Part shown: positions 1 to 64,000 of the stretch, piece after piece
Layout: each line of letters starts with the position of its first letter
How positions within the stretch are numbered: the stretch's first letter is position 1
Made by a program: the position numbers and the translations under genes
NCBI RefSeq assembly: GCF_003606385.1
Contig: NZ_CP032514.1
Location: forward strand, 2,960,913-3,024,912
Reading direction: 5' to 3'
Length of the DNA: 64,000 nt
Origin: Actinomyces lilanjuaniae
GTDB lineage: Bacteria > Actinomycetota > Actinomycetes > Actinomycetales > Actinomycetaceae
Notes under the pieces: model-generated
Seen by the model: only the letters and a program-made list of their open reading frames with translations
Database searches by the model: none
What the model was told of the DNA's origin: nothing

Positions 1-76
1 TCTTCTCCAGCGCGGAGCCGACAGTGCGCTCATCCGTAGCAGGGTCAAGGATGATCATGATCTCGTAGTGACGCAT
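1..76 (-). CDS. rpsF: 30S ribosomal protein S6 (N-terminal fragment, cut by window edge)
   Basis: The reverse strand from 76 encodes 25 residues, MRHYEIMIILDP followed by a segment ending in SALEK, which is the typical S6 N-terminus. The gene runs off the left edge. A strong ribosome binding site (GAGGAGG, about 89-95) precedes the ATG. S6 binds 16S rRNA with S18 in the small-subunit platform. In actinobacteria rpsF usually starts an rpsF-ssb-rpsR-rplI operon downstream of a PonA-type PBP gene, which fits this context. The fragment is short, but the match to the family start is clear. Confidence 0.88.
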   Translation of the reverse strand, partial: MRHYEIMIILDPATDERTVGSALEK

Positions 77-426
77 GCTTAGTACCCACCTCCTCTGGTC
101 TTCAGCGGTCACGGTCCTTCCGTGACAGGAGGGTGATGCGTACGGCGCACCGTGCGGCAGGGGACCTGGTACAGGCCCGCTGACGCAGACCGGCGCAGCC
201 AGTGGCCCAGACTACCGGAGACCAGGCAGGGCCGAGAAGACCCGGCAGGCCGGTGTGACGTGCCGTGCCACACGTCAACAGCGTCTAGCACCCCTCAGCG
301 CCCGCCCCACGGCCCCGTGCCAGCGGCCGGGAGCCTGAGCACGGCCCAGCAGCTGAGCCGGAAGACGGCAGAGCCGGGGGAGTGCCCCCAGGGCGCAGGG
401 ATTAGTGGTCAGTCGCCGCCCTAAAA
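77..426. other. Intergenic region between the PBP gene and rpsF
   Basis: This 350-base stretch separates the PBP stop from rpsF, both on the minus strand. It should hold the rpsF promoter and possibly the PBP terminator. The only clear element is the rpsF Shine-Dalgarno near 89-95. Small open frames here look like chance frames in GC-rich DNA. Confidence 0.5.
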
Positions 427-2928
427 TTACTCCGTCTCGGACTCGGGCGGACTGTCCGGCAGCTCAGCACCCCCTCCACCACCAGAGTTACCGCCCGAGT
501 CAGTGCCACCGCCCGAGTCAGTGCCACCGCCCGGGTCAGTGCCATCGCCCCCGGAACCGCCCGGATCCTCCTGCTCCACCGGCGGCTGCACAGGTTCCTG
601 AGTGACTGGGGCCTCAACCGTCGGCTGAGCAGGTGCCTCGGTAGCAGGTGCCTCGGTAGCAGGCGCCTCGGTAGCAGGCTCCTCTACAGGGGCCTCCTCT
701 ACAGGGGCCTCCTCTACAGGGGCCTCCTCTACGGGCGCCTGGTCCTGAGACCCGGAGTCGGTGGAGGGCTGCTGGTAGTCCTCGGCAACCTCGCCCGCCT
801 CCCCGTGAATCGCACCGCGGGTGTAGGAACCAGCCGTGCGCTCGGGGAAGGCCTCAACAGGAACATCCTCCAGGGCCACCGACATGTAGTCCACAAAGAT
901 GTCAGCCGGGTAGGTGGAGCCGGTAATCTCGCTGTACTCGCCCCAGGGAGTGATCGACTCCTCCGTCCCGTCCTCACCCGACTGGTAGAGAGTCACGGCA
1001 GTCACCACCTGCGGGGTGAAGCCGACGAACTGGGCGGACTTGTTGTCCGAGGAGGAGCCGGTCTTGGCTGCGATAGGGCGCCCCAGGGCGAGCACCTTGG
1101 TCGCGCTCCCCTCGTTGACCACCTGCTGGAGGGCGTAGTCCGCGTCCGCCATGACCCCCTCATCAAACTCCTGGGAGCCCTCCGTGGGGGCCGCGTAGGC
1201 GACCGCGTCCTCCGAGTTCTTTACGGTGTCCACAATGTGGGTGTCGCGCTTGACCCCTTGGGCCGCAAAGGTGGAGTAGGCCCCGGCGATGTCGATCGTG
1301 TGCGGAGAGGCCGAGCCCAGCACGTTCTGGATATAGTCGTTCATCCCCTGGGTGTCCTCCGGGTAGCCGGCGCGGACGGCCGCCTCGTTCGTCAGCTCGG
1401 GCCCCACGTCCTGGTTGAGCTGGAGGTAGGGAGTGTTGATCGAGTGGGCAGTGGACTTCACCAGGTCCGACCAGCCGTAGGAGGCGTTCTGGTAGTTCTG
1501 GAACTGGTGGCCCGCAATGGTCATGGGCGAGTCACCCACGTATCCGTTAGCCAGGGTCGCCCCGTTCTCCAGCGCCGCCACCAGCGCGAAGGGCTTGTAG
1601 GTGGACCCAGCCTGGGCCATGGCGTCGGTCGCGGTGTTGACCTGGTTCGTCAGGTAGTCCTCCCCCCCGTACAGGGACAGGATTCCCCCGGTTGAGGCAT
1701 CGACGGAGACCAGGGCCACGTGCAGGTTCTCCGAGTGCCCCTCCGGCAGACCCTGGGCAGAAGCGACGGCCGCGTCCTGGTCGGTCTTGTCGATCGTGGT
1801 GACAATCTGAAAGCCACCGGTGTCGATCTCCTCCTCGCTCAGGCCGGCCTTCTCCTGGAGCTCGGCGCGCACCATCTGCAGCAGGTAGCCGTTGGTGCCG
1901 GCGTAGACCTGCTCTGTACTCGGCGTAACCGTCTCCGGGAAGGCCGCGGAGTCGTACTCCTCCTGGGTGATGTAGTCATCCTCGAGCATGTAGTCCATGA
2001 CCCGTTCCCACCGGACCTCAGCCTGGTCCGGGTCCACCGCAGGGTCCCAGGAGCTGGGAGAGGGTAGGACACCGGCCAGCAGGGCTGCCTCCGAGACGGT
2101 CAGGTCCGCCGCAGACTTGTCGAAGAACGCCTGAGCCGCAGTCTCGATGCCGTAGGCACCCCTCCCGTAGTAGACGGTGTTGAGGTAGGCGCCCAGGATC
2201 TCCTCCTTCGACTGCTGCTGGTCGATCTTGATGGCCATGATGGCCTGCTGGAACTTGCCGAAGTAGGAGCTGGTAGTGTCAACGTAGTAGTTCTTGACGT
2301 ACTGCTGCGTCAACGTGGACGCACCCTGGGTCTCGCCCCCACGGAGGTTGTTCCACAGGGCTCGGGCAATGCCCCTGGGGTCCACACCGCTGTTGGAGTA
2401 GAAGGAGCGGTCCTCAGAGGCCACCACGGCGTTGCCCACGTAGTCCGGCAGGGAGTCAGCGTCCACCACCTTCCGGTTGTGCTCGGCAAACTTACCCATC
2501 GCGGTGGTTCCGTCGGAGTAGTAGACGGTCGTGGCCTGCGCCAGGGCGAACTCGTTGGGCTCAGGGACCCTGATGGTGGCGTAGGCGTAGGCGAAGGTGC
2601 CGACCACGGCCAGGACCAGGAAGAGGAAGCTTCCCATGACAAAGCGCCAGCTCGGAAGCCAGCGCCGGACCGGCCCCTTTCCGGCGCGCGGGTAGTTGAG
2701 GAAACGACGTCGTGCCTTGGCTCCTGAGGCTGCGACGCTACCAGCCGCAGCCGACACAGCCGTACCCGCCCCCCGGGCCCGGTCCGCAGACCTGCGGGCC
2801 CAAGGAAGACGGGGAAACGTACGGGTGGATGCCGCAGAGGAGTCAGTCCCCTCGCGCTCAGCGCTCGCCACCTGAGCCAGCTTCTTGCCGCTAGGACGAG
2901 AGCCACCCGGGTTCATGTTGTCTGCCAC
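427..2928 (-). CDS. Class A penicillin-binding protein (bifunctional transglycosylase/transpeptidase)
   Basis: This 833-residue PonA-family enzyme polymerises lipid II and cross-links peptidoglycan outside the membrane. A basic cytoplasmic tail of about 94 residues precedes one membrane span (about 95-117). The GT51 domain has its catalytic Glu172 in the ASEDRSFY motif. The transpeptidase domain has STYK (nucleophile Ser442), SIN (496-498) and KTG (622-624). The C-terminus is low complexity: repeats of EEAPV and ATEAP, then a Gly/Asp/Ser-rich end. The start is GTG at 2928 with GAGGAG only three bases upstream; an ATG four codons later is an alternative. Its position next to rpsF is typical of actinobacteria. 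Confidence 0.93.
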   Translation of the reverse strand: MADNMNPGGSRPSGKKLAQVASAEREGTDSSAASTRTFPRLPWARRSADRARGAGTAVSAAAGSVAASGAKARRRFLNYPRAGKGPVRRWLPSWRFVMGSFLFLVLAVVGTFAYAYATIRVPEPNEFALAQATTVYYSDGTTAMGKFAEHNRKVVDADSLPDYVGNAVVASEDRSFYSNSGVDPRGIARALWNNLRGGETQGASTLTQQYVKNYYVDTTSSYFGKFQQAIMAIKIDQQQSKEEILGAYLNTVYYGRGAYGIETAAQAFFDKSAADLTVSEAALLAGVLPSPSSWDPAVDPDQAEVRWERVMDYMLEDDYITQEEYDSAAFPETVTPSTEQVYAGTNGYLLQMVRAELQEKAGLSEEEIDTGGFQIVTTIDKTDQDAAVASAQGLPEGHSENLHVALVSVDASTGGILSLYGGEDYLTNQVNTATDAMAQAGSTYKPFALVAALENGATLANGYVGDSPMTIAGHQFQNYQNASYGWSDLVKSTAHSINTPYLQLNQDVGPELTNEAAVRAGYPEDTQGMNDYIQNVLGSASPHTIDIAGAYSTFAAQGVKRDTHIVDTVKNSEDAVAYAAPTEGSQEFDEGVMADADYALQQVVNEGSATKVLALGRPIAAKTGSSSDNKSAQFVGFTPQVVTAVTLYQSGEDGTEESITPWGEYSEITGSTYPADIFVDYMSVALEDVPVEAFPERTAGSYTRGAIHGEAGEVAEDYQQPSTDSGSQDQAPVEEAPVEEAPVEEAPVEEPATEAPATEAPATEAPAQPTVEAPVTQEPVQPPVEQEDPGGSGGDGTDPGGGTDSGGGTDSGGNSGGGGGAELPDSPPESETE

Positions 2929-2940
2929 GCGCTCCTCGCT

Positions 2941-3141
2941 TCAGTTGACGGCCATGACATCGGTTGACACCAACCGGTTTCGGTCGGTCTCGACTGACAC
3001 CGCCTCAGCACCTGCCGGTACCAGCAGACGGTAGGCGACGCCTGCCCGACGGACCTCCTGCACGGAGCCCGTTCGTACGAGGATAGTAGCCTTGCCTGTT
3101 ACTCGCGCTGTGAGGTACACCCGGACACCTCGACCCGGCAC
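2941..3141 (-). CDS. Possible small hypothetical protein upstream of the PBP gene
   Basis: This 66-codon frame ends 12 bases before the PBP start on the same strand, and its stop overlaps the region of the PBP ribosome binding site. The product is Val/Arg-rich with no recognisable motif, signal peptide or membrane segment, and no clear Shine-Dalgarno precedes its ATG. It could be the 3' part of a real small gene co-transcribed with the PBP, or a chance frame in GC-rich DNA. I do not recognise it. Confidence 0.2.
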   Translation of the reverse strand: MPGRGVRVYLTARVTGKATILVRTGSVQEVRRAGVAYRLLVPAGAEAVSVETDRNRLVSTDVMAVN

Positions 3142-3716
3142 GCCAGAAGAGTGGGCAGGACTGTCCCAGGACGCTCACCACGCCCGCCCTGGACTACCCC
3201 GCCGTACCGGGCCTGCCAGCCGCTCCCGCGCGTCAGCTGCCCTCAAGGTCAGTCCGGGCCGACACCGAGCTGCGTGGGCCCGAGCCCGGGCACTCCCACC
3301 AGCCCGGGCTCTCTACGCGACCAAGGACACACGAGCAGTCTAGGCTCTCACCGGTGCAGCGGCGCACGGCACAGGCGCACCGGCAGGACCGGGCTGCGGC
3401 TGAGACAGGACCAGGACGTGGGTGATGACAAAAAGCTCACCCGCACTAGGAGACTCATGACAAAAGGCCTACCTGGTCCGCGATAGTCTTTTGCGCGGGC
3501 GCCCGGAGAACGTCGGCTCCCGTGGACGGCATGTGCGATGGCTGCCCACGGGGGCCGACAGCCCAGACAGCGTCAGGACTCTCCCGGCGGCATCCACTTC
3601 CGGGCGCTTCCAGGTACTGCGCACCGTCGTCAGCACTTGTGACACCCCTCCTATCTTTCCCCTGCCCACAGTGTCAGGCTTGCCAGGAGAAACTACTCCT
3701 GCTGGGATGCGGGCTC
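3142..3716. other. Intergenic/leader region upstream of the Ca2+-ATPase
   Basis: No convincing gene is visible in this stretch. It separates divergent transcription units and should hold their promoters. Two copies of ATGACAAAA occur (about 3424 and 3457). The second begins a nine-codon frame (3457-3486) preceded by AGGAG at 3448-3452, a possible leader peptide. The ATPase reading frame stays open back to 3522, but no good start signal supports that extension. Confidence 0.4.
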
Positions 3717-6683
3717 ATGACTTCCAGGACAGCTCAGGACACCGGTACTGCCGTGCCTTTCTCCCGCCTCGCCTCCTCGGTGGTCTCAGACCTGGGCACA
3801 ACGACCACTACAGGGCTGACCGCCACCGAGGCGTCCCGGCGCCTGGCCGCCGACGGCCCCAATGACCTGCCGTCCGCACCTGCCGTACCTGCGTGGAGGC
3901 GCCTCCTGTCCCAGCTCAACGACCCGCTCATCCACCTGCTGCTGGTCGCTGTGGTCATCTCCGCCGCCGCCTGGGCCCTGGAGGGATCTCACGGGGTCCC
4001 GGTCGACTCGCTCGTCATCCTGGCCGTTGTCATCCTCAACGCCGTGATCGGCCTCGTCCAGGAGAGCAAGGCCGCTGACGCTGTCGCAGCCCTGTCAGAA
4101 ATGACCCGGGCCACCTCAACCGTCCTACGTGACGGATCACGGCTCGTCGTGCCCTCCTCCGAGCTCGTCGTCGGGGACGTCCTGCTCCTGTCCGAGGGGG
4201 ACCAGGTGGGAGCCGACGCCCGCCTGCTGGAGACAGCCACCCTGCGCGTGGTGGAGTCCTCCCTGACTGGCGAGGCCGAGGCCGTCACCAAGACACCAGA
4301 CCCGGTCGGTCCCGACACGGACCTGGCCGACCGCACCTGCATGGTCTACCGCGGCACTGCTGTGGCCCAGGGCACCGGCCGGGCCGTCGTCGTGGCCACC
4401 GGGGCCGACACGGAGATGGGCGCCATCGCCCAGATGCTGGAGTCCGTCGAGGAGGAGCCGACCCCGCTACAGAAGGAGATCCACCAGATCTCCAGGATGC
4501 TGGGAGTCATCGTCGTCGTTATCGCGGTGGTCGTGGTGAGCACCCTCTTGGCCCTGGCCAGCGACCGCAGCGCCGAGACTGTCATCCAGGCCCTGCTGCT
4601 GGGCGTGTCCCTGGCGGTGGCCGCAGTACCTGAGGGGCTGCCCGCCATCCTGTCAGTGGTCCTGGCACTGGGAGTCCAGCGCCTGGCCCTGCACCGGGCG
4701 GTGGTCAAGAAGCTGACCAGCGTGGAGACCCTCGGGTCGGCTTCGGTCATCTGCTCGGACAAGACCGGCACGCTCACTCGCTCGCAGATGACCGTCCAGG
4801 AGGTGGTCACCGCCTCGGGAACCGCTGTAGTCACCGGGACCGGCTACGCCCCTACCGGCCAGGTAGCCCCCGACGCCGACCGCGACGGCCGTCCCGACCC
4901 TGAGCCCCTGGCAGGTGCGCTGGCCGACGAGGTCACGGTGGTGCTCTCCGGCGGGGCGATGGCCTCAGACGCTGAGCTGAGCGTGACCGACGAGGTGTGG
5001 AGCGTCATCGGCGACCCCACCGAAGGCGCCTTCCTCGTGGCGGAGAGAAAGCTCGGCACCGACGGGAGCCGCCAGGGACGCTTCACCCGTGTGGGCGAGA
5101 TCCCCTTCACCTCCGAGCGCAAGATGATGTCCGTGCTGTACAGCGACGCCAGGCACGGCACCATCCTCGTGTCCAAGGGAGCACCCGACGTACTCCTGGA
5201 ACGCTGTACACGGGTCCGCGTGGACGGTACCGCCACCGTCCTGGATGAGAAGCTGGCCACCCGCCTCACCAATCACGTCACGGACATGTCCGGCCGGGCC
5301 CTGCGCACCCTGGCAGTGGCCTACCGGGTGCTCAGCCAGGAGGAGGCTGAGCGTGTGAGCGCGATCTCGCACGGGACGGGAGCAGGCGGCACAACCGCTG
5401 CGGCTGAAACCCCAGGCTCCCCGCAGACCACAGGCTCCGCGCACAGCCCCTCCGTCACGGCCGCCGTCCCTGCAGATGCCCCTGCAGAGCGCTCTGACCT
5501 CTCCGACCTGGAGCACGACCTGGTCATGGCCGGCGTCGTGGGCATCATCGACCCGCCCCGCCCCGAGGCAGCCACCGCCGTCGCCGAGGCCCACCGCGCC
5601 GGGGTACGCGTCCTCATGATTACCGGGGACCACCCGGCCACCGCCGGGCGCATCGCCGCCGACCTGGGTCTGGCCGAGCGCGGAGCGCGAGTGGTGACCG
5701 GCCGCGAGCTGAGCACGATGGACGAGAACGCGCTGGACGCCGCCGTCGCCGAGGCCAACGTCTACGCCCGGGTGGCGCCCGAGCACAAGATGCGGATCGT
5801 CCACGCCCTGCGCTCCCAGGGCCACACGGTGTCCATGACCGGCGACGGCGTCAACGATGCTCCCGCCCTGCGAGCCGCCGACATCGGTGTGGCTATGGGG
5901 ATCACCGGCACTCAGGTGACCAAGGAGGCCGCCGCCATGGTGCTGGCTGACGACAACTTCGCCACCATCGTGGACGCGGTGCGCGAGGGGCGGCGCATCT
6001 TCGACAACATCAAGAAGTTCCTGCGGTTCCTGCTGTCCTCCAACATGGGGGAGGTGCTCACTGTCTTCAGCGGCGTGGTGCTGGCCGGGGCCATCGGGTT
6101 GTCCCAGAACTCAGGGACTGACGTAGTGCTGCCCCTGCTGGCCACCCAGATTCTGTGGATCAACCTGGTCACCGACTCAGGACCGGCCCTAGCCATGGGG
6201 GTGGACCCCAGCGTCGAGGACGTTATGGGACGCCCGCCGCGCAAGCCTGACGACCGTGTGGTAGATGGCACTATGTGGGTCGGAGTGCTACTGGTGGGAG
6301 CGGTCATGGCTACCGCCACCCTGGGAACCCTGGACCTCTTCCTGCCCGGGGGGCTCATCCAGACCAGCCTGTCCACCGACGACCTGGACACGGCCCGCAC
6401 GGCGGCCTTCACCACCCTTGTGCTGGCCCAGCTGTTCAACACCCTCAACTCACGCTCAGAGCGGGTGAGCGCCTTCAGCCACCTCTTTGTCAACAAGTGG
6501 CTGTGGGGCTCTGTCCTCCTGGCCGTGCTGCTCCAGGTCGCCGTGGTGGAGGTGCCCCTGCTCCAGACGGCCTTCTCCACCCGTTCCCTGGACCTGACCC
6601 ACTGGGCAGTCGTGGTGACCATGGCCTCCCTGGTGCTGTGGGCCGACGAGCTGCGCAAGGTGGTGGCACGGGTACTGGCCTGA
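3717..6683 (+). CDS. P-type Ca2+-transporting ATPase
   Basis: This 988-residue P2-type ATPase exports cations, most likely Ca2+. It has the phosphorylation motif CSDKTGTLT (Asp near residue 348), the TGES-like ESSLTGEAE of the actuator domain, and TGDGVNDAP near 708. Ca2+-coordinating positions known from SERCA-like pumps are visible: PEGL in M4, NMGE in M5 and NLVTD in M6. Ten membrane segments are expected. An Ala/Pro/Thr-rich insertion of about 45 residues lies late in the cytoplasmic headpiece (nt about 5370-5500), before the conserved DPPRP. The ATG at 3717 places the protein start where family members begin; the frame is open upstream to 3522, but that stretch is not conserved-looking. 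Confidence 0.92.
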   Translation: MTSRTAQDTGTAVPFSRLASSVVSDLGTTTTTGLTATEASRRLAADGPNDLPSAPAVPAWRRLLSQLNDPLIHLLLVAVVISAAAWALEGSHGVPVDSLVILAVVILNAVIGLVQESKAADAVAALSEMTRATSTVLRDGSRLVVPSSELVVGDVLLLSEGDQVGADARLLETATLRVVESSLTGEAEAVTKTPDPVGPDTDLADRTCMVYRGTAVAQGTGRAVVVATGADTEMGAIAQMLESVEEEPTPLQKEIHQISRMLGVIVVVIAVVVVSTLLALASDRSAETVIQALLLGVSLAVAAVPEGLPAILSVVLALGVQRLALHRAVVKKLTSVETLGSASVICSDKTGTLTRSQMTVQEVVTASGTAVVTGTGYAPTGQVAPDADRDGRPDPEPLAGALADEVTVVLSGGAMASDAELSVTDEVWSVIGDPTEGAFLVAERKLGTDGSRQGRFTRVGEIPFTSERKMMSVLYSDARHGTILVSKGAPDVLLERCTRVRVDGTATVLDEKLATRLTNHVTDMSGRALRTLAVAYRVLSQEEAERVSAISHGTGAGGTTAAAETPGSPQTTGSAHSPSVTAAVPADAPAERSDLSDLEHDLVMAGVVGIIDPPRPEAATAVAEAHRAGVRVLMITGDHPATAGRIAADLGLAERGARVVTGRELSTMDENALDAAVAEANVYARVAPEHKMRIVHALRSQGHTVSMTGDGVNDAPALRAADIGVAMGITGTQVTKEAAAMVLADDNFATIVDAVREGRRIFDNIKKFLRFLLSSNMGEVLTVFSGVVLAGAIGLSQNSGTDVVLPLLATQILWINLVTDSGPALAMGVDPSVEDVMGRPPRKPDDRVVDGTMWVGVLLVGAVMATATLGTLDLFLPGGLIQTSLSTDDLDTARTAAFTTLVLAQLFNTLNSRSERVSAFSHLFVNKWLWGSVLLAVLLQVAVVEVPLLQTAFSTRSLDLTHWAVVVTMASLVLWADELRKVVARVLA

Positions 6684-7112
6684 CCAGGAGCACCAGCACC
6701 TCAGTCTCCACCACGTCGACAGCGCCCCCACGCTGTACGTCTTGAAGCCGGCACCTGGTTGTGGCCCACGGCACCAAGCACGCTCATTGCTGCCCCACAG
6801 GGCAATCACGAATTGCACCAGTCCCGCCTGCGGGGAGGTCTGGGCACAGGCTCAGCAGGCTCGGAGACCGCCGAACGGCTCCAACTCCCTGAACCGGCTC
6901 GAGCCGCCTCGGTAGCCCCGCGATGTAGCGAATCCTCATAGAATCCTCACAGAACGACCGGCACGTCAGTCATCTAGGAGGATTCGGCTGCTCTTGAGGA
7001 TTTGGTCGCCTCTGCGGCAAGGCCGTGCGAGTGGTGGCGAGCCCGGGGGGTAACAGGCGCGGCTACCCGGCGGCTGGCAGCGGGCACCTGCGTTCCTGGC
7101 AGGACCACCCCG
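6684..7112. other. Intergenic region between convergent genes with a long-loop inverted repeat
   Basis: No gene is supported here once the macrodomain frame is restored to its expected stop at 7113. GAATCCTCA occurs twice (about 6930 and 6941). A 9-base arm at 6929-6937 pairs with GAGGATTCG at 6978-6986. This could act as a transcription end signal between convergent genes, but the loop is about 40 bases and no U-tract is present. Confidence 0.3.
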
Positions 7113-8011
7113 CTAGCGGCCCTGGTACTCCTCCAGAAGGCCCTGGTACACCTGAGTGTCACGCTGGGAGAAGGTGTCGATGACGACGAGCATGCCCTGA
7201 CCGCCCCCACCGCAGGACCAGAGGCCTCCGCCGCTCCTGCGCTATCCCCGTGCTCGCCCAGCCAGTCAAGGACCTCCGTCAGCGCCACCCTGGCGGCCTG
7301 CTCGACCGGGTACCCGAAGGCTCCGGTGGACACCGAGCACAAGGCGATGCTGTCCAGCCCGGCACTCCAGGCCGTCTCCAGGCAGGAGCGGTAGCAGGAG
7401 GCCAGCAGGCGGGCGTTCTCCTCTGTAGGCTCACCGCCGGAGACGACCGGGCCAACCGTGTGGATAACGGCCTGGGCGGGCAGGCTGAAGCCGGGGGTGA
7501 GGACGGCGGTACCAGTGGGCTCAGGCGCCCCCTGGGCACGTACGTGCTCAGCGCAGGCGTTGCGCAGCCACGGCCCGGCGGCGGCGTGGATGGCGTTGTC
7601 GATGCAGGCGTGGCCAGGGACCCGGCAGCCCAGCAGAGCGCTGTTGGCAGCGTTGACGACAGCGCCCACACGTAGGCGCGTGATGTCGCCCTGCCACAGA
7701 GCCATCGCAGACAGCGGCCCGCTACTGGCCACCCGCGGCAGGGTGGCGACGTCAACCACGCCCCTGTCCCGGGCCTCGGCGTCCAGGAGGGCACCGATGG
7801 CGTCAGCGGCCTGCGACGGCACGGTGCCAGGCTCGCGCAGGGTCAGCAGGGTGTCCAGCAGCCGACGGTCCGCCTCGACCCGCCCGGTGGGGGTAAGCCG
7901 TGCGAGCTCGGAGTCGGAGAGATAGCGCCTGGCGTCGTCAACGGCCCAGGCCAGCGTCTGGGCCACAAGCGTCCCGTAGTCCTCGACATGCTGCCCTCTG
8001 GCCTCCCTCAT
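7113..8011 (-). pseudogene. Zinc-type macrodomain protein (ADP-ribose hydrolase family), frameshifted
   Basis: The protein starts MREARG at 8011 in an ATGA overlap with the HxlR gene. An alpha-helical N-terminal region of about 110 residues precedes a macrodomain with GDITRL, VVNAANSALLGC and the Cys/His-containing stretch GCRVPGHACIDNAIH, typical of zinc-containing macrodomains that remove ADP-ribose from proteins. After GPAVGAV the open frame turns to non-family sequence and runs on to 6974. One extra G in the coding-strand G5 run (C5 at 7204-7208) restores the conserved end (MLVVIDTFSQRDTQVYQGLL) and a stop at 7113. This may be a real frameshift or a base-calling error. Co-transcription with an HxlR regulator suggests redox or electrophile stress. 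Confidence 0.78.
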
Positions 8012-8421
8012 GGAGCACCCGCCGCGTCGTAGGCCTCCCGGGCGGCCAGGACCTGGTCGGCGTGGTCCTGCGCCCAAGTCCGCAGTGTCGTCATCGGCCC
8101 GCGCAGCGTGGCACCCAGAGGGGTCAGCCCGTAGTCCACGCGCGGCGGCACGCCACTGGTCTCGGTGCGCTCCAGCAGACCGTCACGCTCCATGGAGCGC
8201 AGCGTCTGGGTCAGGACCTTGGGGGTCACCCCACCAACGCGACAGCGCAGGTCGGAGAAGCGCAGGGGGCCGTCGTGCAGGGCCATGACCACCAGGGGAG
8301 ACCAGCGGTTCACGACGTGGCGCAAGACCGTGCGCGAGGGACAGCGCGGAGACATGACGTCATAGTCGATAAGTGGACCAGCACGACGGTCCTCAGTGAC
8401 GTAAGACGTTGTATCAGTCAT
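8008..8421 (-). CDS. HxlR-family winged-helix transcriptional regulator
   Basis: This 137-residue protein has an HxlR/DUF24 core: CPSRTVLRHVVNRWSPLVVMALHDGPLRFSDLRCRVGGVTPKVLTQTLRSMERDGLLER. The Cys near residue 28 is at the position used for redox sensing in some family members. Such proteins commonly bind the intergenic region with a divergently transcribed oxidoreductase. Here the divergent neighbour is an NAD(P)-binding protein, and a dyad lies between them. The gene overlaps the macrodomain gene by ATGA, so the two are probably one operon. Confidence 0.88.
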   Translation of the reverse strand: MTDTTSYVTEDRRAGPLIDYDVMSPRCPSRTVLRHVVNRWSPLVVMALHDGPLRFSDLRCRVGGVTPKVLTQTLRSMERDGLLERTETSGVPPRVDYGLTPLGATLRGPMTTLRTWAQDHADQVLAAREAYDAAGAP

Positions 8422-8453
8422 AAAAGCCTCGGAGCTTCTCGTAGTTTCCTTGA

Positions 8454-8477
8454 GGTATCTAGTATCTAGAACATACC
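8454..8477. promoter_or_regulatory. Imperfect dyad, candidate HxlR operator
   Basis: A 24-base AT-rich imperfect palindrome runs from GGTAT to ATACC around a CTAGTATCTAG core. It sits between the divergent hxlR-like gene (start 8421) and the NAD(P)-binding gene (start 8540). It stands out from the GC-rich surroundings, and HxlR regulators usually bind such divergent-promoter dyads. Assignment is by position and symmetry only. Confidence 0.45.
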
Positions 8478-8539
8478 ATCACAGCACCTGCCGCCAGCAG
8501 AGGCGGGACAGGACAGCCGCCACACCTTTAGGAGGAACC

Positions 8540-9172
8540 ATGAAGATCGCAGTCATCGGCGGAACCGGGATGGTCGGGTCGCGCACCGTCACCGAGGCGG
8601 CCTCTCGCGGACACGAGGTCACCAGCGCCACCCGCTCGGGCAGGCCTGCCGCCGACGCCACGACAGACATCGTCACCCGGCTCTCCGACGTTGAGGCCGT
8701 GCGCCGTCTGCTGGCCGACAACGACGTCGTCATCATCACGACCTCACCTGACCGCACCGGCGGACCGGTCCAGCCCACGATCGACGAGCACCGGGCGCTG
8801 GTGGAGTCCCTGACCGCCGAGCCGCTCGGACGACTGGTCGTGGTCGGCGGCGCAGGAGCGCTGGAGACTGAGCCCGGCTCCGGCCAGCTCATCAAGGACA
8901 CGCCCGACTTCCCGGCGGAGGTCTACCCCGAGGCCAACGCCTACGCCCAGGTCCTGGAGCTCTACCGGGGCGCGGGCTCTGCCTTTGCCTGGTCTGTCGT
9001 GGCCCCGGCCCCGACGATCGAGCCCGGGCAGCGCACCGGGACCTACACCCAGGCCACGGACAGCCCCGCCGGTCCCCGGGTCTCCGCAGAGGACATGGCC
9101 GTGGCGCTGGTTGACGAGGCCGAGTCCGACGCCCACCGCGGTATCCGCTGGACAGTGGCCTCACAGGGCTGA
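8540..9172 (+). CDS. NmrA/SDR-like NAD(P)H-binding protein
   Basis: This 210-residue atypical short-chain dehydrogenase-like protein starts MKIAVIGGTGMVGS, a Rossmann GxxGxxG nucleotide-binding motif. It has the VVVGGAGALE segment typical of NAD(P)H-binding epimerase-like proteins and lacks a clear YxxxK pair in the usual place (EANAYAQVLELY is the nearest segment). The ATG at 8540 follows a good AGGAGGA site; the frame is open upstream to 8450, but that part is not family-like. It is divergent from an HxlR regulator, an arrangement often seen for redox or electrophile response genes. Substrate unknown. Confidence 0.82.
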   Translation: MKIAVIGGTGMVGSRTVTEAASRGHEVTSATRSGRPAADATTDIVTRLSDVEAVRRLLADNDVVIITTSPDRTGGPVQPTIDEHRALVESLTAEPLGRLVVVGGAGALETEPGSGQLIKDTPDFPAEVYPEANAYAQVLELYRGAGSAFAWSVVAPAPTIEPGQRTGTYTQATDSPAGPRVSAEDMAVALVDEAESDAHRGIRWTVASQG

Positions 9173-9254
9173 GGCGCGGACGGCTCCCGGCAGCCGGGCC
9201 GGGAGACCCGCTCACCCGCCCCTACCTCGGCAGGCGGCCTGCCAGCCCCGGCGG

Positions 9255-10088
9255 CTACCCGAGGACCTGCCCCAGCAGCCCGGCCCGCTCCGCCAGGACG
9301 GCGAGCTGGACACGGTTGCTGGCGCCCATCCGCTCCTGGGCGCTGCGCAGGTGGGTCTTGACCGTGGAGGCGGAGACGTAGAGCCGGGCCGCGATCTGCT
9401 CGGTGGTCAGGCCCTCCGCAGCCGCCTGGACCACCTCACGCTCCCGGTCAGTCAGCCTGGCCCCGCCCTCACCGGACGGCACGGTCCCCCCAGACCACGA
9501 CAGCCGAGTGCGGGGCGCCCCGGCACCCGCCTGCCCGGTACCAGGCAGCCCGGCGCAGGGGCTCCCGGCCTCCGCCAGGCTCCCAGGCCCGGCAGCGGCC
9601 CTGCCTACCCCGCCTGAGGCCACCGCCTGCCCCCGGGAGCGCACGTGTGCCAGGAGCGTGCGCATGGCCCCGGGCGACAGGGGGCTGTCTCCAGCCACGA
9701 CCCGTCGCAGGCCGGGCACCAGCTCCTTGGGGGCAGAGACCTTGAGCAGGTAGCCCTCGGCCCCGGCCTCGATGGCACGCACCACCGCGTCGTCCACGTC
9801 CCACGTGGTCAGGGCAACCACGTGGGGGTGGCCCGCGGCCGCACAGATGCGCCGGGTGGCCTCGATACCGTCCATGACCGGCATCCCCAGGTCCATGAGC
9901 ACCACGTCTGCGCGGTGGTGGGCGACGGCATGGACCGCCTCCTGACCGTCGTCGGCCTGCGCCACGACCTCAAACTCCTCCCGGGGGCGCAGGAGAGGCA
10001 GGATGGCCGATCGGGTCAGCGGGTCGTCGTCAACGACGATGATCCGGACAGGCCCCGAGGTGGTCGCACCGGGCTCCGTTGTGTGCAC
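9255..10088 (-). CDS. NarL/LuxR-family response regulator
   Basis: This 277-residue protein has a receiver domain with acidic DDD (20-22), phospho-acceptor Asp66 in MDLGMP, a conserved Thr pair (94-95) and Lys116. The C-terminal LuxR helix-turn-helix starts at LTDREREV near 212. The Gly/Ala/Pro-rich linker of about 58 residues (152-210) is much longer than the usual 15-20. It starts with GTG 41 bases downstream of the histidine kinase gene, so the two form a two-component operon. Targets are unknown; the divergent DUF4352 gene beyond the kinase is a candidate. Confidence 0.92.
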   Translation of the reverse strand: MHTTEPGATTSGPVRIIVVDDDPLTRSAILPLLRPREEFEVVAQADDGQEAVHAVAHHRADVVLMDLGMPVMDGIEATRRICAAAGHPHVVALTTWDVDDAVVRAIEAGAEGYLLKVSAPKELVPGLRRVVAGDSPLSPGAMRTLLAHVRSRGQAVASGGVGRAAAGPGSLAEAGSPCAGLPGTGQAGAGAPRTRLSWSGGTVPSGEGGARLTDREREVVQAAAEGLTTEQIAARLYVSASTVKTHLRSAQERMGASNRVQLAVLAERAGLLGQVLG

Positions 10089-10129
10089 CTGCCCAGTCTA
10101 CGTACCAGCAAGGCAGCCCGCACCCATTC

Positions 10130-11788
10130 TCACGTCGGGGCGGGCCGCCACGGCAGGTGGCTGCGCACCACAAAGCTGCCCTGGCCGTCCGGACCGGCCT
10201 GGAAAGTGCCCCCGCAGATCTCGGCACGCTTGGCCATCCCGCGCAGCCCCGTCCCGCTGCCTGCGCCCGCACCCGTTCCCCGTGCCCCGCCCACAGCCTC
10301 AGCCTCCCCTGCAGCCTCACCGACTGCCTGCGCCCCGACGTCCACCGCGTTGGAGCAGGTGATGTCAATGCCAGTGGTCGGCCCTCCCTCCACCCGCAGC
10401 CTCACGGTGCGCCCCGGGGCGTGCCTGCGGGCGTTGGTCAGGCACTCCTGCACGATCCGGTAGACGGCCCGGGACAAGACGTCGTCGGCCTGGTCAGCGC
10501 GGTCAAGGAAGATCGAGGAGGTGACAGGCTGCCGGGCAGCCAGGACGTCGTCCACCATGCCAGCCAGGTCCGCCAGGCGCGGCGCAGGCTCGGCAGCGCC
10601 CACAGGCTCACGCAGCACCGTCAGGAGCGAGCGCAGGTCCCGCATAGCGGTCTCCGCCTCCTCACGGACCAGTCGGGCCGCCTCCCGCGCGTGGTCCGTG
10701 GGCACGTCCTGGTCCGGACCCACGGCCCGGGCCAGGACGTCCGCCTCCTGCGAGCCACCCGCCCCCACCTGGCCGTCGGCCTCCTCCTGCGGCTCACTGG
10801 GCTGGGCTGCGGCCTCAAGGACTGCGGCGTGCAGGGCGAGCAGGGACAGGCGGTGCCCCAGCCCGTCGTGCACCTCCCGGGCCACGCGCTCCCGCTCCTC
10901 CTGCAGGTCCACGCGCTCAGCCAGGTGGGTAGAGACCCTGGCCTGCTCCTGGGCGGTGCGCGCGGCCTGGGCGGAGGCGGCAGCGGCGGCCCGGGCGCGC
11001 TGGCGGGCACTCCGCTCGCCGTCGCGGGCGCGCAGCAACAGCCCGGTGACCACGGGCAGGGCCATGACGAGCAGGGTCAGGGCGGGGGCGGTGCTCCCGT
11101 GGAGGGTTCCCACACCGTTGCTCTGGTCAAAGGCCAAGATCCCCACCACGGAGTTGCCGGTGACTGCCTGCACCGTGTCGCGGCCGATGGCCCGCCAGGT
11201 CCCGGCACCCAGCACGAGGCCGACCACCCAGGGAGCCGGGTCGCGCACGGAGCCGGCCCGCCGTACGACGGTGGTCATGGCGACCAGCCCTACCGTCGTA
11301 TCCAACCCGGTGAGCAGGCCAGCGACAGAGGAGACCACGGTGACGGCGACGGGCCACCTGTGACGCGCGAACAAGGCCGCCAGGAGCACCAGGGCGAGGC
11401 CTATGAGCCCCAGGCCGGGCAGTGCCCGCATCGGGCGGCCAGTGAGCACCTCCTCGTGGGACATGATGGATCCCAGGCTTATCAGGCTGGCGAACAAGCA
11501 CAGGAGGAGCAGCCCGGTCTCCCGCGCCACCCTGCCCACGACGGCTGCGAGCCGAGGCCGGGGGGCCGGGGCAGGGAGGTGGTAGGCGGGGTAGGGGGAC
11601 CCTGCCAGCGCACCCGTACCAGGGGCAGCCGCACAGGGCGGGGCCGTCGCAGAAGCATCGGGGATCGGGTAGGCAGGCGGGGCTGCCGGGACCGGGTAGG
11701 CAGGCACACCCGCCCGGGCCGGGTAGGCAGGTGCACTCCCCTGGAGGGGGTAGGCGCCGTGCCCGGGGATGAAGCCGGGTGAGGTCAT
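10130..11788 (-). CDS. Sensor histidine kinase (HisKA_3 / NarX-DesK type)
   Basis: This protein has about 552 residues if it starts at the ATG at 11788 (MTSPGFIPG). The N-terminus is proline/tyrosine-rich with repeated PAYP units. A membrane region with several hydrophobic spans (about 90-260) and a coiled-coil segment follow. The dimerisation box REVHDGLGHRLSLL carries phospho-acceptor His307. The C-terminal HATPase domain retains LRGMAKRAEICGG. It pairs with the NarL-type regulator immediately downstream. The frame is open to 11890, but the extension has no family character. No extracytoplasmic sensor domain is evident, so the signal may be sensed in or near the membrane. Confidence 0.9.
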   Translation of the reverse strand: MTSPGFIPGHGAYPLQGSAPAYPARAGVPAYPVPAAPPAYPIPDASATAPPCAAAPGTGALAGSPYPAYHLPAPAPRPRLAAVVGRVARETGLLLLCLFASLISLGSIMSHEEVLTGRPMRALPGLGLIGLALVLLAALFARHRWPVAVTVVSSVAGLLTGLDTTVGLVAMTTVVRRAGSVRDPAPWVVGLVLGAGTWRAIGRDTVQAVTGNSVVGILAFDQSNGVGTLHGSTAPALTLLVMALPVVTGLLLRARDGERSARQRARAAAAASAQAARTAQEQARVSTHLAERVDLQEERERVAREVHDGLGHRLSLLALHAAVLEAAAQPSEPQEEADGQVGAGGSQEADVLARAVGPDQDVPTDHAREAARLVREEAETAMRDLRSLLTVLREPVGAAEPAPRLADLAGMVDDVLAARQPVTSSIFLDRADQADDVLSRAVYRIVQECLTNARRHAPGRTVRLRVEGGPTTGIDITCSNAVDVGAQAVGEAAGEAEAVGGARGTGAGAGSGTGLRGMAKRAEICGGTFQAGPDGQGSFVVRSHLPWRPAPT

Positions 11789-12138
11789 GCGGACACTGTA
11801 GAGCCTGCACCGGCCGCCGACCTCCACCGATGAGGCAGCCACCTGGCCACGGACCTGTCGGCAGGACGACCCGCACGGGGCTGCCCACAAGGCTGACTGC
11901 GGCGGCAGGCGTGGGCATCCAGAAGCCCTGTCCGAACAGACAGCTGCTCAGACCGATCGGTCGATGTGGCCGCACGCCCCTGCGGCGCAGCCTTGACCCT
12001 GTCATCAACCAGCGCTGGACGCCACCGCCCCGGGCAGCCTGCCGCCAGACAGCAAGGCCCTTACCGGTCCCGGGCGCACCTCTGCTGGAGCAGACATGAC
12101 GCAGACCTGGCACAGATCCTGACAGGAAGGACCCGACC
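11789..12138. other. Divergent intergenic region between the histidine kinase and DUF4352 genes
   Basis: This stretch holds promoters for two divergent units. A Shine-Dalgarno GGAAGGA lies just before the DUF4352 ATG. No gene, repeat or clear operator is visible. A site for the partner response regulator is plausible here but none can be identified by eye. Confidence 0.35.
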
Positions 12139-12903
12139 ATGACCACCACACCTGGCACACCGCCTCAGCCCACACCGCCCCAGCCCTCCGCTCCCTACCC
12201 CGGACCTGGGGGACAGGTGCCTCCCGTCCCCGTGCCCGACGCTCCTGTGCCCTCTGGACCCAAGCGCTCGTGGTTCGCCAGGCACAAGGTCCTCACCGGC
12301 CTGGGCGCCCTCGTCCTCGTGTCCGCCCTGGCCTCCGCCCTCGGTGGGGGTGAGGGCTCCTCCGCAGGCGCGACCACGGCACCCAGCGCAGCAGCCGACG
12401 CAGCCGAGACGGACCAGGCCGCCGCAGGCTCTGGGGACAGCGCCGACACCGCGCAGGCTCCTGCCGAGGGCAGCCAGCCCGAGGACAGCCAGCCGCCGTC
12501 GGGTCTCACCTTCCCCGGCATGGCCGACGACGACATCGTCGGTCGCACGGGCGACACCCTGACAAGCAAGGACGTGAGCATCACCACCACACCGGTGACC
12601 GCCGGGGACGCCACCCTCGGGCCGACGGCCTGCACCACGGTTACCGTCGTCAACGGCTCCACGGACCCGGTGGACGTCAACGCCTTCGACTTCACGCTTT
12701 TGAACCCCGAGGGCGCCATCACCGACCCGGGCTTCAGCGGAACGGACACCCACCTGACCTCCAGCACCCTGGTCCCGCAGGGGAGCGTCAGCGGTGACGT
12801 GTGCTTCGACGTCGATATCTCCGCAGGCGGCCAGTACGTGGTCATCTACGACCCGGTCCTGACCCTGTTCACCGACCGCGCCGCCTGGGTCAACGAGCTC
12901 TGA
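12139..12903 (+). CDS. DUF4352 domain membrane-anchored surface protein
   Basis: The product has 254 residues. A proline-rich cytoplasmic head of about 48 residues precedes one hydrophobic segment ([20 protein letters not shown], about 51-70). An Ala/Gln/Ser-rich linker follows, then a beta-rich domain (about 130-254) with DVSITTTPV, TACTTVTVVNGS, DVNAFDFTLLNPEG and GSVSGDVCFDV. This pattern matches DUF4352, an immunoglobulin-like domain in Gram-positive surface and lipoproteins. Two Cys residues (near 164 and 222) could form a disulfide. It has a good ribosome binding site and is divergent from the two-component system. Function is unknown. Confidence 0.78.
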   Translation: MTTTPGTPPQPTPPQPSAPYPGPGGQVPPVPVPDAPVPSGPKRSWFARHKVLTGLGALVLVSALASALGGGEGSSAGATTAPSAAADAAETDQAAAGSGDSADTAQAPAEGSQPEDSQPPSGLTFPGMADDDIVGRTGDTLTSKDVSITTTPVTAGDATLGPTACTTVTVVNGSTDPVDVNAFDFTLLNPEGAITDPGFSGTDTHLTSSTLVPQGSVSGDVCFDVDISAGGQYVVIYDPVLTLFTDRAAWVNEL

Positions 12904-12931
12904 GCAGGCCGCGCGCGGCGGCGCCGACCCG

Positions 12932-12991
12932 GCCGTCAGCCAGTACCACCAGGAGTACCGCAGCACCACCAGGAGTACCGTGGCTGACGGC
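12932..12991. terminator. Inverted repeat enclosing a 20-bp tandem repeat between convergent genes
   Basis: An 11-base arm (12932-12942, GCCGTCAGCCA) pairs perfectly with 12981-12991. The loop is two tandem 20-base units (12941-12960 and 12961-12980) differing at one base. It lies between convergent genes that end at 12903 and 12999, so it may work as a bidirectional terminator, although no T-run is present. Confidence 0.45.
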
Positions 12992-12998
12992 TGGGCGC

Positions 12999-14543
12999 TC
13001 AGCCCACAGGCTGTGAGGCCGGGGCGGGACCGGTCTCGGCACCAGGACCAGAGTCAGTGCCGACGTCGGGACCTGGGGCCTGGCCGCGCACCGTCATGAC
13101 CACCCAGTAGCACAGGGCGCCCAGGGGCGCGGCAATGAACCAGGAGAACGGGGCCAGTACCTGGCACAGGCGCAGTGGCAGCAGCGCGATGCACAACGCA
13201 GCCACCGCTGCGGGGACGAAGGCCGCCAGCGCGTTCAGGTTGACCCCGCGCTGGTAGTAGTAGCGCCCGTTCCTAGCCGGGGAGTACAGATCATGCAGGT
13301 CCACCCGGGAGCGCTTGTAGTAGAAGTAGTCGATGACCAGGATCCCGAAGAACGGCCCCAGCAGTGCCCCCAGCGACCCCAGGAAGTAGGTGATGGCCAC
13401 AGGGCTTCCGTACAGGTTCCACGGGGTGACAGCGATCGAGGCGAGGACCGCGACGATCCCGCCCACGCGGAACGACAGCCTCCGCGGGCTCACGTTGGAC
13501 AGGTCGAAGGCCGCCGAGACAAAGTTGGCGACAATGTTGACACCGATGGTGGCCACGATAAACCCCAGGCTCACCACGTAGAACACCAGGTCGTTGTCGA
13601 TACGCGACAGCAGGTCGCCCGGGTCGTGGAACGCCTCGCCGTAGACCTTGATGGCCGCGGCCGAGCACAGCACCGAGGTCATGGCGAAGGCGGTCCAGTT
13701 CAGAGGCAGCCCCAGCACGTTGCCCAGCACCATGGAGCGGGCGCTGGGCGCGTAGCGGGCGAAGTCAGAGAAGTTCAGCATCAGGGTGGCCAGGGTTCCC
13801 ACCGTCAGCCCCACGGCTACCATGACCTGGTACACCTGGTAGCCGATTCCGGGCGTGCGGCCCTCGGCGTTGGCCGTCCAGTCGAACTCCCACCCCGCCT
13901 GCCACAGCATCCAGGCACCCAGGCCGATCATGATCACCCAGATGACCGGCCCGGCCAGTCCCTGGAAGTGACGCACGGCGTCCATGCCGCGCCACACGAT
14001 GACCAGCTGGACAGCGGACAGGACAAGGAAGGCCACCCACCCTGAGACACGCAGCCCCAGGACGGGGGCGTCCAGCTCCCCCACGAGGGGCAGCACCCGT
14101 ATCATCAACAGCTCCAGGGAGACCGAGGCCAGGTAGGTCTGGATCCCGTACCAGGCGATCGCCACGATCCCGCGGATCACGGCCGGGAAGTTGGCACCCC
14201 ACACGCCCCAGGTCACCCGGGATATCACCGGGTAGGGGGCTCCCGTCTCGTAACCCATGAGCCCGGAGACGCAGCACGCCACGAAGATGATCAGCGTGGC
14301 GAGGAGCACGCCGATGACGATGCCCAGCGGCGTCATCCCCGTCAGCGTCCCCGTCCCGATGAACAGGGCGGCGGCGAAGGTGTAGTTCGAGGCGTTGTGC
14401 GCGTCGTTCATCCACAGGGAGAACAGGGCGTAGCCGCCCCAGGTGCGCTCCTGCGCCGTCGCCGGGGCGAGGTCGTCGTTGAACAGCCGCCCGTCCGTGT
14501 CACCACGACGCAGCTCGTCGCGGTCGACCTCCACAGCTTCCAT
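12999..14543 (-). CDS. NCS1-family nucleobase/hydantoin/allantoin permease (downstream copy)
   Basis: This 514-residue protein with about 12 hydrophobic spans is a nucleobase:cation symporter-1. Family hallmarks include RLFNDDLAP followed by WGGYALFSLWMNDAHNASNYTFAAALF, and ITYFLGSLGALLGPFFGILVIDYF. NCS1 proteins such as Mhp1 and PucI carry hydantoins, allantoin, uracil or cytosine. It is the last gene of the ureide/glyoxylate operon, 15 bases after gcl. It resembles the second permease at 22704-24206 in layout but is clearly divergent, so the two may take different substrates. The substrate cannot be assigned from sequence. Confidence 0.9.
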   Translation of the reverse strand: MEAVEVDRDELRRGDTDGRLFNDDLAPATAQERTWGGYALFSLWMNDAHNASNYTFAAALFIGTGTLTGMTPLGIVIGVLLATLIIFVACCVSGLMGYETGAPYPVISRVTWGVWGANFPAVIRGIVAIAWYGIQTYLASVSLELLMIRVLPLVGELDAPVLGLRVSGWVAFLVLSAVQLVIVWRGMDAVRHFQGLAGPVIWVIMIGLGAWMLWQAGWEFDWTANAEGRTPGIGYQVYQVMVAVGLTVGTLATLMLNFSDFARYAPSARSMVLGNVLGLPLNWTAFAMTSVLCSAAAIKVYGEAFHDPGDLLSRIDNDLVFYVVSLGFIVATIGVNIVANFVSAAFDLSNVSPRRLSFRVGGIVAVLASIAVTPWNLYGSPVAITYFLGSLGALLGPFFGILVIDYFYYKRSRVDLHDLYSPARNGRYYYQRGVNLNALAAFVPAAVAALCIALLPLRLCQVLAPFSWFIAAPLGALCYWVVMTVRGQAPGPDVGTDSGPGAETGPAPASQPVG

Positions 14544-14557
14544 GGCTGACCCTCTCC

Positions 14558-16357
14558 TCAGGTCTGGGACACCGCGCCCGGCTCCGGGCCCAGGGCCACG
14601 GCCAGGGGGGCGTCAGCAGCAGGGTCGTGCGCCAGCGGCTCGAACTCGTTGACGGCGTCCAGGGAGGTCCCCATCGAGACGTTGGTGACACGCTCCAGGA
14701 CCGCCTCAACCACCACCGGCACCTGGTCACGCAGCGCGGTCTGGCGCGCGCTGGACAGCGCCTGTGCCAGCTCCTCGGGCGTGTGCGCCCGCACGGCCCG
14801 GCACCCCAGCGCCTCCACCACGCCCACGTGGTCCACCCCGTAGCCCCGGGTCTGGGGGGCGTTGATATTGACGAAGGACAGCTGGACCTGGTAGTCCATG
14901 TCAAAAGCGCGTTGCGCCTGCCGGATCAGGCCCAGGTAGGCATTGTTGACTACCACGTGCACGTAGGGGATCTGGAGCTGGGCGGCCACCGCCAGCTCCT
15001 CAATGAGGAACTGGAAGTCGTAGTCCCCGGACAGCGCCACCACCGGGGTACTCGGGTCCGCTACGCTGGCGCCGATCGCCGCCGGAAGCGTCCACCCCAG
15101 TGGTGACGCCTGGCTGGCGTTGACCCAGTGCCGGGGGCGGTAGACGTGCAGCATCTGGGCCGCGGCAATCTGGGACAGGCCGATCGTGGTGACGTAGCGG
15201 GTCTCGGGCCCGAAGGCCCGGCACATCTCCTCATAGACCCGCTGGGGCTTCATGGGCACCTCGTCAAAGTGGGTCCTGCGCAGCAGGGTGCGCTTGCGCT
15301 CCTGGCACTCCTGCACCCAGGAGCCGTAGCGCTCCAGCGGGGCAGAGTAGCGCTGACGAGCCGCCTGGAGCAGGGTGCGCAGGGCGGCGCCCGCGTCGCT
15401 GACGGACCAGAAGTCGGGTGGGAAGACCCGCCCGACCTGCGTGGGCTCGATGTCCACGTGGACGAACCGGCGCTGTCCCCGGTAGGTGTCCAGGTCTCCC
15501 GTGTGACGGCTCGCCCAGCGGTTGCCGATCCCGATCACCAGGTCGGACTCCAGGAAGGTCGCGTTGGCGTAGCGCTGGGAGGTCTGGATACCTACCAGGC
15601 CCTGGGCCAGCCGGTGGTCGTCAGGGACGGCTCCCCACCCCATGAGGGTGGAGACCACCGGAACACCCAGGTACTCCGCCAGGGCAACCATGTCGTCGGC
15701 GGCCTCGGCGCTGATCACCCCTCCGCCACAGATAAGCAGCGGGTGCCTGGAGGCGTCGAGCATGTCGAGGATCCGCTCTGCCTGGTAGGCGGACATGGCG
15801 GGACGCTCCACCGGAAGCGGCTGGTAGGCGTCGATGTCGAACTCGATCACGGTGACCTGAACGTCAAGGGGCAGGTCGACAAGGACGGGACCCGGACGGC
15901 CAGAGCGCATGAGCTGGAAAGCCTTGGCCATGGTCCCGGGAACCTGGGCGGCCTCCAGGACGGTGACCGCCATCTTGGTGACCGGCGCGGCAACCGCAGC
16001 AATGTCGACAGCCTGGAACTCCTCCTTGTGCAGCATGGGGACGGCAGCCTGGCCGGTCAGGCACAGGATGGGCACGGAGTCCGCCGACGCGGAGTACATC
16101 CCGGTGACCATGTCGGTCCCCCCGGGACCGGAGGTGCCGATGCACACCCCGATACGACCTCCCCCCACACGGGAGAACCCCTCGGCCATGTGGGAGGCGG
16201 CCTCCACGTGGCGGGCCAGGACGTGGCGGATGCCCCCGTGCGCCCTCATGGCCGAGTACAGCGGGTTGATGGCAGCGCCTGGAACCCCGAAGGCCTGGGT
16301 GGCCCCCTCCTTGGCCAGGATGAGGGCGATGGCGTCCACTGCTCGCATTCGTGTCAT
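14558..16357 (-). CDS. gcl: Glyoxylate carboligase (tartronate-semialdehyde synthase)
   Basis: This 599-residue ThDP enzyme condenses two glyoxylates to tartronate semialdehyde plus CO2. The N-terminus [18 protein letters not shown] and the [13 protein letters not shown] segment match E. coli Gcl, with Val in place of the usual ThDP-activating Glu, the family's known peculiarity. The ThDP/metal-binding part [17 protein letters not shown] and [20 protein letters not shown] is also Gcl-specific. It starts at ATG 16357 after AGGAAGGAG. The same frame is open through the preceding gene only because that gene is frameshifted. Gcl is the strongest sign that the operon produces glyoxylate. Confidence 0.96.
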
Positions 16358-16388
16358 GTCTTGCGCTCCTTCCTGTTCACGGCACTGC

Positions 16389-17317
16389 TCACAGCGTGCG
16401 CCAGGCCTCGCGCAGCACCCGCTTGGCGTCAGCGACCACGGCGCGCGAGCGCTGCGCGCCCAGGGGCTGGACCTCGAAGGCGACGACAGCGCGCTCAGGG
16501 GCGTCCTCACGCAGGTAGCCGATGTCCAGCAGGCAGCGCAGGAACTCCCGCACCTCGGGGACACCACTCTCACCCTTGGGGTGGCCGAAGTAGGGGTGCA
16601 GGTCCCCGTAGGCGGGGTCGTCCAGGTCGCGGATGACGCAGGTGCCGATGTGGGCGTGGTTGATGAAGTCCCGAGTGGCGGACAGGGCCTGGCGCGGTGT
16701 CTCCCCCTGCATCGGCAGGTGGGAGAGGTCCACCATGAGGCCGAAGTCCGGACAGCCTTGCGCACCTCGTAGGCGACCTCGCAGGCCAGCCGGTTGGTGC
16801 CCACCAGGGCGCACTTGTCCGTGGAGTCGTCAAAGGTCTCCAGGGACAGTACCAGCCCCCCGTCTCCCTGGGACCTGGCGTAGCGGCCGACCTGGACGAC
16901 GGAGTCGACCAGTAGCGCCAGGGCCTCGTCGCGGCGCTGCGCCGGCCTGGGTCCGGAGAGGAACCCGATCTTGCGCGCCCCCACCTCGTAGGCCTGGTCC
17001 ACGGCTGCCTTCATGGCCGCCACGGCCTGGGCGCGCTGGTCCTCGTCAAAGGAGTTGAGGTCGTACCCGCCCTTGAGGAGCCAGGGCTGGGCACCGAACC
17101 CGACGTCCACGCCGGAGGTGCGCAGCAGACCCGTGACGGCGTCGCGCTCCTTCTGGTCATTGATGCGGGTGATCTCGATCTCCTCAAAGAAGTCGTCCTC
17201 GACGACCTCGGCGACGGAGGCGGCTACGGGCTGGTCCCCGCCCGCGGCAAAGGGGTAGGCCATGAAGTGGACGATCCCGACCTTCATGTAGTCGTGCAGC
17301 GACTCCTTCACGATCAT
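16389..17317 (-). pseudogene. Xylose-isomerase-like TIM-barrel protein (putative hydroxypyruvate isomerase role), frameshifted
   Basis: It starts at 17317 ([14 protein letters not shown], with AGAGGTG before the ATG) and matches sugar-phosphate isomerase/epimerase TIM barrels. Likely metal ligands are Glu in VLSLETFDD, Asp in MVDLSHLP, His in [11 protein letters not shown] and Glu in VVAFEVQP. The frame breaks near 16748-16751: GTC CGG ACT should read GTC CGG GAC, and one extra G rejoins AYEVRKAV to [12 protein letters not shown] and the end at 16389. A repaired protein would have about 309 residues, longer than canonical Hyi (about 258). Being next to gcl suggests tartronate semialdehyde isomerisation, but the family is broad and the reaction is unproven. 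Confidence 0.75.
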
Positions 17318-17469
17318 GCACCTCTTTTCCGTGTCTCTTTCCCTGTTTTCTCTTCTGTCTTCCTGTCTGGCCTGCTGCCTGACCGCGCTGCGCGCAGGAA
17401 GCAGGCTGTGGCGGCACCCCGTCGTGCCCGGGACCTGGGACGCCTGGTCTCGACCGGGCGTGCCAGGTC

Positions 17470-18495
17470 CTAGCCGCTGCGACGCCCCACCGCCCTGAGC
17501 GCCGCCTGGGCAATGTCCCGAGCCCGCAGGCCGAAGTAGTCAAAGAGCTCGTCCATGGTCCCGGACAGGCCGAAGACGTCACGGGTACCGACCCTCTCCA
17601 TGGGGACTGGACGGTTCTCCACCACCAGCTCGGCAACGGCAGAGCCCAGGCCACCGATCACGGAGTGCTCCTCCGCTGTGACCACGCACCCGGTCCGCTC
17701 CACAGAGTCGAGCAGGGTCTGGGCGTCCAGGGGCTTGACGGTGTGGACGTGGAGGACCTCGGCCTCGACCCCCTGGGCGTGGAGCCGACGGGCGGCTCCC
17801 AGCACCTCGCTGAGCATGCAGCCTGTCGAGACCAGGGTGACGTCGCAGCCCTCGCGCAGGCGCAGAGCCCTGCCGATGTCAAAGGGGGTGTCCTCCCGGG
17901 TGACCACGTCCACCGCCAGCTTGGCGACCCGCAGGTAGACAGGCCCGTCCAGCTCGTAGGCTGCAGCCACGGCCTTGCGCGTCTCGACCGCGTCGCACGG
18001 ACAGACCACCGTCATCTCCGGCAGGGAGCGCATGAGGCTGACATCCTCCAGGGGCAGGTGGGTCGCGCCCTCCTGCGCCGCACTAGTGCCCGCGTTGTGC
18101 CCCACGATCTTGACGTTGCGCCCGGAGTAGGCCACGCTCACGCGGATCTGGTCGAAGCCGCGGCCGGTGAGGAAGTTGGCGTAGGCGTTGGCGAAGGGCA
18201 CCTTGCCCAGCAGCGAGAGCCCGGCAGCGGTTCCCACGATGTCGCACTCGGCGATTCCGATGTTGAGGAAGCGGTCGGGAAAGGCCTCCTGGAACCTGCT
18301 GGTGTAGCTGGCCTTGGAGCAGTCGCCGTCCAGGACGAACACCTCCTCGTGGCGACTACCGACATCCAGCAGACCCTGCGCGTACCCGTCTCGGGGCTCT
18401 CTGCGGGGCGCACGCTCCTGCGGCTCCTCCTGCTGCCCGCCCGGGGGACCCTGGGCACTGTCCTGGGGCTCCATCTGCGTTCCTGCGGGTGTCAT
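17470..18495 (-). CDS. Transketolase, C-terminal subunit (split type)
   Basis: The product has 341 residues: a variable Gln/Pro-rich head of about 35, then the pyrimidine-binding and C-terminal transketolase domains. Visible motifs are [34 protein letters not shown] (the ThDP-activating Glu) and [28 protein letters not shown]. It overlaps the N-terminal subunit gene by ATGA, so the two are translationally coupled and form one heteromeric ThDP enzyme moving C2 ketol units. It sits inside the glyoxylate/ureide operon rather than with pentose phosphate genes, which suggests hydroxypyruvate as a donor. Confidence 0.92.
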
Positions 18496-19322
18496 ACCGG
18501 TTCCTCCAGCTCCTCCAGAGCCTGGCGCAGCTCCTCGTCACTGGGTGCCTTCCCGTGAAAGGCCGAGGTGTTCTCCATGAAGGAGACTCCCTTCCCCTTG
18601 ACTGTGCGGGCAATGATGATGGTGGGCACCCCCCGTGCCTGGGCGGCCGTCTCCAGCGCGGTGTCCACCGCACGCAGGTCGTGGCCGTCCACCTCAATGA
18701 CGTTCCAGCCGAAGGCCCTCCACTTCGCGCAGACGTCGCCGACGGACTTGACCCCCTCGACGGCCCCGTCCAGCTGGATCCCGTTGGCGTCCAGGACGGC
18801 GCACACGGTGTCCAGGTGGTGCGCCGCCGCCGTCATGGCGGCCTCCCAGACCTGCCCCTCCTGAATCTCCCCGTCGCCGAGCATGACGTAGTAGCGCGCC
18901 GTGACGCCGTCGTGACGGGCGGCCAGGGCGGCACCGTTGGCCACCGAGAGCCCCTGGCCCAGGGACCCCGAGGAGGAGTCGACCCAGGGCAGGTGGGTGT
19001 TGGAGGGGTGGCCCTGGAGCCTGGTAGGCATGGCCCGGAAGGTCATGAGCTCCTCGTGGGCAATGAGGCCCCTGGCGGCCATGACCGCGTAGTAGGCGGG
19101 TGTGCAGTGCCCCTTGGACAGGAAGAACATGTCCCGCTCGCGCCACAACGGCTCCTCGGGGCGGATCCGCATGTGCCGCAGGTAGAGCACCACCAGCACG
19201 TCGATGGCTGACAGCGACCCTCCCGGGTGCCCGCTGCCGGCCTTGTGCGTCATAAGGACGATGTCACGTCGGCACTGGCGTGCCACCCGGAGCATCTCCT
19301 CCAGCTCCTGGTCGTTGAGCAT
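18492..19322 (-). CDS. Transketolase, N-terminal subunit (split type)
   Basis: This 276-residue ThDP diphosphate-binding half begins at MLNDQELEEML (19322) after an AAGGAGA site. Motifs include HKAGSGHPGGSLSAIDVLVVLY, FLSKGHCTPAYYAVMA, GSLGQGLSVANG and the GDGEIQEGQVWEAAMTAAAHHLDTVCAVLDANGIQLDG ThDP/Mg signature. The frame stays open upstream to 19817, but that part is the antisense-like shadow of the DUF3830 gene. It partners with the overlapping C-terminal subunit. Split transketolases are common in archaea and some bacteria, and annotation often depends on context. Confidence 0.93.
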   Translation of the reverse strand: MLNDQELEEMLRVARQCRRDIVLMTHKAGSGHPGGSLSAIDVLVVLYLRHMRIRPEEPLWRERDMFFLSKGHCTPAYYAVMAARGLIAHEELMTFRAMPTRLQGHPSNTHLPWVDSSSGSLGQGLSVANGAALAARHDGVTARYYVMLGDGEIQEGQVWEAAMTAAAHHLDTVCAVLDANGIQLDGAVEGVKSVGDVCAKWRAFGWNVIEVDGHDLRAVDTALETAAQARGVPTIIIARTVKGKGVSFMENTSAFHGKAPSDEELRQALEELEEPV

Positions 19323-19410
19323 ACTTCTCTCCTTTTGGTCCGACGCTGCGTGCACCAGGTCCTGTCCTCCGAGCCCCGCGACGGGCCCAAGGCCTCGTTG
19401 CCGCTCCTGC

Positions 19411-19827
19411 TCACACCTCCCGTAACGAGATGTCCTGGGCTCCCTCCCAGAGGAGCCTCTCACCCAGGGCCGGCAGGTGCTGCCCACCCTCGACGACGGT
19501 GGCGAAGTGGTTCCCAGCCAGCTGTCCTGCCTTGGAGGCGAAGCTGACGTAGCCGTAGGCGATGAGCAGCTCGGTCTCGGAGACGCCACCGGGGTAGATG
19601 ACGATCTCGCCCGGGTGCGGGTAGCAGGTCCCGTTCTCGGCCTCCAGCCCCAGGTCCAGGTCCCCGAAGGGAATCCACCCTGCCTGCCCGGACCAGCGCA
19701 CGTGGATGATCTGGGACTCCAGCGGCAGAAGCCTGTCCCGCAGCGCCGCCACGGTCCGGGGAGCAGCCTCCTCCTCGTAACGTGCACGCAGGCTGAAGCC
19801 GCCGACGGTGATCTCAAGCCCTGTCAT
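19411..19827 (-). CDS. DUF3830 (cyclophilin-like fold) protein
   Basis: This 138-residue protein resembles DUF3830, an uncharacterised family with a cyclophilin-like beta-barrel. Diagnostic-looking segments are IIHVRWSGQAGWIP, ENGTCYPHPGEIVIYPGG, ELLIAYGYVSFASKAGQLAGNHFATV and a C-terminal GERLLWEGAQDI. It has no signal peptide or membrane span. It starts at ATG 19827 with AAAGG upstream and lies between the transketolase and carbamoyltransferase genes. In other genomes this family is found beside racemase, hydantoinase or amidohydrolase genes, so a small-molecule ring-opening or binding role is possible, but no activity is established to my knowledge. Confidence 0.75.
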   Translation of the reverse strand: MTGLEITVGGFSLRARYEEEAAPRTVAALRDRLLPLESQIIHVRWSGQAGWIPFGDLDLGLEAENGTCYPHPGEIVIYPGGVSETELLIAYGYVSFASKAGQLAGNHFATVVEGGQHLPALGERLLWEGAQDISLREV

Positions 19828-20011
19828 GATGACTGCCTTTCTCGTAGTTGGTGGTGCTCCCGGCCACTGCTCCTGACCGGCCTTCTCGGTGGTTGGTCCT
19901 GCTGCTCCTGGCGCTCACGGCAGCCCCCGGCCCCGTAACGACAGGTCACGCTGGCAGGAGGCTCCCGCGTTCGCGGCCACGCATCCGGTCCCTCACCGAG
20001 CAGGCCCACGC

Positions 20012-21007
20012 TCACAGCCCCAGGATCGCGGTCAACAGGGCCATCCGAATCGACACGGACTGGAGGATGGCCCGGAAGTAGAGCTGGTGGGGGCTGTCGT
20101 CGATACGCAGGTCCATCTCCCCCGCCCGACGGGGGAGAGTGTGGGTGACGTAGATCTGGTGACCCTTCTCCGCCTCCTCAGCCAATGTCTCGTAGCGCAC
20201 GAGGTAGCGGTCCATCAGCGTCTTGAACTCCTCCGCCTTGGCTCCCGCCGGAGCGGAGCACCCGGGCAGGTAGATGAGGTCCTGGGTGCGGACGAAGTCG
20301 TTGAAGCGGTCCTGGTCAAAGTCAGTCTCCTCGCGCAGTCCACCGTGGAGGGTGGAGCGGATGAGGCTGGTGACCTCCTCAGGGGCGCGGCGGTCGGAGT
20401 CCGAGCAGATCGTCACCTCCGCCCCCAGGCGTGCCAGGCCGTAGGCCATGGAGTGCCCGGTGCGGGCCTCCACCATGTCAGGGGAGACCACCGCGACGCG
20501 AAGGCCCTCGACCCGCCCGAAGCGACGCCACATGGTGTAGAGGTCCAGGAGCGCCTGAGTGGGGTGCTCCCAGTGGCCCCAGCCGCCGTTGATCACGGGA
20601 CAGGTCGCGGCCTGCGCCCCTCTCCTGGCCTCGTCCTCGTCGTGGTGGCGCAGCACCACCAGGTTGGCGTACTGGGATATACAGCGCATGGTGTCCTCAA
20701 TGGACTCCTCCTTGGCCACCGAGGAGGTGACACCGGGGTTCGCCTCGACGATCGTGTGGCCGCCCAGGCGCTGCATGGCGGTCTGAAAGCTCATCCGGGT
20801 CCGGGTCGAGGGCTGGAAGAACAGCAGGGCGAGCACCTTGTCCGGCAGCAGGTCGATCCTGGAGCGGTTGAACAGCTCCAGGACCCGTCCCAGCTCGAAG
20901 AGGTTGTAGAGCTGGTCGTCAGCCATGTCGTTGATGGAGACAAAGCTCTTGCCAACATGGTCGACGGCGCTGACGAGCTCCTCGATCGAGCGCATGTACT
21001 GGGGCAT
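20012..21007 (-). CDS. Aspartate/ornithine carbamoyltransferase-family enzyme with unknown second substrate
   Basis: This 331-residue protein follows the ATCase fold. Carbamoyl-phosphate residues are present: STRTR (67-71), Lys99 in the 80s-like loop, Arg120, HPTQ (148-151) and the LPRR loop (291-294). The Arg in ARTGHS (182), equivalent to an aspartate-carboxylate-binding Arg of ATCase, is kept. The R-x-Q motif that recognises aspartate is replaced by YLPGCSAPAG (246-255), so the second substrate is probably not aspartate. Its place after allantoinase suggests it acts on a ureido acid, perhaps by phosphorolysis to carbamoyl phosphate. The ATG at 21007 has a strong AAGGAGG site. Confidence 0.85.
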   Translation of the reverse strand: MPQYMRSIEELVSAVDHVGKSFVSINDMADDQLYNLFELGRVLELFNRSRIDLLPDKVLALLFFQPSTRTRMSFQTAMQRLGGHTIVEANPGVTSSVAKEESIEDTMRCISQYANLVVLRHHDEDEARRGAQAATCPVINGGWGHWEHPTQALLDLYTMWRRFGRVEGLRVAVVSPDMVEARTGHSMAYGLARLGAEVTICSDSDRRAPEEVTSLIRSTLHGGLREETDFDQDRFNDFVRTQDLIYLPGCSAPAGAKAEEFKTLMDRYLVRYETLAEEAEKGHQIYVTHTLPRRAGEMDLRIDDSPHQLYFRAILQSVSIRMALLTAILGL

Positions 21008-21158
21008 TGTGTCCTCCTTGTCTGGCCCTTGTCGGGTCCTTGTCTAGCCCTTGTCTGGTCCCTATCGGGTTCCTGTCGAGGTAGTGGCTGTGTCCGTGGG
21101 CTGTCACGAGTTGGAACTACCTGCCGCCCACATCGCTCGGCCATCGGCGCGGTAGGGC

Positions 21159-22535
21159 TCAGCAGCGCCTGATCACGCGACCGCCCATGGACTCGCGGTC
21201 CACCAGGCGGCCACGAAGGAAGGTGCGGTGCACCACCCCGCGCAGCCTCCGCCCGTGGTAAGGGGTGAGCTTGTTCCTGTGCTCCAGCCGCTGGGCATCG
21301 ACGACGAAGGTCTCCCGGGGGTCCATCACCACCAGGTCGGCGTCGCAGCCTGCAGCGATGGCACCCTTGCCCGGGATGCTGAAGGCCTGGCAGGGAGCAG
21401 TAGCCATCCAGCGGGCAAGGTCCTGCGGGCCCACGCCGTGCTCCTCACCAGCCGTCAGCACGGCCGCGGGCCCCACCTGCACGGAGGAGACACCGCCCCA
21501 CGCCGTGGCAAAATCTCCGGTCTGCCGGTTCTTGAGGTCCTCGGTGCAGGGAGAGTGGTCTGAGGCGACGTGGTCGATAGTGCCGTCGAGCAGCCCCTCC
21601 CACAGCGCCTGCCGGTTGGTCTCCTCCCGCAGCGGCGGGGCGCACTTGTACTCAGTGGCACCGTCAGGCACCGTGTGCGCCGCAAAGGTCAGGTAGTGGG
21701 GGCAGGTCTCCGCGGTGACCGGGACGCCGTCGTCCTTGGCCCGGCGGATCGCAGGCAGCGCCCGGGCAGAGGACAGGTGGAGGATATGCACCCGCGCCCC
21801 CGTGGCACGGGCTGCCTGGAGGACCCGGTCGATAGCCTGAACCTCCGCCTGGGACGGTCGCGAGGCCAGGTAGTCGGCGTACTCCCGCCCCACGTTCTGG
21901 GGTGCAGCCGCCAGCACCTGAGGGTCCTCGGCGTGGACGAGTAGGACCGCTCCCAGCTCGGCCACCTCGGCGGCCACCCGGTCCAGCTCCGTGTAGCTCA
22001 GGTGGCCGTACTCGGTGATACCGGAGAAGGAGGTGAAGCACTTGAAGCCAAAGACCCCGCGTTGCCACAGGGGCGCCAGCTGGGCGGTGCCGCCCGGGAC
22101 CGCTCCTGCCCACAGGCCGACGTCCACTGAGAGCCTGCCGCGGGCGGCCGCCTCTTTGGCCTCCAGCGCCTCCACTGTCGTGGTAGGAGGAGAGGAGTTG
22201 AGCGGCATGTCGATGATCGTCGTCACACCCGCGGCCAGAGCCGCCCGGGTGGCGCTCTCGTAGCCCTCCCAGCTGGTGCGGCCCGGCTCGTTGACGTGGA
22301 CGTGGGTATCCACCAGGCCGGGCATGAGGACACAGGTGCCAGGTACGCTCACCTCCGCGTCAGCACTGACAGGGGCGTCGATACCCGTCACTGCGGTGAT
22401 GCTCTCCCCGTCGACGACAACGGCGGCCGGGCGGGTGCCCCCCGGCAGGACGACCTGGCGGGAGCGGACGACCAGGTCGTGGTGCGACGGCGTGGCGGAC
22501 GTGCCTGGCAGGGTGGCAGGGGCGGTGGTCTCCAT
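21159..22535 (-). CDS. allB: Allantoinase (cyclic amidohydrolase)
   Basis: This 458-residue dinuclear metal hydrolase opens the hydantoin ring of allantoin to give allantoate. Motifs are GLVDTHVHVNEPGRTSWEGY (metal His pair plus the NEPG typical of allantoinases), the carboxylatable Lys in GFKCFTSFSG, LLVHAED, VHILHLSS and VASDHSPC with the catalytic Asp. The start METTAPATLP at 22535 fits a GGAGA site; upstream open frame to 22691 is probably non-coding. A hydantoinase/dihydropyrimidinase with another substrate cannot be excluded, but the NEPGR segment and the gcl-containing operon favour allantoin. Confidence 0.9.
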   Translation of the reverse strand: METTAPATLPGTSATPSHHDLVVRSRQVVLPGGTRPAAVVVDGESITAVTGIDAPVSADAEVSVPGTCVLMPGLVDTHVHVNEPGRTSWEGYESATRAALAAGVTTIIDMPLNSSPPTTTVEALEAKEAAARGRLSVDVGLWAGAVPGGTAQLAPLWQRGVFGFKCFTSFSGITEYGHLSYTELDRVAAEVAELGAVLLVHAEDPQVLAAAPQNVGREYADYLASRPSQAEVQAIDRVLQAARATGARVHILHLSSARALPAIRRAKDDGVPVTAETCPHYLTFAAHTVPDGATEYKCAPPLREETNRQALWEGLLDGTIDHVASDHSPCTEDLKNRQTGDFATAWGGVSSVQVGPAAVLTAGEEHGVGPQDLARWMATAPCQAFSIPGKGAIAAGCDADLVVMDPRETFVVDAQRLEHRNKLTPYHGRRLRGVVHRTFLRGRLVDRESMGGRVIRRC

Positions 22536-22703
22536 GGCGGGTCTCCGTGTCTGGTCTGTCTTGTCTGTGTGGCCTGTGGGTGTGGTCTGGTGTGTTCTGT
22601 GATCCCGGATACCCACCAGTGCCGCCCGGTACTGTCCGGGGCCGCCGGTGCCTCGCGGCTGGTGACGGGCGTCAGCAGGTTCGGGCGGCACCTGTCCTGC
22701 GCG

Positions 22704-24206
22704 TCAGCGGGAGACAGAGTCCCGATCTGCCTCCAGGTCCACGGACTCCGCCTGGCGGACCGCACGCAGCACATAGGGGTCGTGTCGGGACAGGAGAAGG
22801 TGCACACTCAGCCCCAGCGCGGCGCCGATGAACCAGGAGAAGGGGCTGAGGAACCTGCAGGGGTCGGTCGGTACCACCGCCACGGCTACCGAGGGAGCGC
22901 TGGCGACGACGAAGGCCCACACCGCCCTGAGGTTCCACCCCCGGGTGAAGGAGTGGAGGCCGTCAGCGCGGAACAGCTCGGAGACCTGAACCTTCTCCCG
23001 GCGCAGGATGTAGTAGTCGGCGATGATGATGCCGAACAGCGGCCCCAGGACGGCACCCAGGGCAGCCAGGAACACGTTGATGATGACCGGGTTGCTGTAA
23101 AGGTTCCACGGGGTGATCACCAGGGCGATGCAGGCCGAGATGACACCTCCCCGGACAAAGGTGATCCTCTCTGGCCAGGCATTGGCCAGGTCGTAGGCAG
23201 GGGAGACGAAGTTCGCCACCACGTTGATCCCTAGCGTCGCCACCGTGAAGGTCACCGCACCCAGGATGATGGCTACCGGGTGCTCGATCCGCGCGACGAG
23301 CTCGATGGGGTCAAAGATGTAGTCCCCGTAGATCCTCAGAGAGCCCGCGGTGACCAGTACAGAGACCACGGAGAAGGCGATGAAGTTGACGGGCAGGCCC
23401 CACAGGTTCGCCATCCACACGGCCCGGCGTGTCGGAGAGAACCGGGAGAAGTCGCAGAAGTTCAGCAGGAGGGTGGAGAAGTAGGACACCGTCAGGGCCA
23501 CAGCGGCTCCCACGGCGTGAGCAGTTCCCCAGCGGGCTGGGGACGTGGCAAGGTTGAGCGAGATGTGCCAGTCCGCACGCATAAGGATGTAGACGGTCAG
23601 GACGAGCATGACGACCCACACCGCAGGACCGGCCCAGTCCTGGAACCGGCGGATGGTATCCATGCCGTTGCGCAGCAGCAGCAGCTGGAGTGCCCACATG
23701 AAAAGGAAGGCGGCCCAGCCCAGGAGGCTCTCACCCAGGAACCTGGCCTGCCCGACCTCGGTGATACCGGGCCATATGCCCCCGACCAGCACGATGACGG
23801 CCCTAGAGGCCAGCCAGGTCTGGATGCCGTACCAGCAGATCGCCACGAATCCTCGCAGCAGTGCGGGCAGGTTGGAGCCCAGCGTGCCGAAGGTGATCCG
23901 CGCCAGGACGGGATAGCACAGGCCCGTCCTCTGCCCAGCAAATCCCACGAGGTTCATGAGGAGGAAGACCACGATGATGCCTACGGTCAGCGAGGCGAAC
24001 ACGGAGACGGCACCGATGCCCAGGGCGAAGAGACCAGCGGCAAAGGTGTAGCCACCGATGGAGTGAATGTCTGACATCCACATGGCGAAGAGGGAGAAGA
24101 ATCCCCAGTCCCGGCTCCTGGCCGGCGCCAGGTCGTCATTGATCAGGCGGGGATCGACCGACGCGGTCGACTCGGTCGGGTGCCCGACTAGTGTGTCGTG
24201 TTCCAC
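22704..24206 (-). CDS. NCS1-family nucleobase/hydantoin/allantoin permease (upstream copy)
   Basis: This 500-residue NCS1 symporter has about 12 spans. It has the family start PRLINDDLAP followed by WGFFSLFAMWMSDIHSIGGYTFAAGLF, and NVFLAALGAVLGPLFGIIIADYY in the C-terminal half. It starts with GTG at 24206 after GAAAGGA. It lies between the racemase and allantoinase genes, so it probably imports the operon's first substrate (allantoin or another hydantoin/ureide). The second NCS1 gene at the operon end has a similar layout but diverged sequence. Confidence 0.91.
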   Translation of the reverse strand: MEHDTLVGHPTESTASVDPRLINDDLAPARSRDWGFFSLFAMWMSDIHSIGGYTFAAGLFALGIGAVSVFASLTVGIIVVFLLMNLVGFAGQRTGLCYPVLARITFGTLGSNLPALLRGFVAICWYGIQTWLASRAVIVLVGGIWPGITEVGQARFLGESLLGWAAFLFMWALQLLLLRNGMDTIRRFQDWAGPAVWVVMLVLTVYILMRADWHISLNLATSPARWGTAHAVGAAVALTVSYFSTLLLNFCDFSRFSPTRRAVWMANLWGLPVNFIAFSVVSVLVTAGSLRIYGDYIFDPIELVARIEHPVAIILGAVTFTVATLGINVVANFVSPAYDLANAWPERITFVRGGVISACIALVITPWNLYSNPVIINVFLAALGAVLGPLFGIIIADYYILRREKVQVSELFRADGLHSFTRGWNLRAVWAFVVASAPSVAVAVVPTDPCRFLSPFSWFIGAALGLSVHLLLSRHDPYVLRAVRQAESVDLEADRDSVSR

Positions 24207-24279
24207 CGCAGCGTCCTTTCAGTCTTGTGAGCTCCACTCCACCCGCTTCAGGCGCCGTTGCCCGACCGGGTGCGCGCGG

Positions 24280-25017
24280 TCAGGTGACCTCCACGACCTC
24301 AGCGGACAGGGGCCAGCCACTGAGCCGCTTGGGACGAGGCTCGGCATAGGTGCGGACCTTGGAGGTACGCAGCCCCAGGTCCACCAGGAGCTCCGCGGTC
24401 TTGACCGCAGCAGCCACCCCCTCGACCACCGGGACTCCCAGCTCCTCGGCGAGCACGGCATCCAGTCCCGCCATACCGCCACAGCCCAGGACGACGACCT
24501 CGGCGAGGTCCTGCTCCACAGCCAGGCGGGCCTGGTGGGCAATTGCCTCCCGCGCCCGGGTGGTGTCCTCGAGCTCCAGCACGCCAAGACCGGTCGCCCG
24601 CACGGAGGTGCAGTGGCTCAGCAGGCCGAAGCACAGGAGGCGGTCCTCAATGTGGGGGACGGTGCGGTCCAGGGTGGTGACCACCGAGAAGCGGCGGCCC
24701 AGCAGCATCGCTGTGTGCACGGCCGCCTCAGTGATGTCAACAACCGGCACCTCCAAGAGCTCCATGAGGCCCTCCTTGCCGTGGTCACCGAAGCCGGCCA
24801 GGATCACAGCGTCAGCACCGCCCTGGTAGGTGACCACCGCGTCCATGACGGCAGCGGCAGCAAGATAGGACTCAAAGCCCCCCTCTACGGAGTCCGCGCC
24901 AACGACGGGGGTCAGGCCCACGACGTTCGTGCCGCTGCGGGCCACTGCGGCGGCAGCCTGGCAGATGCTGTCGGTCATGGAGGAGGTGGTGTTGACGTTG
25001 ACGGCGAGGATCTTCAT
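24280..25017 (-). CDS. Asp/Glu/hydantoin racemase-family protein lacking one catalytic Cys
   Basis: The 245-residue product starts MKILAVNVNTTSSMTDSI, a HyuE/allantoin racemase-type N-terminus, and has GCGGMAGL with Cys179 as one catalytic thiol. The N-terminal thiol position, normally in an ACFGD-like motif, reads AGFGDHG with Gly75. Two-base racemisation needs both thiols, so this protein may be an isomerase or decarboxylase-like variant, or may epimerise one direction by another residue. It is the first gene of the 12-kb ureide operon and has an operator-like palindrome about 170 bases upstream. The spontaneous racemisation of allantoin makes a racemase useful but not essential. Confidence 0.85.
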   Translation of the reverse strand: MKILAVNVNTTSSMTDSICQAAAAVARSGTNVVGLTPVVGADSVEGGFESYLAAAAVMDAVVTYQGGADAVILAGFGDHGKEGLMELLEVPVVDITEAAVHTAMLLGRRFSVVTTLDRTVPHIEDRLLCFGLLSHCTSVRATGLGVLELEDTTRAREAIAHQARLAVEQDLAEVVVLGCGGMAGLDAVLAEELGVPVVEGVAAAVKTAELLVDLGLRTSKVRTYAEPRPKRLSGWPLSAEVVEVT

Positions 25018-25185
25018 TGTTCCGCGCTCTCAGGAGGTTCGACGGTTTGCGTATCGGCACCTGGGCTCTCAGGTTCCGGGCTGCTGGGGTCCTGGACAGC
25101 CCGGGGCTTGCAGCGGGATGACGCCGTAGCACACCCACACTGCGGATCCACGGCGAGCAACTCACCCGCACTGGATACCTAAGAA

Positions 25186-25201
25186 CTCAGTGCTCTGAGG
25201 T
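25186..25201. promoter_or_regulatory. Palindromic operator candidate for the ureide operon
   Basis: CTCAG-TGCT-CTGAG is a 5-4-5 palindrome located 170 bases upstream of the racemase start. Its reverse complement plus two flanking bases (ACCTCAGAGCACTGAG, 16 bases) occurs exactly at 25888-25903, before the small membrane protein gene. Both sites lie close to a FadR-type GntR gene, the likely binder. This is inferred from repetition, symmetry and position. Confidence 0.6.
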
Positions 25202-25414
25202 CTTGTACATCCATTACACCACCGACCGCGAACCTTGGCAACCCCGGCCCTGACCCGCTCCGGCCCCAACCACGACCTCAGGGACCGACCACTGCCCCCA
25301 CCTCCGGCCCGACCTGTCAAGAACCGTAGGCGCCCCCTTACCTGGCAGCCGCCCCTGAGAGGGTTCTCCTGGCCGTCTCTCCAGCGTCGGTCCTGGCGGT
25401 GGCCAGAAACGTCA

Positions 25415-25446
25415 AGGAGGACGGCCACCGACGCAGCCGTCCTCCT
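25415..25446 (-). terminator. Strong hairpin, probable terminator of the small membrane protein gene
   Basis: An 11-base arm AGGAGGACGGC (25415-25425) pairs perfectly with GCCGTCCTCCT (25436-25446) around a 10-base loop. It lies 67 bases beyond the stop of the minus-strand gene 25513-25797, and the minus-strand sequence after it is moderately T-rich. This would insulate the ureide operon promoter. Confidence 0.55.
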
Positions 25447-25512
25447 CGCTCTCTTCCGCAAGACCCTCCCCCTGCGGCGCGCCTATTCACAGATGCGCAA
25501 ATATGGCGACTA

Positions 25513-25797
25513 TCACATTCCGGAGCGGTGAAGTAGTCGAAAGGCAGTCGCCACACAGATCACGACAGACACAAAGGCGCAGGCAAGCACCGTAGGCAGG
25601 GATCCTGCGGCCGCAGCAAAGATGATGAACATCCCCAGCACCGCCAGCAGCGCCAGCACCACAGTCACCGTGGTTACCACGGCCTCCACGTCAGCCGTGC
25701 TGACTGCGGCGCCCTCCGTCTGGCTGGCCTCCCGGGGCTGCGGGATCCCCACCGCCTCGACGGCGGAAGGACTGATAGATGCGGTTGTTGCTGACAT
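25513..25797 (-). CDS. Small membrane protein with two predicted spans
   Basis: The 94-residue product starts MSATTASISPSAVEAVG at 25797 after a GCAGGAG site. A polar head of about 38 residues precedes two hydrophobic segments (VVTTVTVVLALLAVLGMFIIFAA and TVLACAFVSVVICVATAF) and a short basic tail. No family is recognised. An exact copy, in opposite orientation, of the palindrome upstream of the ureide operon lies about 90 bases upstream of this gene, which suggests control by the same regulator and a possible accessory role in ureide uptake. The frame is open to 25869, but a start there has less support. Confidence 0.6.
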   Translation of the reverse strand: MSATTASISPSAVEAVGIPQPREASQTEGAAVSTADVEAVVTTVTVVLALLAVLGMFIIFAAAAGSLPTVLACAFVSVVICVATAFRLLHRSGM

Positions 25798-25887
25798 GGC
25801 TCCTGCTCTCTGGCATGGGCGGGAGCGCGTGAGAGCCGTGCTCCCGCACAGCCTTGTACGTCTCGACAATCCAAGCGAGCATAAACC

Positions 25888-25903
25888 ACCTCAGAGCACT
25901 GAG
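25888..25903. promoter_or_regulatory. Second copy of the palindromic operator
   Basis: ACCTCAGAGCACTGAG is the exact reverse complement of 25186-25201. It lies about 90 bases upstream of the small membrane protein start (25797) and about 90 bases downstream of the GntR stop (25996). As a palindrome it would bind a dimer equally in both copies. Confidence 0.6.
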
Positions 25904-25995
25904 CATTGTCAGATGCCTCTCACCGCTCAGGTCCTAGGGCTCCTCACAACCTGACCTGGGATCGGCGCGGCCCCTCCCTGGCTGCCCATAGGTCC

Positions 25996-26718
25996 TCAGA
26001 GGCCGTCAGACAGCTCCCCGCCCTGGCGGTCACGTGCTGCCAGGATGTCGGCCCGCGTCTGCGCCATGTGCTCACGCATCAGCTCAGCGGCCCGGGCGCC
26101 GTCGCCGACAGCGACCGCCTCCTGGATAGCACGGTGCTGCTCAGCCACACGCGTCCGCACGCCCTGAGCCTCTGCGGCTCTGAACCTGGCACCGAGCAGG
26201 GCGTCACGGTAGGGGTGCACCGCAGCGGGGACGAACTGGTTGCCGGCAGCGCTGAGAACGGCGTCGTGAAAGGCGTTGTCCAGCCCGACCACCGCCTGGA
26301 CGTCGTCGGTTCTCGCGGCCACCTCGTACTCCTCCACGCACCGCGACATCTCCGCCAGATGACTGTCCGCGCGGTGAGCAGCAGCCAGCCGGACGGCACC
26401 GACCTCCAGCATCTCCTGAACCCCCAGGACGTCGAGCTCCACCTCCAGCACACGCCCCTCGTGCGCGGCCACGTACATGAGGTAGCGCAGCTCGCGCCAC
26501 CGGAACCGCGGCAGGAGAAACGTGCCCCTCCCGTGCACCACATTGAGGACCCCGCCCATAGAGAGGTTCCTCACCGCCTCACGCATTGTTGGCCGCGAGA
26601 CCCGAAGGAACCGGGCCAGCTCGGCCTCGGCGGGAAGCGGCTCGTCCTCCACGAAGATTCCGTTGGCGACCGCGTCGAGAACCTTCTCAACGGCCCCTGC
26701 CACCATGTCATTGGCCAC
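25996..26718 (-). CDS. FadR-subfamily GntR transcriptional regulator
   Basis: The 240-residue protein has an N-terminal winged helix (LPAEAELARFLRVSRPTMREAVRNLSMGGVLNVVHGRGTFL) and an FCD ligand domain with metal/ligand-binding-type residues in DNAFHDAVLSAAGN and EQHRAIQEAV. Starts with GTG at 26718 after TGAGGAG. FCD regulators usually sense small carboxylic acids. Its location upstream of the ureide operon and near the two identical palindromes makes it the likely pathway regulator; allantoate, ureidoglycolate or glyoxylate would be natural effectors, but that is inference. Confidence 0.9.
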   Translation of the reverse strand: MANDMVAGAVEKVLDAVANGIFVEDEPLPAEAELARFLRVSRPTMREAVRNLSMGGVLNVVHGRGTFLLPRFRWRELRYLMYVAAHEGRVLEVELDVLGVQEMLEVGAVRLAAAHRADSHLAEMSRCVEEYEVAARTDDVQAVVGLDNAFHDAVLSAAGNQFVPAAVHPYRDALLGARFRAAEAQGVRTRVAEQHRAIQEAVAVGDGARAAELMREHMAQTRADILAARDRQGGELSDGL

Positions 26719-26843
26719 GCAGACTCCTCACGCACAGGCTCCCAGGATGTGGCAGCGTAGCTGGACGACCGCGCACGAAGGGGCCTGACCGACATCCAGT
26801 ACTATCGCTCGCAGCCTACCCTCCACCCTGAGCAGTACGCTCT

Positions 26844-28209
26844 TCAGCGCGCTGCGGAGCCGCCCAGCGGCTCCGCCCGCTGCTGCCGCGACCCGGTCTC
26901 GGCCTCTGCCGCCACCGCCCTGGGCCCCCCGCCCAGGGCGCGCACCAACCACCAGTAGGCAGCCGCAACCACCCACACGAGCACGACCAGCGCTGCCTGC
27001 ACCGGTACCGACCAGCCGGTACCGGGAAGCACCAGGACCGCAGCTCCTGCCGCCACGCACTCAGCAGTGTTGAACAGGACGTCGTAGATGCTGAAGGCAC
27101 GACCCCGGTAGAAGTCGGCCGTGTCGCTCTGGACTATCGTGTCCACAGCAATCTTGGCTCCCTGCACACCTGTACCGAACACGAGGAGACCTCCGGTCAT
27201 CCAGTACTGGTCGTAGGTCGCTACAAGTACCAGCTGGCCCGCACTGCCCCCACCAGGCAGGCCACCACCCATGCTGACGGCGAGACCCGTTCATGGGCAA
27301 GAGGAGTCAGGACCACGGCCACCCCGTGACCCGCCACCATCGCCCCATGAGGACACCGAACAACGCCAGGCCCCGGTCGGCGTCCTGGGGGGCAGCTAGC
27401 AGGTTGCGCGCCACCAGGATGACGGTGACGACCTCCATGCCGTAGACAAACCGGTGCAGCGCCATCGTGGTCAGCGCCAGACCCGGGGTGCCGCGACGCA
27501 CCAGGTAGACCACAGCGTCGACCAGGTCAGCCGCAGCAGCCACGAGCCCGGCGCCCAGACCGGTACCCCCGTTGCCCTCCCGGCCGTCAGGCCCCAGCTG
27601 GTCAGGCCGCAACCGGGTCACCACCAGGGCAGCGCCGCAGTAGAGAAGGACCGCCGTCACCAGGCTGGCCGTCTCCTGCGGGCTGCCCTCGGGGAGTAGG
27701 AGCCGCAGCAGCACCCCGATGACGGCACCCAGCGCGGTGGCCGCCCCACCCAGGGTGGGTACGACGGAGTTGGCCACCAGGAGACGCTGGCGAGCCACGA
27801 CCTGAGGCAGCCCGGCACTGAGCACGCTGAGCAGGAACCTGCTCGTACCCAGGGCCACAAGTACGAGCACGTAGAGGAGCGGCCCCCTACCAAGAACCCG
27901 CAGGACGACAGCGGTAGCAGCGATCAGGCCTGCCCGGGCCAGGTTGCCGTACAGGAGGGTCTGGCGCCGCCGCCACCGGTCGATGAGGGGACCAGTCAAG
28001 GGACCCACGACGCTGAAGGGCAGGAGCATGACCACCAAGGCGGTGGCGACCCCGCTGGCTGTGGCCATGCTGTGGGCCTGGAAGAAGAAGAGGGTGGCCA
28101 GCCCCACCTGGACCATCCCGTCCCCGGTCTGGGACAGCAGCCGGACTACCAGCAGGGTCCGGAATGCCCGGACGGAGGCAAGGCCCTTGAGGTCGGTCGT
28201 CAGCTGCAT
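26844..28209 (-). pseudogene. MFS-type transporter, broken by two frameshifts
   Basis: The first part (28209 to about 27343) encodes MFS features: LLVVRLLSQTGDGMVQVGLATLFFF, GPLIDRWRRR after span 2, and repeated hydrophobic spans. The frame is lost at a coding-strand G4 run (C4 at 27343-27346) and again at a G5 run (C5 at 27247-27251). Adding one G at each site gives one continuous frame through VLMGAMVAGHGVAVVL and CLVGGSAGQLVLVATYDQYW to the last spans, ending at 26844, about 455 residues. It is either an inactivated transporter or an intact gene with base-calling errors. Substrate is unknown. Confidence 0.78.
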
Positions 28210-28299
28210 GGGCGCTATGGTTCCCGGCTCAGGGACTCAGGTCCAGCAGGCCACGGCACACCCTCTGCACGGCGGAGCAGATGACGGGACAATAAAGGT

Positions 28300-30057
28300 A
28301 TGAGCGATAGAACCACGACTGACACCACGCTCTCCGCCGAGCACGTATCCTCCACCCCGATCGCCGTCCCTGTTGCGGGGAGCGGACCCCTGGTCCGGGC
28401 GCCGTGCGGTCCGGTGCGCGGCCGGTGGCGTACCGTCGTCCCGCCCGGCACCCTGGCTGACGCTCCTGCTACCACACCTGTCTGCCGCGCCCCCGACCTC
28501 ACCAGACAGCTGACTGGCTACGGACGCTCCGCCGCGTTCTACAACATCCCCTACGCCGAGGCACCGGTAGGTCGGCTTCGCTTCATGGCGCCCGTCCCGC
28601 GCGCCCGCTGGCAGGAGGAGCGCGCGGCCCTCCTTCCCGGGCCGACGCCGCAACGGGGCTCGGTCTTTGAGGACCCCGCCATTCCAGAGCCCTCCGGCCC
28701 CGGCGAGGACATGCTCAACCTCAACGTCTTCACCCCGGTGCCCGGGCAGGCAAAAGCCGGGCTGCCGGTCTACGTGTGGATCCACGGCGGCGGCTGGTCC
28801 TCCGGGTGCCAGGCCAGCCCCTGGTACGACGGCGCCGCCTTCAACCGCGACGGCGTGGTGACTGTCGTCCCGTCCTACCGGCTCGGCTTTGACGGCTACG
28901 GCTGGGTGGACGGGTCCGACGCCCCGCTCAACCGCGGTGTACTCGACCAGGTCCTTGCCCTGGAGTGGGTACGCGACAACATCGCCGCCTTTGGTGGCGA
29001 CCCCACCAACGTCACCGTCGGAGGGCAGAGTGCTGGCGGGGGCAACGTGCTCACCCTGATGACAGCACCCCGGGCTGAGGGCCTGTTCTGCCGCGGCATC
29101 ATCGAGTCGGCGGCTGTCACTGACATCCCTGCCGACCGGGCTCGGGACACGGCCCGGCAGATGGCTGAGCTTGCCGGGGTCACCCCCACCCTGGAGGGGT
29201 GGCACACCCTGGACTACGACCAGCTCTTCGCCACCACCATGGACTTTGAGGCCCATCGCACCGAGCTGGCCGCGACGCACGCGCCGCCGCTGGCCCACAG
29301 GGTCCGAGCCGCCCTGGTGCCCGGCGAGGACACCACCATCACCTACGGCCCCACTGTGGACGGTGACGTCCTGTCTCTGGGCGTGCACGAGGCGGTCGCC
29401 CGGGGCCACAGTGCCGGGGTCCCGCTCCTGGCCATCAGCACGACGCACGAGTTCCTCACCGCGACGTCGGAGCTGGCTGATGAGATGGAGGGGCGCAGTG
29501 CCGCAGAGGTGCTGACCGAAGCGGGGGTGGACGCCGGGCTGGCGCGCGACTACGTGGCCGGGCACCCCGAGCACACGGACAGGCAGCACCTGCTTCTCGG
29601 CAACGTCTTGTCTGACGCCATGTTCCACCTGCCGCTGGTGGCCTGGGCCGAGGCCCGCCGCTGTCACCGCAGCACCCATGACAGCAACGCAGGTACGTGG
29701 ATCAGCCGCTTCGCCTGGGAGTCGCCCGCCACCGGCTGGTCCACCCACTGCTTCGAGGTGCCCTTCGCCTTCGACTGCCTGGCCCACCCCTACTGCGACC
29801 ACACCCTGCAGGGCAGACCGCCGCAGTCACTGGCTGACGCTGTGCACGGCGACTGGGTACGGTTCATCACCACCGGGGACCCGGGGTGGACCGCCTGGGA
29901 CGAGCGCGGCCTGGGGCGCGCCTACGGCGACCCACGCGGCCCCCGTCCTGACGGCACCGCCGACGGCGAGGTGTACAGGCTCCAGCGTCGGCTGCTGGCC
30001 GCAGGCAGGAGCCTGAGGCGCCAGGACACGACCCAGGGGCGCAGCCCGCAGGACTGA
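28300..30057 (+). CDS. Type B carboxylesterase
   Basis: This 585-residue alpha/beta hydrolase has the family markers FYNIPYAEAPVGRLRF, EDMLNLNVFTP, the oxyanion-hole WIHGGGWSSG and the nucleophile elbow GGQSAGG (Ser244). No signal peptide is evident, so it is probably cytoplasmic. It is divergent from the MFS transporter gene and convergent with serA. The N-terminal 70 residues before the conserved core include a low-complexity stretch, so the real start could be slightly later. Family members hydrolyse simple esters; substrate unknown. Confidence 0.9.
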   Translation: MSDRTTTDTTLSAEHVSSTPIAVPVAGSGPLVRAPCGPVRGRWRTVVPPGTLADAPATTPVCRAPDLTRQLTGYGRSAAFYNIPYAEAPVGRLRFMAPVPRARWQEERAALLPGPTPQRGSVFEDPAIPEPSGPGEDMLNLNVFTPVPGQAKAGLPVYVWIHGGGWSSGCQASPWYDGAAFNRDGVVTVVPSYRLGFDGYGWVDGSDAPLNRGVLDQVLALEWVRDNIAAFGGDPTNVTVGGQSAGGGNVLTLMTAPRAEGLFCRGIIESAAVTDIPADRARDTARQMAELAGVTPTLEGWHTLDYDQLFATTMDFEAHRTELAATHAPPLAHRVRAALVPGEDTTITYGPTVDGDVLSLGVHEAVARGHSAGVPLLAISTTHEFLTATSELADEMEGRSAAEVLTEAGVDAGLARDYVAGHPEHTDRQHLLLGNVLSDAMFHLPLVAWAEARRCHRSTHDSNAGTWISRFAWESPATGWSTHCFEVPFAFDCLAHPYCDHTLQGRPPQSLADAVHGDWVRFITTGDPGWTAWDERGLGRAYGDPRGPRPDGTADGEVYRLQRRLLAAGRSLRRQDTTQGRSPQD

Positions 30058-30114
30058 GGTCGCGGCTGCCCGGCTAAGGCCTGGCCAATACCCGGGCGTG
30101 TGCCCTGCATAGCA

Positions 30115-30134
30115 CGTGGTATCGCGGTACCACG
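30115..30134. terminator. Short hairpin between convergent genes
   Basis: CGTGGTA (30115-30121) pairs with TACCACG (30128-30134) around a six-base loop, immediately after the serA stop and 58 bases beyond the esterase stop. Position fits a shared terminator, but the stem is short and there is no T-run. Confidence 0.3.
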
Positions 30135-30135
30135 C

Positions 30136-31314
30136 TCAGATGCAGCGTGCCGACAGCACCCCGTCGATCGCGCGCACCTCGGCAAGGACCTCGGGGAGGC
30201 GCTCACCCTCGATATCAACCAGGGTCACCGCCAGGTCGTCGCGGGACTTGTTGAGCAGGTTGGCGATGTTCTGCCCGTGCTGAGCCACGATCGTGGAGAC
30301 CTGTCCCACCATGTTAGGGACGTTTCGGTTGACGATGACCAGGCGGTGGGTACCCTCCGCGCGGGCCATGACAGCCTCAGGGAAGTTGACGGCGTTGTGG
30401 ACCTGACCGTCCTCCAGGAAGCCGCGTAGGGACTCCGCCGCCATGATGGCGCAGTTGCGCTCCGCCTCCTTGGTGGAGGCGCCCAGGTGCGGCAGGGAGA
30501 TGCACTTGGGATGCTTGTGGACGGCCGTGGAGGGGAAGTCACACACGTATCCGCCCAGCTGGTCCTCGTCCAGGGCAGTGACGACAGCGTCGGTGTCGAC
30601 GATCTCCGCCCGGGCGAAGTTGAGCAGCACGGCAGTGTCCTTCATGAGAGCCAGACGCTGGGTGCTCACCAGGCCCCGGGTGGCGGGAATGAGGGGGACG
30701 TGCACCGTGAGGATGTCGGCGCGCCGGAACACCTCCTCGATCGAGTCAGCCCGCTCCACCTCCGCGCTCAGGTGCCAGGCGTGCTCCACCGAGATCCCCG
30801 GGTCGAAACCGACGACACTCAGCCCCAGCCCTAGTGCCGCGTTGGCGACCTGGACCCCGATCGCCCCCAGGCCGATGATGCCCAGGGTGCGTCCGGGCAG
30901 CTCAAAGCCCACGAACTGCTTCTTTCCCGCCTCGACCGCCTTGGCGATCTGCGCGTCGTCGCCCGACAGCTCGTGGGCGAAGCGGGCGGCGGGGATGAGG
31001 TGACGCGAGGCGATGAACAGCCCTGCCAGCACCAGCTCCTTGACGGCATTGGCGTTGGCTCCGGGAGTGTTGAACACCGGCACGCCCCGCTCGGTCAGCG
31101 CCGCCACCGGAATATTGTTGGTTCCGGCCCCGGCGCGGGCCACCGCCATGACGGAGTCCCCGATGGGGGTGTCGTGAAGGGAGGCCGAGCGCACCAGCAG
31201 GGCGTGGGGCTCCTCCACACCACCACCGACCTCGTAGAGCTCGTCGGGGAAGCGCGACAGGCCAGCCCCGGAGATGCCGTTGAGTGTCTGGATACGGTAG
31301 GTCTTGTCAGTCAT
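30136..31314 (-). CDS. serA: D-3-phosphoglycerate dehydrogenase
   Basis: The 392-residue enzyme oxidises 3-phosphoglycerate in the first step of serine synthesis. It has the NAD-binding motif LGIIGLGAIGVQVANAA, the substrate region RSASLHDTPIGDSVMAVARAGAGTNNIPV, the catalytic His in SLPHLGASTKEAE, and a C-terminal ACT-like domain (from about 325) with NVPNMVGQVSTIVAQHGQNIANL. The lack of the extra ASB domain makes it the short bacterial form. It follows serC by 61 bases on the same strand, so the pair is probably one operon. Confidence 0.94.
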   Translation of the reverse strand: MTDKTYRIQTLNGISGAGLSRFPDELYEVGGGVEEPHALLVRSASLHDTPIGDSVMAVARAGAGTNNIPVAALTERGVPVFNTPGANANAVKELVLAGLFIASRHLIPAARFAHELSGDDAQIAKAVEAGKKQFVGFELPGRTLGIIGLGAIGVQVANAALGLGLSVVGFDPGISVEHAWHLSAEVERADSIEEVFRRADILTVHVPLIPATRGLVSTQRLALMKDTAVLLNFARAEIVDTDAVVTALDEDQLGGYVCDFPSTAVHKHPKCISLPHLGASTKEAERNCAIMAAESLRGFLEDGQVHNAVNFPEAVMARAEGTHRLVIVNRNVPNMVGQVSTIVAQHGQNIANLLNKSRDDLAVTLVDIEGERLPEVLAEVRAIDGVLSARCI

Positions 31315-31375
31315 CTGTGCAGTCTCTTCCCTGTGTCTGGCAGGCCTGACCCCAGGTCTGGCCCTGGCCCTGGGC

Positions 31376-32464
31376 TCAAGCCCTGGTCGCCTCGAAGTCG
31401 GTCATGTAGTCCACCAGCGCCTGGACGCCCTCAATGGGCATGGCATTGTAGATGGAGGCCCGCATCCCTCCCACGGAGCGGTGGCCCTTGAGATTGGTCA
31501 GGCCCGCAGCCTGGGCGCCGAGGAGGAAGTCGGCGTCCAGAGCCGGGTCAGCCAGAGTGAAGGGAACGTTCATCCAGGACCGGGAGCGCTCCTGGACAGG
31601 GTTGGTATAGAAGTCTGAGGCGTCGACGGCACCGTAGAGCAGCTCGGCCTTGGCACGGTTGCGCTCGCCCATGGCTTCCAGGCCACCGTTATCCTCCAGC
31701 CAGTGAGCGATGAGCCCCAGGAGGTAGACGGCAAAGGTGGGCGGGGTGTTGAGCATGGAGTCGGCGGCGGACATCCTGGTGTAGTCCAGGACAACGGGGG
31801 TCGTGGTGCGAGCGCGCCCCAGGAGGTCCTCACGAACGATGACCACGCACAGCCCGGAGGGGCCCATGTTCTTCTGCGCCCCGGCGTAGATGAGCCCGTA
31901 GCGGCTGACGTCCAGGGGACGGGACAGGATGGTGGAGGAGGCGTCGGCCACCAGGGCGACGTCGCCCGCGTCAGGGACGTAGCCGAACTCGACGCCGCCA
32001 ATGGTCTCGTTGGGGGTGTAGTGCAGGTAGCGGGCGTCCTGGGGGACGGAGAAGGAGCCCTCCTCCGGGGTGGTGGTGTAGGAGGAGGCGGCCTCGTCCG
32101 CGACGACGACGACGTCCAGGTCGTAGGCGCGGGCCTGCTCGACAGCCTTGGCTGACCACTGGCCGGTGTTGAGGTAGGCAACCGTGTCACCGGGTGCGGT
32201 GAGGTTAAGGGGGATACCCGCGAACTGGGCTGTGGCCCCACCCTGGAGGAAGAGGACCCGGTAGTCCTCGGGCACGCCCATGACACGGCGCAGGGTGGCC
32301 TCCGCGTCAGCAGCGCATGCCACGAAGTCCTTGCCACGGTGGGAGACCTCCAGGACGGACATCCCCGACCCGGACCAGTCGGTCAGCTCGGAGGCGGCAC
32401 GCTCCAGCACGGGCAGAGGCAGCTGGGCGGGACCGGCGGAGAAGTTGTAGACGCGCACGGGCAC
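31376..32464 (-). CDS. serC: Phosphoserine aminotransferase
   Basis: The 362-residue PLP enzyme makes 3-phosphoserine from 3-phosphohydroxypyruvate. The core starts RVYNFSAGPAQLP; SHRGKDF, LFLQGGATAQFAGIPLN and the PLP-Lys segment YAGAQKNMGPSGLCV are all present. The GTG at 32464 gives the normal family length (362 in E. coli). The frame is open upstream to a GTG at 32548, but that 28-residue extension is not family-like. It is upstream of serA; together they account for two of the three serine steps (no serB in the window). Confidence 0.93.
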   Translation of the reverse strand: MPVRVYNFSAGPAQLPLPVLERAASELTDWSGSGMSVLEVSHRGKDFVACAADAEATLRRVMGVPEDYRVLFLQGGATAQFAGIPLNLTAPGDTVAYLNTGQWSAKAVEQARAYDLDVVVVADEAASSYTTTPEEGSFSVPQDARYLHYTPNETIGGVEFGYVPDAGDVALVADASSTILSRPLDVSRYGLIYAGAQKNMGPSGLCVVIVREDLLGRARTTTPVVLDYTRMSAADSMLNTPPTFAVYLLGLIAHWLEDNGGLEAMGERNRAKAELLYGAVDASDFYTNPVQERSRSWMNVPFTLADPALDADFLLGAQAAGLTNLKGHRSVGGMRASIYNAMPIEGVQALVDYMTDFEATRA

Positions 32465-32836
32465 ATTGTGTCCACTTGGGCCAGGGGCGGCAATCTCGTG
32501 CACCCGTGGCGTGGTGCAGGAAGCCTCCAGTGTGAGGTAGTGCTCCACCGGGCGGCCCGGGAGCCGTCAGCCCTACCCGGGGCACAGGGGCTCGTGGCAG
32601 ACGGTCGAGGCCGCTCACCACCCCAGGGGCAGTCGCGCCCGGGGTGCAACGGCTTGTGCCTACCGGGACCTGCTACCGGTCCTGCCCGCTCCGGGCAGGT
32701 AGCCTGCGAGCACGGGGACAGCGGCAGCCCACTAGGACCGCGGTCGGTCTCGCGTATCGGCCTACCGTCCCCCGGACCGGCCCTGGACCCTGCAGCCTGG
32801 GGCACCGACCCAGCACCTCCCAGCAAGGCGGCGAGA
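32465..32836. other. Divergent intergenic region between serC and the DUF4832 gene
   Basis: This 372-base GC-rich stretch between divergent genes must contain both promoters. Open frames extend into it from both sides, but none has a credible start or family match. No repeat or operator is obvious. Confidence 0.35.
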
Positions 32837-34453
32837 ATGACCCACCTCCCGATCGACGGCGTACCTGCGCAGGTACCTGCCGAGGACCCCGGCGACGCGC
32901 CGGGTAGCCTCGGCTCGCGCCGTGTCGGGGCCGTCTGGGACCGGGTCGCGGCCGGGTGGGGCGGCCGTAGGGGAAGGCGACGAGCCGTCGTCAGCATCGT
33001 GGGCATCGTGATCGTGGCTGTCCTCCTGGCTGCGGGCCTACGTGCCTGTCTGCCTCTGGGGGCGTGGGAGGAGCTGCCCCGGACCGTCGCTCCCGTATCC
33101 AACCCGCTCAAGGGCATGCTCCCCTATGCTCCTGAGGACCCGCAGGCCGACCCCGACCTCTCCGACTCCGCCCTGCCCCACACGATGGAGTGGCTCTACC
33201 TGCCCCTCAGCGACGTGGTCACAGGACCTGACGCCTACGACTGGACAGTCCTGGAGTCCCACCTGGAGGCGATCGCTGCTCGTGGGCACCACACGGTCCT
33301 GCGCTTCTACATGGACTTTCCCGGTCGTCCCAGCGGCGTCCCCCCCTACCTGGTGGAGGACGGCCTGGTCACCACCCGCTCCTACAGCTTCTACCACAAC
33401 GGGGTACAGGGCTCAGCCGCCTCGGTGAGCCCGGACTACAACGACCCGGACACGATGACGATGCTCACCGGCTTCGTCTCCGCCTTCGGGGAACGCTACG
33501 ACGGTGACCCCCGCCTAGGCTTCGTCACCCAGGGCCTGGTGGGCTTCTGGGGGGAGGGGCACACCTGGCCCATGGACGGCACTGTCTCCTCGGACAATCC
33601 CCGGGGCGAGGACTGGATGGCCAGCGAGGCCAACCAGAAGGCACTGGTGGAGGCCTGGGACGAGGCCTTTGACACCACCCCGACCCAGATGCGCTACCCC
33701 ACGTCGTGGTCAGCCTCCCACGACGTGGGCTACCACGACGACTCCTTTGGCTACGCCACCCTGGATACGACAGACTGGCACTTCATGGCGCTCATGCGCA
33801 CGGCCGGGGCCACGCAGGCCTGGCAGACCAGTCCGATCGGCGGGGAGGTGTACCCGGGCATCCAGGACTGTGTGCTGACCGACCCTGACGACTGCGGCTC
33901 CGCCCAGGACGTGGCGGCCGGGCGCGACATCGACCTGACCGCCTCCATCCAGGCCACTCACGCTACCTGGCTGCTCGACGACTGGGTCTTCACCGGGGAC
34001 ATGGGGGAGCAGGAGCGCAGGCTCGCCGCCGAGTCGAGCGCGTCCACCGGCTACGAGCTGGCGGCGACGCGGTGGCGTGCGCGCGGCAGCGAGGTGGAGG
34101 TGGAGATCGTCAACGACGGAGTGGCTCCCTTCTACTACAGCTGGCAGGTGGAGGTCGTCGTCCTGGACTCCGGAGGCACCGTGGTGGAACGCACAGCTCT
34201 AAACGGCGACCTACGCCAGGTTCTGCCCGGCACGGCGGTCACCTTCTCCGGCACGCTGGACGTGCCCGAGGAGCAGGCAACGGTGCTGCTGCGGGTCGTC
34301 AACCCGCTGGAGGGCGGTGCGCCGCTGCGGCTGGCTAACGCGGGCCAGGACCAGGACCTGGAGGGTTACCTAACCCTGGGCCGCCTGGGGCCAACGGGCT
34401 CAGGCTCCCGAGGGGGTAGGGGTTCTCCCGAGGGGCGGGCCAGGTCGTTCTGA
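32837..34453 (+). CDS. DUF4832-type glycoside-hydrolase-like membrane-anchored protein
   Basis: The 538-residue protein starts MTHLPIDGVP at 32837. A cytoplasmic head of about 48 residues ends in a basic stretch and a membrane span (VVSIVGIVIVAVLLAAGLRA). Outside lies a TIM-barrel-like domain (NPLKGMLPYAPE, WLYLPLSDV, DWTVLESHLEAIAARGHHTVLRFYMDFPG, FVTQGLVGFWGEGHTW) followed by a beta-sandwich C-terminus (about 400-510) with EVEVEIVNDGVAPFYYSWQVEV. This order matches DUF4874/DUF4832 proteins. The acidic WGEGHTW segment looks like a glycosidase active-site loop. The tail is Gly/Ser/Arg-rich. It may act on glycans together with the nearby alpha-galactosidase, but no activity is established. Confidence 0.78.
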   Translation: MTHLPIDGVPAQVPAEDPGDAPGSLGSRRVGAVWDRVAAGWGGRRGRRRAVVSIVGIVIVAVLLAAGLRACLPLGAWEELPRTVAPVSNPLKGMLPYAPEDPQADPDLSDSALPHTMEWLYLPLSDVVTGPDAYDWTVLESHLEAIAARGHHTVLRFYMDFPGRPSGVPPYLVEDGLVTTRSYSFYHNGVQGSAASVSPDYNDPDTMTMLTGFVSAFGERYDGDPRLGFVTQGLVGFWGEGHTWPMDGTVSSDNPRGEDWMASEANQKALVEAWDEAFDTTPTQMRYPTSWSASHDVGYHDDSFGYATLDTTDWHFMALMRTAGATQAWQTSPIGGEVYPGIQDCVLTDPDDCGSAQDVAAGRDIDLTASIQATHATWLLDDWVFTGDMGEQERRLAAESSASTGYELAATRWRARGSEVEVEIVNDGVAPFYYSWQVEVVVLDSGGTVVERTALNGDLRQVLPGTAVTFSGTLDVPEEQATVLLRVVNPLEGGAPLRLANAGQDQDLEGYLTLGRLGPTGSGSRGGRGSPEGRARSF

Positions 34454-34723
34454 CTCTGTGTCCCAGCATGTCCCGGCAAGTCACGGCATGCCGTCCATCT
34501 CACGCTCCCGGACGGCCGGTGGGCCGCGGTCGGGTCAGGCTGGGCGGTCTGCAGGCGACAGCGGGGGCGTCCTGCCTGGTCAGGGGGTCGATCAGGTTGA
34601 CACCAGCACCCGGGGGAGCCGCCCCTCAGGCTGGTGGTCATCGGGCCGGGCGCCTCCTGACCATGGACGACGGCACCGTCACCTGCCCCCTGTCAGCCCT
34701 GGGATCCCAGGAGACCGGCCCTG

Positions 34724-36256
34724 TCACAGCGGGTAGGGGGATGCCGAGCCCTCGACGGCCTCGGTGAGGTCAACCTCCCGGCCACCCACGCGGAAGCGGT
34801 AGCGGCCCAGGAGCTCGACCTCCTCCTCCCGGGTGACCCACGTCCGCAGCGCCTTCTTCTCCGCCTCCTCCAGCCAGGCCGTCCGGTCTGAGACGCACCG
34901 GAAGCGGCAGGCGGCAGCCAGCTCGCGCAGCCAGAGCATCTGGGTGTCGTCCAGGAGGTTGCGACGGTGCCGGAAGAAGGCCACGTCCGGGTCAACCCCG
35001 ATGACCTCTCCCAGCCATAGCCGACTCGCACTGGCTCGCAGCGCGTTGCGGGCCGTGGCGTCACTGGGGTCGTCGGTAGCGTAGTTGTCCCACATGGGGG
35101 CCACGTCCGGTCCAACCCTCACCGCGTCGAGGACACCGACGGAGGGCATGAGCAGGGCACCCGAGCCGAGCAGGAACACGTCCTCCCCCGCCGCCTGACG
35201 AACTAAGCGCAGGCCCTCACGGTAGGCCTGCTCACGGTCGGTGTCTTGTGCCCGGACCCCGGGGACCGCCGCGGCATTGAGGAAGTCGAGCTTGAGGTAG
35301 GAGAACCCCCACTCGTGGACCACCCGGTCGATGACCTCGTATACCAGGTCCTGGGCACGCGGGTGGGTCATGTCCAGGGCGTGGTAGTGGGAGCCCCAGT
35401 TGGACCCGGCCACAGCCAGCGAGCCGTCGGCAGCGCGAACAAAGGCCTCAGGATGCTCCCGCACTGCCCGGGACCCGGGCAGGGCGATGAAGGGAGCCAC
35501 CCACAGGCCGGGGGTCATATCCGCCTCCCAGACGGCGTCGGCGACCGCCTTCATGCCAGAGGGGAAGCGTGGCCCCGCGTGCCAGTCCCCGACCCCAGCC
35601 TGCCAGCCGTCGTCGATCTGCAGGGTGGAGAACCCGCACCGGGCCACTTCAGGGATCTCCGCCGCGACGGCCTCCTCGGAGACCCCCTCGTAGTAGGAGT
35701 ACCAGGAGCACCACACGCTCTGCGGCCTGATCTCACGGCGCCCCTGGTACGCCCCTAGCTGCCGGGCGTAGGCGGTCATGACCTGGGTGGCGGATCCGAC
35801 CAGGATGACCCAGCGTCCGGGCCGCCCGGTCTCGGTGAAGGCCTCCAGGGCGGCCTCGTCCACGCGTACCCGGGGGGTCTCGCCCTCCAGGCAGCCCACG
35901 AGAACGGCACTGGGCCGGTCCGGTACCACCTCCCCGGCAGGCTTCTCTCCGACGGGTCCGGCGTCCTCGACCACGGCCACCCAGGAGGAGTGGTGACGGG
36001 TGGGGTCGTCCCAGAGGTCGTCGTCAGCGGTGCGGCGGCGAACCGGGTTGGCTACCCGCAGGGGCGGATCCGCCAGCCGTTGCCACCCCGAGGGGGACCA
36101 CGACGTCTGGCCGGTGCGGTAGACCTCACCGCCACGCATGTCGTGGAGAAGACTCAGGTGTGCCGCGCGCACGTAGGCCTTCCCGTCCCTGCGGGTGACG
36201 TCGCCGTCGGTGGCCAGGGCGATGCTCCGGCCGCCTAGGTCAATCTGGTGGATCAC
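34724..36256 (-). CDS. Alpha-galactosidase-type glycoside hydrolase (GH36-like, TIM barrel)
   Basis: The 510-residue protein has an N-terminal beta-sandwich and a TIM barrel with VWCSWYSYYEGVSEE, FSTLQIDDGWQAGVGDW and the nucleophile segment YLKLDFLNA. A later Asp in DAVRVGPDVAPMWDN is a likely acid/base. These are GH36/GH27-clan motifs. No signal peptide is seen, so the substrate is probably an imported oligosaccharide. It starts with GTG at 36256 behind AGGAGAGGA. A Gfo/Idh oxidoreductase gene lies 244 bases upstream on the same strand, consistent with a sugar-catabolic unit. Exact linkage specificity cannot be told. Confidence 0.85.
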   Translation of the reverse strand: MIHQIDLGGRSIALATDGDVTRRDGKAYVRAAHLSLLHDMRGGEVYRTGQTSWSPSGWQRLADPPLRVANPVRRRTADDDLWDDPTRHHSSWVAVVEDAGPVGEKPAGEVVPDRPSAVLVGCLEGETPRVRVDEAALEAFTETGRPGRWVILVGSATQVMTAYARQLGAYQGRREIRPQSVWCSWYSYYEGVSEEAVAAEIPEVARCGFSTLQIDDGWQAGVGDWHAGPRFPSGMKAVADAVWEADMTPGLWVAPFIALPGSRAVREHPEAFVRAADGSLAVAGSNWGSHYHALDMTHPRAQDLVYEVIDRVVHEWGFSYLKLDFLNAAAVPGVRAQDTDREQAYREGLRLVRQAAGEDVFLLGSGALLMPSVGVLDAVRVGPDVAPMWDNYATDDPSDATARNALRASASRLWLGEVIGVDPDVAFFRHRRNLLDDTQMLWLRELAAACRFRCVSDRTAWLEEAEKKALRTWVTREEEVELLGRYRFRVGGREVDLTEAVEGSASPYPL

Positions 36257-36499
36257 GGGTCCTCTCCTGCCTGCTGGTGTCTTCGTAGTCCTTCCTTATG
36301 GACCCTCTGCTGTCCGCCTACACCGCAACCTACCGGGTCCCACGGCCAGGCGACAGGCTCCCGGGGCATCCTGTGGACAGCCTGATCGTCGTCGGGAGCC
36401 TCGGATGGTGAGAACCGACCCGCACGCAGCGACACCCCGCAGCACCGTGACACGCACCGCTACTGTCTGGGTCCAGTCCCCGCCCTGAACGTCCCCGAA

Positions 36500-37690
36500 T
36501 CAGCCCCGCCTCTGGCCGCCCTCGAAGTAGGCGGCCACGCGCTCCTCCACCCGGGGGACGTCGCGGGGCACCGACCCCGAGCGCAGGGACTCGGTGGCCA
36601 GGGCGCCCGTGGCCACGGCGTCGCGAGCGCCCACGGGGGAGGTCTGCGTGGACCCGCCGTCACGCACGAAGCGCAGGAACTCATCCATGGTGCGCTGGTC
36701 GGCGCTGTCGTGCCCGGTCCCCTCCTCCGTGATGGGGTACTCGGCGCTGCCGTGCTCGCTGTAGCCCGAGCGTCGTGTCCACACCCGGACCACGCCCCCC
36801 GCGCCGTCGCCGAAGTTCTCCGCCCGGCCCCGCGTCCCGATCACCGTGTAGCTGCGCCAGTAGTCGGGGGTGAAGTGGCACTGCTGGTAGCTGGCCATGA
36901 CCCCGTTGCGCAGGGTCATGAGGACCATAGACAGGTCCTCGACGTCGATCACCGGGTTGAGCCCGGTCAGCGCATCGGGCGGCCAGTGGTCGTGGCTGAA
37001 CCAGTCGCCCATGACGGTGCCGGGGCTGGCCCCGTGGGGGCGCCGTTCCCCGGCGCCGTAGACCATGAGGTCACCCATCCCCACCACCCTGCGGGTCGTG
37101 GACCCGGCGATCCAGTGGATGACGTCGATGTCGTGGGCGGCCTTCTGCAGGAGCAGCCCGGTGGTCCTGGCCCGCTCAGCGTGCCAGTCCCGGAAGTAGT
37201 AGTCACCTCCGTTGCCCACAAAGTGTCGGCACCACACCGCCTTGGGCTCACCGATCTCGCCGCGGTCCACCACGTCCTTGAGCAGCCTGACCACGGCCAT
37301 GTGCCGCATGTTGTGGCCCACGTACAGCCTGGTCCCGCTGCGCCGCGCCACCTCCAGCACCCGGTCCGCCCCCTTGAGGCTGACCGCCAGCGGCTTCTCC
37401 AGGTAGACGGGCACACCGGCGCGCAGGAAGGCGCAGGCCACCTCCTCATGGGTGTCGTCCGGAGTGGTCACGACCACGGCGTCCAGCCCGGAGCGCCCCG
37501 CCTCGGCCAGCTCACGGTAGTCGGAGACCACCTCGACCCCTGCGGGCAGGAACCGCCGGGCACGCTGGTGCCGGTCGTTCGCGGGATCTGCTGCTGCCAC
37601 CAGTCGGGCAGGCACAGGGGAGGACTCGGCCAGGGCAGCCAGAGGACTGCGCGCGCCGACCCCCACCACGCCGACCCTCAGCTCTGTCAC
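36500..37690 (-). CDS. Gfo/Idh/MocA-family oxidoreductase
   Basis: The 396-residue NAD(P)-dependent dehydrogenase-like protein has Rossmann start LRVGVVGVGARSPLAALAE, VVVTTPDDTHEE, the family motif YLEKPLAVSLKGADRVLE, and HDIDVIHWIAG in the catalytic part. It starts with GTG at 37690 with GAGGAGG six bases upstream; the ATG at 37726 lacks such a site. Members oxidise or reduce sugars, inositols and related compounds, and some use NAD-dependent hydrolysis of glycosides. Pairing with an alpha-galactosidase-like gene suggests oligosaccharide or glycoside breakdown. Confidence 0.9.
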   Translation of the reverse strand: MTELRVGVVGVGARSPLAALAESSPVPARLVAAADPANDRHQRARRFLPAGVEVVSDYRELAEAGRSGLDAVVVTTPDDTHEEVACAFLRAGVPVYLEKPLAVSLKGADRVLEVARRSGTRLYVGHNMRHMAVVRLLKDVVDRGEIGEPKAVWCRHFVGNGGDYYFRDWHAERARTTGLLLQKAAHDIDVIHWIAGSTTRRVVGMGDLMVYGAGERRPHGASPGTVMGDWFSHDHWPPDALTGLNPVIDVEDLSMVLMTLRNGVMASYQQCHFTPDYWRSYTVIGTRGRAENFGDGAGGVVRVWTRRSGYSEHGSAEYPITEEGTGHDSADQRTMDEFLRFVRDGGSTQTSPVGARDAVATGALATESLRSGSVPRDVPRVEERVAAYFEGGQRRG

Positions 37691-37893
37691 GGTCGCCTCC
37701 TCACCAGCGCTTGCTCCCCGTCCCATCCTGGCACAGACCCGGGCACGTCTGCGTCCGCACCCTCACGCCAGGACAGGTCTGCTGTAGCCTTCATCCCGAA
37801 GGTTCTTCCGTCTCTTCTATCCCGAGACTGACCTGGACAACGCCGTCACCTGCACCTGTAGTTAACCCCTTGTCGAACACCACGGTTAAGCCT

Positions 37894-38568
37894 ATGACTG
37901 CACTGCTCGAGCTGGAGGATCTCGTCGTCTCCCGAGGGAGAAGGTTCCGCCTCGCCCCACTGACCATCCGCTTCGACACCCCTGGTGTCGTGGGTCTCTT
38001 TGGTCACAACGGGGCCGGGAAGACGACCCTGCTCAAAGCCCTGGCCGGGCTGCTGCCCCTCCGGTCGGGCTCGGTGAAAACCCCGGGCGCGGCACTGCCG
38101 ACCCTCCTGCCAGACTCCCCGTTCCTCTACACCTTCTTGAGGGTCGGCTCGGTCCCTGACGTCCTGGGGGACTACTTCGAGGACTTTGACCGCGACCGCG
38201 CCCGGTCCATCATCAACAGCCTCTCACTGGACACCTCCAAGAAGGTGGGCGACCTGTCGAAGGGCATGGAGGAGCAGCTCAACCTCGGCATGACGCTGGC
38301 CAGGAGGTCGTCGGTCTACCTCCTTGACGAGCCCCTGGCAGCAGTGGACCCCGTGACACGCGACCGGATGCTGGAGCTCATAGGGCAGCACAGGCCCGCC
38401 GACGCCCTCATCATCGTCAGCACACACCTCATCGCTGGCCTGGAGCCTCTTTTCGACGAGTGCGTCGTGCTCCACGACGGCAGGATGCTGCTGCGCACGC
38501 AGGCCTCGCAGGCATCGTCCGGGCAGAGCCTGGAGGCACGGATCAAGGAGGCGATGCTGCGTGCGTGA
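37894..38568 (+). CDS. ABC transporter ATP-binding protein
   Basis: The 224-residue ATPase starts MTALLELEDLVV at 37894. Walker A is GHNGAGKTT, the signature region is DLSKGMEEQL, Walker B is SVYLLDEPLAAVDP, and the switch His is in IIVSTHLIAG. The degenerate signature (LSKGM rather than LSGGQ) is like that of ABC-2-type exporters. The stop overlaps the start of the permease gene by eight bases. The upstream start signal is weak. A simple two-component exporter or a bacteriocin/lantibiotic-type self-protection pump are possible; cargo unknown. Confidence 0.9.
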   Translation: MTALLELEDLVVSRGRRFRLAPLTIRFDTPGVVGLFGHNGAGKTTLLKALAGLLPLRSGSVKTPGAALPTLLPDSPFLYTFLRVGSVPDVLGDYFEDFDRDRARSIINSLSLDTSKKVGDLSKGMEEQLNLGMTLARRSSVYLLDEPLAAVDPVTRDRMLELIGQHRPADALIIVSTHLIAGLEPLFDECVVLHDGRMLLRTQASQASSGQSLEARIKEAMLRA

Positions 38569-39322
38569 CATCCGTACCGAGGCGCGCAAGCACCTGGGCT
38601 TCTTCTCGGTGTGCGCCGTCGTGCTCGCCGCCACCCTCCTCCTCAGGGAACTCCTGGAGTCCTACAGATCTGTGACCGAGGTGGTCTGGGTCTTTGCCGT
38701 CATCCTCGTGTCGGCAGCCACCACTTTTTACGTGGGGGCGCACGTCTTCATCTTTCTGGTGCTCAAAGGAGACATCCTCCTCCAGCTCTCCACCCACTCG
38801 CCCCTGAGAAAGCTCCTGGTCAAGACGCTCCCGCTCGCTACCGGCTTCTGCGCCACCGGTCTCATCACCCTGCTGGCCTACGCCACGACGTGGCCGGAGC
38901 AGGGCAGAGCAGGGGCGGTAGCCTACGCAGTCTGCGCCAAGCTCGCCTCGTGCGCAGCCCTGGTGTCCCTGGCATGGCTCCTGGGGCTCGCCGCCGCAGG
39001 CCTCAGGGGGTTCTACCTGCGGCTCCTGGTCTACGCCGGCGGACTCGTCGTGCTGGTCGGCCTGCAGGCCGCCGCGGTGTGGAGCACGGCCGGGCTGGAG
39101 GGCACCGGGTGGGCGGTAGGCGCGTCCACCTCCTACACGGGGTACCCGGTGTACTACGGGCCTCTAGGCGTCTGCCTGGGAACACCGTTCACCACCGACT
39201 CGACAGGACCCTACGTGCTCAGCCTGGTCCTCAACATCCTCTGGATGGGGGTCTGCCTGCTGGCCGTCGGGCTGAGCTCCCGTCTGCGCCGCCGGGGCGC
39301 CGTGCGCCTGCACGCCTCCTAG
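38561..39322 (+). CDS. Predicted ABC transporter permease (six-span membrane protein)
   Basis: The 253-residue protein starts with GTG at 38561, overlapping the ATPase gene. Six or so hydrophobic spans are visible (e.g. FFSVCAVVLAATLLLREL, VWVFAVILVSAATTFYVG, LVVLVGLQAAAVW, VLSLVLNILWMGVCLLAVG) with a basic C-terminus. No sequence family is recognised, which is usual for ABC-2-like partner permeases. Overlap with the ATPase gene is the main evidence for its role. Confidence 0.78.
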   Translation: MRDIRTEARKHLGFFSVCAVVLAATLLLRELLESYRSVTEVVWVFAVILVSAATTFYVGAHVFIFLVLKGDILLQLSTHSPLRKLLVKTLPLATGFCATGLITLLAYATTWPEQGRAGAVAYAVCAKLASCAALVSLAWLLGLAAAGLRGFYLRLLVYAGGLVVLVGLQAAAVWSTAGLEGTGWAVGASTSYTGYPVYYGPLGVCLGTPFTTDSTGPYVLSLVLNILWMGVCLLAVGLSSRLRRRGAVRLHAS

Positions 39323-39360
39323 CGCAGGCCGCGCCCGCGCATCCCGTCCAGCCCCGCCCC

Positions 39361-40851
39361 TTACTCCTGGTCCTGCCGGGCAGCCCACCAGGAGCGCAGC
39401 GCCTGACGAGCCAGCTCCTCACCCAGGGGACCTTTCTCCATGCGTAGGTCCAGCAGGAAGCGGTAGGCCTGGCCCACAACCGGTCCGGGGGCGACCCCCA
39501 GCTCGGCCATAATCTGGCTGCCGTCCAGGTCGGGACGGATCGCGGCCAGCTCCTCGGCCTTGCGCAGCTGGTCGATACGTGCCTCCAGGTCGTCGTAGGC
39601 GTGGTCCAGCATGGCGGCCTTGCGCCGGTTGCGGGTGGTGACGTCGGCACGCGTGAGCCGGTGGAGGCGCTCCAGCAGGGGACCGGCGTCGGTGACGTAG
39701 CGGCGCACCGCCGAGTCCGACCACCCGGCGTCGGCGTAGCCGTGGAAGCGCAGGTGCAGCTCGACCAGTCGCGCCACGTCTTTGACAGTCTGCTTGTCAA
39801 AGCGCAGGGCGCGCAGGCGCTTGGCGGCCAGGCGCGCCCCCACGTGGTCGTGCCCGTGGAAGGTCACCGTCCCGCCCGGCAGAAAGCGGCGGGTGGCGGG
39901 TTTGCCGATGTCGTGGAGGAGCGCGGCCAGGCGCAGCACCAGGTCGGGTCCGGGCACAGGCCCCTGCGGGCCGGTCTCCAGGTCGATGGCCTGGTCCAGG
40001 ACCGTCAGGGTGTGCTCGTAGACGTCCTTGTGGCGGCGGTGCTCGTCCACGGTCTCGCGCAGGGCCGACACCTCCGGCAGGACGACGTCGGCCACCCCGG
40101 TGTGCACCAGAAGCTCCAGGCCGCGCCGGGGCCAGGGGCTGGTCAGCAGCCTTTCCAGCTCGGCACGCACGCGCTCGGCAGAGACGATGCTCAGCCGCGA
40201 CGCCATCTGGGACATAGCGCTTACCACGTCGGGCTCAACATCCAGACCCAGCTGGGCGGCAAAGCGCGCGGCCCGCATGATGCGCAGGGGATCGTCGTCA
40301 AAGGACTGGACAGGGGAGACCGGGGTGCGCAGGACCCCTGCCCTCAGGTCCGCCAGCCCGTGGTGGGGGTCGACAAGCTCCAGGTCGGGCAGGCGCAGGG
40401 CCATGGCGTTGACGGTGAAGTCCCGGCGGGTGAGGTCCCCCTCCAGGGTGTCGCCGTAGGAGACGGTCGGCTTGCGCGAGCCAACCTCGTAGTCCTCGGT
40501 GCGGTAGGTCGTCACCTCCACGACCACTTCTCCCTTGCGGGCACCGATCGTGCCAAAGTCGCGTCCGACGTCCCAGCAGGCGTCCCCCCAGGCACGCAGC
40601 AGTACCTCCGTCTGCTCCGGGCGGGCCGAGGTGGTCAGGTCCAGGTCGTGGGGAGTGGTTCCCATGAAGGCGTCACGTACCGGCCCGCCCACCAGGGCGA
40701 TCTCGTGGCCTGCCCGGGCAAAGGTGTGGGCCAGAGCAGCCAGGGGCACCGGTAGGGCAAAGAGCGCGCAGCGTGCTGTCGGGGTCAGGCCGCAGGCATC
40801 TGGCTCCTCGGAGAGCGGGGCGTGGGAGGGGGGACGGGTCTGCGCAGTCAT
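39361..40851 (-). CDS. cca: CCA tRNA nucleotidyltransferase with HD domain
   Basis: The 496-residue class II enzyme adds or repairs the tRNA 3' CCA. It has the nucleotidyltransferase motif VGGPVRDAFMG with the metal-binding DLDLTTSARPEQ, then RRDFTVNAMAL, DPLRIMRAARFAAQLG, and an HD domain (LLHDIGKPATRRF, FHGHDHVGA). It starts at ATG 40851. The frame is open to 41727 on this strand, but that part is the antisense shadow of the NUDIX gene. Divergent NUDIX, DUF6049 and MurJ genes form the usual actinobacterial neighbourhood. Confidence 0.94.
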   Translation of the reverse strand: MTAQTRPPSHAPLSEEPDACGLTPTARCALFALPVPLAALAHTFARAGHEIALVGGPVRDAFMGTTPHDLDLTTSARPEQTEVLLRAWGDACWDVGRDFGTIGARKGEVVVEVTTYRTEDYEVGSRKPTVSYGDTLEGDLTRRDFTVNAMALRLPDLELVDPHHGLADLRAGVLRTPVSPVQSFDDDPLRIMRAARFAAQLGLDVEPDVVSAMSQMASRLSIVSAERVRAELERLLTSPWPRRGLELLVHTGVADVVLPEVSALRETVDEHRRHKDVYEHTLTVLDQAIDLETGPQGPVPGPDLVLRLAALLHDIGKPATRRFLPGGTVTFHGHDHVGARLAAKRLRALRFDKQTVKDVARLVELHLRFHGYADAGWSDSAVRRYVTDAGPLLERLHRLTRADVTTRNRRKAAMLDHAYDDLEARIDQLRKAEELAAIRPDLDGSQIMAELGVAPGPVVGQAYRFLLDLRMEKGPLGEELARQALRSWWAARQDQE

Positions 40852-40964
40852 CAGGCCAAGCCTGCCACGTCGGGAGCCGTCGGCGGCGGCGTCCCTGTCA
40901 GCACCCGGTCGGCTCTGGCCGTGACAGTCCTCATCGACCCACGCGGAGGTCTCGTCCACATCCA

Positions 40965-40995
40965 TTGACACCGCTGTTGGACCTAGAGTATCCCT
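40965..40995 (+). promoter_or_regulatory. Candidate promoter of the NUDIX operon, possibly leaderless
   Basis: TAGAGT (40984-40989) fits the TANNNT -10 consensus and ends six bases before the NUDIX ATG at 40996. No Shine-Dalgarno lies in between, as expected for a leaderless mRNA, which is common in actinobacteria. TTGACA at 40965-40970 resembles a -35, but the 13-base spacing is short. Confidence 0.4.
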
Positions 40996-41505
40996 ATGTC
41001 CTCCCGTCGCACCCGCACGCCCCGCGCCGCCTCGGCGGCTCGCCGGGCGGGTGCGCGCAGCCTCCCCGTCGTCGACGAGACAAGCGCCGGCGGCCTGGTT
41101 GTTGACGTCCAGGCTGGTCAGGCCTTCACCGCGGTCATCGCGCGCCGTAACCGTGGTGGGCGGCTGGAGTGGTGCCTGCCCAAGGGGCACCTGGAAGGAA
41201 CAGAGACACCGGAGGAGGCCGCCGTGCGAGAGATCGCCGAGGAGACCGGTATCACCGGCCAGGTGCTGCGCCACCTGGCGACGATCGACTACTGGTTCGC
41301 TGGCGACGCGCACCGCGTCCACAAGGTGGTACACCACTTCCTCCTGGAAGCTGTCGACGGGTTCCTCACCACCGCCAACGACCCCGACCACGAGGCGGAG
41401 GACGTCGAGTGGGTGGCCCTGGACGACGTGGCCCGCCGCCTGGCTTACCCCAACGAGCGTCGTATCGTGGCGGCCGCCCGGAAGATCCTTGTGGGTGACG
41501 CATGA
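40996..41505 (+). CDS. NUDIX hydrolase (MutT4-like)
   Basis: The 169-residue protein has the Nudix box GHLEGTETPEEAAVREIAEETGI (GX5EX7REUXEEXGU). A basic Arg/Ala-rich head of about 25 residues precedes the domain. Nudix enzymes cleave nucleoside diphosphates linked to other groups; this one occupies the place of mycobacterial MutT4 (Rv3908) beside DUF6049 and MurJ. ATGA overlap with the next gene shows operon organisation. The substrate is not deducible. Confidence 0.92.
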   Translation: MSSRRTRTPRAASAARRAGARSLPVVDETSAGGLVVDVQAGQAFTAVIARRNRGGRLEWCLPKGHLEGTETPEEAAVREIAEETGITGQVLRHLATIDYWFAGDAHRVHKVVHHFLLEAVDGFLTTANDPDHEAEDVEWVALDDVARRLAYPNERRIVAAARKILVGDA

Positions 41506-43904
41506 GGGGCCGGAAGGCACCTCACCGGCGCGGCCGCCGCCCCCAGAAGGTGGAACCGCGCCTGCCGGCAGCGCTGGTGACCGCGCTGACAGCGCTGAGT
41601 CTGCTGACCCTGGTGCTGGCCCCGGCCAGTGCCCTGTCGGCAGCGGCCCCGACCTCCCCGGCACCTGTCTCTGCTGCCTCCGTTGCGCTGCCCAGCGAGG
41701 TCGAGCTGGTGTCCGGCCAGGTGACACTGAGCATCGACGCCCTGGCGCCGGAGGTGATCCACGACGGAGAGGACCTCCTGGTCACCGGCACCATCGCCAA
41801 CGGTACCGACGAGACGCTGTCAGGCAGCTCCCTGGTGGTCCAGATCCAGGAGGGCACGGAGGTCACCTTCGAGACGCTGTCCCTGTGGCTGGCCAACGAG
41901 CGAGACACTTCTCTGTCGTCACCGTCTACCACACGGCTGCCACAGCTCCAGCCCGGGCAGACCTCCTCCTTCTCCGTGACGGTCAACTCTGAGAACCTGC
42001 CGCTGTCCGCTCGCGACCAGTGGGGTCCTCGTGGCGTCCAAGTCGCCCTTACCGACGGCGGGGCCACTGTCGCTGAGGACCGCAGCATCATCGTGTGGGA
42101 CAGCTCCTCGAGTGTGGACGCGGCCCGTGTCACCACCGTCATCCCTGTCACAGCCTCTGCCGAGGAACTGATGGTCCTGACCCTCCCGGCCTCTGCGGCC
42201 GACGACTCCTCGGCCGCAGAGGTGACCGTGACTGAGGTCCAGCAGCGGGTCCAGGCCCTGCTGGAGCTGGCGGGTGACGGCGTGGTCCTGGCAGTGGACC
42301 CGGCACTCCTGGAGGCTCTCGGTGTTGACGCCGGGTCCTTCCAGGGGGACCTGGCCAGCTCGACCCCACCCGACACCACAGGCACGGCCACCGCACCCAG
42401 CACCCCCCACACGGGGCAGCCCTCCGGACCCTCTCCCGCAGCCGCCTCCCCGTCTGCAGCACCCACTGCAGATCCGTCTGCCACCCCCTCAGGCTCCTCC
42501 TCGGCCCCAACTGCCCCGGCATCGCTGACTGCGGCCCTGACCCGTGCCATCGCTAACGGCGACGTCGCGACCCTGCCTTGGGACGACGCCGATACGGCAG
42601 CCCTGTCCCACCTGGGGGAGACCAACCTCCTGACCACCTCCGTCCAGAGGTCCCAGTCCTCAGCCGTGGCTGGTGCCGGGGCGGACCCCACGCTGGCCTG
42701 GCCCGTCTCGTCCCAGCTGGACGCCCAGACCCTGGAGGCCTTGCCTGACTCCGTGACGACGATCGTCGCTCCCGTTGGCTCCGTCCCCGTGACCCAGGAT
42801 CTCACCTACACGCCCTCCGGAACGACGACGATCGGAAGTCGCACGATACTGGTACCCGACGAGCCCGCCTCGCTCACCCTGGCTGGGCAGCTGCCCGAGC
42901 CTCTCGACGACCAAGAGCTCAGCGACCTGGACACGCGCCAGCTGCTGCGTGCACGGACCGCGATCTTCACCCGCCAGGCACCATCTGTGGGTCGCGACCT
43001 GGTCATCACCTTGGACCGGGCCTCGGCCGCAGCGGTAGAACCGGAGGTGCTCGCGCAGCGGCTGGCAGCCCTGCGGGACACGTCCTGGGTCACTGCCCAG
43101 GACCTGGAGACCCTGAGGTCGCGGACGGTCGAAAAGGGAGGGACTGGGGAAACGGGGAGTGCCAGGAGCTCCGCGAGCCCGGACCCGTCAGGATCAGGTA
43201 GCAGGGACAGCGGGGACGTGGCCCGCACGGACCCGCCGGAGCAAGTCAGTGACAGCGACGAGATCACCTCTGGGATCCTGTCGGAGGCCTACCGGTCGGG
43301 AGGCCGCCTGGACTCGATCGCCTCGGTGCTCTCCGACCCCCGGGCAGCTCTGGGGCGAGCCAGTGACCTGGCGAGCATCGTCTCCTCAGCGTCCTGGCGC
43401 TCCAACCCCCAGGCCCGCCGCGCGTACCTGGACTCTGCCGTTGCCGCAGGGGACTCGGTTGTCGACGCGCTGAGCGCTGCTCCCTCCTCCACCATCAACA
43501 TCATCAGCTCGGAGGCTGACCTGCCGGTGAGGATCGTCTCGACCCTGAGCCAGGAGGCGACTCTCCAGGTACGTCTGGTCTCAGACAGCCAGCGTCTCCA
43601 GATGCCTGACAGTGTCACTGTCACGGTCCCTGCACGCAGCCAGGTCACGACGACAGTCCCGGTCACGGCAGTAGGCTCCGGTGACGTTGACCTGACGATC
43701 GAGGTCCTTGCGGATGACGGTACGGCTGTGGGAACCCCGACCACCGTGCACATGCAGGTGCGAGCGGCGTGGGAGTCTGTCGGCACCTGGGTGGTCGGTG
43801 GCGTCCTGGCCCTTGTCCTGGTCTCCGGCGTGACGCGTACGGTACGTAGAGGACGCCGCACCGTCACGCCGACCATACCGGCACCAGCCCAGGAGAAGGC
43901 ATGA
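41502..43904 (+). CDS. DUF6049-family secreted/membrane protein
   Basis: The 800-residue protein has a basic head, a signal-like hydrophobic segment (ALVTALTALSLLTLVLAPASALSAA), a long Ser/Thr/Pro/Ala-rich extracytoplasmic part and a C-terminal membrane span (GTWVVGGVLALVLVSGVTRTVRRGRR). This corresponds to the large protein of the Rv3908-Rv3909-Rv3910 order, found next to murJ in actinobacteria. A role in cell-envelope growth is likely from this conserved linkage, but no biochemical function is known to me. It overlaps both neighbours by ATGA, so the three genes form one unit. Confidence 0.85.
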   Translation: MRGRKAPHRRGRRPQKVEPRLPAALVTALTALSLLTLVLAPASALSAAAPTSPAPVSAASVALPSEVELVSGQVTLSIDALAPEVIHDGEDLLVTGTIANGTDETLSGSSLVVQIQEGTEVTFETLSLWLANERDTSLSSPSTTRLPQLQPGQTSSFSVTVNSENLPLSARDQWGPRGVQVALTDGGATVAEDRSIIVWDSSSSVDAARVTTVIPVTASAEELMVLTLPASAADDSSAAEVTVTEVQQRVQALLELAGDGVVLAVDPALLEALGVDAGSFQGDLASSTPPDTTGTATAPSTPHTGQPSGPSPAAASPSAAPTADPSATPSGSSSAPTAPASLTAALTRAIANGDVATLPWDDADTAALSHLGETNLLTTSVQRSQSSAVAGAGADPTLAWPVSSQLDAQTLEALPDSVTTIVAPVGSVPVTQDLTYTPSGTTTIGSRTILVPDEPASLTLAGQLPEPLDDQELSDLDTRQLLRARTAIFTRQAPSVGRDLVITLDRASAAAVEPEVLAQRLAALRDTSWVTAQDLETLRSRTVEKGGTGETGSARSSASPDPSGSGSRDSGDVARTDPPEQVSDSDEITSGILSEAYRSGGRLDSIASVLSDPRAALGRASDLASIVSSASWRSNPQARRAYLDSAVAAGDSVVDALSAAPSSTINIISSEADLPVRIVSTLSQEATLQVRLVSDSQRLQMPDSVTVTVPARSQVTTTVPVTAVGSGDVDLTIEVLADDGTAVGTPTTVHMQVRAAWESVGTWVVGGVLALVLVSGVTRTVRRGRRTVTPTIPAPAQEKA

Positions 43905-46900
43905 CCCCGCCCCGGCACGCCCGGCCCAGACGCTCCTTCCTTTCCCCGAACCCGCACCGGTCCCAGGCCTCACTGGCCCGTTCCTCAGCGATCATGGCCT
44001 CGGGAACGTTGGTCTCCCGTGTACTGGGGCTGGTGCGCAACGCCCTCATCGTCATCGCTCTGGGGGCTACCGGCTCAGGGGCGGCAGACGCCTTCAACAC
44101 CGCCAACAACCTGCCGACAAACCTGTACAACATGATGATCGGTGGCGTCCTCAACGCCATCCTGGTACCTCAGATCGTCCGGGCACTGCGCAAGCGCAAC
44201 GGCGAGGAGCTGGTCAACCGGCTCCTGACCGCCGCGGCCACCCTCATGCTCGTTGTCACGGTGGTGATCACCGCTGCGGCTCCCCTGGTGTTCTACGTCA
44301 ACGCCTCCTCCCTCGCCTCGGGCCGGTGGCAGCCGGTCTCCTATGCCTTCGCCTTCTGGTTCATGCCGCAGATCTTCTTCTACGGCCTCTACGCCCTGTG
44401 GGGCCAGGTCCTCAACGCCCGGTCCAGCTTCGGCCCCTATATGTGGTCGCCGGTGCTCAACAACATCATCTCCATCATCTCCATCATTGCCTACATCCGG
44501 GTCTACGGGGCCTATACCGACGGGCAGGGGCCGGAGGTGTGGGACGCGGGCCGCATCACCTTGATCGGAGCAACCACCACCCTGGGCATCGCCGCCCAGG
44601 CCCTGATCCTCTACATACCCCTAGTGCGTTCCGGCTTCCAACCACGCATCGTCTTTGGCATACGAGGCCTGGGACTAGGGCAGAGCTCCAGGGTCGCCCT
44701 GTGGGCGCTGCTCGGCGTCGCCATCATCTCCCTGAGCACCTGGGCCACCACCAACCTGGGCTCAGCCGCGGTCACGGCCTCTGAGCTCCCTGAGTACGCC
44801 GACGTTGTGGTGCCGTCAACGACGATGTGGTCCAACGCCTACCTGGTCTACATCCTTCCCCAGTCCCTGGTGGTGACCTCCATCATTACCGCCTTGTTCA
44901 CCCGTATGAGCGAGAAGGCCTCCTCAGGCGACCGGGAGGGCGTGCGCGACGACCTGTCACTGGGCCTGCGCTCTGCCGGGGTGTTCACGGTGCTGGCTAC
45001 CGCAGGCATCTGCGTCCTGGCAGTGCCTGCACTCCAGGTCTTCACCCCGTCGATCTCTCTGAGGGTGGCCCAGGCTACCGCACCGGTCCTTGTCCTCCTG
45101 GCCCTGGGGATCGTCCCGCAGGGGATCTGGTTCACCACCCAGCGAGTCATGCTGGCCTACGAGGACACTAAACGGCTTCTTATCGCCGACGCTGTGGTGG
45201 GCCTGCTCCCCGTGGTCCTGTGCGCCCTGGCCTACCTCCTGGCACCGGCCAACCACTGGATGGCCTGGGCGGCCTTTGCCAACACCCTCAGCCAGGTTGC
45301 CGCATGCGTCGTCGTCGTCCCGCTGATGCGGCGCCACCTGCCGAGCCTGGACGGGCGCAGGGTCGCCACCACCCACCTGCGCCTGTGCCTGGCCGCAGCA
45401 CCTGCGGTACTCATCGGCATGGTCCTGGTAGCGCTGATGGGAGAGGTAGACGGAGCCTCGTCCCTGAACCGTCTCCTGGCCGCCTCGACCCAGGTCGTCG
45501 TCGTGGCCTCGGTCATGTCCTTCACCTACCTCGTCATGGGACGGATAGTCAACGTCGAGGAGATTGTCGTTGCCTTCCGCCCGCTGTCACGGGTCCTGGT
45601 CAAAATTGGCCAGCGCCTGCCGGGTCCGGCAGGTCGATCGGTGCTGCGCCTGGCAGAGTGGATGACACCGACGACGGCTCCTGCTAGTGGCGCCCCCACA
45701 AGCAGGACCATTCCTTCAGCGCCGCCTCCACCACGGGCGGCCCCGGCACCTCCACCTCCGGCTGCTTCTACTGCACCCCCCACCACACCACAGCCTGCCC
45801 CGGCACCACCACCCCCGCCTGTGCCTACCACCGCCCCTCAGGGGGCGTCGGCGCACGGACAGCCGCAGGCTTCCTACCCTCCCAGCGTTCTTCCTCACGC
45901 CCCTTCCTCGGCCGACCGCGCTGGGCGGTCACCTGTACGACGCCCGGTGGTACCTGCTGTACCGCCGACAGTACCCCCATCGGTCCCGCCGGTCCCTCGT
46001 ACCTCTCCGGCAGCTACGACTATGCCTCCGCCCGAGGCCGTCACACGCGCGACGCCCCTTACCTCCCCTCCACCACCAGCCCACCCTGCTGGCGCTGCGG
46101 TCACCCCCCGGGGCGCCGCTCCCGCGCCACCTCCGGACAGCTCCCCCCTGTCCGCCAACCTGCCTGTCAGCATAGAGCCGTCCACCGTCGTGCTCCCGTC
46201 AGGTCACACCACCGAGCAGGCACAGAGCCCACGGACCGCTACGATGGGTCCATCAGTATCTGACGGACAGTCACCCCGAGGAAGGAGACGCATGTCTGAG
46301 GCGACGCCGATTGGCAGTGGCCGCTACGGACTCCTGGGGACCCTGTCCACCACGCTGCCCCGAATCGTTCGACACCGCGGTGTTGACACCATCCTCGACC
46401 GCGAGGTGACCATCCTCGTGCTCACGGACGCCTCGGTCCACCGCGACAGTGTCATGGACGCGGCAAGCCGCGCCGTACTGGTGGACGACGAGCGCCTTCA
46501 GCGGGTATACGATGTTGAGCGCTCCGAGCCCTCCATCATCATCACTGAGCCCCTGGCGGGCCGCACCCTCAGTTCCCTGGTGGCCCGCGGCATCACCTCG
46601 GCGCAGGTCAGAGCCATCATTGGTGAGACAGCCCAGGCGCTTGACGCCGGGGCCCGTAAAGGTCTGCACCACCTCAACCTGTCCCCTGAGTCCATTCGGG
46701 TGCTCCCCGGGGGAGAGGTCAAGATCAGCGGGCTGGGGATCGAGGCCGCCGCTCTGGACCTGGAGAGCAAGGTCGCCAAGAACGACCCTCTTGCCGCCGA
46801 CCGTGCTGACGCCCGTGCCCTCGTGGAGATCCTCTACTACGGGCTGACCGGCCGTTGGCCCGGGAAACGTCCCGGGATCCCCTCCGCACCTCGTCTGGGT

Positions 46901-48193
46901 GGCGCGCCCGTCGTCCCGTCCACGCTGGTAGCTGGTATCGACCCGGTCCTGGACGACCTGTGCGTGCGTACATGGAACGGGCAGCCTCCCATCTCAGCCG
47001 CCGAGGTCGCGCGGGCGCTGGGAAGCTGGGAGCCTGTCAGCGGCTACGTGGTCGACCCCGCTCGGGACTACCCGGCCGTGATGAGAACCAGCACCCAGCA
47101 GAACGGACCAGGCTCCACATCACGTACAGCAGGTACCGGGGTTGCTAGTGCTGCCCGCGGAGTACTAGATCGTCTGCGTCGCTCTAGCAGCACGGATAGC
47201 GGTGCTTCGGCTACCGCCTCAGCGACTGCCGCTCACGCCTCGCAGACTGCCGTAACGGACTCCTTTGCTCAGCAAGGTCCCGCTTACGACGCGATGGACG
47301 AGGACACCGTGGTCGCTGGCGACCTGCGTGCCGAGGAGGAGGCGACTCCTCGGGCAGGAATCGGCTACGTCCAGGTCACCGGCCCGGTCAACCCGATGCC
47401 GAGCGTGCTGACCAACGCCTCGGAGACAGCTCCAGGCGCCGCTCCTGTCCCCTCTGAGCCCTTCACAGGCAGCTTTGAGGTCAACTTCGACGACCTTGAG
47501 GACGAGGAAGAGGATGAGGTTGACGAGGAACTAGCCCAGTCTGTCAACCGTACCACGACCAGCATCATCCTCACCCTGGTTGTCGTAGCTCTTGTCGGCG
47601 TTGTCATTGCCGTGCTGATTCTGCAACAGCTGGCGGGAATCCGCTTTACCGACCCCGACGGACCAGCCGCCGACACGGTTCCCTCCGCGACATCGGCGCA
47701 GTCGGCCCAGGACGACGGCGATGAGGCGGATGAGCAGTCCGGGGACGAGGAGGACAGTGAGGACAGCGCGCCTATCACCGTCAGCGGCGCACAGAGCCTG
47801 GACCCCTTCGGCGACGGGAACGAGCACCCAGAGCTGGCTGACCTCCTGGTGGACGGGGACACCTCCCAGGAGTGGTTCTCCCGGTACTACAACGACCCCG
47901 GTATGGATGGCAAGGGCGGGGTGGGAGTTGTCGTGACTCTGGAGGAGTCTGCCGAGGTCTCTGGTATCGACATCCACGGAACCGGGGAGGGCGGATCGAT
48001 CCAGGTTCGTGCCACGAGTCCCGAGGACCCTACAGGGGGCGAGCTGCTGGCTGAAGGTCCCTTCACCTCGCAAGTCACCTCATTCGACTTCGAGTCCACG
48101 GAGACGGCATCAGTTGTCGTATGGATCACGGAACTTCCCAGAGCCGCTGACGGCTCCAATAAGGCCACTATCACCGAGATCACCCTCCGATAG
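43901..48193 (+). CDS. murJ: MurJ lipid II flippase fused to a pseudokinase and extracellular domain
   Basis: The 1430-residue protein resembles mycobacterial MviN/MurJ (Rv3910). Residues 1 to about 590 are the multi-span flippase (IMASGTLVSRVLGLVRN, FNTANNLPTNLYNMMIGG). A Pro/Ala-rich linker of about 200 residues follows. From about 798 a kinase-like domain lacks the HRD (HHLNLSPESI) and DFG (ISGLG) motifs, so it is a pseudokinase. A late span (SIILTLVVVALVGVVIAVLIL) leads to an extracellular beta-rich domain. In mycobacteria the pseudokinase is phosphorylated by PknB and bound by FhaA. An ATG at 46292 with AAGGAG before it could allow separate translation of the pseudokinase half. Confidence 0.92.
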   Translation: MTPPRHARPRRSFLSPNPHRSQASLARSSAIMASGTLVSRVLGLVRNALIVIALGATGSGAADAFNTANNLPTNLYNMMIGGVLNAILVPQIVRALRKRNGEELVNRLLTAAATLMLVVTVVITAAAPLVFYVNASSLASGRWQPVSYAFAFWFMPQIFFYGLYALWGQVLNARSSFGPYMWSPVLNNIISIISIIAYIRVYGAYTDGQGPEVWDAGRITLIGATTTLGIAAQALILYIPLVRSGFQPRIVFGIRGLGLGQSSRVALWALLGVAIISLSTWATTNLGSAAVTASELPEYADVVVPSTTMWSNAYLVYILPQSLVVTSIITALFTRMSEKASSGDREGVRDDLSLGLRSAGVFTVLATAGICVLAVPALQVFTPSISLRVAQATAPVLVLLALGIVPQGIWFTTQRVMLAYEDTKRLLIADAVVGLLPVVLCALAYLLAPANHWMAWAAFANTLSQVAACVVVVPLMRRHLPSLDGRRVATTHLRLCLAAAPAVLIGMVLVALMGEVDGASSLNRLLAASTQVVVVASVMSFTYLVMGRIVNVEEIVVAFRPLSRVLVKIGQRLPGPAGRSVLRLAEWMTPTTAPASGAPTSRTIPSAPPPPRAAPAPPPPAASTAPPTTPQPAPAPPPPPVPTTAPQGASAHGQPQASYPPSVLPHAPSSADRAGRSPVRRPVVPAVPPTVPPSVPPVPRTSPAATTMPPPEAVTRATPLTSPPPPAHPAGAAVTPRGAAPAPPPDSSPLSANLPVSIEPSTVVLPSGHTTEQAQSPRTATMGPSVSDGQSPRGRRRMSEATPIGSGRYGLLGTLSTTLPRIVRHRGVDTILDREVTILVLTDASVHRDSVMDAASRAVLVDDERLQRVYDVERSEPSIIITEPLAGRTLSSLVARGITSAQVRAIIGETAQALDAGARKGLHHLNLSPESIRVLPGGEVKISGLGIEAAALDLESKVAKNDPLAADRADARALVEILYYGLTGRWPGKRPGIPSAPRLGGAPVVPSTLVAGIDPVLDDLCVRTWNGQPPISAAEVARALGSWEPVSGYVVDPARDYPAVMRTSTQQNGPGSTSRTAGTGVASAARGVLDRLRRSSSTDSGASATASATAAHASQTAVTDSFAQQGPAYDAMDEDTVVAGDLRAEEEATPRAGIGYVQVTGPVNPMPSVLTNASETAPGAAPVPSEPFTGSFEVNFDDLEDEEEDEVDEELAQSVNRTTTSIILTLVVVALVGVVIAVLILQQLAGIRFTDPDGPAADTVPSATSAQSAQDDGDEADEQSGDEEDSEDSAPITVSGAQSLDPFGDGNEHPELADLLVDGDTSQEWFSRYYNDPGMDGKGGVGVVVTLEESAEVSGIDIHGTGEGGSIQVRATSPEDPTGGELLAEGPFTSQVTSFDFESTETASVVVWITELPRAADGSNKATITEITLR

Positions 48194-48296
48194 GTCCTTG
48201 CTTGGGAACAATCGCTTTTCATCCTCAGTTTGCTCTAGTGACACTGGTCCTTGTCAGCCAGCGTGCACCGTGTGCTACTCCCACACCAGGAGGATC

Positions 48297-49217
48297 ATGA
48301 TTCACGACGTCATCATCGTCGGCTCCGGCCCTGCGGGCTACACCGCCGCTATCTATGCTGCTCGCGCCCAGTTGGCACCCGTCGTGCTGGCAGGATCGGT
48401 GACAGCCGGGGGAGCACTGATGAACACAACGGAGGTGGAGAACTACCCTGGATTTGTCCAAGGTGTAATGGGTCCCACCCTGATGACCCAGATGCAAGAG
48501 CAGGCAGAACGCTTCGGAGCAGAGATCCGCTACGAGGACGTCACCGCCTTGGAGCTGGAAGGCCTGACCAAGCGTGTCGTCACGGATGAGGGCACCTACG
48601 AAGCCCGTACAGTGATAATCTCTACCGGCTCAGAGTACAGGCACCTGGGGCTAGAGGCTGAGGACCGCCTTTCCGGCCACGGGGTGTCCTACTGTGCGAC
48701 ATGCGACGGGTTCTTCTTCAAGGACCAGGATATCGTCGTGGTCGGCGGGGGTGACTCCGCGATGGAGGAAGCCACGTTCCTGACTCGGTTCGCCAGGTCA
48801 GTGACCGTTGTGCACCGCCGTGACGAGCTGAGGGCCTCCGCAGTTATGGCACAGCGTGCCCACGACGACCCCAAGATCACCTTCGCCTGGAACTCCACTG
48901 TGGCTGAGTTGCACGGTCAGGACTCCCTGACCAGCGTGACGCTTGAGGACACGGTGACCGGGAAGCGGCGTCAGCTCGAGGCAACCGGGTTGTTCGTGGC
49001 AATTGGTCAGATTCCCCGTAGTGAGTTGGTAAAAGACGTGCTGGACCTGGACGAGGCAGGATACATCCAAGTCGAGGCTCCGTCGCAGCGCACTCGCTTA
49101 CCAGGCGTCTTCGCCTGTGGCGACGTCGCTGACCCGGTCTACCAGCAGGCTGTCACGGCAGCCGGGTCGGGCTGCCGCGCGGCCCTAGACGCAGAACACT
49201 ACTTGGCCACGCTGTGA
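48297..49217 (+). CDS. trxB: Thioredoxin reductase
   Basis: The 306-residue flavoenzyme reduces thioredoxin with NADPH. FAD motif GSGPAGYTAAIYAAR, redox pair CATC (Cys133, Cys136), NADPH motif VVGGGDSAMEEA with HRRDELRAS, and the C-terminal FACGDVAD are all visible. It starts MIHDVI at 48297 after CAGGAGG; the longer open frame to 48009 overlaps murJ and is not coding. trxA follows 207 bases later. Confidence 0.95.
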   Translation: MIHDVIIVGSGPAGYTAAIYAARAQLAPVVLAGSVTAGGALMNTTEVENYPGFVQGVMGPTLMTQMQEQAERFGAEIRYEDVTALELEGLTKRVVTDEGTYEARTVIISTGSEYRHLGLEAEDRLSGHGVSYCATCDGFFFKDQDIVVVGGGDSAMEEATFLTRFARSVTVVHRRDELRASAVMAQRAHDDPKITFAWNSTVAELHGQDSLTSVTLEDTVTGKRRQLEATGLFVAIGQIPRSELVKDVLDLDEAGYIQVEAPSQRTRLPGVFACGDVADPVYQQAVTAAGSGCRAALDAEHYLATL

Positions 49218-49424
49218 GGTGGAGCTGCGACTGGGCGTAGTGGCCCGAAGCAGGCCCGCTCTACGGTAGACAAGGAGGCACGATACCCGTCATCAACTCC
49301 ACTGCGTATAAGTGCGCAGCTCGGACGCCAACGCAACCTATATCTGCGCGTCGCGTCGGAAAGACACACCACCCCTACTAGCGATACCGACGTACCAGGC
49401 TACGACTCATCCTAGGAGAACACC

Positions 49425-49751
49425 ATGTCTGCTGCTCTTGACGTCACCGATGCCACCTTTAACGAGGAGGTTCTCGGCTCTGACAAGCCCGTTGTCATCG
49501 ACTTCTGGGCCGACTGGTGCGGCCCTTGCCGCCAGATGGCACCGATTGTCGACGAAGTAGCGACCGAGCTGGGAGAGCGGGTGAAGTTCGTCAAGATCAA
49601 CGTCGACGACAGCCCAGCCACCGCGCGGTCCTTTGGGATACGGTCTATTCCGACCTTTGCGGTCGTCCGTGACGGTGAGACATTCCATCAGTTCGCCGGC
49701 TCACGCCCCAAGGCCTCGTTCAAGGCCGAGGTGGAGAAGGTCTTGGATTGA
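49425..49751 (+). CDS. trxA: Thioredoxin
   Basis: The 108-residue protein has the WCGPC active site (Cys32, Cys35), the cis-Pro in RSIPTFAVV and normal family length. A TAGGAG site precedes ATG 49425. It is the electron acceptor for the adjacent trxB product, reducing disulfides in the cytosol. A strong hairpin follows the stop. Confidence 0.96.
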   Translation: MSAALDVTDATFNEEVLGSDKPVVIDFWADWCGPCRQMAPIVDEVATELGERVKFVKINVDDSPATARSFGIRSIPTFAVVRDGETFHQFAGSRPKASFKAEVEKVLD

Positions 49752-49773
49752 AGATCTGGAGTCCGAAGTAGGG

Positions 49774-49809
49774 GGTGTGCCAGCCCAGCCGGTGCTGGGT
49801 TGGCACACC
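49774..49809 (+). terminator. Strong hairpin after trxA
   Basis: GGTGTGCCA and CCCAGC pair with GCTGGG and TGGCACACC around a CGGT loop, giving a 16-position stem with a single G/T mismatch. It begins 23 bases after the trxA stop. No U-tract follows, as is common in high-GC actinobacteria. Confidence 0.75.
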
Positions 49810-49894
49810 GCGCCTCATGTGACTGCCTGTTCCTGACCCAACGGCACGTGCCCAGTCGCGGACACGTACACACCGAAAACCACCGATGGTCCCC

Positions 49895-49900
49895 TAGAAT
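49895..49900 (+). promoter_or_regulatory. Candidate -10 element of the thrC promoter
   Basis: TAGAAT fits the TANNNT consensus and lies 42 bases upstream of the thrC ATG, downstream of the trxA hairpin. No good -35 is visible at 17 bases spacing. Confidence 0.3.
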
Positions 49901-49941
49901 GACAGTCATCACAACCACCCGGGCATGATAGAAGACAGTAC

Positions 49942-51387
49942 ATGCACTATATCTCTACCCGAGGCGGGATGCGTCCAGCCCGTTTTACCGAGGTCCTGTT
50001 GTCCGGCTTGGCGCCAGACGGGGGACTGGTAGTCCCCCTTGCACTACCATCACTCAGCGCAGACTGCCTTGAGGCATGGAGATGCCTGGACTACGCAGCC
50101 CTGGCTTCCAAGGTGATCGGTCTGTTCGCCACCGACGTCCCTGAGGCCGATCTTCAGACTATGACTGCCGTCGCCTACGGGCCGCAGCGGTTCCCAGCAC
50201 CTGTGGTACCGGTGCGCGATCACAGCGCAGTTGTTGCAGGGCTGCACCTCGTGGGCTTGTCTGAGGGCCCCACCATGGCCTTTAAGGACCTGGCGATGCA
50301 GTTCCTGGGCCAAGCGGTGCCCTATGTCCTGGACAAGCAGGGACAGGTGCTCAATATTCTAGGAGCAACATCCGGAGACACTGGATCGGCTGCTGAGCAC
50401 GCCTTCCGGGGGCAGGACGCAGTGAACGTCTTCATGCTTTCACCGGCAGGCCGGATGAGTCCCGTCCAGCGGGCGCAGATGTACTCTCTGCACGATCCAA
50501 ATATTCACAACATCGCCGTTGAGGGCGTGTTCGACGACTGCCAGGACCTGGTCAAGACCCTCAGCAACGACATCGCCTTCAAGGAACGTTACTCGCTGGG
50601 AGCCGTCAACTCCATCAACATCGGACGAATCGTGGCCCAGGCGGTCTACTACGTGTGGGCGTGGTTGCGTGTCACAGACCGGGTGGAAGAGCGGCGACGT
50701 TCTGACTTCCAGGTCGACGTATGTGTTCCCTCGGGCAATTTCGGCAACGTCTATGCAGGTCATATAGTGCGCAGCATGGGACTGCCGATCCGTAGACTCA
50801 TCGTGGCAACCAACGAGAACAACGTTCTGGAAGAATTTTTTTCTACTGGAATCTACACGCCGCGAAGCGCAGAGGCTACCCTCGCCACGTCTAGTCCTTC
50901 CATGGATATCTCCAAGGCTTCTAACCTGGAGCGGTTCCTTTGGTCTCTTCTGGGACCGGAGCGGTTCTCGCGCGCCTGGAGGGAACTGGAGGACTGCGGC
51001 TCACTGGATCTGTCGGACCAGGTAGAGCGCATACGCGAAGAGTTCGGTTTCATTGCCATGTCCTCCTCCCACGCCAAACGCCTAGAGACAATTCGCTTTA
51101 TGAGTAGCCACGGTGTCACCGTCGACCCGCATACCGCCGACGGTATCACCACGGCCCTGAACCTTATGGAGCCCAGTTTCCCGACACTGGTATTGGAGAC
51201 TGCAAGACCGGAAAAGTTTCTCGGCACCGTTGGGGAGGCCCTTGGGTTCCCCCAACCGATCCCAAATACCGTCAGCAAACTCCTGGCGCTTCCTCAGCGA
51301 AAGACAACAATTACCGCCGACGAGCAAGAACTGAGAACCATTATCGCTACGAACGCGGTCACAGCCAACTCATCGACCTTCCAGTAG
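49942..51387 (+). CDS. thrC: Threonine synthase
   Basis: The 481-residue PLP enzyme converts O-phosphohomoserine to threonine. It starts MHYISTRGGMRPARFTEVLLSGLAPDGGLVVP, typical of the long fungal/gamma-proteobacterial-type ThrC. The PLP-Lys is in GPTMAFKDLAMQFLG, followed by GATSGDTGSAAEHAF and PSGNFGNVYAG. It stands alone, with no other threonine gene nearby. The GC content is visibly lower than in genes to the left, beginning the compositional shift. Confidence 0.95.
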   Translation: MHYISTRGGMRPARFTEVLLSGLAPDGGLVVPLALPSLSADCLEAWRCLDYAALASKVIGLFATDVPEADLQTMTAVAYGPQRFPAPVVPVRDHSAVVAGLHLVGLSEGPTMAFKDLAMQFLGQAVPYVLDKQGQVLNILGATSGDTGSAAEHAFRGQDAVNVFMLSPAGRMSPVQRAQMYSLHDPNIHNIAVEGVFDDCQDLVKTLSNDIAFKERYSLGAVNSINIGRIVAQAVYYVWAWLRVTDRVEERRRSDFQVDVCVPSGNFGNVYAGHIVRSMGLPIRRLIVATNENNVLEEFFSTGIYTPRSAEATLATSSPSMDISKASNLERFLWSLLGPERFSRAWRELEDCGSLDLSDQVERIREEFGFIAMSSSHAKRLETIRFMSSHGVTVDPHTADGITTALNLMEPSFPTLVLETARPEKFLGTVGEALGFPQPIPNTVSKLLALPQRKTTITADEQELRTIIATNAVTANSSTFQ

Positions 51388-51676
51388 CCACTCTGGTAGA
51401 AGGATCCTGGCTCTGCAAGTGTGTTGGGGTAGAGAGGCGAGGGCTACTTTTATCTGGCAGAATTGGAGCGGTAACATATGGCCTCGAACTGAGAGCGGTC
51501 TCGAACCCCACAGCTCAGCTGCGACGATCGTTCTTCACAGATCAGCCGGTGACCAGTTGGCTGCCAGCCGACTAGCCGGAGTGACCTGAGTCTGGTCAAG
51601 AAACCTTCCTGCCATCTATCCTTGTCAGACTTGGCACTGACCGTAGCACCAGAGGTCGTCATGGAAGGAGTTCCTC

Positions 51677-52984
51677 GTGGAAGAGATGAGCCAGGTCAAG
51701 GGAAACCGACTTGACCCATGGCTAGACAGCTATGCCACACGTGCCCACGGCCTGAGGGCGTCTGAGACACGTTCCCTGTTTGCAGTCGCCTCGCGTCCTG
51801 AGGTGGTCTCGTTAGCGGGCGGAATGCCCAATCTCAAAGATCTACCTCTTGACCGCATCGCCGACGCAACTGCCGAAATGATCCGCAAGGACGGAGGTAA
51901 GGCACTGCAGTACGGAAACGGGCAGGGGTTGCCGCGGCTTCGTGAGCACGTCACCGAAGTTATGGCTCTGGAGGGTATCGACGCAGGAGCCGACGACGTC
52001 ATCATCACCACGGGCTCGCAGCAAGCCGTCGATATAGTTACCGAACTGTTTATTGACCCGGGCGACGTAATCCTTGCCGAGGCGCCAACATATGTTGGTT
52101 CTCTATCGATCTTCTCCACCTACCAGGCTGATGTACAGCATGTGGCCATTGATGCCCACGGCGTCATCCCCGAAGCCTTGGAGGAGGCGATCCTCAGGAC
52201 CAAACGAGAAGGTCGAACTATTAAATTTTTTTACTGTTTGCCCAACTTTCATAACCCTGCTGGCGTCACTCTCAGCGAAGAACGTCGCCCGCTTGTCATT
52301 GATATATGCCGTCGACACCATATTCTTATCGTTGAAGACAACCCCTACGGACTGCTTGGCTTTGAAGGTCAGACTTACACAGCACTCAAGACGCTCGCCC
52401 CGGATGACGTAATCTATCTTGGGTCCTTCTCGAAGATCTTTGCGCCTGGGTACCGTGTGGGCTGGGCTGTCGCTCCTCCAGCGGTAAAGGAAAAGATGAA
52501 GCTCGCTTCCGAGGCCGCTATTCTTTGTCCGTCCTCTGTTGGCCAGTACTCTATCTCGATGTACCTGGAGCAGTTCGATTGGAAGAAGCAGATCGGGGAG
52601 TTCCGTACCATGTACAGGGAACGGCGAGATACCATGGTGGGAGCCCTAGAGGAGTACTTACCGGTGTGCCGCTGGAACGTCCCGGACGGCGGCTTCTATG
52701 TGTGGGTTGGACTCCCTGAAGGTATTGACGCTAGAGAAATGCTTCCCCGTGCAGTGACAAATCTCGTTGCCTATGTCTCTGGCACAGCCTTCTACGCAGG
52801 AGGAAAAGCCGGCCAAGACCACCTTCGGCTTTCCTTCTGCTACCCAGAGCCGGTTGATATTAGGGAGGGAGTCCGGAGACTGTCCCAAGTTATTAGTCGC
52901 GATCTGGAGAACTACAGATTGTTTGGCCCTACTTCGTACCGTGACTCACTAGGTATAACTGCCCCAGGCCCAGATCAGGTTTAA
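51677..52984 (+). CDS. PLP-dependent class I/II aminotransferase (LysN/MocR-like)
   Basis: The 435-residue aminotransferase has SLAGGMPNLKDLPLD, LQYGNGQGLPRLREHV, ITTGSQQAVDIV, YCLPNFHNPAGVTLS, VEDNPYGLLGF and the PLP-Lys in GSFSKIFAPGYRVGW. The family includes 2-aminoadipate and aromatic/branched-chain aminotransferases. It starts with GTG at 51677, six bases after GGAG. It lacks an N-terminal winged helix, so it is an enzyme rather than a MocR regulator. ddl follows eight bases later, so the two are co-transcribed. Donor and acceptor are not deducible. Confidence 0.9.
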   Translation: MEEMSQVKGNRLDPWLDSYATRAHGLRASETRSLFAVASRPEVVSLAGGMPNLKDLPLDRIADATAEMIRKDGGKALQYGNGQGLPRLREHVTEVMALEGIDAGADDVIITTGSQQAVDIVTELFIDPGDVILAEAPTYVGSLSIFSTYQADVQHVAIDAHGVIPEALEEAILRTKREGRTIKFFYCLPNFHNPAGVTLSEERRPLVIDICRRHHILIVEDNPYGLLGFEGQTYTALKTLAPDDVIYLGSFSKIFAPGYRVGWAVAPPAVKEKMKLASEAAILCPSSVGQYSISMYLEQFDWKKQIGEFRTMYRERRDTMVGALEEYLPVCRWNVPDGGFYVWVGLPEGIDAREMLPRAVTNLVAYVSGTAFYAGGKAGQDHLRLSFCYPEPVDIREGVRRLSQVISRDLENYRLFGPTSYRDSLGITAPGPDQV

Positions 52985-52992
52985 GGAGAATC

Positions 52993-53952
52993 ATGACCAA
53001 GACTCCTCAGTCAGAACCGCTACGTATCGCTATACTCGCAGGAGGCCTCAGTCACGAACGGGATATTTCGCTACGCTCAGGCAACCGTGTAGCCCAGGTT
53101 CTCAAGCAGGATGGGCATTCCGTGCTCGTCCTCGACGTCGACGCCCGTATGATTAGTTCTCTACGCGCTTTCGGCCCTGATGTAGTATGGCCCTTAGTTC
53201 ATGGAAGCCACGGTGAGGACGGTGGACTTCAGAACACTCTTATCGCACTGGGGCTTCCTTATGTTGGCACACATTCGGATGGGTGCCAGCGTTCGTCCTT
53301 CAAGCCGACTGCTAAGGCTACCGTACGAACCGGCGGCGTACTTACCCCGGATTCCCTCACGCTGCCACGCGCATACTTTAGCCAGTTAGGCGCTCAAGAC
53401 GTTCTCGGTGTTGTTGCTGGGCACCTAGGGTTTCCACTTGTCGTCAAGCCAAATCAAGGCGGTTCAGGTCTTGGTGTATCCGTCGCCTTTAACGCAGATG
53501 AACTTCGGGCGGCAATGGTTGCTTGCTTCTCCTATGACGACCGTGCGCTTATTGAGAAGTATGTTGAAGGAACAGAGATTGCGGTGTCTGTTGTCGATAC
53601 CGGAGCGGGACCACGTGCACTACCCCCGGTCGAAGTAGTTTCTCAAGGTCAATACGACTTCGATGCGAGATACAATCCTGGTCGGTCTGAATACTTTGTG
53701 CCAGCCAGACTTAGCGGTGACGATGCAGACAAGGTCAAAGAGACAGCTCTGGCGGTTCACCGCACGCTAGGCCTTGGTAATCTGTCGCGGACCGACTTAA
53801 TTCTCGACGCCCACGGCACACCCTGGTTTATTGACGTCAATGTAGTCCCTGGAATGACAGAAAACTCACTTCTACCCATGGCCATCAAAGCAGATGAGGA
53901 ACTTGGGGACCTCTATGATGCCTTGGTGAGAAATCCTTTGGTCCAGCCCTAA
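52993..53952 (+). CDS. D-alanine--D-alanine ligase family protein
   Basis: The 319-residue ATP-grasp ligase makes D-Ala-D-Ala for peptidoglycan. Motifs are LAGGLSHERDISLRSG, PLVHGSHGEDGGLQNTL, FPLVVKPNQGGSGLGVS, the 'EKY-type' IEKYVEGTEIAVSV, and DVNVVPGMTENSLLP. The last motif is usually EINTxPGMT, so a metal-ligand Glu is Asp-like here (FIDVNV). ATG at 52993 follows AAGGAG. Another Ddl may exist elsewhere, in which case this could be a paralogue for another D-Ala-X or amino acid ligation. The coding region is noticeably AT-richer than the left half of the window. Confidence 0.85.
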   Translation: MTKTPQSEPLRIAILAGGLSHERDISLRSGNRVAQVLKQDGHSVLVLDVDARMISSLRAFGPDVVWPLVHGSHGEDGGLQNTLIALGLPYVGTHSDGCQRSSFKPTAKATVRTGGVLTPDSLTLPRAYFSQLGAQDVLGVVAGHLGFPLVVKPNQGGSGLGVSVAFNADELRAAMVACFSYDDRALIEKYVEGTEIAVSVVDTGAGPRALPPVEVVSQGQYDFDARYNPGRSEYFVPARLSGDDADKVKETALAVHRTLGLGNLSRTDLILDAHGTPWFIDVNVVPGMTENSLLPMAIKADEELGDLYDALVRNPLVQP

Positions 53953-55478
53953 TGCTTCACTATCGTTCTACCAGTTATGCCGCAGGTGACGAGGGTAGTC
54001 ATGTCTATATACAGCGCCAGCAATAGGCTCTGACGTCTCAGGAGAGTTCTTTCTGATAGTCTTCCGTGCGGCTCTGCTACTGCAGACGCGTATATCCACG
54101 GTTGTCAATAACAGCAATATCCGTTTCTAGCGGATGCCCGTTTCTGTTCCAGTACCTGCTGCATTGATAGTAACATCGGTATAGTTCGCCTGGATGTCAA
54201 CTTCCTGGTTTAAAATTCATAACAAATACTAGGCGAATATTACCTTTCAACACTTCAACACACTTGGTGACAGAGAAGTTAGCGCAGGCACACCAAGACC
54301 TCGCTAAGTCGCTATATAACTCACATATGGTAGCTTCAACTATTCTATGTGTGGAAGGTAGATTCCCACAGGCAATCACGCATGCATGATAACCAGCAGA
54401 ATGCATTAACATTATTCACTCATTGAAGTGGATTAGCGGTTTGTGCTGGCACTACCTGTAAGTAGCCTTCCGGCAGCGGAGTCCGCATTCACTGCGCCAC
54501 CCATTCGTTCTGCCCCCAGTGGACCTTTGCATTGAGGTGTCAGCACATAACGATCAAACCCACCACCCTTTAGGCCACAAAAGTGATTCGTATATTATAT
54601 ATAGATCATTTTGTACATAAAATGGTATTGACACCCCGTCTTACCACACATACGCCATGTTAAAGACATTGTCCACTCGTGGGTCATTTACTGCGCATAT
54701 AGCTTTCATCGACCCGCTCCTATATGGTGAGAGTCTTCGCTTAGCGCCACCATCATCCTGTAGCAGGATATTTCATAACTCGACTTTTAAAGTACCATGC
54801 AGTATGGGGCTTGGTATCCATAGTCCACACAGCAACTACCAGCAAATACGGCGTATTGGACTATTGCCTATATTCTGCACACCACTCTATATCTCGTCGG
54901 TTATGTTAACTGAGGAGTTCGGTTAATTACCGTCAACACAGTAACCTATAATGGCCACCAGATGTCACTACAAATACCTTTATGTGTTGTTAGTGATCTA
55001 CACACACCTCTGGTACTGAGCAGCCTTAGCACCCAACATTACTACTATTATCGTACTCTAGTTATACTCCCCATGACCCGTTGAGCATATATATGTGTGC
55101 GACTGTGCCGGGATTCATTTGGTATATACATTCCTAAGACATAGCCTTAACCTCGAGCCAGTGTACAACTATCTGTACAGTAGCGAATAATCACCTGTAG
55201 CACGGCCTGATCATAGTGCCTATCCACAAATACGCTCACCCATGGGGTTTAATAATAACTGTAGTCTACCTAGTTCAAGCGTCACCTAAGCTGTCGCAGC
55301 CCTTGAACTATATTTTATTCACGCAAGACACTACCTTGGCTCAGTGCATGTAATAATGAATGCTACAAACCATTTGCGTCTGTACAACACACGGTATGTA
55401 TGCTAGCGGAACCAGTTTGTAACAGAAATCTCTAATGAGTCGACGTGATTTTCACATGCTACATGCGATAAGTAAGCA

Positions 55479-55494
55479 TGTTTCACGTGAAACA
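55479..55494. promoter_or_regulatory. parS site
   Basis: TGTTTCACGTGAAACA, a perfect 16-base match to the ParB-binding consensus. It lies about 1.6 kb from the end of parB in the gene-poor region. ParB loads here and spreads as a CTP clamp to drive origin segregation. Confidence 0.95.
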
Positions 55495-56245
55495 CTTCCT
55501 TGCAACCAGAAGCACCTGCTCGTGAATACTCAGCGCGAATGTTTCCGTGTCCACGCTAGGACCTTTGTATACGGGACTGATTCATGCACCGACGTCTGCT
55601 CCCATACTGTAGGTGCGACGAATCACTTGCACGTGAAGTGTTAATGTTAGGTCTATACAGATCGACACATGTCTGCACCCGGGCTCTATCCGACCTAGGA
55701 AGAATGTGATGATCAGGCAATTAATAACCATTTTGAGTATTAATGTGTAAACAATACTTTCGAATAACTAAAGTATCGTGAGTATATCTTCGTACTGTAA
55801 AGTACTATTCATCGAAAAAACGCAATTAACGATCCTACTGCACATCCCAAGTACAGAAATATGTAAAACACTTCGGTATTATCGCGAATCAGTTCACAAC
55901 ACGGTACGCCAATGGGGCAAATGAGCCTGTCTATTGTCTAACGATCACGTTTCACGTACATCTCTGCGGACGCTTTCGCCAGCGACAGTTGCTAGGCAAC
56001 GAGTTAATAGTTCGCGATCGACATATCGAGTATGGAATTACATGCCATCAAAAAGTTATACGCATCTAACACACAACACACTCACCTATATGTAGAAACT
56101 GCTATGTATATCAAGCAACTATAGTTGGTACAGGCACCGTGTATATGTCTGCATTGTCAAAACCTATGCGCAATTTTCATTGATGCGAAGTATCAGCAGA
56201 CTAATACTGCGATCAACTTGTTCCCAACACTGAGTCATCACGCCA

Positions 56246-56261
56246 TGTTTCACGTGAAACA
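56246..56261. promoter_or_regulatory. parS site
   Basis: A second perfect TGTTTCACGTGAAACA palindrome, 767 bases from the first and about 0.8 kb from the parB stop. Confidence 0.95.
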
Positions 56262-57065
56262 GTTACATGTAAAACTGCATGTGTTTACTGCACCGCATGC
56301 AGCAAGCGACGGGAAACAATATCAAGACAAACTTATCCCAGCTATCGAAAAATCAACAGTCTAGTTTGCATACATTACACGTCCGTCCGAACGACAACGA
56401 AGCAGCCTACATACGCAACAAGAGCGACTATTAGCAATCACAACTTCCGATACACAGTACTAAGTATAGCAAGTCAAAACAGCCAGAGCAGCATGAAGTA
56501 CCATAACCGAACAATAACTTGAAAAGCGCGAATAGGTCGATAGAAAGCCATTTGACATGAACCGCACTTCATACTACCCTCTGAAAGGCAAGGCACCTTG
56601 CGTCCATGCCTAGTTATATCGCCTCGATAAGTAACGACATACAAACAAGACATCCATTAATGAACAATCGACAACAAGTTGCCGCGTCTAAAATCGACAA
56701 AATATACGAGAGTCAAACCCAAGTAATACTTCAAGGACAATAGAGTCCACCGTCTCATCGACACAAGCACGCACTACCGCTCCACAGCAGCACATACTGT
56801 ATTCGTGGAACAACTTTGTCATGCAGACAAAAAAATACTGCAAGACACTACTCACATAGCGTCGATAACCTATTAAGGCAAGAGAAAATATGATAAATAT
56901 ATGCCGCTCAGTAAAACAGTCGCACAAAGGAGCACATGCACATACACGAAAACGAACCAATAAAGGAAGCACATCAATATAGTAGATCTACGGAAGCGCA
57001 CAACGATACCTCTATAGAGAAGCTATGTGCACAGGCCGATACCCGCATGCCTCAGAGACGAACGA

Positions 57066-58514
57066 CTACTCCTCGTCAAGTGAGGTACCCGGCGCCAATG
57101 CACTCACGATCCGGGCCAAGTCTTCGTCACCAGCAAACTCAATGGTAATACGGCCTTTTTTTGCGCCCTTCGTCACTTTAACCCTAGTATCAAATGCATC
57201 GGATAAGCGAGTTGACAGTGCTGGTAAAGGAGTACTACGGGTGCGGAGACTCTTGGATTGCTGTCGAGAAGAGTCCGATTCTTCATGAAGAGCCACCATC
57301 TCTTCAGTGGCACGAACAGATAGGCCTTCTGCAACAACTCGTTGCGCCATGCGCTCCATTGCATCAACATGCGAAAGCCCCAGAAGAGCGCGAGCATGTC
57401 CGGCCGAGAGTACGCCAGCGGCAAGCCTCCGCTGCACCAGTGGAGGAAGCTTCATAAGCCGCAGCGTATTGGAAATCTGTGAACGCGATATCGATATCCT
57501 ATCAGACAGTTCAGCCTGAGTGCAACCAAAGTCCTCAAGTAACTGCTGGTAAGCAGCAGCCTCTTCCAGGGGATTCAACTGCACGCGATGAAGATTTTCC
57601 AACAACGCGTTGCGCAGCATATCAACGTCGTCAGTGTCCCGGACCACCGCAGGAATGTTATCCAGTGACGCTTCTTTTGCCGCGCGAAGTCGACGTTCAC
57701 CTAAGATAAGTTCAAAGCGTTCCTCCTCCAGTTCTCCCTGAGAGGCAGAGCGACGCACCACAATAGGCTGCAATAGCCCCACTTCTGTAATAGAAGCAGC
57801 GAGTTCGGAGATATCTTCTTCGTCGAAGACCTGACGCGGTTGCCGTGGATTAGGATCAATAAGTTCTACTGGGATCTCAGCAAACGTCGCTCCAGGAACT
57901 GGAACAAGCTCCTCTCCCTCATCTGCAGCTGCCCGACTAGGATGGGCTTTCCCGGCAAAAGTTGTCTGGCGGCCAGAACGACCTCGACCATCGCGAGCGG
58001 AGGTATCATTTGGCACCTCGCGATCGCTCTTGCGGCTGCTACGCTTCCCGGACACCCGGCGGTCTCCAGTCGGGGCCGCCACATCATGGCGACGGCTAAC
58101 TGAAGACGTTTCACGTGAAACATACGGAAAATCGTCAGACACGCCACTCTCAGGCACATCAGCACCTGAACCTCCATGAATGTCACGATCCGATTGGGGA
58201 ATCCGCCGTTCCTCTGATGATTCTTTTCCAGATGGCTTAGTCTGCTTCACTGGCCGCCCTGCGTCTGTATCATCTTTCGATACTATCGAACCGTCCCGTT
58301 CGGACTGTGCAGATTCATTACGAGCAGAGTCCGCTGCCTCAGTAGTAATTGCATGGGTGTTCCCAGCAGCAGAACCTTCCACCAAATCAAAACTATCTTC
58401 CCTGCTATCTGGGAAAAATACGTCGGACGGGCGACTAGAACTAACCGTTTCTTTTTGAGCATCGGGAATAAGCGCCTGGAGCCCACGTCCAAGACCTCTC
58501 CTCTTTTGAGCCAT
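57066..58514 (-). CDS. parB: Chromosome partitioning protein ParB
   Basis: The 482-residue protein has an unusually long N-terminus: [15 protein letters not shown] (ParA-contact region) then about 200 charged low-complexity residues. The ParB core follows: [21 protein letters not shown], the CTP-binding GERRLRAA near residue 270, [23 protein letters not shown] and the [29 protein letters not shown]. Its start overlaps the parA stop (TGATG), so the two are coupled. A near-perfect parS is embedded in its own coding sequence and is translated as VSRET. Two perfect parS sites lie downstream. Confidence 0.95.
58107..58122. promoter_or_regulatory. parS-like site inside parB
   Basis: CGTTTCACGTGAAACA matches the parS consensus at 15 of 16 bases; only the first base differs. 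It lies in the variable N-terminal coding part of parB. It could load ParB and also give self-repression of the operon. Confidence 0.85.
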
Positions 58515-59416
58515 CAGGAATCGCCACCTTCCTTGTCGGAGGATCCTCTAAAAGCAACCTCGCGTGCCATCTTCATATAAGCAATTGCTCCAGTCGACCG
58601 AGGATCCCAGAACACCACAGGAGCACCAAACGAGGGCGCTTCGGCAACCCGGATGGAACGCGGTATTTTAGTCTCTAGGGTTGCATCCGGAAAGTAAGTG
58701 CGAACCTCGGACTCAACTTCACGTGACAATGTGGTACGTCCGTCAAACATAGTCAGCACAATCATCGACACTCCAAGTCCCGGGTTATGCACCTGAGCAA
58801 TCCTATCGATAGATCTGGTAAGAAGAGCCAGACCTTCCAATGCATAATACTCTGCTTGCATAGGAATAAGAACTTCATGAGCTGCAACAAACGCATTGAT
58901 AGTCATTATACCGAGGCTAGGTGGACAGTCCACAATGACATAGTCTAGATGCTGCTGATCTTCCTGCTCACGAAACTCCAGGTAGTCAGTCAACGCCGTC
59001 CTTAGCCGAGACTCTCTCTCCGAGGTCTCAATTAACTCAATCTCAACAGCAGCAACATCTATTGTTGCCGGCACACACAATAAAGTGTCGCTGAATCTAG
59101 TTGTCGCGACAACATCCCTTATCGGGACTCCGTCAACCAGTATATCGTAAATCGACTGGACATCCTCATCATGTTCAACCCCCAAAGCCGTAGAAGCGTT
59201 GCCCTGTGAATCCGCATCAATGAGCAATACATGCAGCCCGCCTTGCGCCAATGCTGCAGCTAGATTTACTGCAGTAGAGGTTTTGCCCACGCCACCCTTC
59301 TGATTGGCGACAGCCACAATGCGCGTCTTCTCAGGACGAGGATAACCCCCCAAGGTCATCTCATCCAGTGCGACGCGATCTGCCTGGAGCTGATCGAAGA
59401 TAGATGATCCCGACAA
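58514..59416 (-). CDS. parA: Chromosome partitioning ATPase ParA (Soj)
   Basis: The 300-residue Walker-type ATPase has the deviant Walker [30 protein letters not shown] and [12 protein letters not shown]. It moves ParB-parS complexes away from the cell centre. The likely start is TTG at 59416, six bases after GAGGAGG; there is no better ATG upstream of the conserved part. parB follows with a TGATG overlap. Confidence 0.95.
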
Positions 59417-59516
59417 CCTGGTCCTCCTCGGACGACAAACCCGGTCGCTGCTGCTAACCAGGTACTAGGCAGTCTACGCGAGGAGTACGGCAGCTAGCTG
59501 ACCACCGCGCCGAACT

Positions 59517-60209
59517 TCAACGGGTGTTTATGGGATACTCTACACGCCTAAGTTCAACAACCCGTGCAAACCGATCACCCGGCAGCGACACCTCATGAAT
59601 GACAGGTATAGATAACTTAAACCTATCTATATCAGATCTTGCCTTTTTTATCTCTGTCTCCACCCTGTCCCCTTTGAGAGCGATGAGACACCCATCGTCC
59701 CGCACAAGAGGAGCCGCCAACTGAATCAATTTCGATAGACTAGCAACCGCCCGAGCAGTAACGACATCGTACCGCTCACGAATATGTTCAGCACGCTCAC
59801 GCCGCACCGTCACTCGCCTCAAGCCCAGTTCATCCACCACGTCACGAAGCCACTGTGCTCTACGTTCCATGGCATCAACAAGGACAACGTCGAGATCAGG
59901 TCTAAGTAACGCAATCACCACGCCGGGGAAACCTGCTCCTGAACCAATATCGACAACCTGACCGCTGTTGGGAAGAAAAGGTGCAACCGCCGCGGAGTTA
60001 ACAAGGTGTCGGCTCCACAATCGTGGAAGCTCATTAGGTCCTATGATTCCTTTCAACTGACCTTGCCTACTAAGCATATTAGCGAAATGCTCCGCCGCTG
60101 AAAAAGCATCGCCAAAAAATTCCCTCACTTCTTCATGGGGAAATTCGATCTCATTATCAACAACTTCAGCATTCATCGTAAACCCGCTGCCTGAACCATT
60201 CGGTCCCAT
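59517..60209 (-). CDS. rsmG: 16S rRNA (guanine-N7) methyltransferase
   Basis: The 230-residue SAM-dependent methyltransferase (GidB) modifies G527 of 16S rRNA. Hallmarks are LWSRHLVNSAAVAPFL, VVDIGSGAGFPGVVIALLRPD and RAVASLSKLIQLAAPL. The ATG at 60209 has no Shine-Dalgarno; an alternative ATG at 60176 (MNAEVVDNE) would shorten it by 11 residues. It sits between jag and parA as in most actinobacteria. Confidence 0.93.
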   Translation of the reverse strand: MGPNGSGSGFTMNAEVVDNEIEFPHEEVREFFGDAFSAAEHFANMLSRQGQLKGIIGPNELPRLWSRHLVNSAAVAPFLPNSGQVVDIGSGAGFPGVVIALLRPDLDVVLVDAMERRAQWLRDVVDELGLRRVTVRRERAEHIRERYDVVTARAVASLSKLIQLAAPLVRDDGCLIALKGDRVETEIKKARSDIDRFKLSIPVIHEVSLPGDRFARVVELRRVEYPINTR

Positions 60210-60499
60210 TTAAAGTAACTGCTGTACTGCCATCTATAAGACTATTTAATACCCCTCCAAAATACATATATTTTAAAACAACAAACTGCCCTATCCACAA
60301 TGCGTGTTACCATTACTAACCACGGACGAAGTCATTACCGCCCACTCGGCAACAATCCAAACCTAAACCTATCTCTTATTGACAGAGAGTCATACCCCGT
60401 CATGTAACATCCTCGCTACAAGTATCCCTCTACCGTCTTACCTGTCCACATAAAAATTGCCACTCCGTCAATTGCTCACGTCCTCCCTGCTTATGATCG
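60210..60499. other. AT-rich intergenic region between jag and rsmG
   Basis: This 290-base stretch is clearly AT-rich and has no gene on either strand. It probably holds the promoter for rsmG-parA-parB. A motif close to a DnaA box (CTATCCACA, about 60292) is present but isolated. Confidence 0.4.
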
Positions 60500-61039
60500 C
60501 TATATTGTCTTAGCAATATAATCCACAGCATTATCTTTCGCAGGACTAACCACAACATGCCGATATGGTTCAGCACCTTCAGATCCCGAAACTAATCCAG
60601 CGGAAGCTACAACGTCATGACAAATTTTCCTTTCAAAAGGATTCATTGGAGCCAAGGCAACCGGTTCGCCTGAGAGAAGAACCTTTGTAATAGCCTCTTC
60701 TGCAACCTTGGCTAACTCATGCCGACGAGAGACACGATATTCATTGATATCAAGCATGAGTCGCGAACGACTACCAGTACGTGTCTGCACGGCAAGACGA
60801 GTCAGATCTTGGACCGCTTCCAGAATCTCGCCGTTATCGCCCACAAGAGCCGCCAAGTCACGCTCGTCACCTTCATCAGAGGCGACAACAGCAATCGACG
60901 CCCGGCCGTGAGCGACATCAATGTCAATATCACCCCCAATATCAGCAATATCCAAAAACTCTTCAAGATAGTCCGCGCCTATCTCGCCTTCCTCCTCCAA
61001 ATGGGATACCATATCAATCGGCATCGCATTGTCACTCAT
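60500..61039 (-). CDS. KH/R3H-domain RNA-binding protein (Jag/KhpB family)
   Basis: The 179-residue protein has an acidic head (about 1-35), a KH-like domain with VVASDEGDERDLAALVGDNGEILEAVQDLTRLAV, and a C-terminal R3H domain with SRRHELAKVAEEAITKV and PFERKICHDVVAS (R-x3-H). It lacks the separate N-terminal Jag domain of firmicute KhpB. It binds RNA and is linked to cell wall synthesis in other bacteria. It lies immediately downstream of yidC in the classical origin order. Confidence 0.93.
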   Translation of the reverse strand: MSDNAMPIDMVSHLEEEGEIGADYLEEFLDIADIGGDIDIDVAHGRASIAVVASDEGDERDLAALVGDNGEILEAVQDLTRLAVQTRTGSRSRLMLDINEYRVSRRHELAKVAEEAITKVLLSGEPVALAPMNPFERKICHDVVASAGLVSGSEGAEPYRHVVVSPAKDNAVDYIAKTI

Positions 61040-61131
61040 TGCTATCCGTTCTCTTTAAGGTAGTGGATACTTTAAAACAGTAATTCGAAGCATAAACCAT
61101 GTCAAGTACAGGCTCAACGCCAAAATCACTT

Positions 61132-62334
61132 TCATCGATGGTGCCTCTTCTTGCGCTTCGCTGCTGTCCGCCTACGGGCACGAGCACGTTTCTCATAGCG
61201 GCGTCGAGCAATTTGTTCATCAGTTAGTTCGCCAGAACTGGATGACGTCGTTGCGATTGTGCTATCGCGATGGTCGTCATCCCGGCTCCAAGAGTCAGTC
61301 TCTTCCTCCCCCGTTGGAACAGCATCCCTACGAGCCTCATGAGCTAGCGCAGCCGCCCGGCCAGGTCTCCTTTTCCTGTCCTTACGCACCGGCTGGCGAC
61401 GCTGTCCACCCGAATGAGCATTGGCCCCGGCTTTGGCAGCGGCCTCAGCACGCTCCTCTTCTTCCAGTGAAGGAAGCCCTTTACGAGCCCGTTTAGCATT
61501 GACGCGCGCGCGATACTTCTTTTCCGCCTCCGACCCCGGAGCAGGCATATTACGAATCGTAAAAAATTGTTGTCCCAGTGTCCAGATATTGGATGTCACC
61601 CAGTATACTAAGACGCCGATCTGGAACTGAACCCCGCTAACCGCAAAGATGAGCGGCATCACCATGATCATTATCCTCTGAGACCGGATCATGGGGTTGT
61701 CCGAATTCTTGGCGGACTCTGGCATGTTCTTCATGCTCAACTGCGCCATAGTGTACCACTGCGTCACCGACATAATAATAATCATGATGACGGTAACAAC
61801 TCTTACCTGCACATCCGGTGTGTTTACGAAAGAAGCTGAGAGATGTGCGCCGAACACGTTGGAGGCTTGAATGTCTGACGCAATATCGGCGGTCAACGGA
61901 CCTATGGAACTTCGACCATTATATGAGCCTTCTGCGACACGCTGTAGTGAAGCAAGCACCCGAAACAATGCTATAAATACCGGCATCTGCACGAGAAGCG
62001 GCAGACAGGAAGAAAGTGGGTTAGTACCATGCTTACGGTACAGCGCCATCATCTCCTCCTGCTGGCGCTGCTGCGACACAGGGTCTTTCTTACCCTTATA
62101 TTTTTCCCGAAGTGCTTGCATCTCGGGTTGCATCAACTGCATTCCACGAGACGATCTTATCTGCCTGAACATTAACGGCATAATTAGGACGCGGACGACA
62201 ACGGTAAGACCGATGATCGACAAGACCCAAGCAATCCCTGGACCGTCCTGAAATCCTAGGAAGACCAGAAGGTCATGAATATGAACCATGACCCACGCGA
62301 CTACAACACTAAGGGGCCATAGTATGCTGTCCAT
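61132..62334 (-). CDS. yidC: Membrane protein insertase YidC
   Basis: The 400-residue Oxa1/YidC/Alb3 insertase has the family core DGPGIAWVLSIIGLTVVVRVLIMPLMFRQIRSSRGMQ, followed by KHGTNPLSSCLPLLVQMPVFIALFRVL and a later ILVYWVTSNIWTLGQQ span. The hydrophilic groove Arg is in RVLIMPL. The C-terminus is a highly basic tail of about 100 residues, probably for ribosome contact. It starts at ATG 62334 with CTAGGAG. yidD and jag flank it. Confidence 0.95.
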   Translation of the reverse strand: MDSILWPLSVVVAWVMVHIHDLLVFLGFQDGPGIAWVLSIIGLTVVVRVLIMPLMFRQIRSSRGMQLMQPEMQALREKYKGKKDPVSQQRQQEEMMALYRKHGTNPLSSCLPLLVQMPVFIALFRVLASLQRVAEGSYNGRSSIGPLTADIASDIQASNVFGAHLSASFVNTPDVQVRVVTVIMIIIMSVTQWYTMAQLSMKNMPESAKNSDNPMIRSQRIMIMVMPLIFAVSGVQFQIGVLVYWVTSNIWTLGQQFFTIRNMPAPGSEAEKKYRARVNAKRARKGLPSLEEEERAEAAAKAGANAHSGGQRRQPVRKDRKRRPGRAAALAHEARRDAVPTGEEETDSWSRDDDHRDSTIATTSSSSGELTDEQIARRRYEKRARARRRTAAKRKKRHHR

Positions 62335-62473
62335 ATATGCTCCTAGCCGTCAAGAAACTACCAAACCATTAGGCAGATCACCTGCGTCTCCGCCCGCATG
62401 TCAGCGATTGTGCGATTCCCATAAAATTTGGACACAGCAACTTCTCCGAGCCAGATGGATAAGTTAATGTGCG

Positions 62474-62797
62474 TTACTGTTTAAGGAAACGTGGAACATC
62501 GCGGGGGAGAGTATAGCGCCATCGACCCTTGTCAGGAACATGGTCGACACCACCCAATGTCATTGGGTTGCAGCGCAGTAATCGCCATACTGTAAGTACC
62601 AGTCCTTTAATTATACCATGAGCCTCAACAGCTCCAAATGCATATGAAGAACAGCTTGGATAATAACGGCATCTAGCCGGAAATGCAGGAGAGATATATC
62701 TCTGATAAAAGGCCAGAAGGGACAGCACCACAACACGAGCGACCTGACGCACCCGATAACTCATTGCAACTACTGCGACCAGAACTGAGCTAGTCAT
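62474..62797 (-). CDS. yidD: Membrane protein insertion efficiency factor YidD
   Basis: The 107-residue protein has the YidD signature YQRYISPAFPARCRYYPSCSSYAFGAVEAHG and RLLRCNPMTLGGVDHVP. It is membrane-associated and aids YidC. The ATG at 62797 overlaps the rnpA stop (ATGA). An internal Met (MSYRVRQVAR) 12 codons later is an alternative start. Confidence 0.93.
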   Translation of the reverse strand: MTSSVLVAVVAMSYRVRQVARVVVLSLLAFYQRYISPAFPARCRYYPSCSSYAFGAVEAHGIIKGLVLTVWRLLRCNPMTLGGVDHVPDKGRWRYTLPRDVPRFLKQ

Positions 62798-63162
62798 TGT
62801 CGCGGCCTCTTTTCATACAAGTGATGACACTTCCGAAGAAGCGCATCAAATTCTTTACCGAGGTCAGCACTTGGGATACCGTCCGCACTAGATAGAACAC
62901 GAACAATCAATCTTGATCCGGGCTGCATCAACTCGACGCGACTGGATAGAAGACCGCGGAGCCGACGCTTGACACGGTTACGATGTGTCGCCAGAGGAAT
63001 CTGCTTTTTGGACACTGTCAAGCCGATACGCGTAGGTGAGTCTTCCCCACTGGAAGCCAAGTATAAGTAAAGCACCATATTCCGGCTACCGCTGCGCACG
63101 CCACCTCGTATCACAGAGGAGAAGTCATCGCCCCGGACCAGACGATTCCTTGCGTCAAGCAC
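62794..63162 (-). CDS. rnpA: Ribonuclease P protein component
   Basis: The 122-residue basic protein assists RNase P RNA in tRNA 5' maturation. The signature is THRNRVKRRLRGLL, preceded by RIGLTVSKKQIPLA. The GTG at 63162 starts just after the rpmH stop (TGA, 63164-63166) and gives normal length; a longer ORF to 63216 would overlap rpmH. It is co-transcribed with rpmH and yidD. Confidence 0.92.
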   Translation of the reverse strand: MLDARNRLVRGDDFSSVIRGGVRSGSRNMVLYLYLASSGEDSPTRIGLTVSKKQIPLATHRNRVKRRLRGLLSSRVELMQPGSRLIVRVLSSADGIPSADLGKEFDALLRKCHHLYEKRPRQ

Positions 63163-63163
63163 C

Positions 63164-63301
63164 TCAGACAGTGAGACGTGCACGTCCCTTACGGCGACGA
63201 GATGCAAGAACCGCACGACCTGCTCGGGTCCGCATACGCTTGCGGAAACCGTGCACTCTAGAACGCCTACGGTTGCTGGGCTGATAGGTCCGCTTGGTCA
63301 C
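63164..63301 (-). CDS. rpmH: 50S ribosomal protein L34
   Basis: The 45-residue basic protein starts with GTG at 63301 and reads [18 protein letters not shown], then [21 protein letters not shown] and RARLTV. This is the classical L34 sequence. It is too short to be found by a length filter. It is the first gene of the rpmH-rnpA-yidD-yidC operon on the left side of the origin. Confidence 0.97.
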
Positions 63302-64000
63302 GGCTAGACTCCTGGTTGAGGTATGTTCCCGCAGCATCGCGGTGTGCTACGACGCTGCGACGTGCGGTTGGCCCATGGGTTGGGACGGGAGACCGCACAT
63401 GTAGCGACACTACAGTACGGATCATACGAACCAAGGTCAAACGCGTGCCGTCAAGGCAACGAGGGAACATCTGTCACCCAGACAGTATTTATATGTTTCT
63501 CTAGCCACAATTTTTAGGTACCGCAGTGACTCCCTGCTAGGGCCGAGGATCCACTCATGCGAGCCACCCACATAGCCCGCAGGTACCCGGGGCACTTAGC
63601 CCCTTTGGGTGGTGTGACATCAGAAGCCAGATCATGCGCCTGGCTCCGAGTTGAATGGTGACACCGATAAGTTTCCGAGAATTAATCACTTTTCCCTGTT
63701 ACCAAGAGCACGACCCCCCACCGCAACTGTCCCAAGGTGCTTTGTGGACACTACTTCGTCTAGTCCCTGTGTGAACTGTGGATACCATGCTTGACGGACG
63801 CCATCACTCCCGAACCACAGGCTGCGTCGCCACGGAGAGATCCTTGTCGGCATGAGCACGCACTGCCCACACACCTTAATGTGATCGAGAACTCGCCTGT
63901 CTCCCCAGATGTGGACAAGTCTGTGGATAAACATGCATCATGTCCTCCGTCAGCCAGTATGGCTGGTACACCATGAAGTCATGCCTGTCAGGAGTCTATC
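63302..64000. other. Left part of the replication origin (oriC) region upstream of dnaA
   Basis: No gene is seen between rpmH and the window edge. DnaA boxes lie at 63910-63918 (TGTGGACAA), 63922-63930 (TGTGGATAA, a perfect box), and near-matches at 63743-63751 and 63777-63785. An AT-rich stretch at about 63479-63520 could be a DNA unwinding element or the rpmH promoter region. dnaA should follow on the plus strand beyond 64000. Confidence 0.75.
63910..63930. promoter_or_regulatory. Pair of DnaA boxes
   Basis: TGTGGACAA (63910-63918) and TGTGGATAA (63922-63930) in direct orientation, three bases apart. Both match the DnaA box consensus (reverse complement TTRTCCACA). They lie upstream of the expected dnaA gene. 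Confidence 0.85.

Follow-up and report, generated by a model that had tools for sequence, protein, structure and literature searches.

Phosphorolytic cleavage of allantoate has been described in Rubrobacter xylanophilus, whose pseudo-ATCase Rxyl_2847, assayed with allantoate, cleaves it using phosphate (Barba et al. 2013, PMC4016543). In the purine cluster of this organism, which contains this ureidoglycine carbamoyltransferase (UGTCase), allantoinase, an unknown gene, the pseudo-ATCase, and carbamate kinase are adjacent, with glyoxylate genes downstream; according to the available sections of that paper, its authors identified neither an allantoate amidohydrolase nor a gene for ureidoglycolate cleavage. 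Searches under the enzyme's name returned experimental literature on allantoate phosphorolysis for the thermophile only. Two systems of Escherichia coli likewise yield carbamoyl phosphate, as described in the sections available: YgeW, in the reductive urate pathway, from a ureido acid and phosphate (PMC12507026), and the oxamic transcarbamylase AllFGH with AllK, which together derive carbamoyl phosphate and ATP from allantoin nitrogen (PMC11326118). For glyoxylate, the Pseudomonas aeruginosa pathway comprises Gcl, Hyi, GlxR, and glycerate kinase, and tartronate semialdehyde can tautomerise spontaneously to hydroxypyruvate (PMC12694930, in part).

The locus studied here lies in a 64,000-nucleotide stretch of Actinomyces lilanjuaniae DNA, analysed as a whole and hereafter called the window. 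Its layout resembles that of the R. xylanophilus cluster as far as the latter is described in the sections available, but it has no carbamate kinase, asparaginase, uricase, or XDH gene, its carbamoyltransferase carries HTLP and GCS rather than HPLA and AIA-type motifs, and its tail has a split transketolase and another TIM-barrel family (PMC4016543). The carbamoyltransferase scores far below the YgeW cut-offs and would act on another substrate (PMC12507026, in part). Whereas AllFGH is a three-gene enzyme acting on oxalurate (PMC11326118, in part), the window encodes a single ATCase-like protein, probably acting on allantoate. Gcl and the tartronate semialdehyde/hydroxypyruvate pair are shared with the P. 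aeruginosa pathway as outlined in its source, from which the locus differs by GlxR matches of at most 142 bits in the genome, the other TIM-barrel family, and the split transketolase (PMC12694930).

A ten-gene operon conserved within the genus

Ten co-directional genes were identified on the minus strand at 12999-25017 by ORF calls and domain profiles.

24280..25017, minus strand: Asp/Glu/hydantoin racemase family, probable allantoin racemase, substrate presumed (PF01177, 160 bits; present in 12/12 operons)
22704..24206, minus strand: NCS1 permease A, probable allantoin uptake, substrate presumed (PF02133, 296 bits; TIGR00800, 307 bits, below the cut-off of 353)
21159..22541, minus strand: allantoinase AllB (TIGR03178, 537 bits, cut-off 358; start codon uncertain)
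20012..21007, minus strand: ATCase-like carbamoyltransferase (CT), probable allantoate phosphorolysis (STRT, HPTQ, HTLP, and GCS motifs; 3' of allB in 12/12 operons)
19411..19827, minus strand: DUF3830 (PF12903), cyclophilin-like fold, proposed ureidoglycine/ureidoglycolate-cleaving enzyme (PF12903, 104 bits; purine-gene context; model pLDDT 92.4; fold matches)
18492..19280, minus strand: N half of split transketolase, ThDP domain (PF00456, 181 bits; in 12/12 operons; start uncertain)
17470..18495, minus strand: C half of split transketolase (PF02779 and PF02780; in 12/12 operons)
16389..17317, minus strand: TIM-barrel isomerase (PF01261), proposed tartronate semialdehyde/hydroxypyruvate isomerase (frameshifted near 16751)
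14558..16351, minus strand: glyoxylate carboligase Gcl (TIGR01504, 977 bits, cut-off 711)
12999..14543, minus strand: NCS1 permease B (PF02133, 283 bits)

Both ORF calls and profile scores confirmed the gene families named in the original prediction, although the TIM-barrel gene, which does carry PF01261, is not intact. AllB and Gcl scored above the cut-offs of their models, as did all three transketolase domains, which are spread over two ORFs. Intergenic gaps among the ten genes are at most 184 bases. An Rfam scan of the window at gathering scores gave no match, a promoter scan found no sites (shuffle mean, 1.0), and a terminator scan found four (shuffle mean, 3.1).

Within the genus, 12 of 49 genomes carry the CT. 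Gene content was scored by tblastn with a fixed set of reference genes. All 12 genomes have AllB, CT, DUF3830, the N and C halves of the transketolase, the TIM barrel, Gcl, and the two NCS1 genes, and in each of them the ten genes occur together, with minor differences in order. This co-occurrence, and dN/dS values of 0.036-0.40 against a close relative (G443) for nine operon genes and an upstream GntR gene, indicate that the set is not a chance assembly. The operon also includes arcC (carbamate kinase) in 10 and glxR in seven of the 12 genomes; both genes are absent from it in the window and in G443. In two relatives (L034 and L035), ORF calling added only arcC and glxR to the ten-gene set, and no separate Hyi or AllC gene was matched in any of the 12 operons. 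ORF clusters c30 and c113 look like false antisense ORFs and were left out. Other actinobacterial groups have related clusters, but without the transketolase. Searches combining Actinomyces, allantoin, and allantoinase returned no title on this operon.

Three further elements lie upstream of the racemase gene.

25996..26718, minus strand: GntR/FadR-type regulator (5' of the racemase gene in 8/11 other operons, 70-99% identity)
25186..25199, no strand assigned: 14-nt palindrome CTCAG-N4-CTGAG, candidate operator some 170-180 nt upstream of the racemase gene
25890..25903, no strand assigned: second copy of CTCAG-N4-CTGAG, operator candidate

The regulator, which from its sequence we take to be of the GntR/FadR type, is probably related to the operon. 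Two further operons have a match of 42-43%, and the stretches examined of the eleventh other operon, L159 and L160, gave none. PADLOC returned no result for this gene.

Missing classical genes and the carbamoyltransferase

The window had been predicted to lack allantoate amidohydrolase and ureidoglycolate lyase, and this lack was observed genome-wide: the best AllC/HyuC match reached 18.8 bits (cut-off, 204), and AllA gave no match. The same holds for tartronate semialdehyde reductase, with a best GlxR match in the genome of 142 bits against 284-312 bits for the seven operon copies of relatives; the curated cut-off of 341 says little by itself, since these operon copies also fall below it. Among the five operons without glxR, the best matches in four genomes were 72, 142, 145, and 165 bits, leaving four of the 12 CT-bearing genomes without a GlxR-like gene (nothing above 165 bits), and the fifth genome (G408) has GlxR at 371 bits elsewhere. 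Carbamate kinase, also predicted to be missing, is absent from the window but present elsewhere in the genome, where it adjoins a PF00185 gene that probably encodes OTCase. As to the substrate, given as hydantoin or allantoin in the original prediction, allantoin would fit better because AllB and Gcl are present.

The CT scored below the cut-offs of all 17 NCBIfam carbamoyltransferase models that it matched, including the PyrB model TIGR00670 for aspartate carbamoyltransferase (211 bits; cut-off, 236.95) and the YgeW models TIGR03316 (27.1 bits; cut-off, 500) and NF005538 (29.4 bits; cut-off, 453). The window CT shares with the 19 other full copies compared the carbamoyltransferase signatures S-X-R-T and HPXQ, here STRT and HPTQ; the copy of L039 is partial and begins after STRT. 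The RXQ aspartate motif of true ATCases is absent, with GCS at the aligned place, which we assigned from the published motif table, in 21/21 copies. HTLP and GCS stand instead of the HPLA and AIA/AIS/SIA motifs of UGTCase subgroup 1 and form the pattern given for pseudo-ATCase subgroup 2 (PMC4016543, in part). On these motifs we class the CT as working like a UGTCase but place it outside subgroup 1; it probably works like the Rubrobacter pseudo-ATCase on allantoate, though with the motifs of another subgroup. In its neighbourhood, allB adjoins it in 12/12 operons and arcC accompanies it in 10/12, but not in the window. Five loci in one family of the phylum have the order allantoinase, DUF3830, CT, carbamate kinase, asparaginase, regulator, which is the order of the published Rubrobacter table (PMC4016543, in part). 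The predicted route from a ureide to glyoxylate, with formation of carbamoyl phosphate, is supported in outline, but its allantoate step is not new, having been published in 2013 for the Rubrobacter pseudo-ATCase (PMC4016543).

DUF3830 as a candidate glyoxylate-releasing enzyme

DUF3830 was confirmed at no fewer than 592 places, and context was counted for the best 80. Among these, most members of the subfamily lie in clusters for purine catabolism, in Actinomycetota and Pseudomonadota, partnered by AllC or a carbamoyltransferase; the subfamily may therefore act on ureidoglycine or ureidoglycolate, and the window protein is a good candidate for an enzyme missing from purine degradation. The 80 include 37 places counted as Bradyrhizobium; L068, labelled Frankia, was counted outside that genus, and its PuuE is 95% identical to that of Bradyrhizobium. 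Larger stretches were examined for 33 places among the matches; those at L133 and L142 are weak matches. Thirteen of the best 80 are CT loci: eight have Hyi and neither TIM barrel nor transketolase, four are Actinomyces operons (also among the 12) with both of these and no Hyi, and the remaining one is a 3-kb contig.

PF12903 is the only domain match in the window protein, which gave none to the AllA domain PF04115. Its predicted structure (pLDDT, 92.4) has a cyclophilin-like fold. When solved structures were searched with the DUF3830 profile, the single match to stand out was 3KOP (E value, 2.7e-6), a DUF3830 protein of Arthrobacter sp. FB24 that is 27% identical to the window protein and has no known function. 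The Pictet-Spenglerases KslB and McbB differ in having chains about twice as long and in acting on tryptophan. A possible fusion of DUF3830 to OHCU decarboxylase (P0166) was set aside: the preceding stretch, assigned to PF09349 by a Pfam precomputed call, is only about 50 residues long, which suggests adjacency or read-in and not a clear fusion. The family name was not found in the literature searched, nor was any work joining the cyclophilin-like fold with ureidoglycolate.

The glyoxylate tail and its alternatives

In the proposed pathway, allantoin would be imported by an NCS1 permease, racemised, and opened by AllB to allantoate, which the CT, working in the catabolic direction, would convert with phosphate to ureidoglycine and carbamoyl phosphate; carbamate kinase, encoded in 10/12 operons and elsewhere in the window genome, would then yield ATP. 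DUF3830 would help to free glyoxylate from ureidoglycine or ureidoglycolate. Gcl would join two glyoxylates to tartronate semialdehyde, the TIM barrel would interconvert this with hydroxypyruvate, and the split transketolase would use hydroxypyruvate as an irreversible two-carbon donor, with loss of CO2, onto an aldose phosphate, so that carbon would reach the pentose phosphate pool at no cost in NADH or ATP. All substrates and reaction directions here are predicted, least firmly the DUF3830 role and the link between hydroxypyruvate and transketolase; the DUF3830 and transketolase roles would be the new part. We give roughly even chances to the locus being an allantoin-utilisation operon with this Gcl-TIM-transketolase tail.

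An intact TIM protein from A. bowdenii matched the window by tblastn as two overlapping pieces in different frames (16751-17311 and 16392-16760), and the window gene differs in length from that of G443 by a single base. Given this frameshift, hydroxypyruvate may form spontaneously, the sequence may be in error, or the tail may be decaying. Each of the 11 other operons gave a single TIM match without a break. Loss of arcC and glxR together with the frameshift could mean that the operon is decaying in the window lineage and now serves nitrogen release or nothing at all; that the operons of the window and G443 both lack these two genes would agree with this. The dN/dS values given above argue against it, as does the unbroken TIM gene of G443, and we consider decay very improbable.

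The A. bowdenii protein scored 18.9 bits against the hydroxypyruvate isomerase model TIGR03234 (cut-off, 353); we therefore propose that the TIM barrel works like a hydroxypyruvate isomerase without belonging to that family. The surroundings of two other TIM-family members favour the proposed tail: one (40% identical) lies between a Gcl-like gene and a 2-hydroxyacid dehydrogenase plus glycerate kinase in the allantoin cluster of Enterococcus gilvus, and one in G275 has a glyoxylate/hydroxypyruvate-reductase-like gene next after it. Among 400 genomes drawn from the phylum, the TIM family was found in the window's and two others only, and relatives are present in Bacilli. The fold is closest to D-tagatose 3-epimerases, and a search of solved structures with the TIM profile gave four weak matches (best, Art22; E value, 1.2e-8). 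Some special sugars are known to have split transketolases of their own. Transketolase and TIM barrel could accordingly be a separate sugar module, for example one that isomerises or 3-epimerises a ketose or sugar acid, linked to the operon and not acting on Gcl products; the TIM-family contexts in Thermus and in G254, which lack Gcl and in G254 include a sugar-ABC-type binding protein, point the same way. Both genes nevertheless lie inside the operon in 12/12 genomes and occupy the place of Hyi in related clusters, and with gaps of at most 184 bases the ten genes have neither a sugar kinase nor a further sugar transporter among them. A separate module therefore seems improbable to us.

A more ordinary back end is suggested by the same E. 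gilvus cluster, in which a D-2-hydroxyacid dehydrogenase and glycerate kinase come after the TIM-family gene. A general 2-hydroxyacid dehydrogenase would then reduce the hydroxypyruvate formed by the TIM barrel to glycerate, for phosphorylation by glycerate kinase, which the window genome encodes, while the split transketolase would only replenish pentose phosphates or serve another substrate. Neither of these two enzymes is among the ten genes, however, the L034 and L035 operons add only arcC and glxR, and both transketolase halves persist in 12/12 operons; we regard this reading as rather unlikely. Glycerate kinase was uninformative as a marker of operon type, exceeding 300 bits in 42/49 genomes and in 12/12 with the CT. 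A full-length transketolase is also kept in all 12. Phosphoketolase was rejected as an outlet for the transketolase product, PF09364 being found in 2/49 genomes of the genus and in 0/12 with the CT.

A more far-reaching reading has two parts: that the DUF3830 subfamily is an unrecognised ureidoglycine/ureidoglycolate-cleaving family giving glyoxylate, which replaces AllA/AllE-type enzymes in purine degraders of at least two phyla and has a cyclophilin-like fold in common with Pictet-Spenglerases, and that Actinomyces assimilates glyoxylate without reductant or ATP through Gcl, an isomerase of a new family, and a dedicated split transketolase that accepts hydroxypyruvate. As a whole this is tentative, and we hold it to be possible but doubtful. 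If true, it would assign a function to an uncharacterised Pfam family, glyoxylate would enter the pentose phosphate pool directly via a dedicated transketolase, and energy-yielding allantoate phosphorolysis would extend to Actinomyces species.

Probable ureide operon and its upstream region

The region makes up the final 64 kb of a genome that consists of one contig (3,024,912 bases). Ten co-directional genes had been predicted for it, and Pfam and NCBIfam bore out all ten. The following features are considered here.

12999-25017, minus strand: operon of racemase, NCS1, AllB, ATCase-like carbamoyltransferase (CT), DUF3830, the two halves of a split transketolase (TK-N and TK-C), PF01261 TIM-barrel isomerase (TIM), glyoxylate carboligase (Gcl), and NCS1 genes, in that order
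25186-25199: palindrome CTCAG-N4-CTGAG
25890-25903: second copy of the palindrome
25996-26718, minus strand: GntR/FadR-type regulator gene, upstream of the racemase gene

Both copies of the palindrome lie between the regulator gene and the racemase gene, and a search of the window with the pattern CTCAGNGCNCTGAG, allowing at most one mismatch, gave no further match. In seven of the 12 operons that we compared in the genus, that of the window counted, the same or a near form occurs within the 900 bases preceding the racemase gene. Two matches were reached in 7 of 100 shuffles, and we regard the palindrome as a candidate operator.

Conservation of the gene set in Actinomyces

Presence of CT was scored at E <= 1e-60 in 49 genomes of the genus, including that of the window, and the surroundings of each CT locus were compared by tblastn with a set of reference genes. 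CT was found in 12 genomes (again counting the window's), and the gene set is kept together in all of them: each operon has the racemase, both NCS1 genes, AllB, CT, DUF3830, TK-N, TK-C, TIM, and Gcl, with the TIM gene of the window in two pieces. In two operons, DUF3830 follows the TIM gene rather than CT. A carbamate kinase gene (arcC) lies between the racemase and NCS1 genes in 10 operons and is absent from those of the window and of genome G443. Seven operons have a GlxR gene ahead of Gcl; the GlxR gene is absent from the operons of the window, G443, G410, G401, and G408. No separate Hyi or AllC match was found by tblastn in any of the 12 operon surroundings. Compared with their G443 counterparts, nine genes of the window's operon, together with the regulator gene, had dN/dS values of 0.036 to 0.40.

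The TIM-barrel gene of the window has a frameshift near position 16751. By tblastn, the intact A. bowdenii copy matched the window in two pieces that overlap and differ in reading frame, and an alignment with G443, in which nucleotide identity across the gene is 97.4%, had one length difference inside the gene, of a single base. The frameshift may be genuine, or it may have arisen in sequencing. TIM-family genes also occur in other settings: Enterococcus gilvus plasmid pCR1A (loci L183/L185) carries a large allantoin island with allE, allD, FdrA, DUF1116, DUF2877, carbamate kinase, and allB. In this island, a Gcl-like gene precedes one of the TIM family, after which come genes for a 2-hydroxyacid dehydrogenase and glycerate kinase.

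Carbamoyltransferase and DUF3830

The original prediction had CT, DUF3830, and transketolase standing in for some of the missing classical steps. For CT there is a precedent in ureidoglycine carbamoyltransferase (UGTCase), subgroup 1 of the pseudo-ATCases: purified Rxyl_2847 of Rubrobacter xylanophilus converts allantoate, with arsenate or phosphate, to ureidoglycine and carbamoyl phosphate (Barba et al. 2013, PMC4016543). A table in that paper gives the Rubrobacter gene row as allantoinase, an unknown gene, pseudo-ATCase, carbamate kinase, asparaginase, and a regulator. Five loci in our comparison, all from one family of the phylum (L124, L125, L128, L129, and L131), have this order with DUF3830 in place of the unknown gene; Rxyl_2846 is therefore probably a DUF3830 protein.

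The motifs STRT, HPTQ, HTLP, and GCS were found in the window CT and in the 19 other full copies compared, and HPTQ, HTLP, and GCS in the partial CT of L039. The assayed subgroup is instead described by HPLA and AIA/AIS/SIA (PMC4016543). The same source gives H[ST]LP with GX[SC] for subgroup 2, whose sole member there, in Nocardioides, adjoins a ygeW homolog, XDH genes, and HyuA. The motif pattern of the window also occurs in the CTs of the five loci with the published order, which suggests a shared function. Because the window CT has HTLP and GCS where UGTCase has HPLA and AIA/AIS/SIA, we suggest only that it works like UGTCase, and do not file it under subgroup 1. A full-text literature search for the UGTCase name returned, besides PMC4016543, only work on graph-transformation algorithms, as judged by title.

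DUF3830 also has other neighbors. Locus L037 (1-16171) was the only one among 109 listed with AllC and CT matches both beside DUF3830. On plasmids of Azospirillum, Aureimonas, and Paraburkholderia (L178, L180, and L181), DUF3830 lies beside or near dihydropyrimidinase, and genes for a DapA-like enzyme and an FAD oxidoreductase are also present; these gene sets possibly represent another ureido-acid pathway.

Classical genes elsewhere in the genome

For AllC/HyuC and AllA, absence held up beyond the window: the best AllC/HyuC-family match in its genome scored 18.8 bits against a cut-off of 204, and AllA had no match in the 12 CT-bearing Actinomyces (4 of all 50 genomes examined together had one). 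One carbamate kinase exceeded its cut-off (1506635-1507531, 365 bits), so this enzyme, listed as absent from the window in the original prediction, exists in the genome outside the operon. It adjoins a PF00185 gene at 1507558, probably an OTCase. The operon GlxR genes of the relatives scored 284-312 bits, all under the curated cut-off of 341. In four of the five genomes with no glxR in the operon, no GlxR match exceeded 165 bits (142 in the window's genome); G408 has a 371-bit GlxR gene elsewhere. The window's genome encodes a glycerate kinase (415 bits). All 12 CT-bearing genomes have a full-length transketolase in addition to the split one, and none has a phosphoketolase. A further, more divergent short match to the transketolase N-terminal part (119 bits) lies outside the window at G000:C1:687505-688221 (G000 being the window's genome), and similar matches occur in G443, G404, and G408.

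Judged from evidence that is comparative throughout, the front end of the operon probably carries out chemistry that is known but rarely described. It is plausible that DUF3830 is a new enzyme family, and a new exit for glyoxylate in Actinomyces is also plausible.
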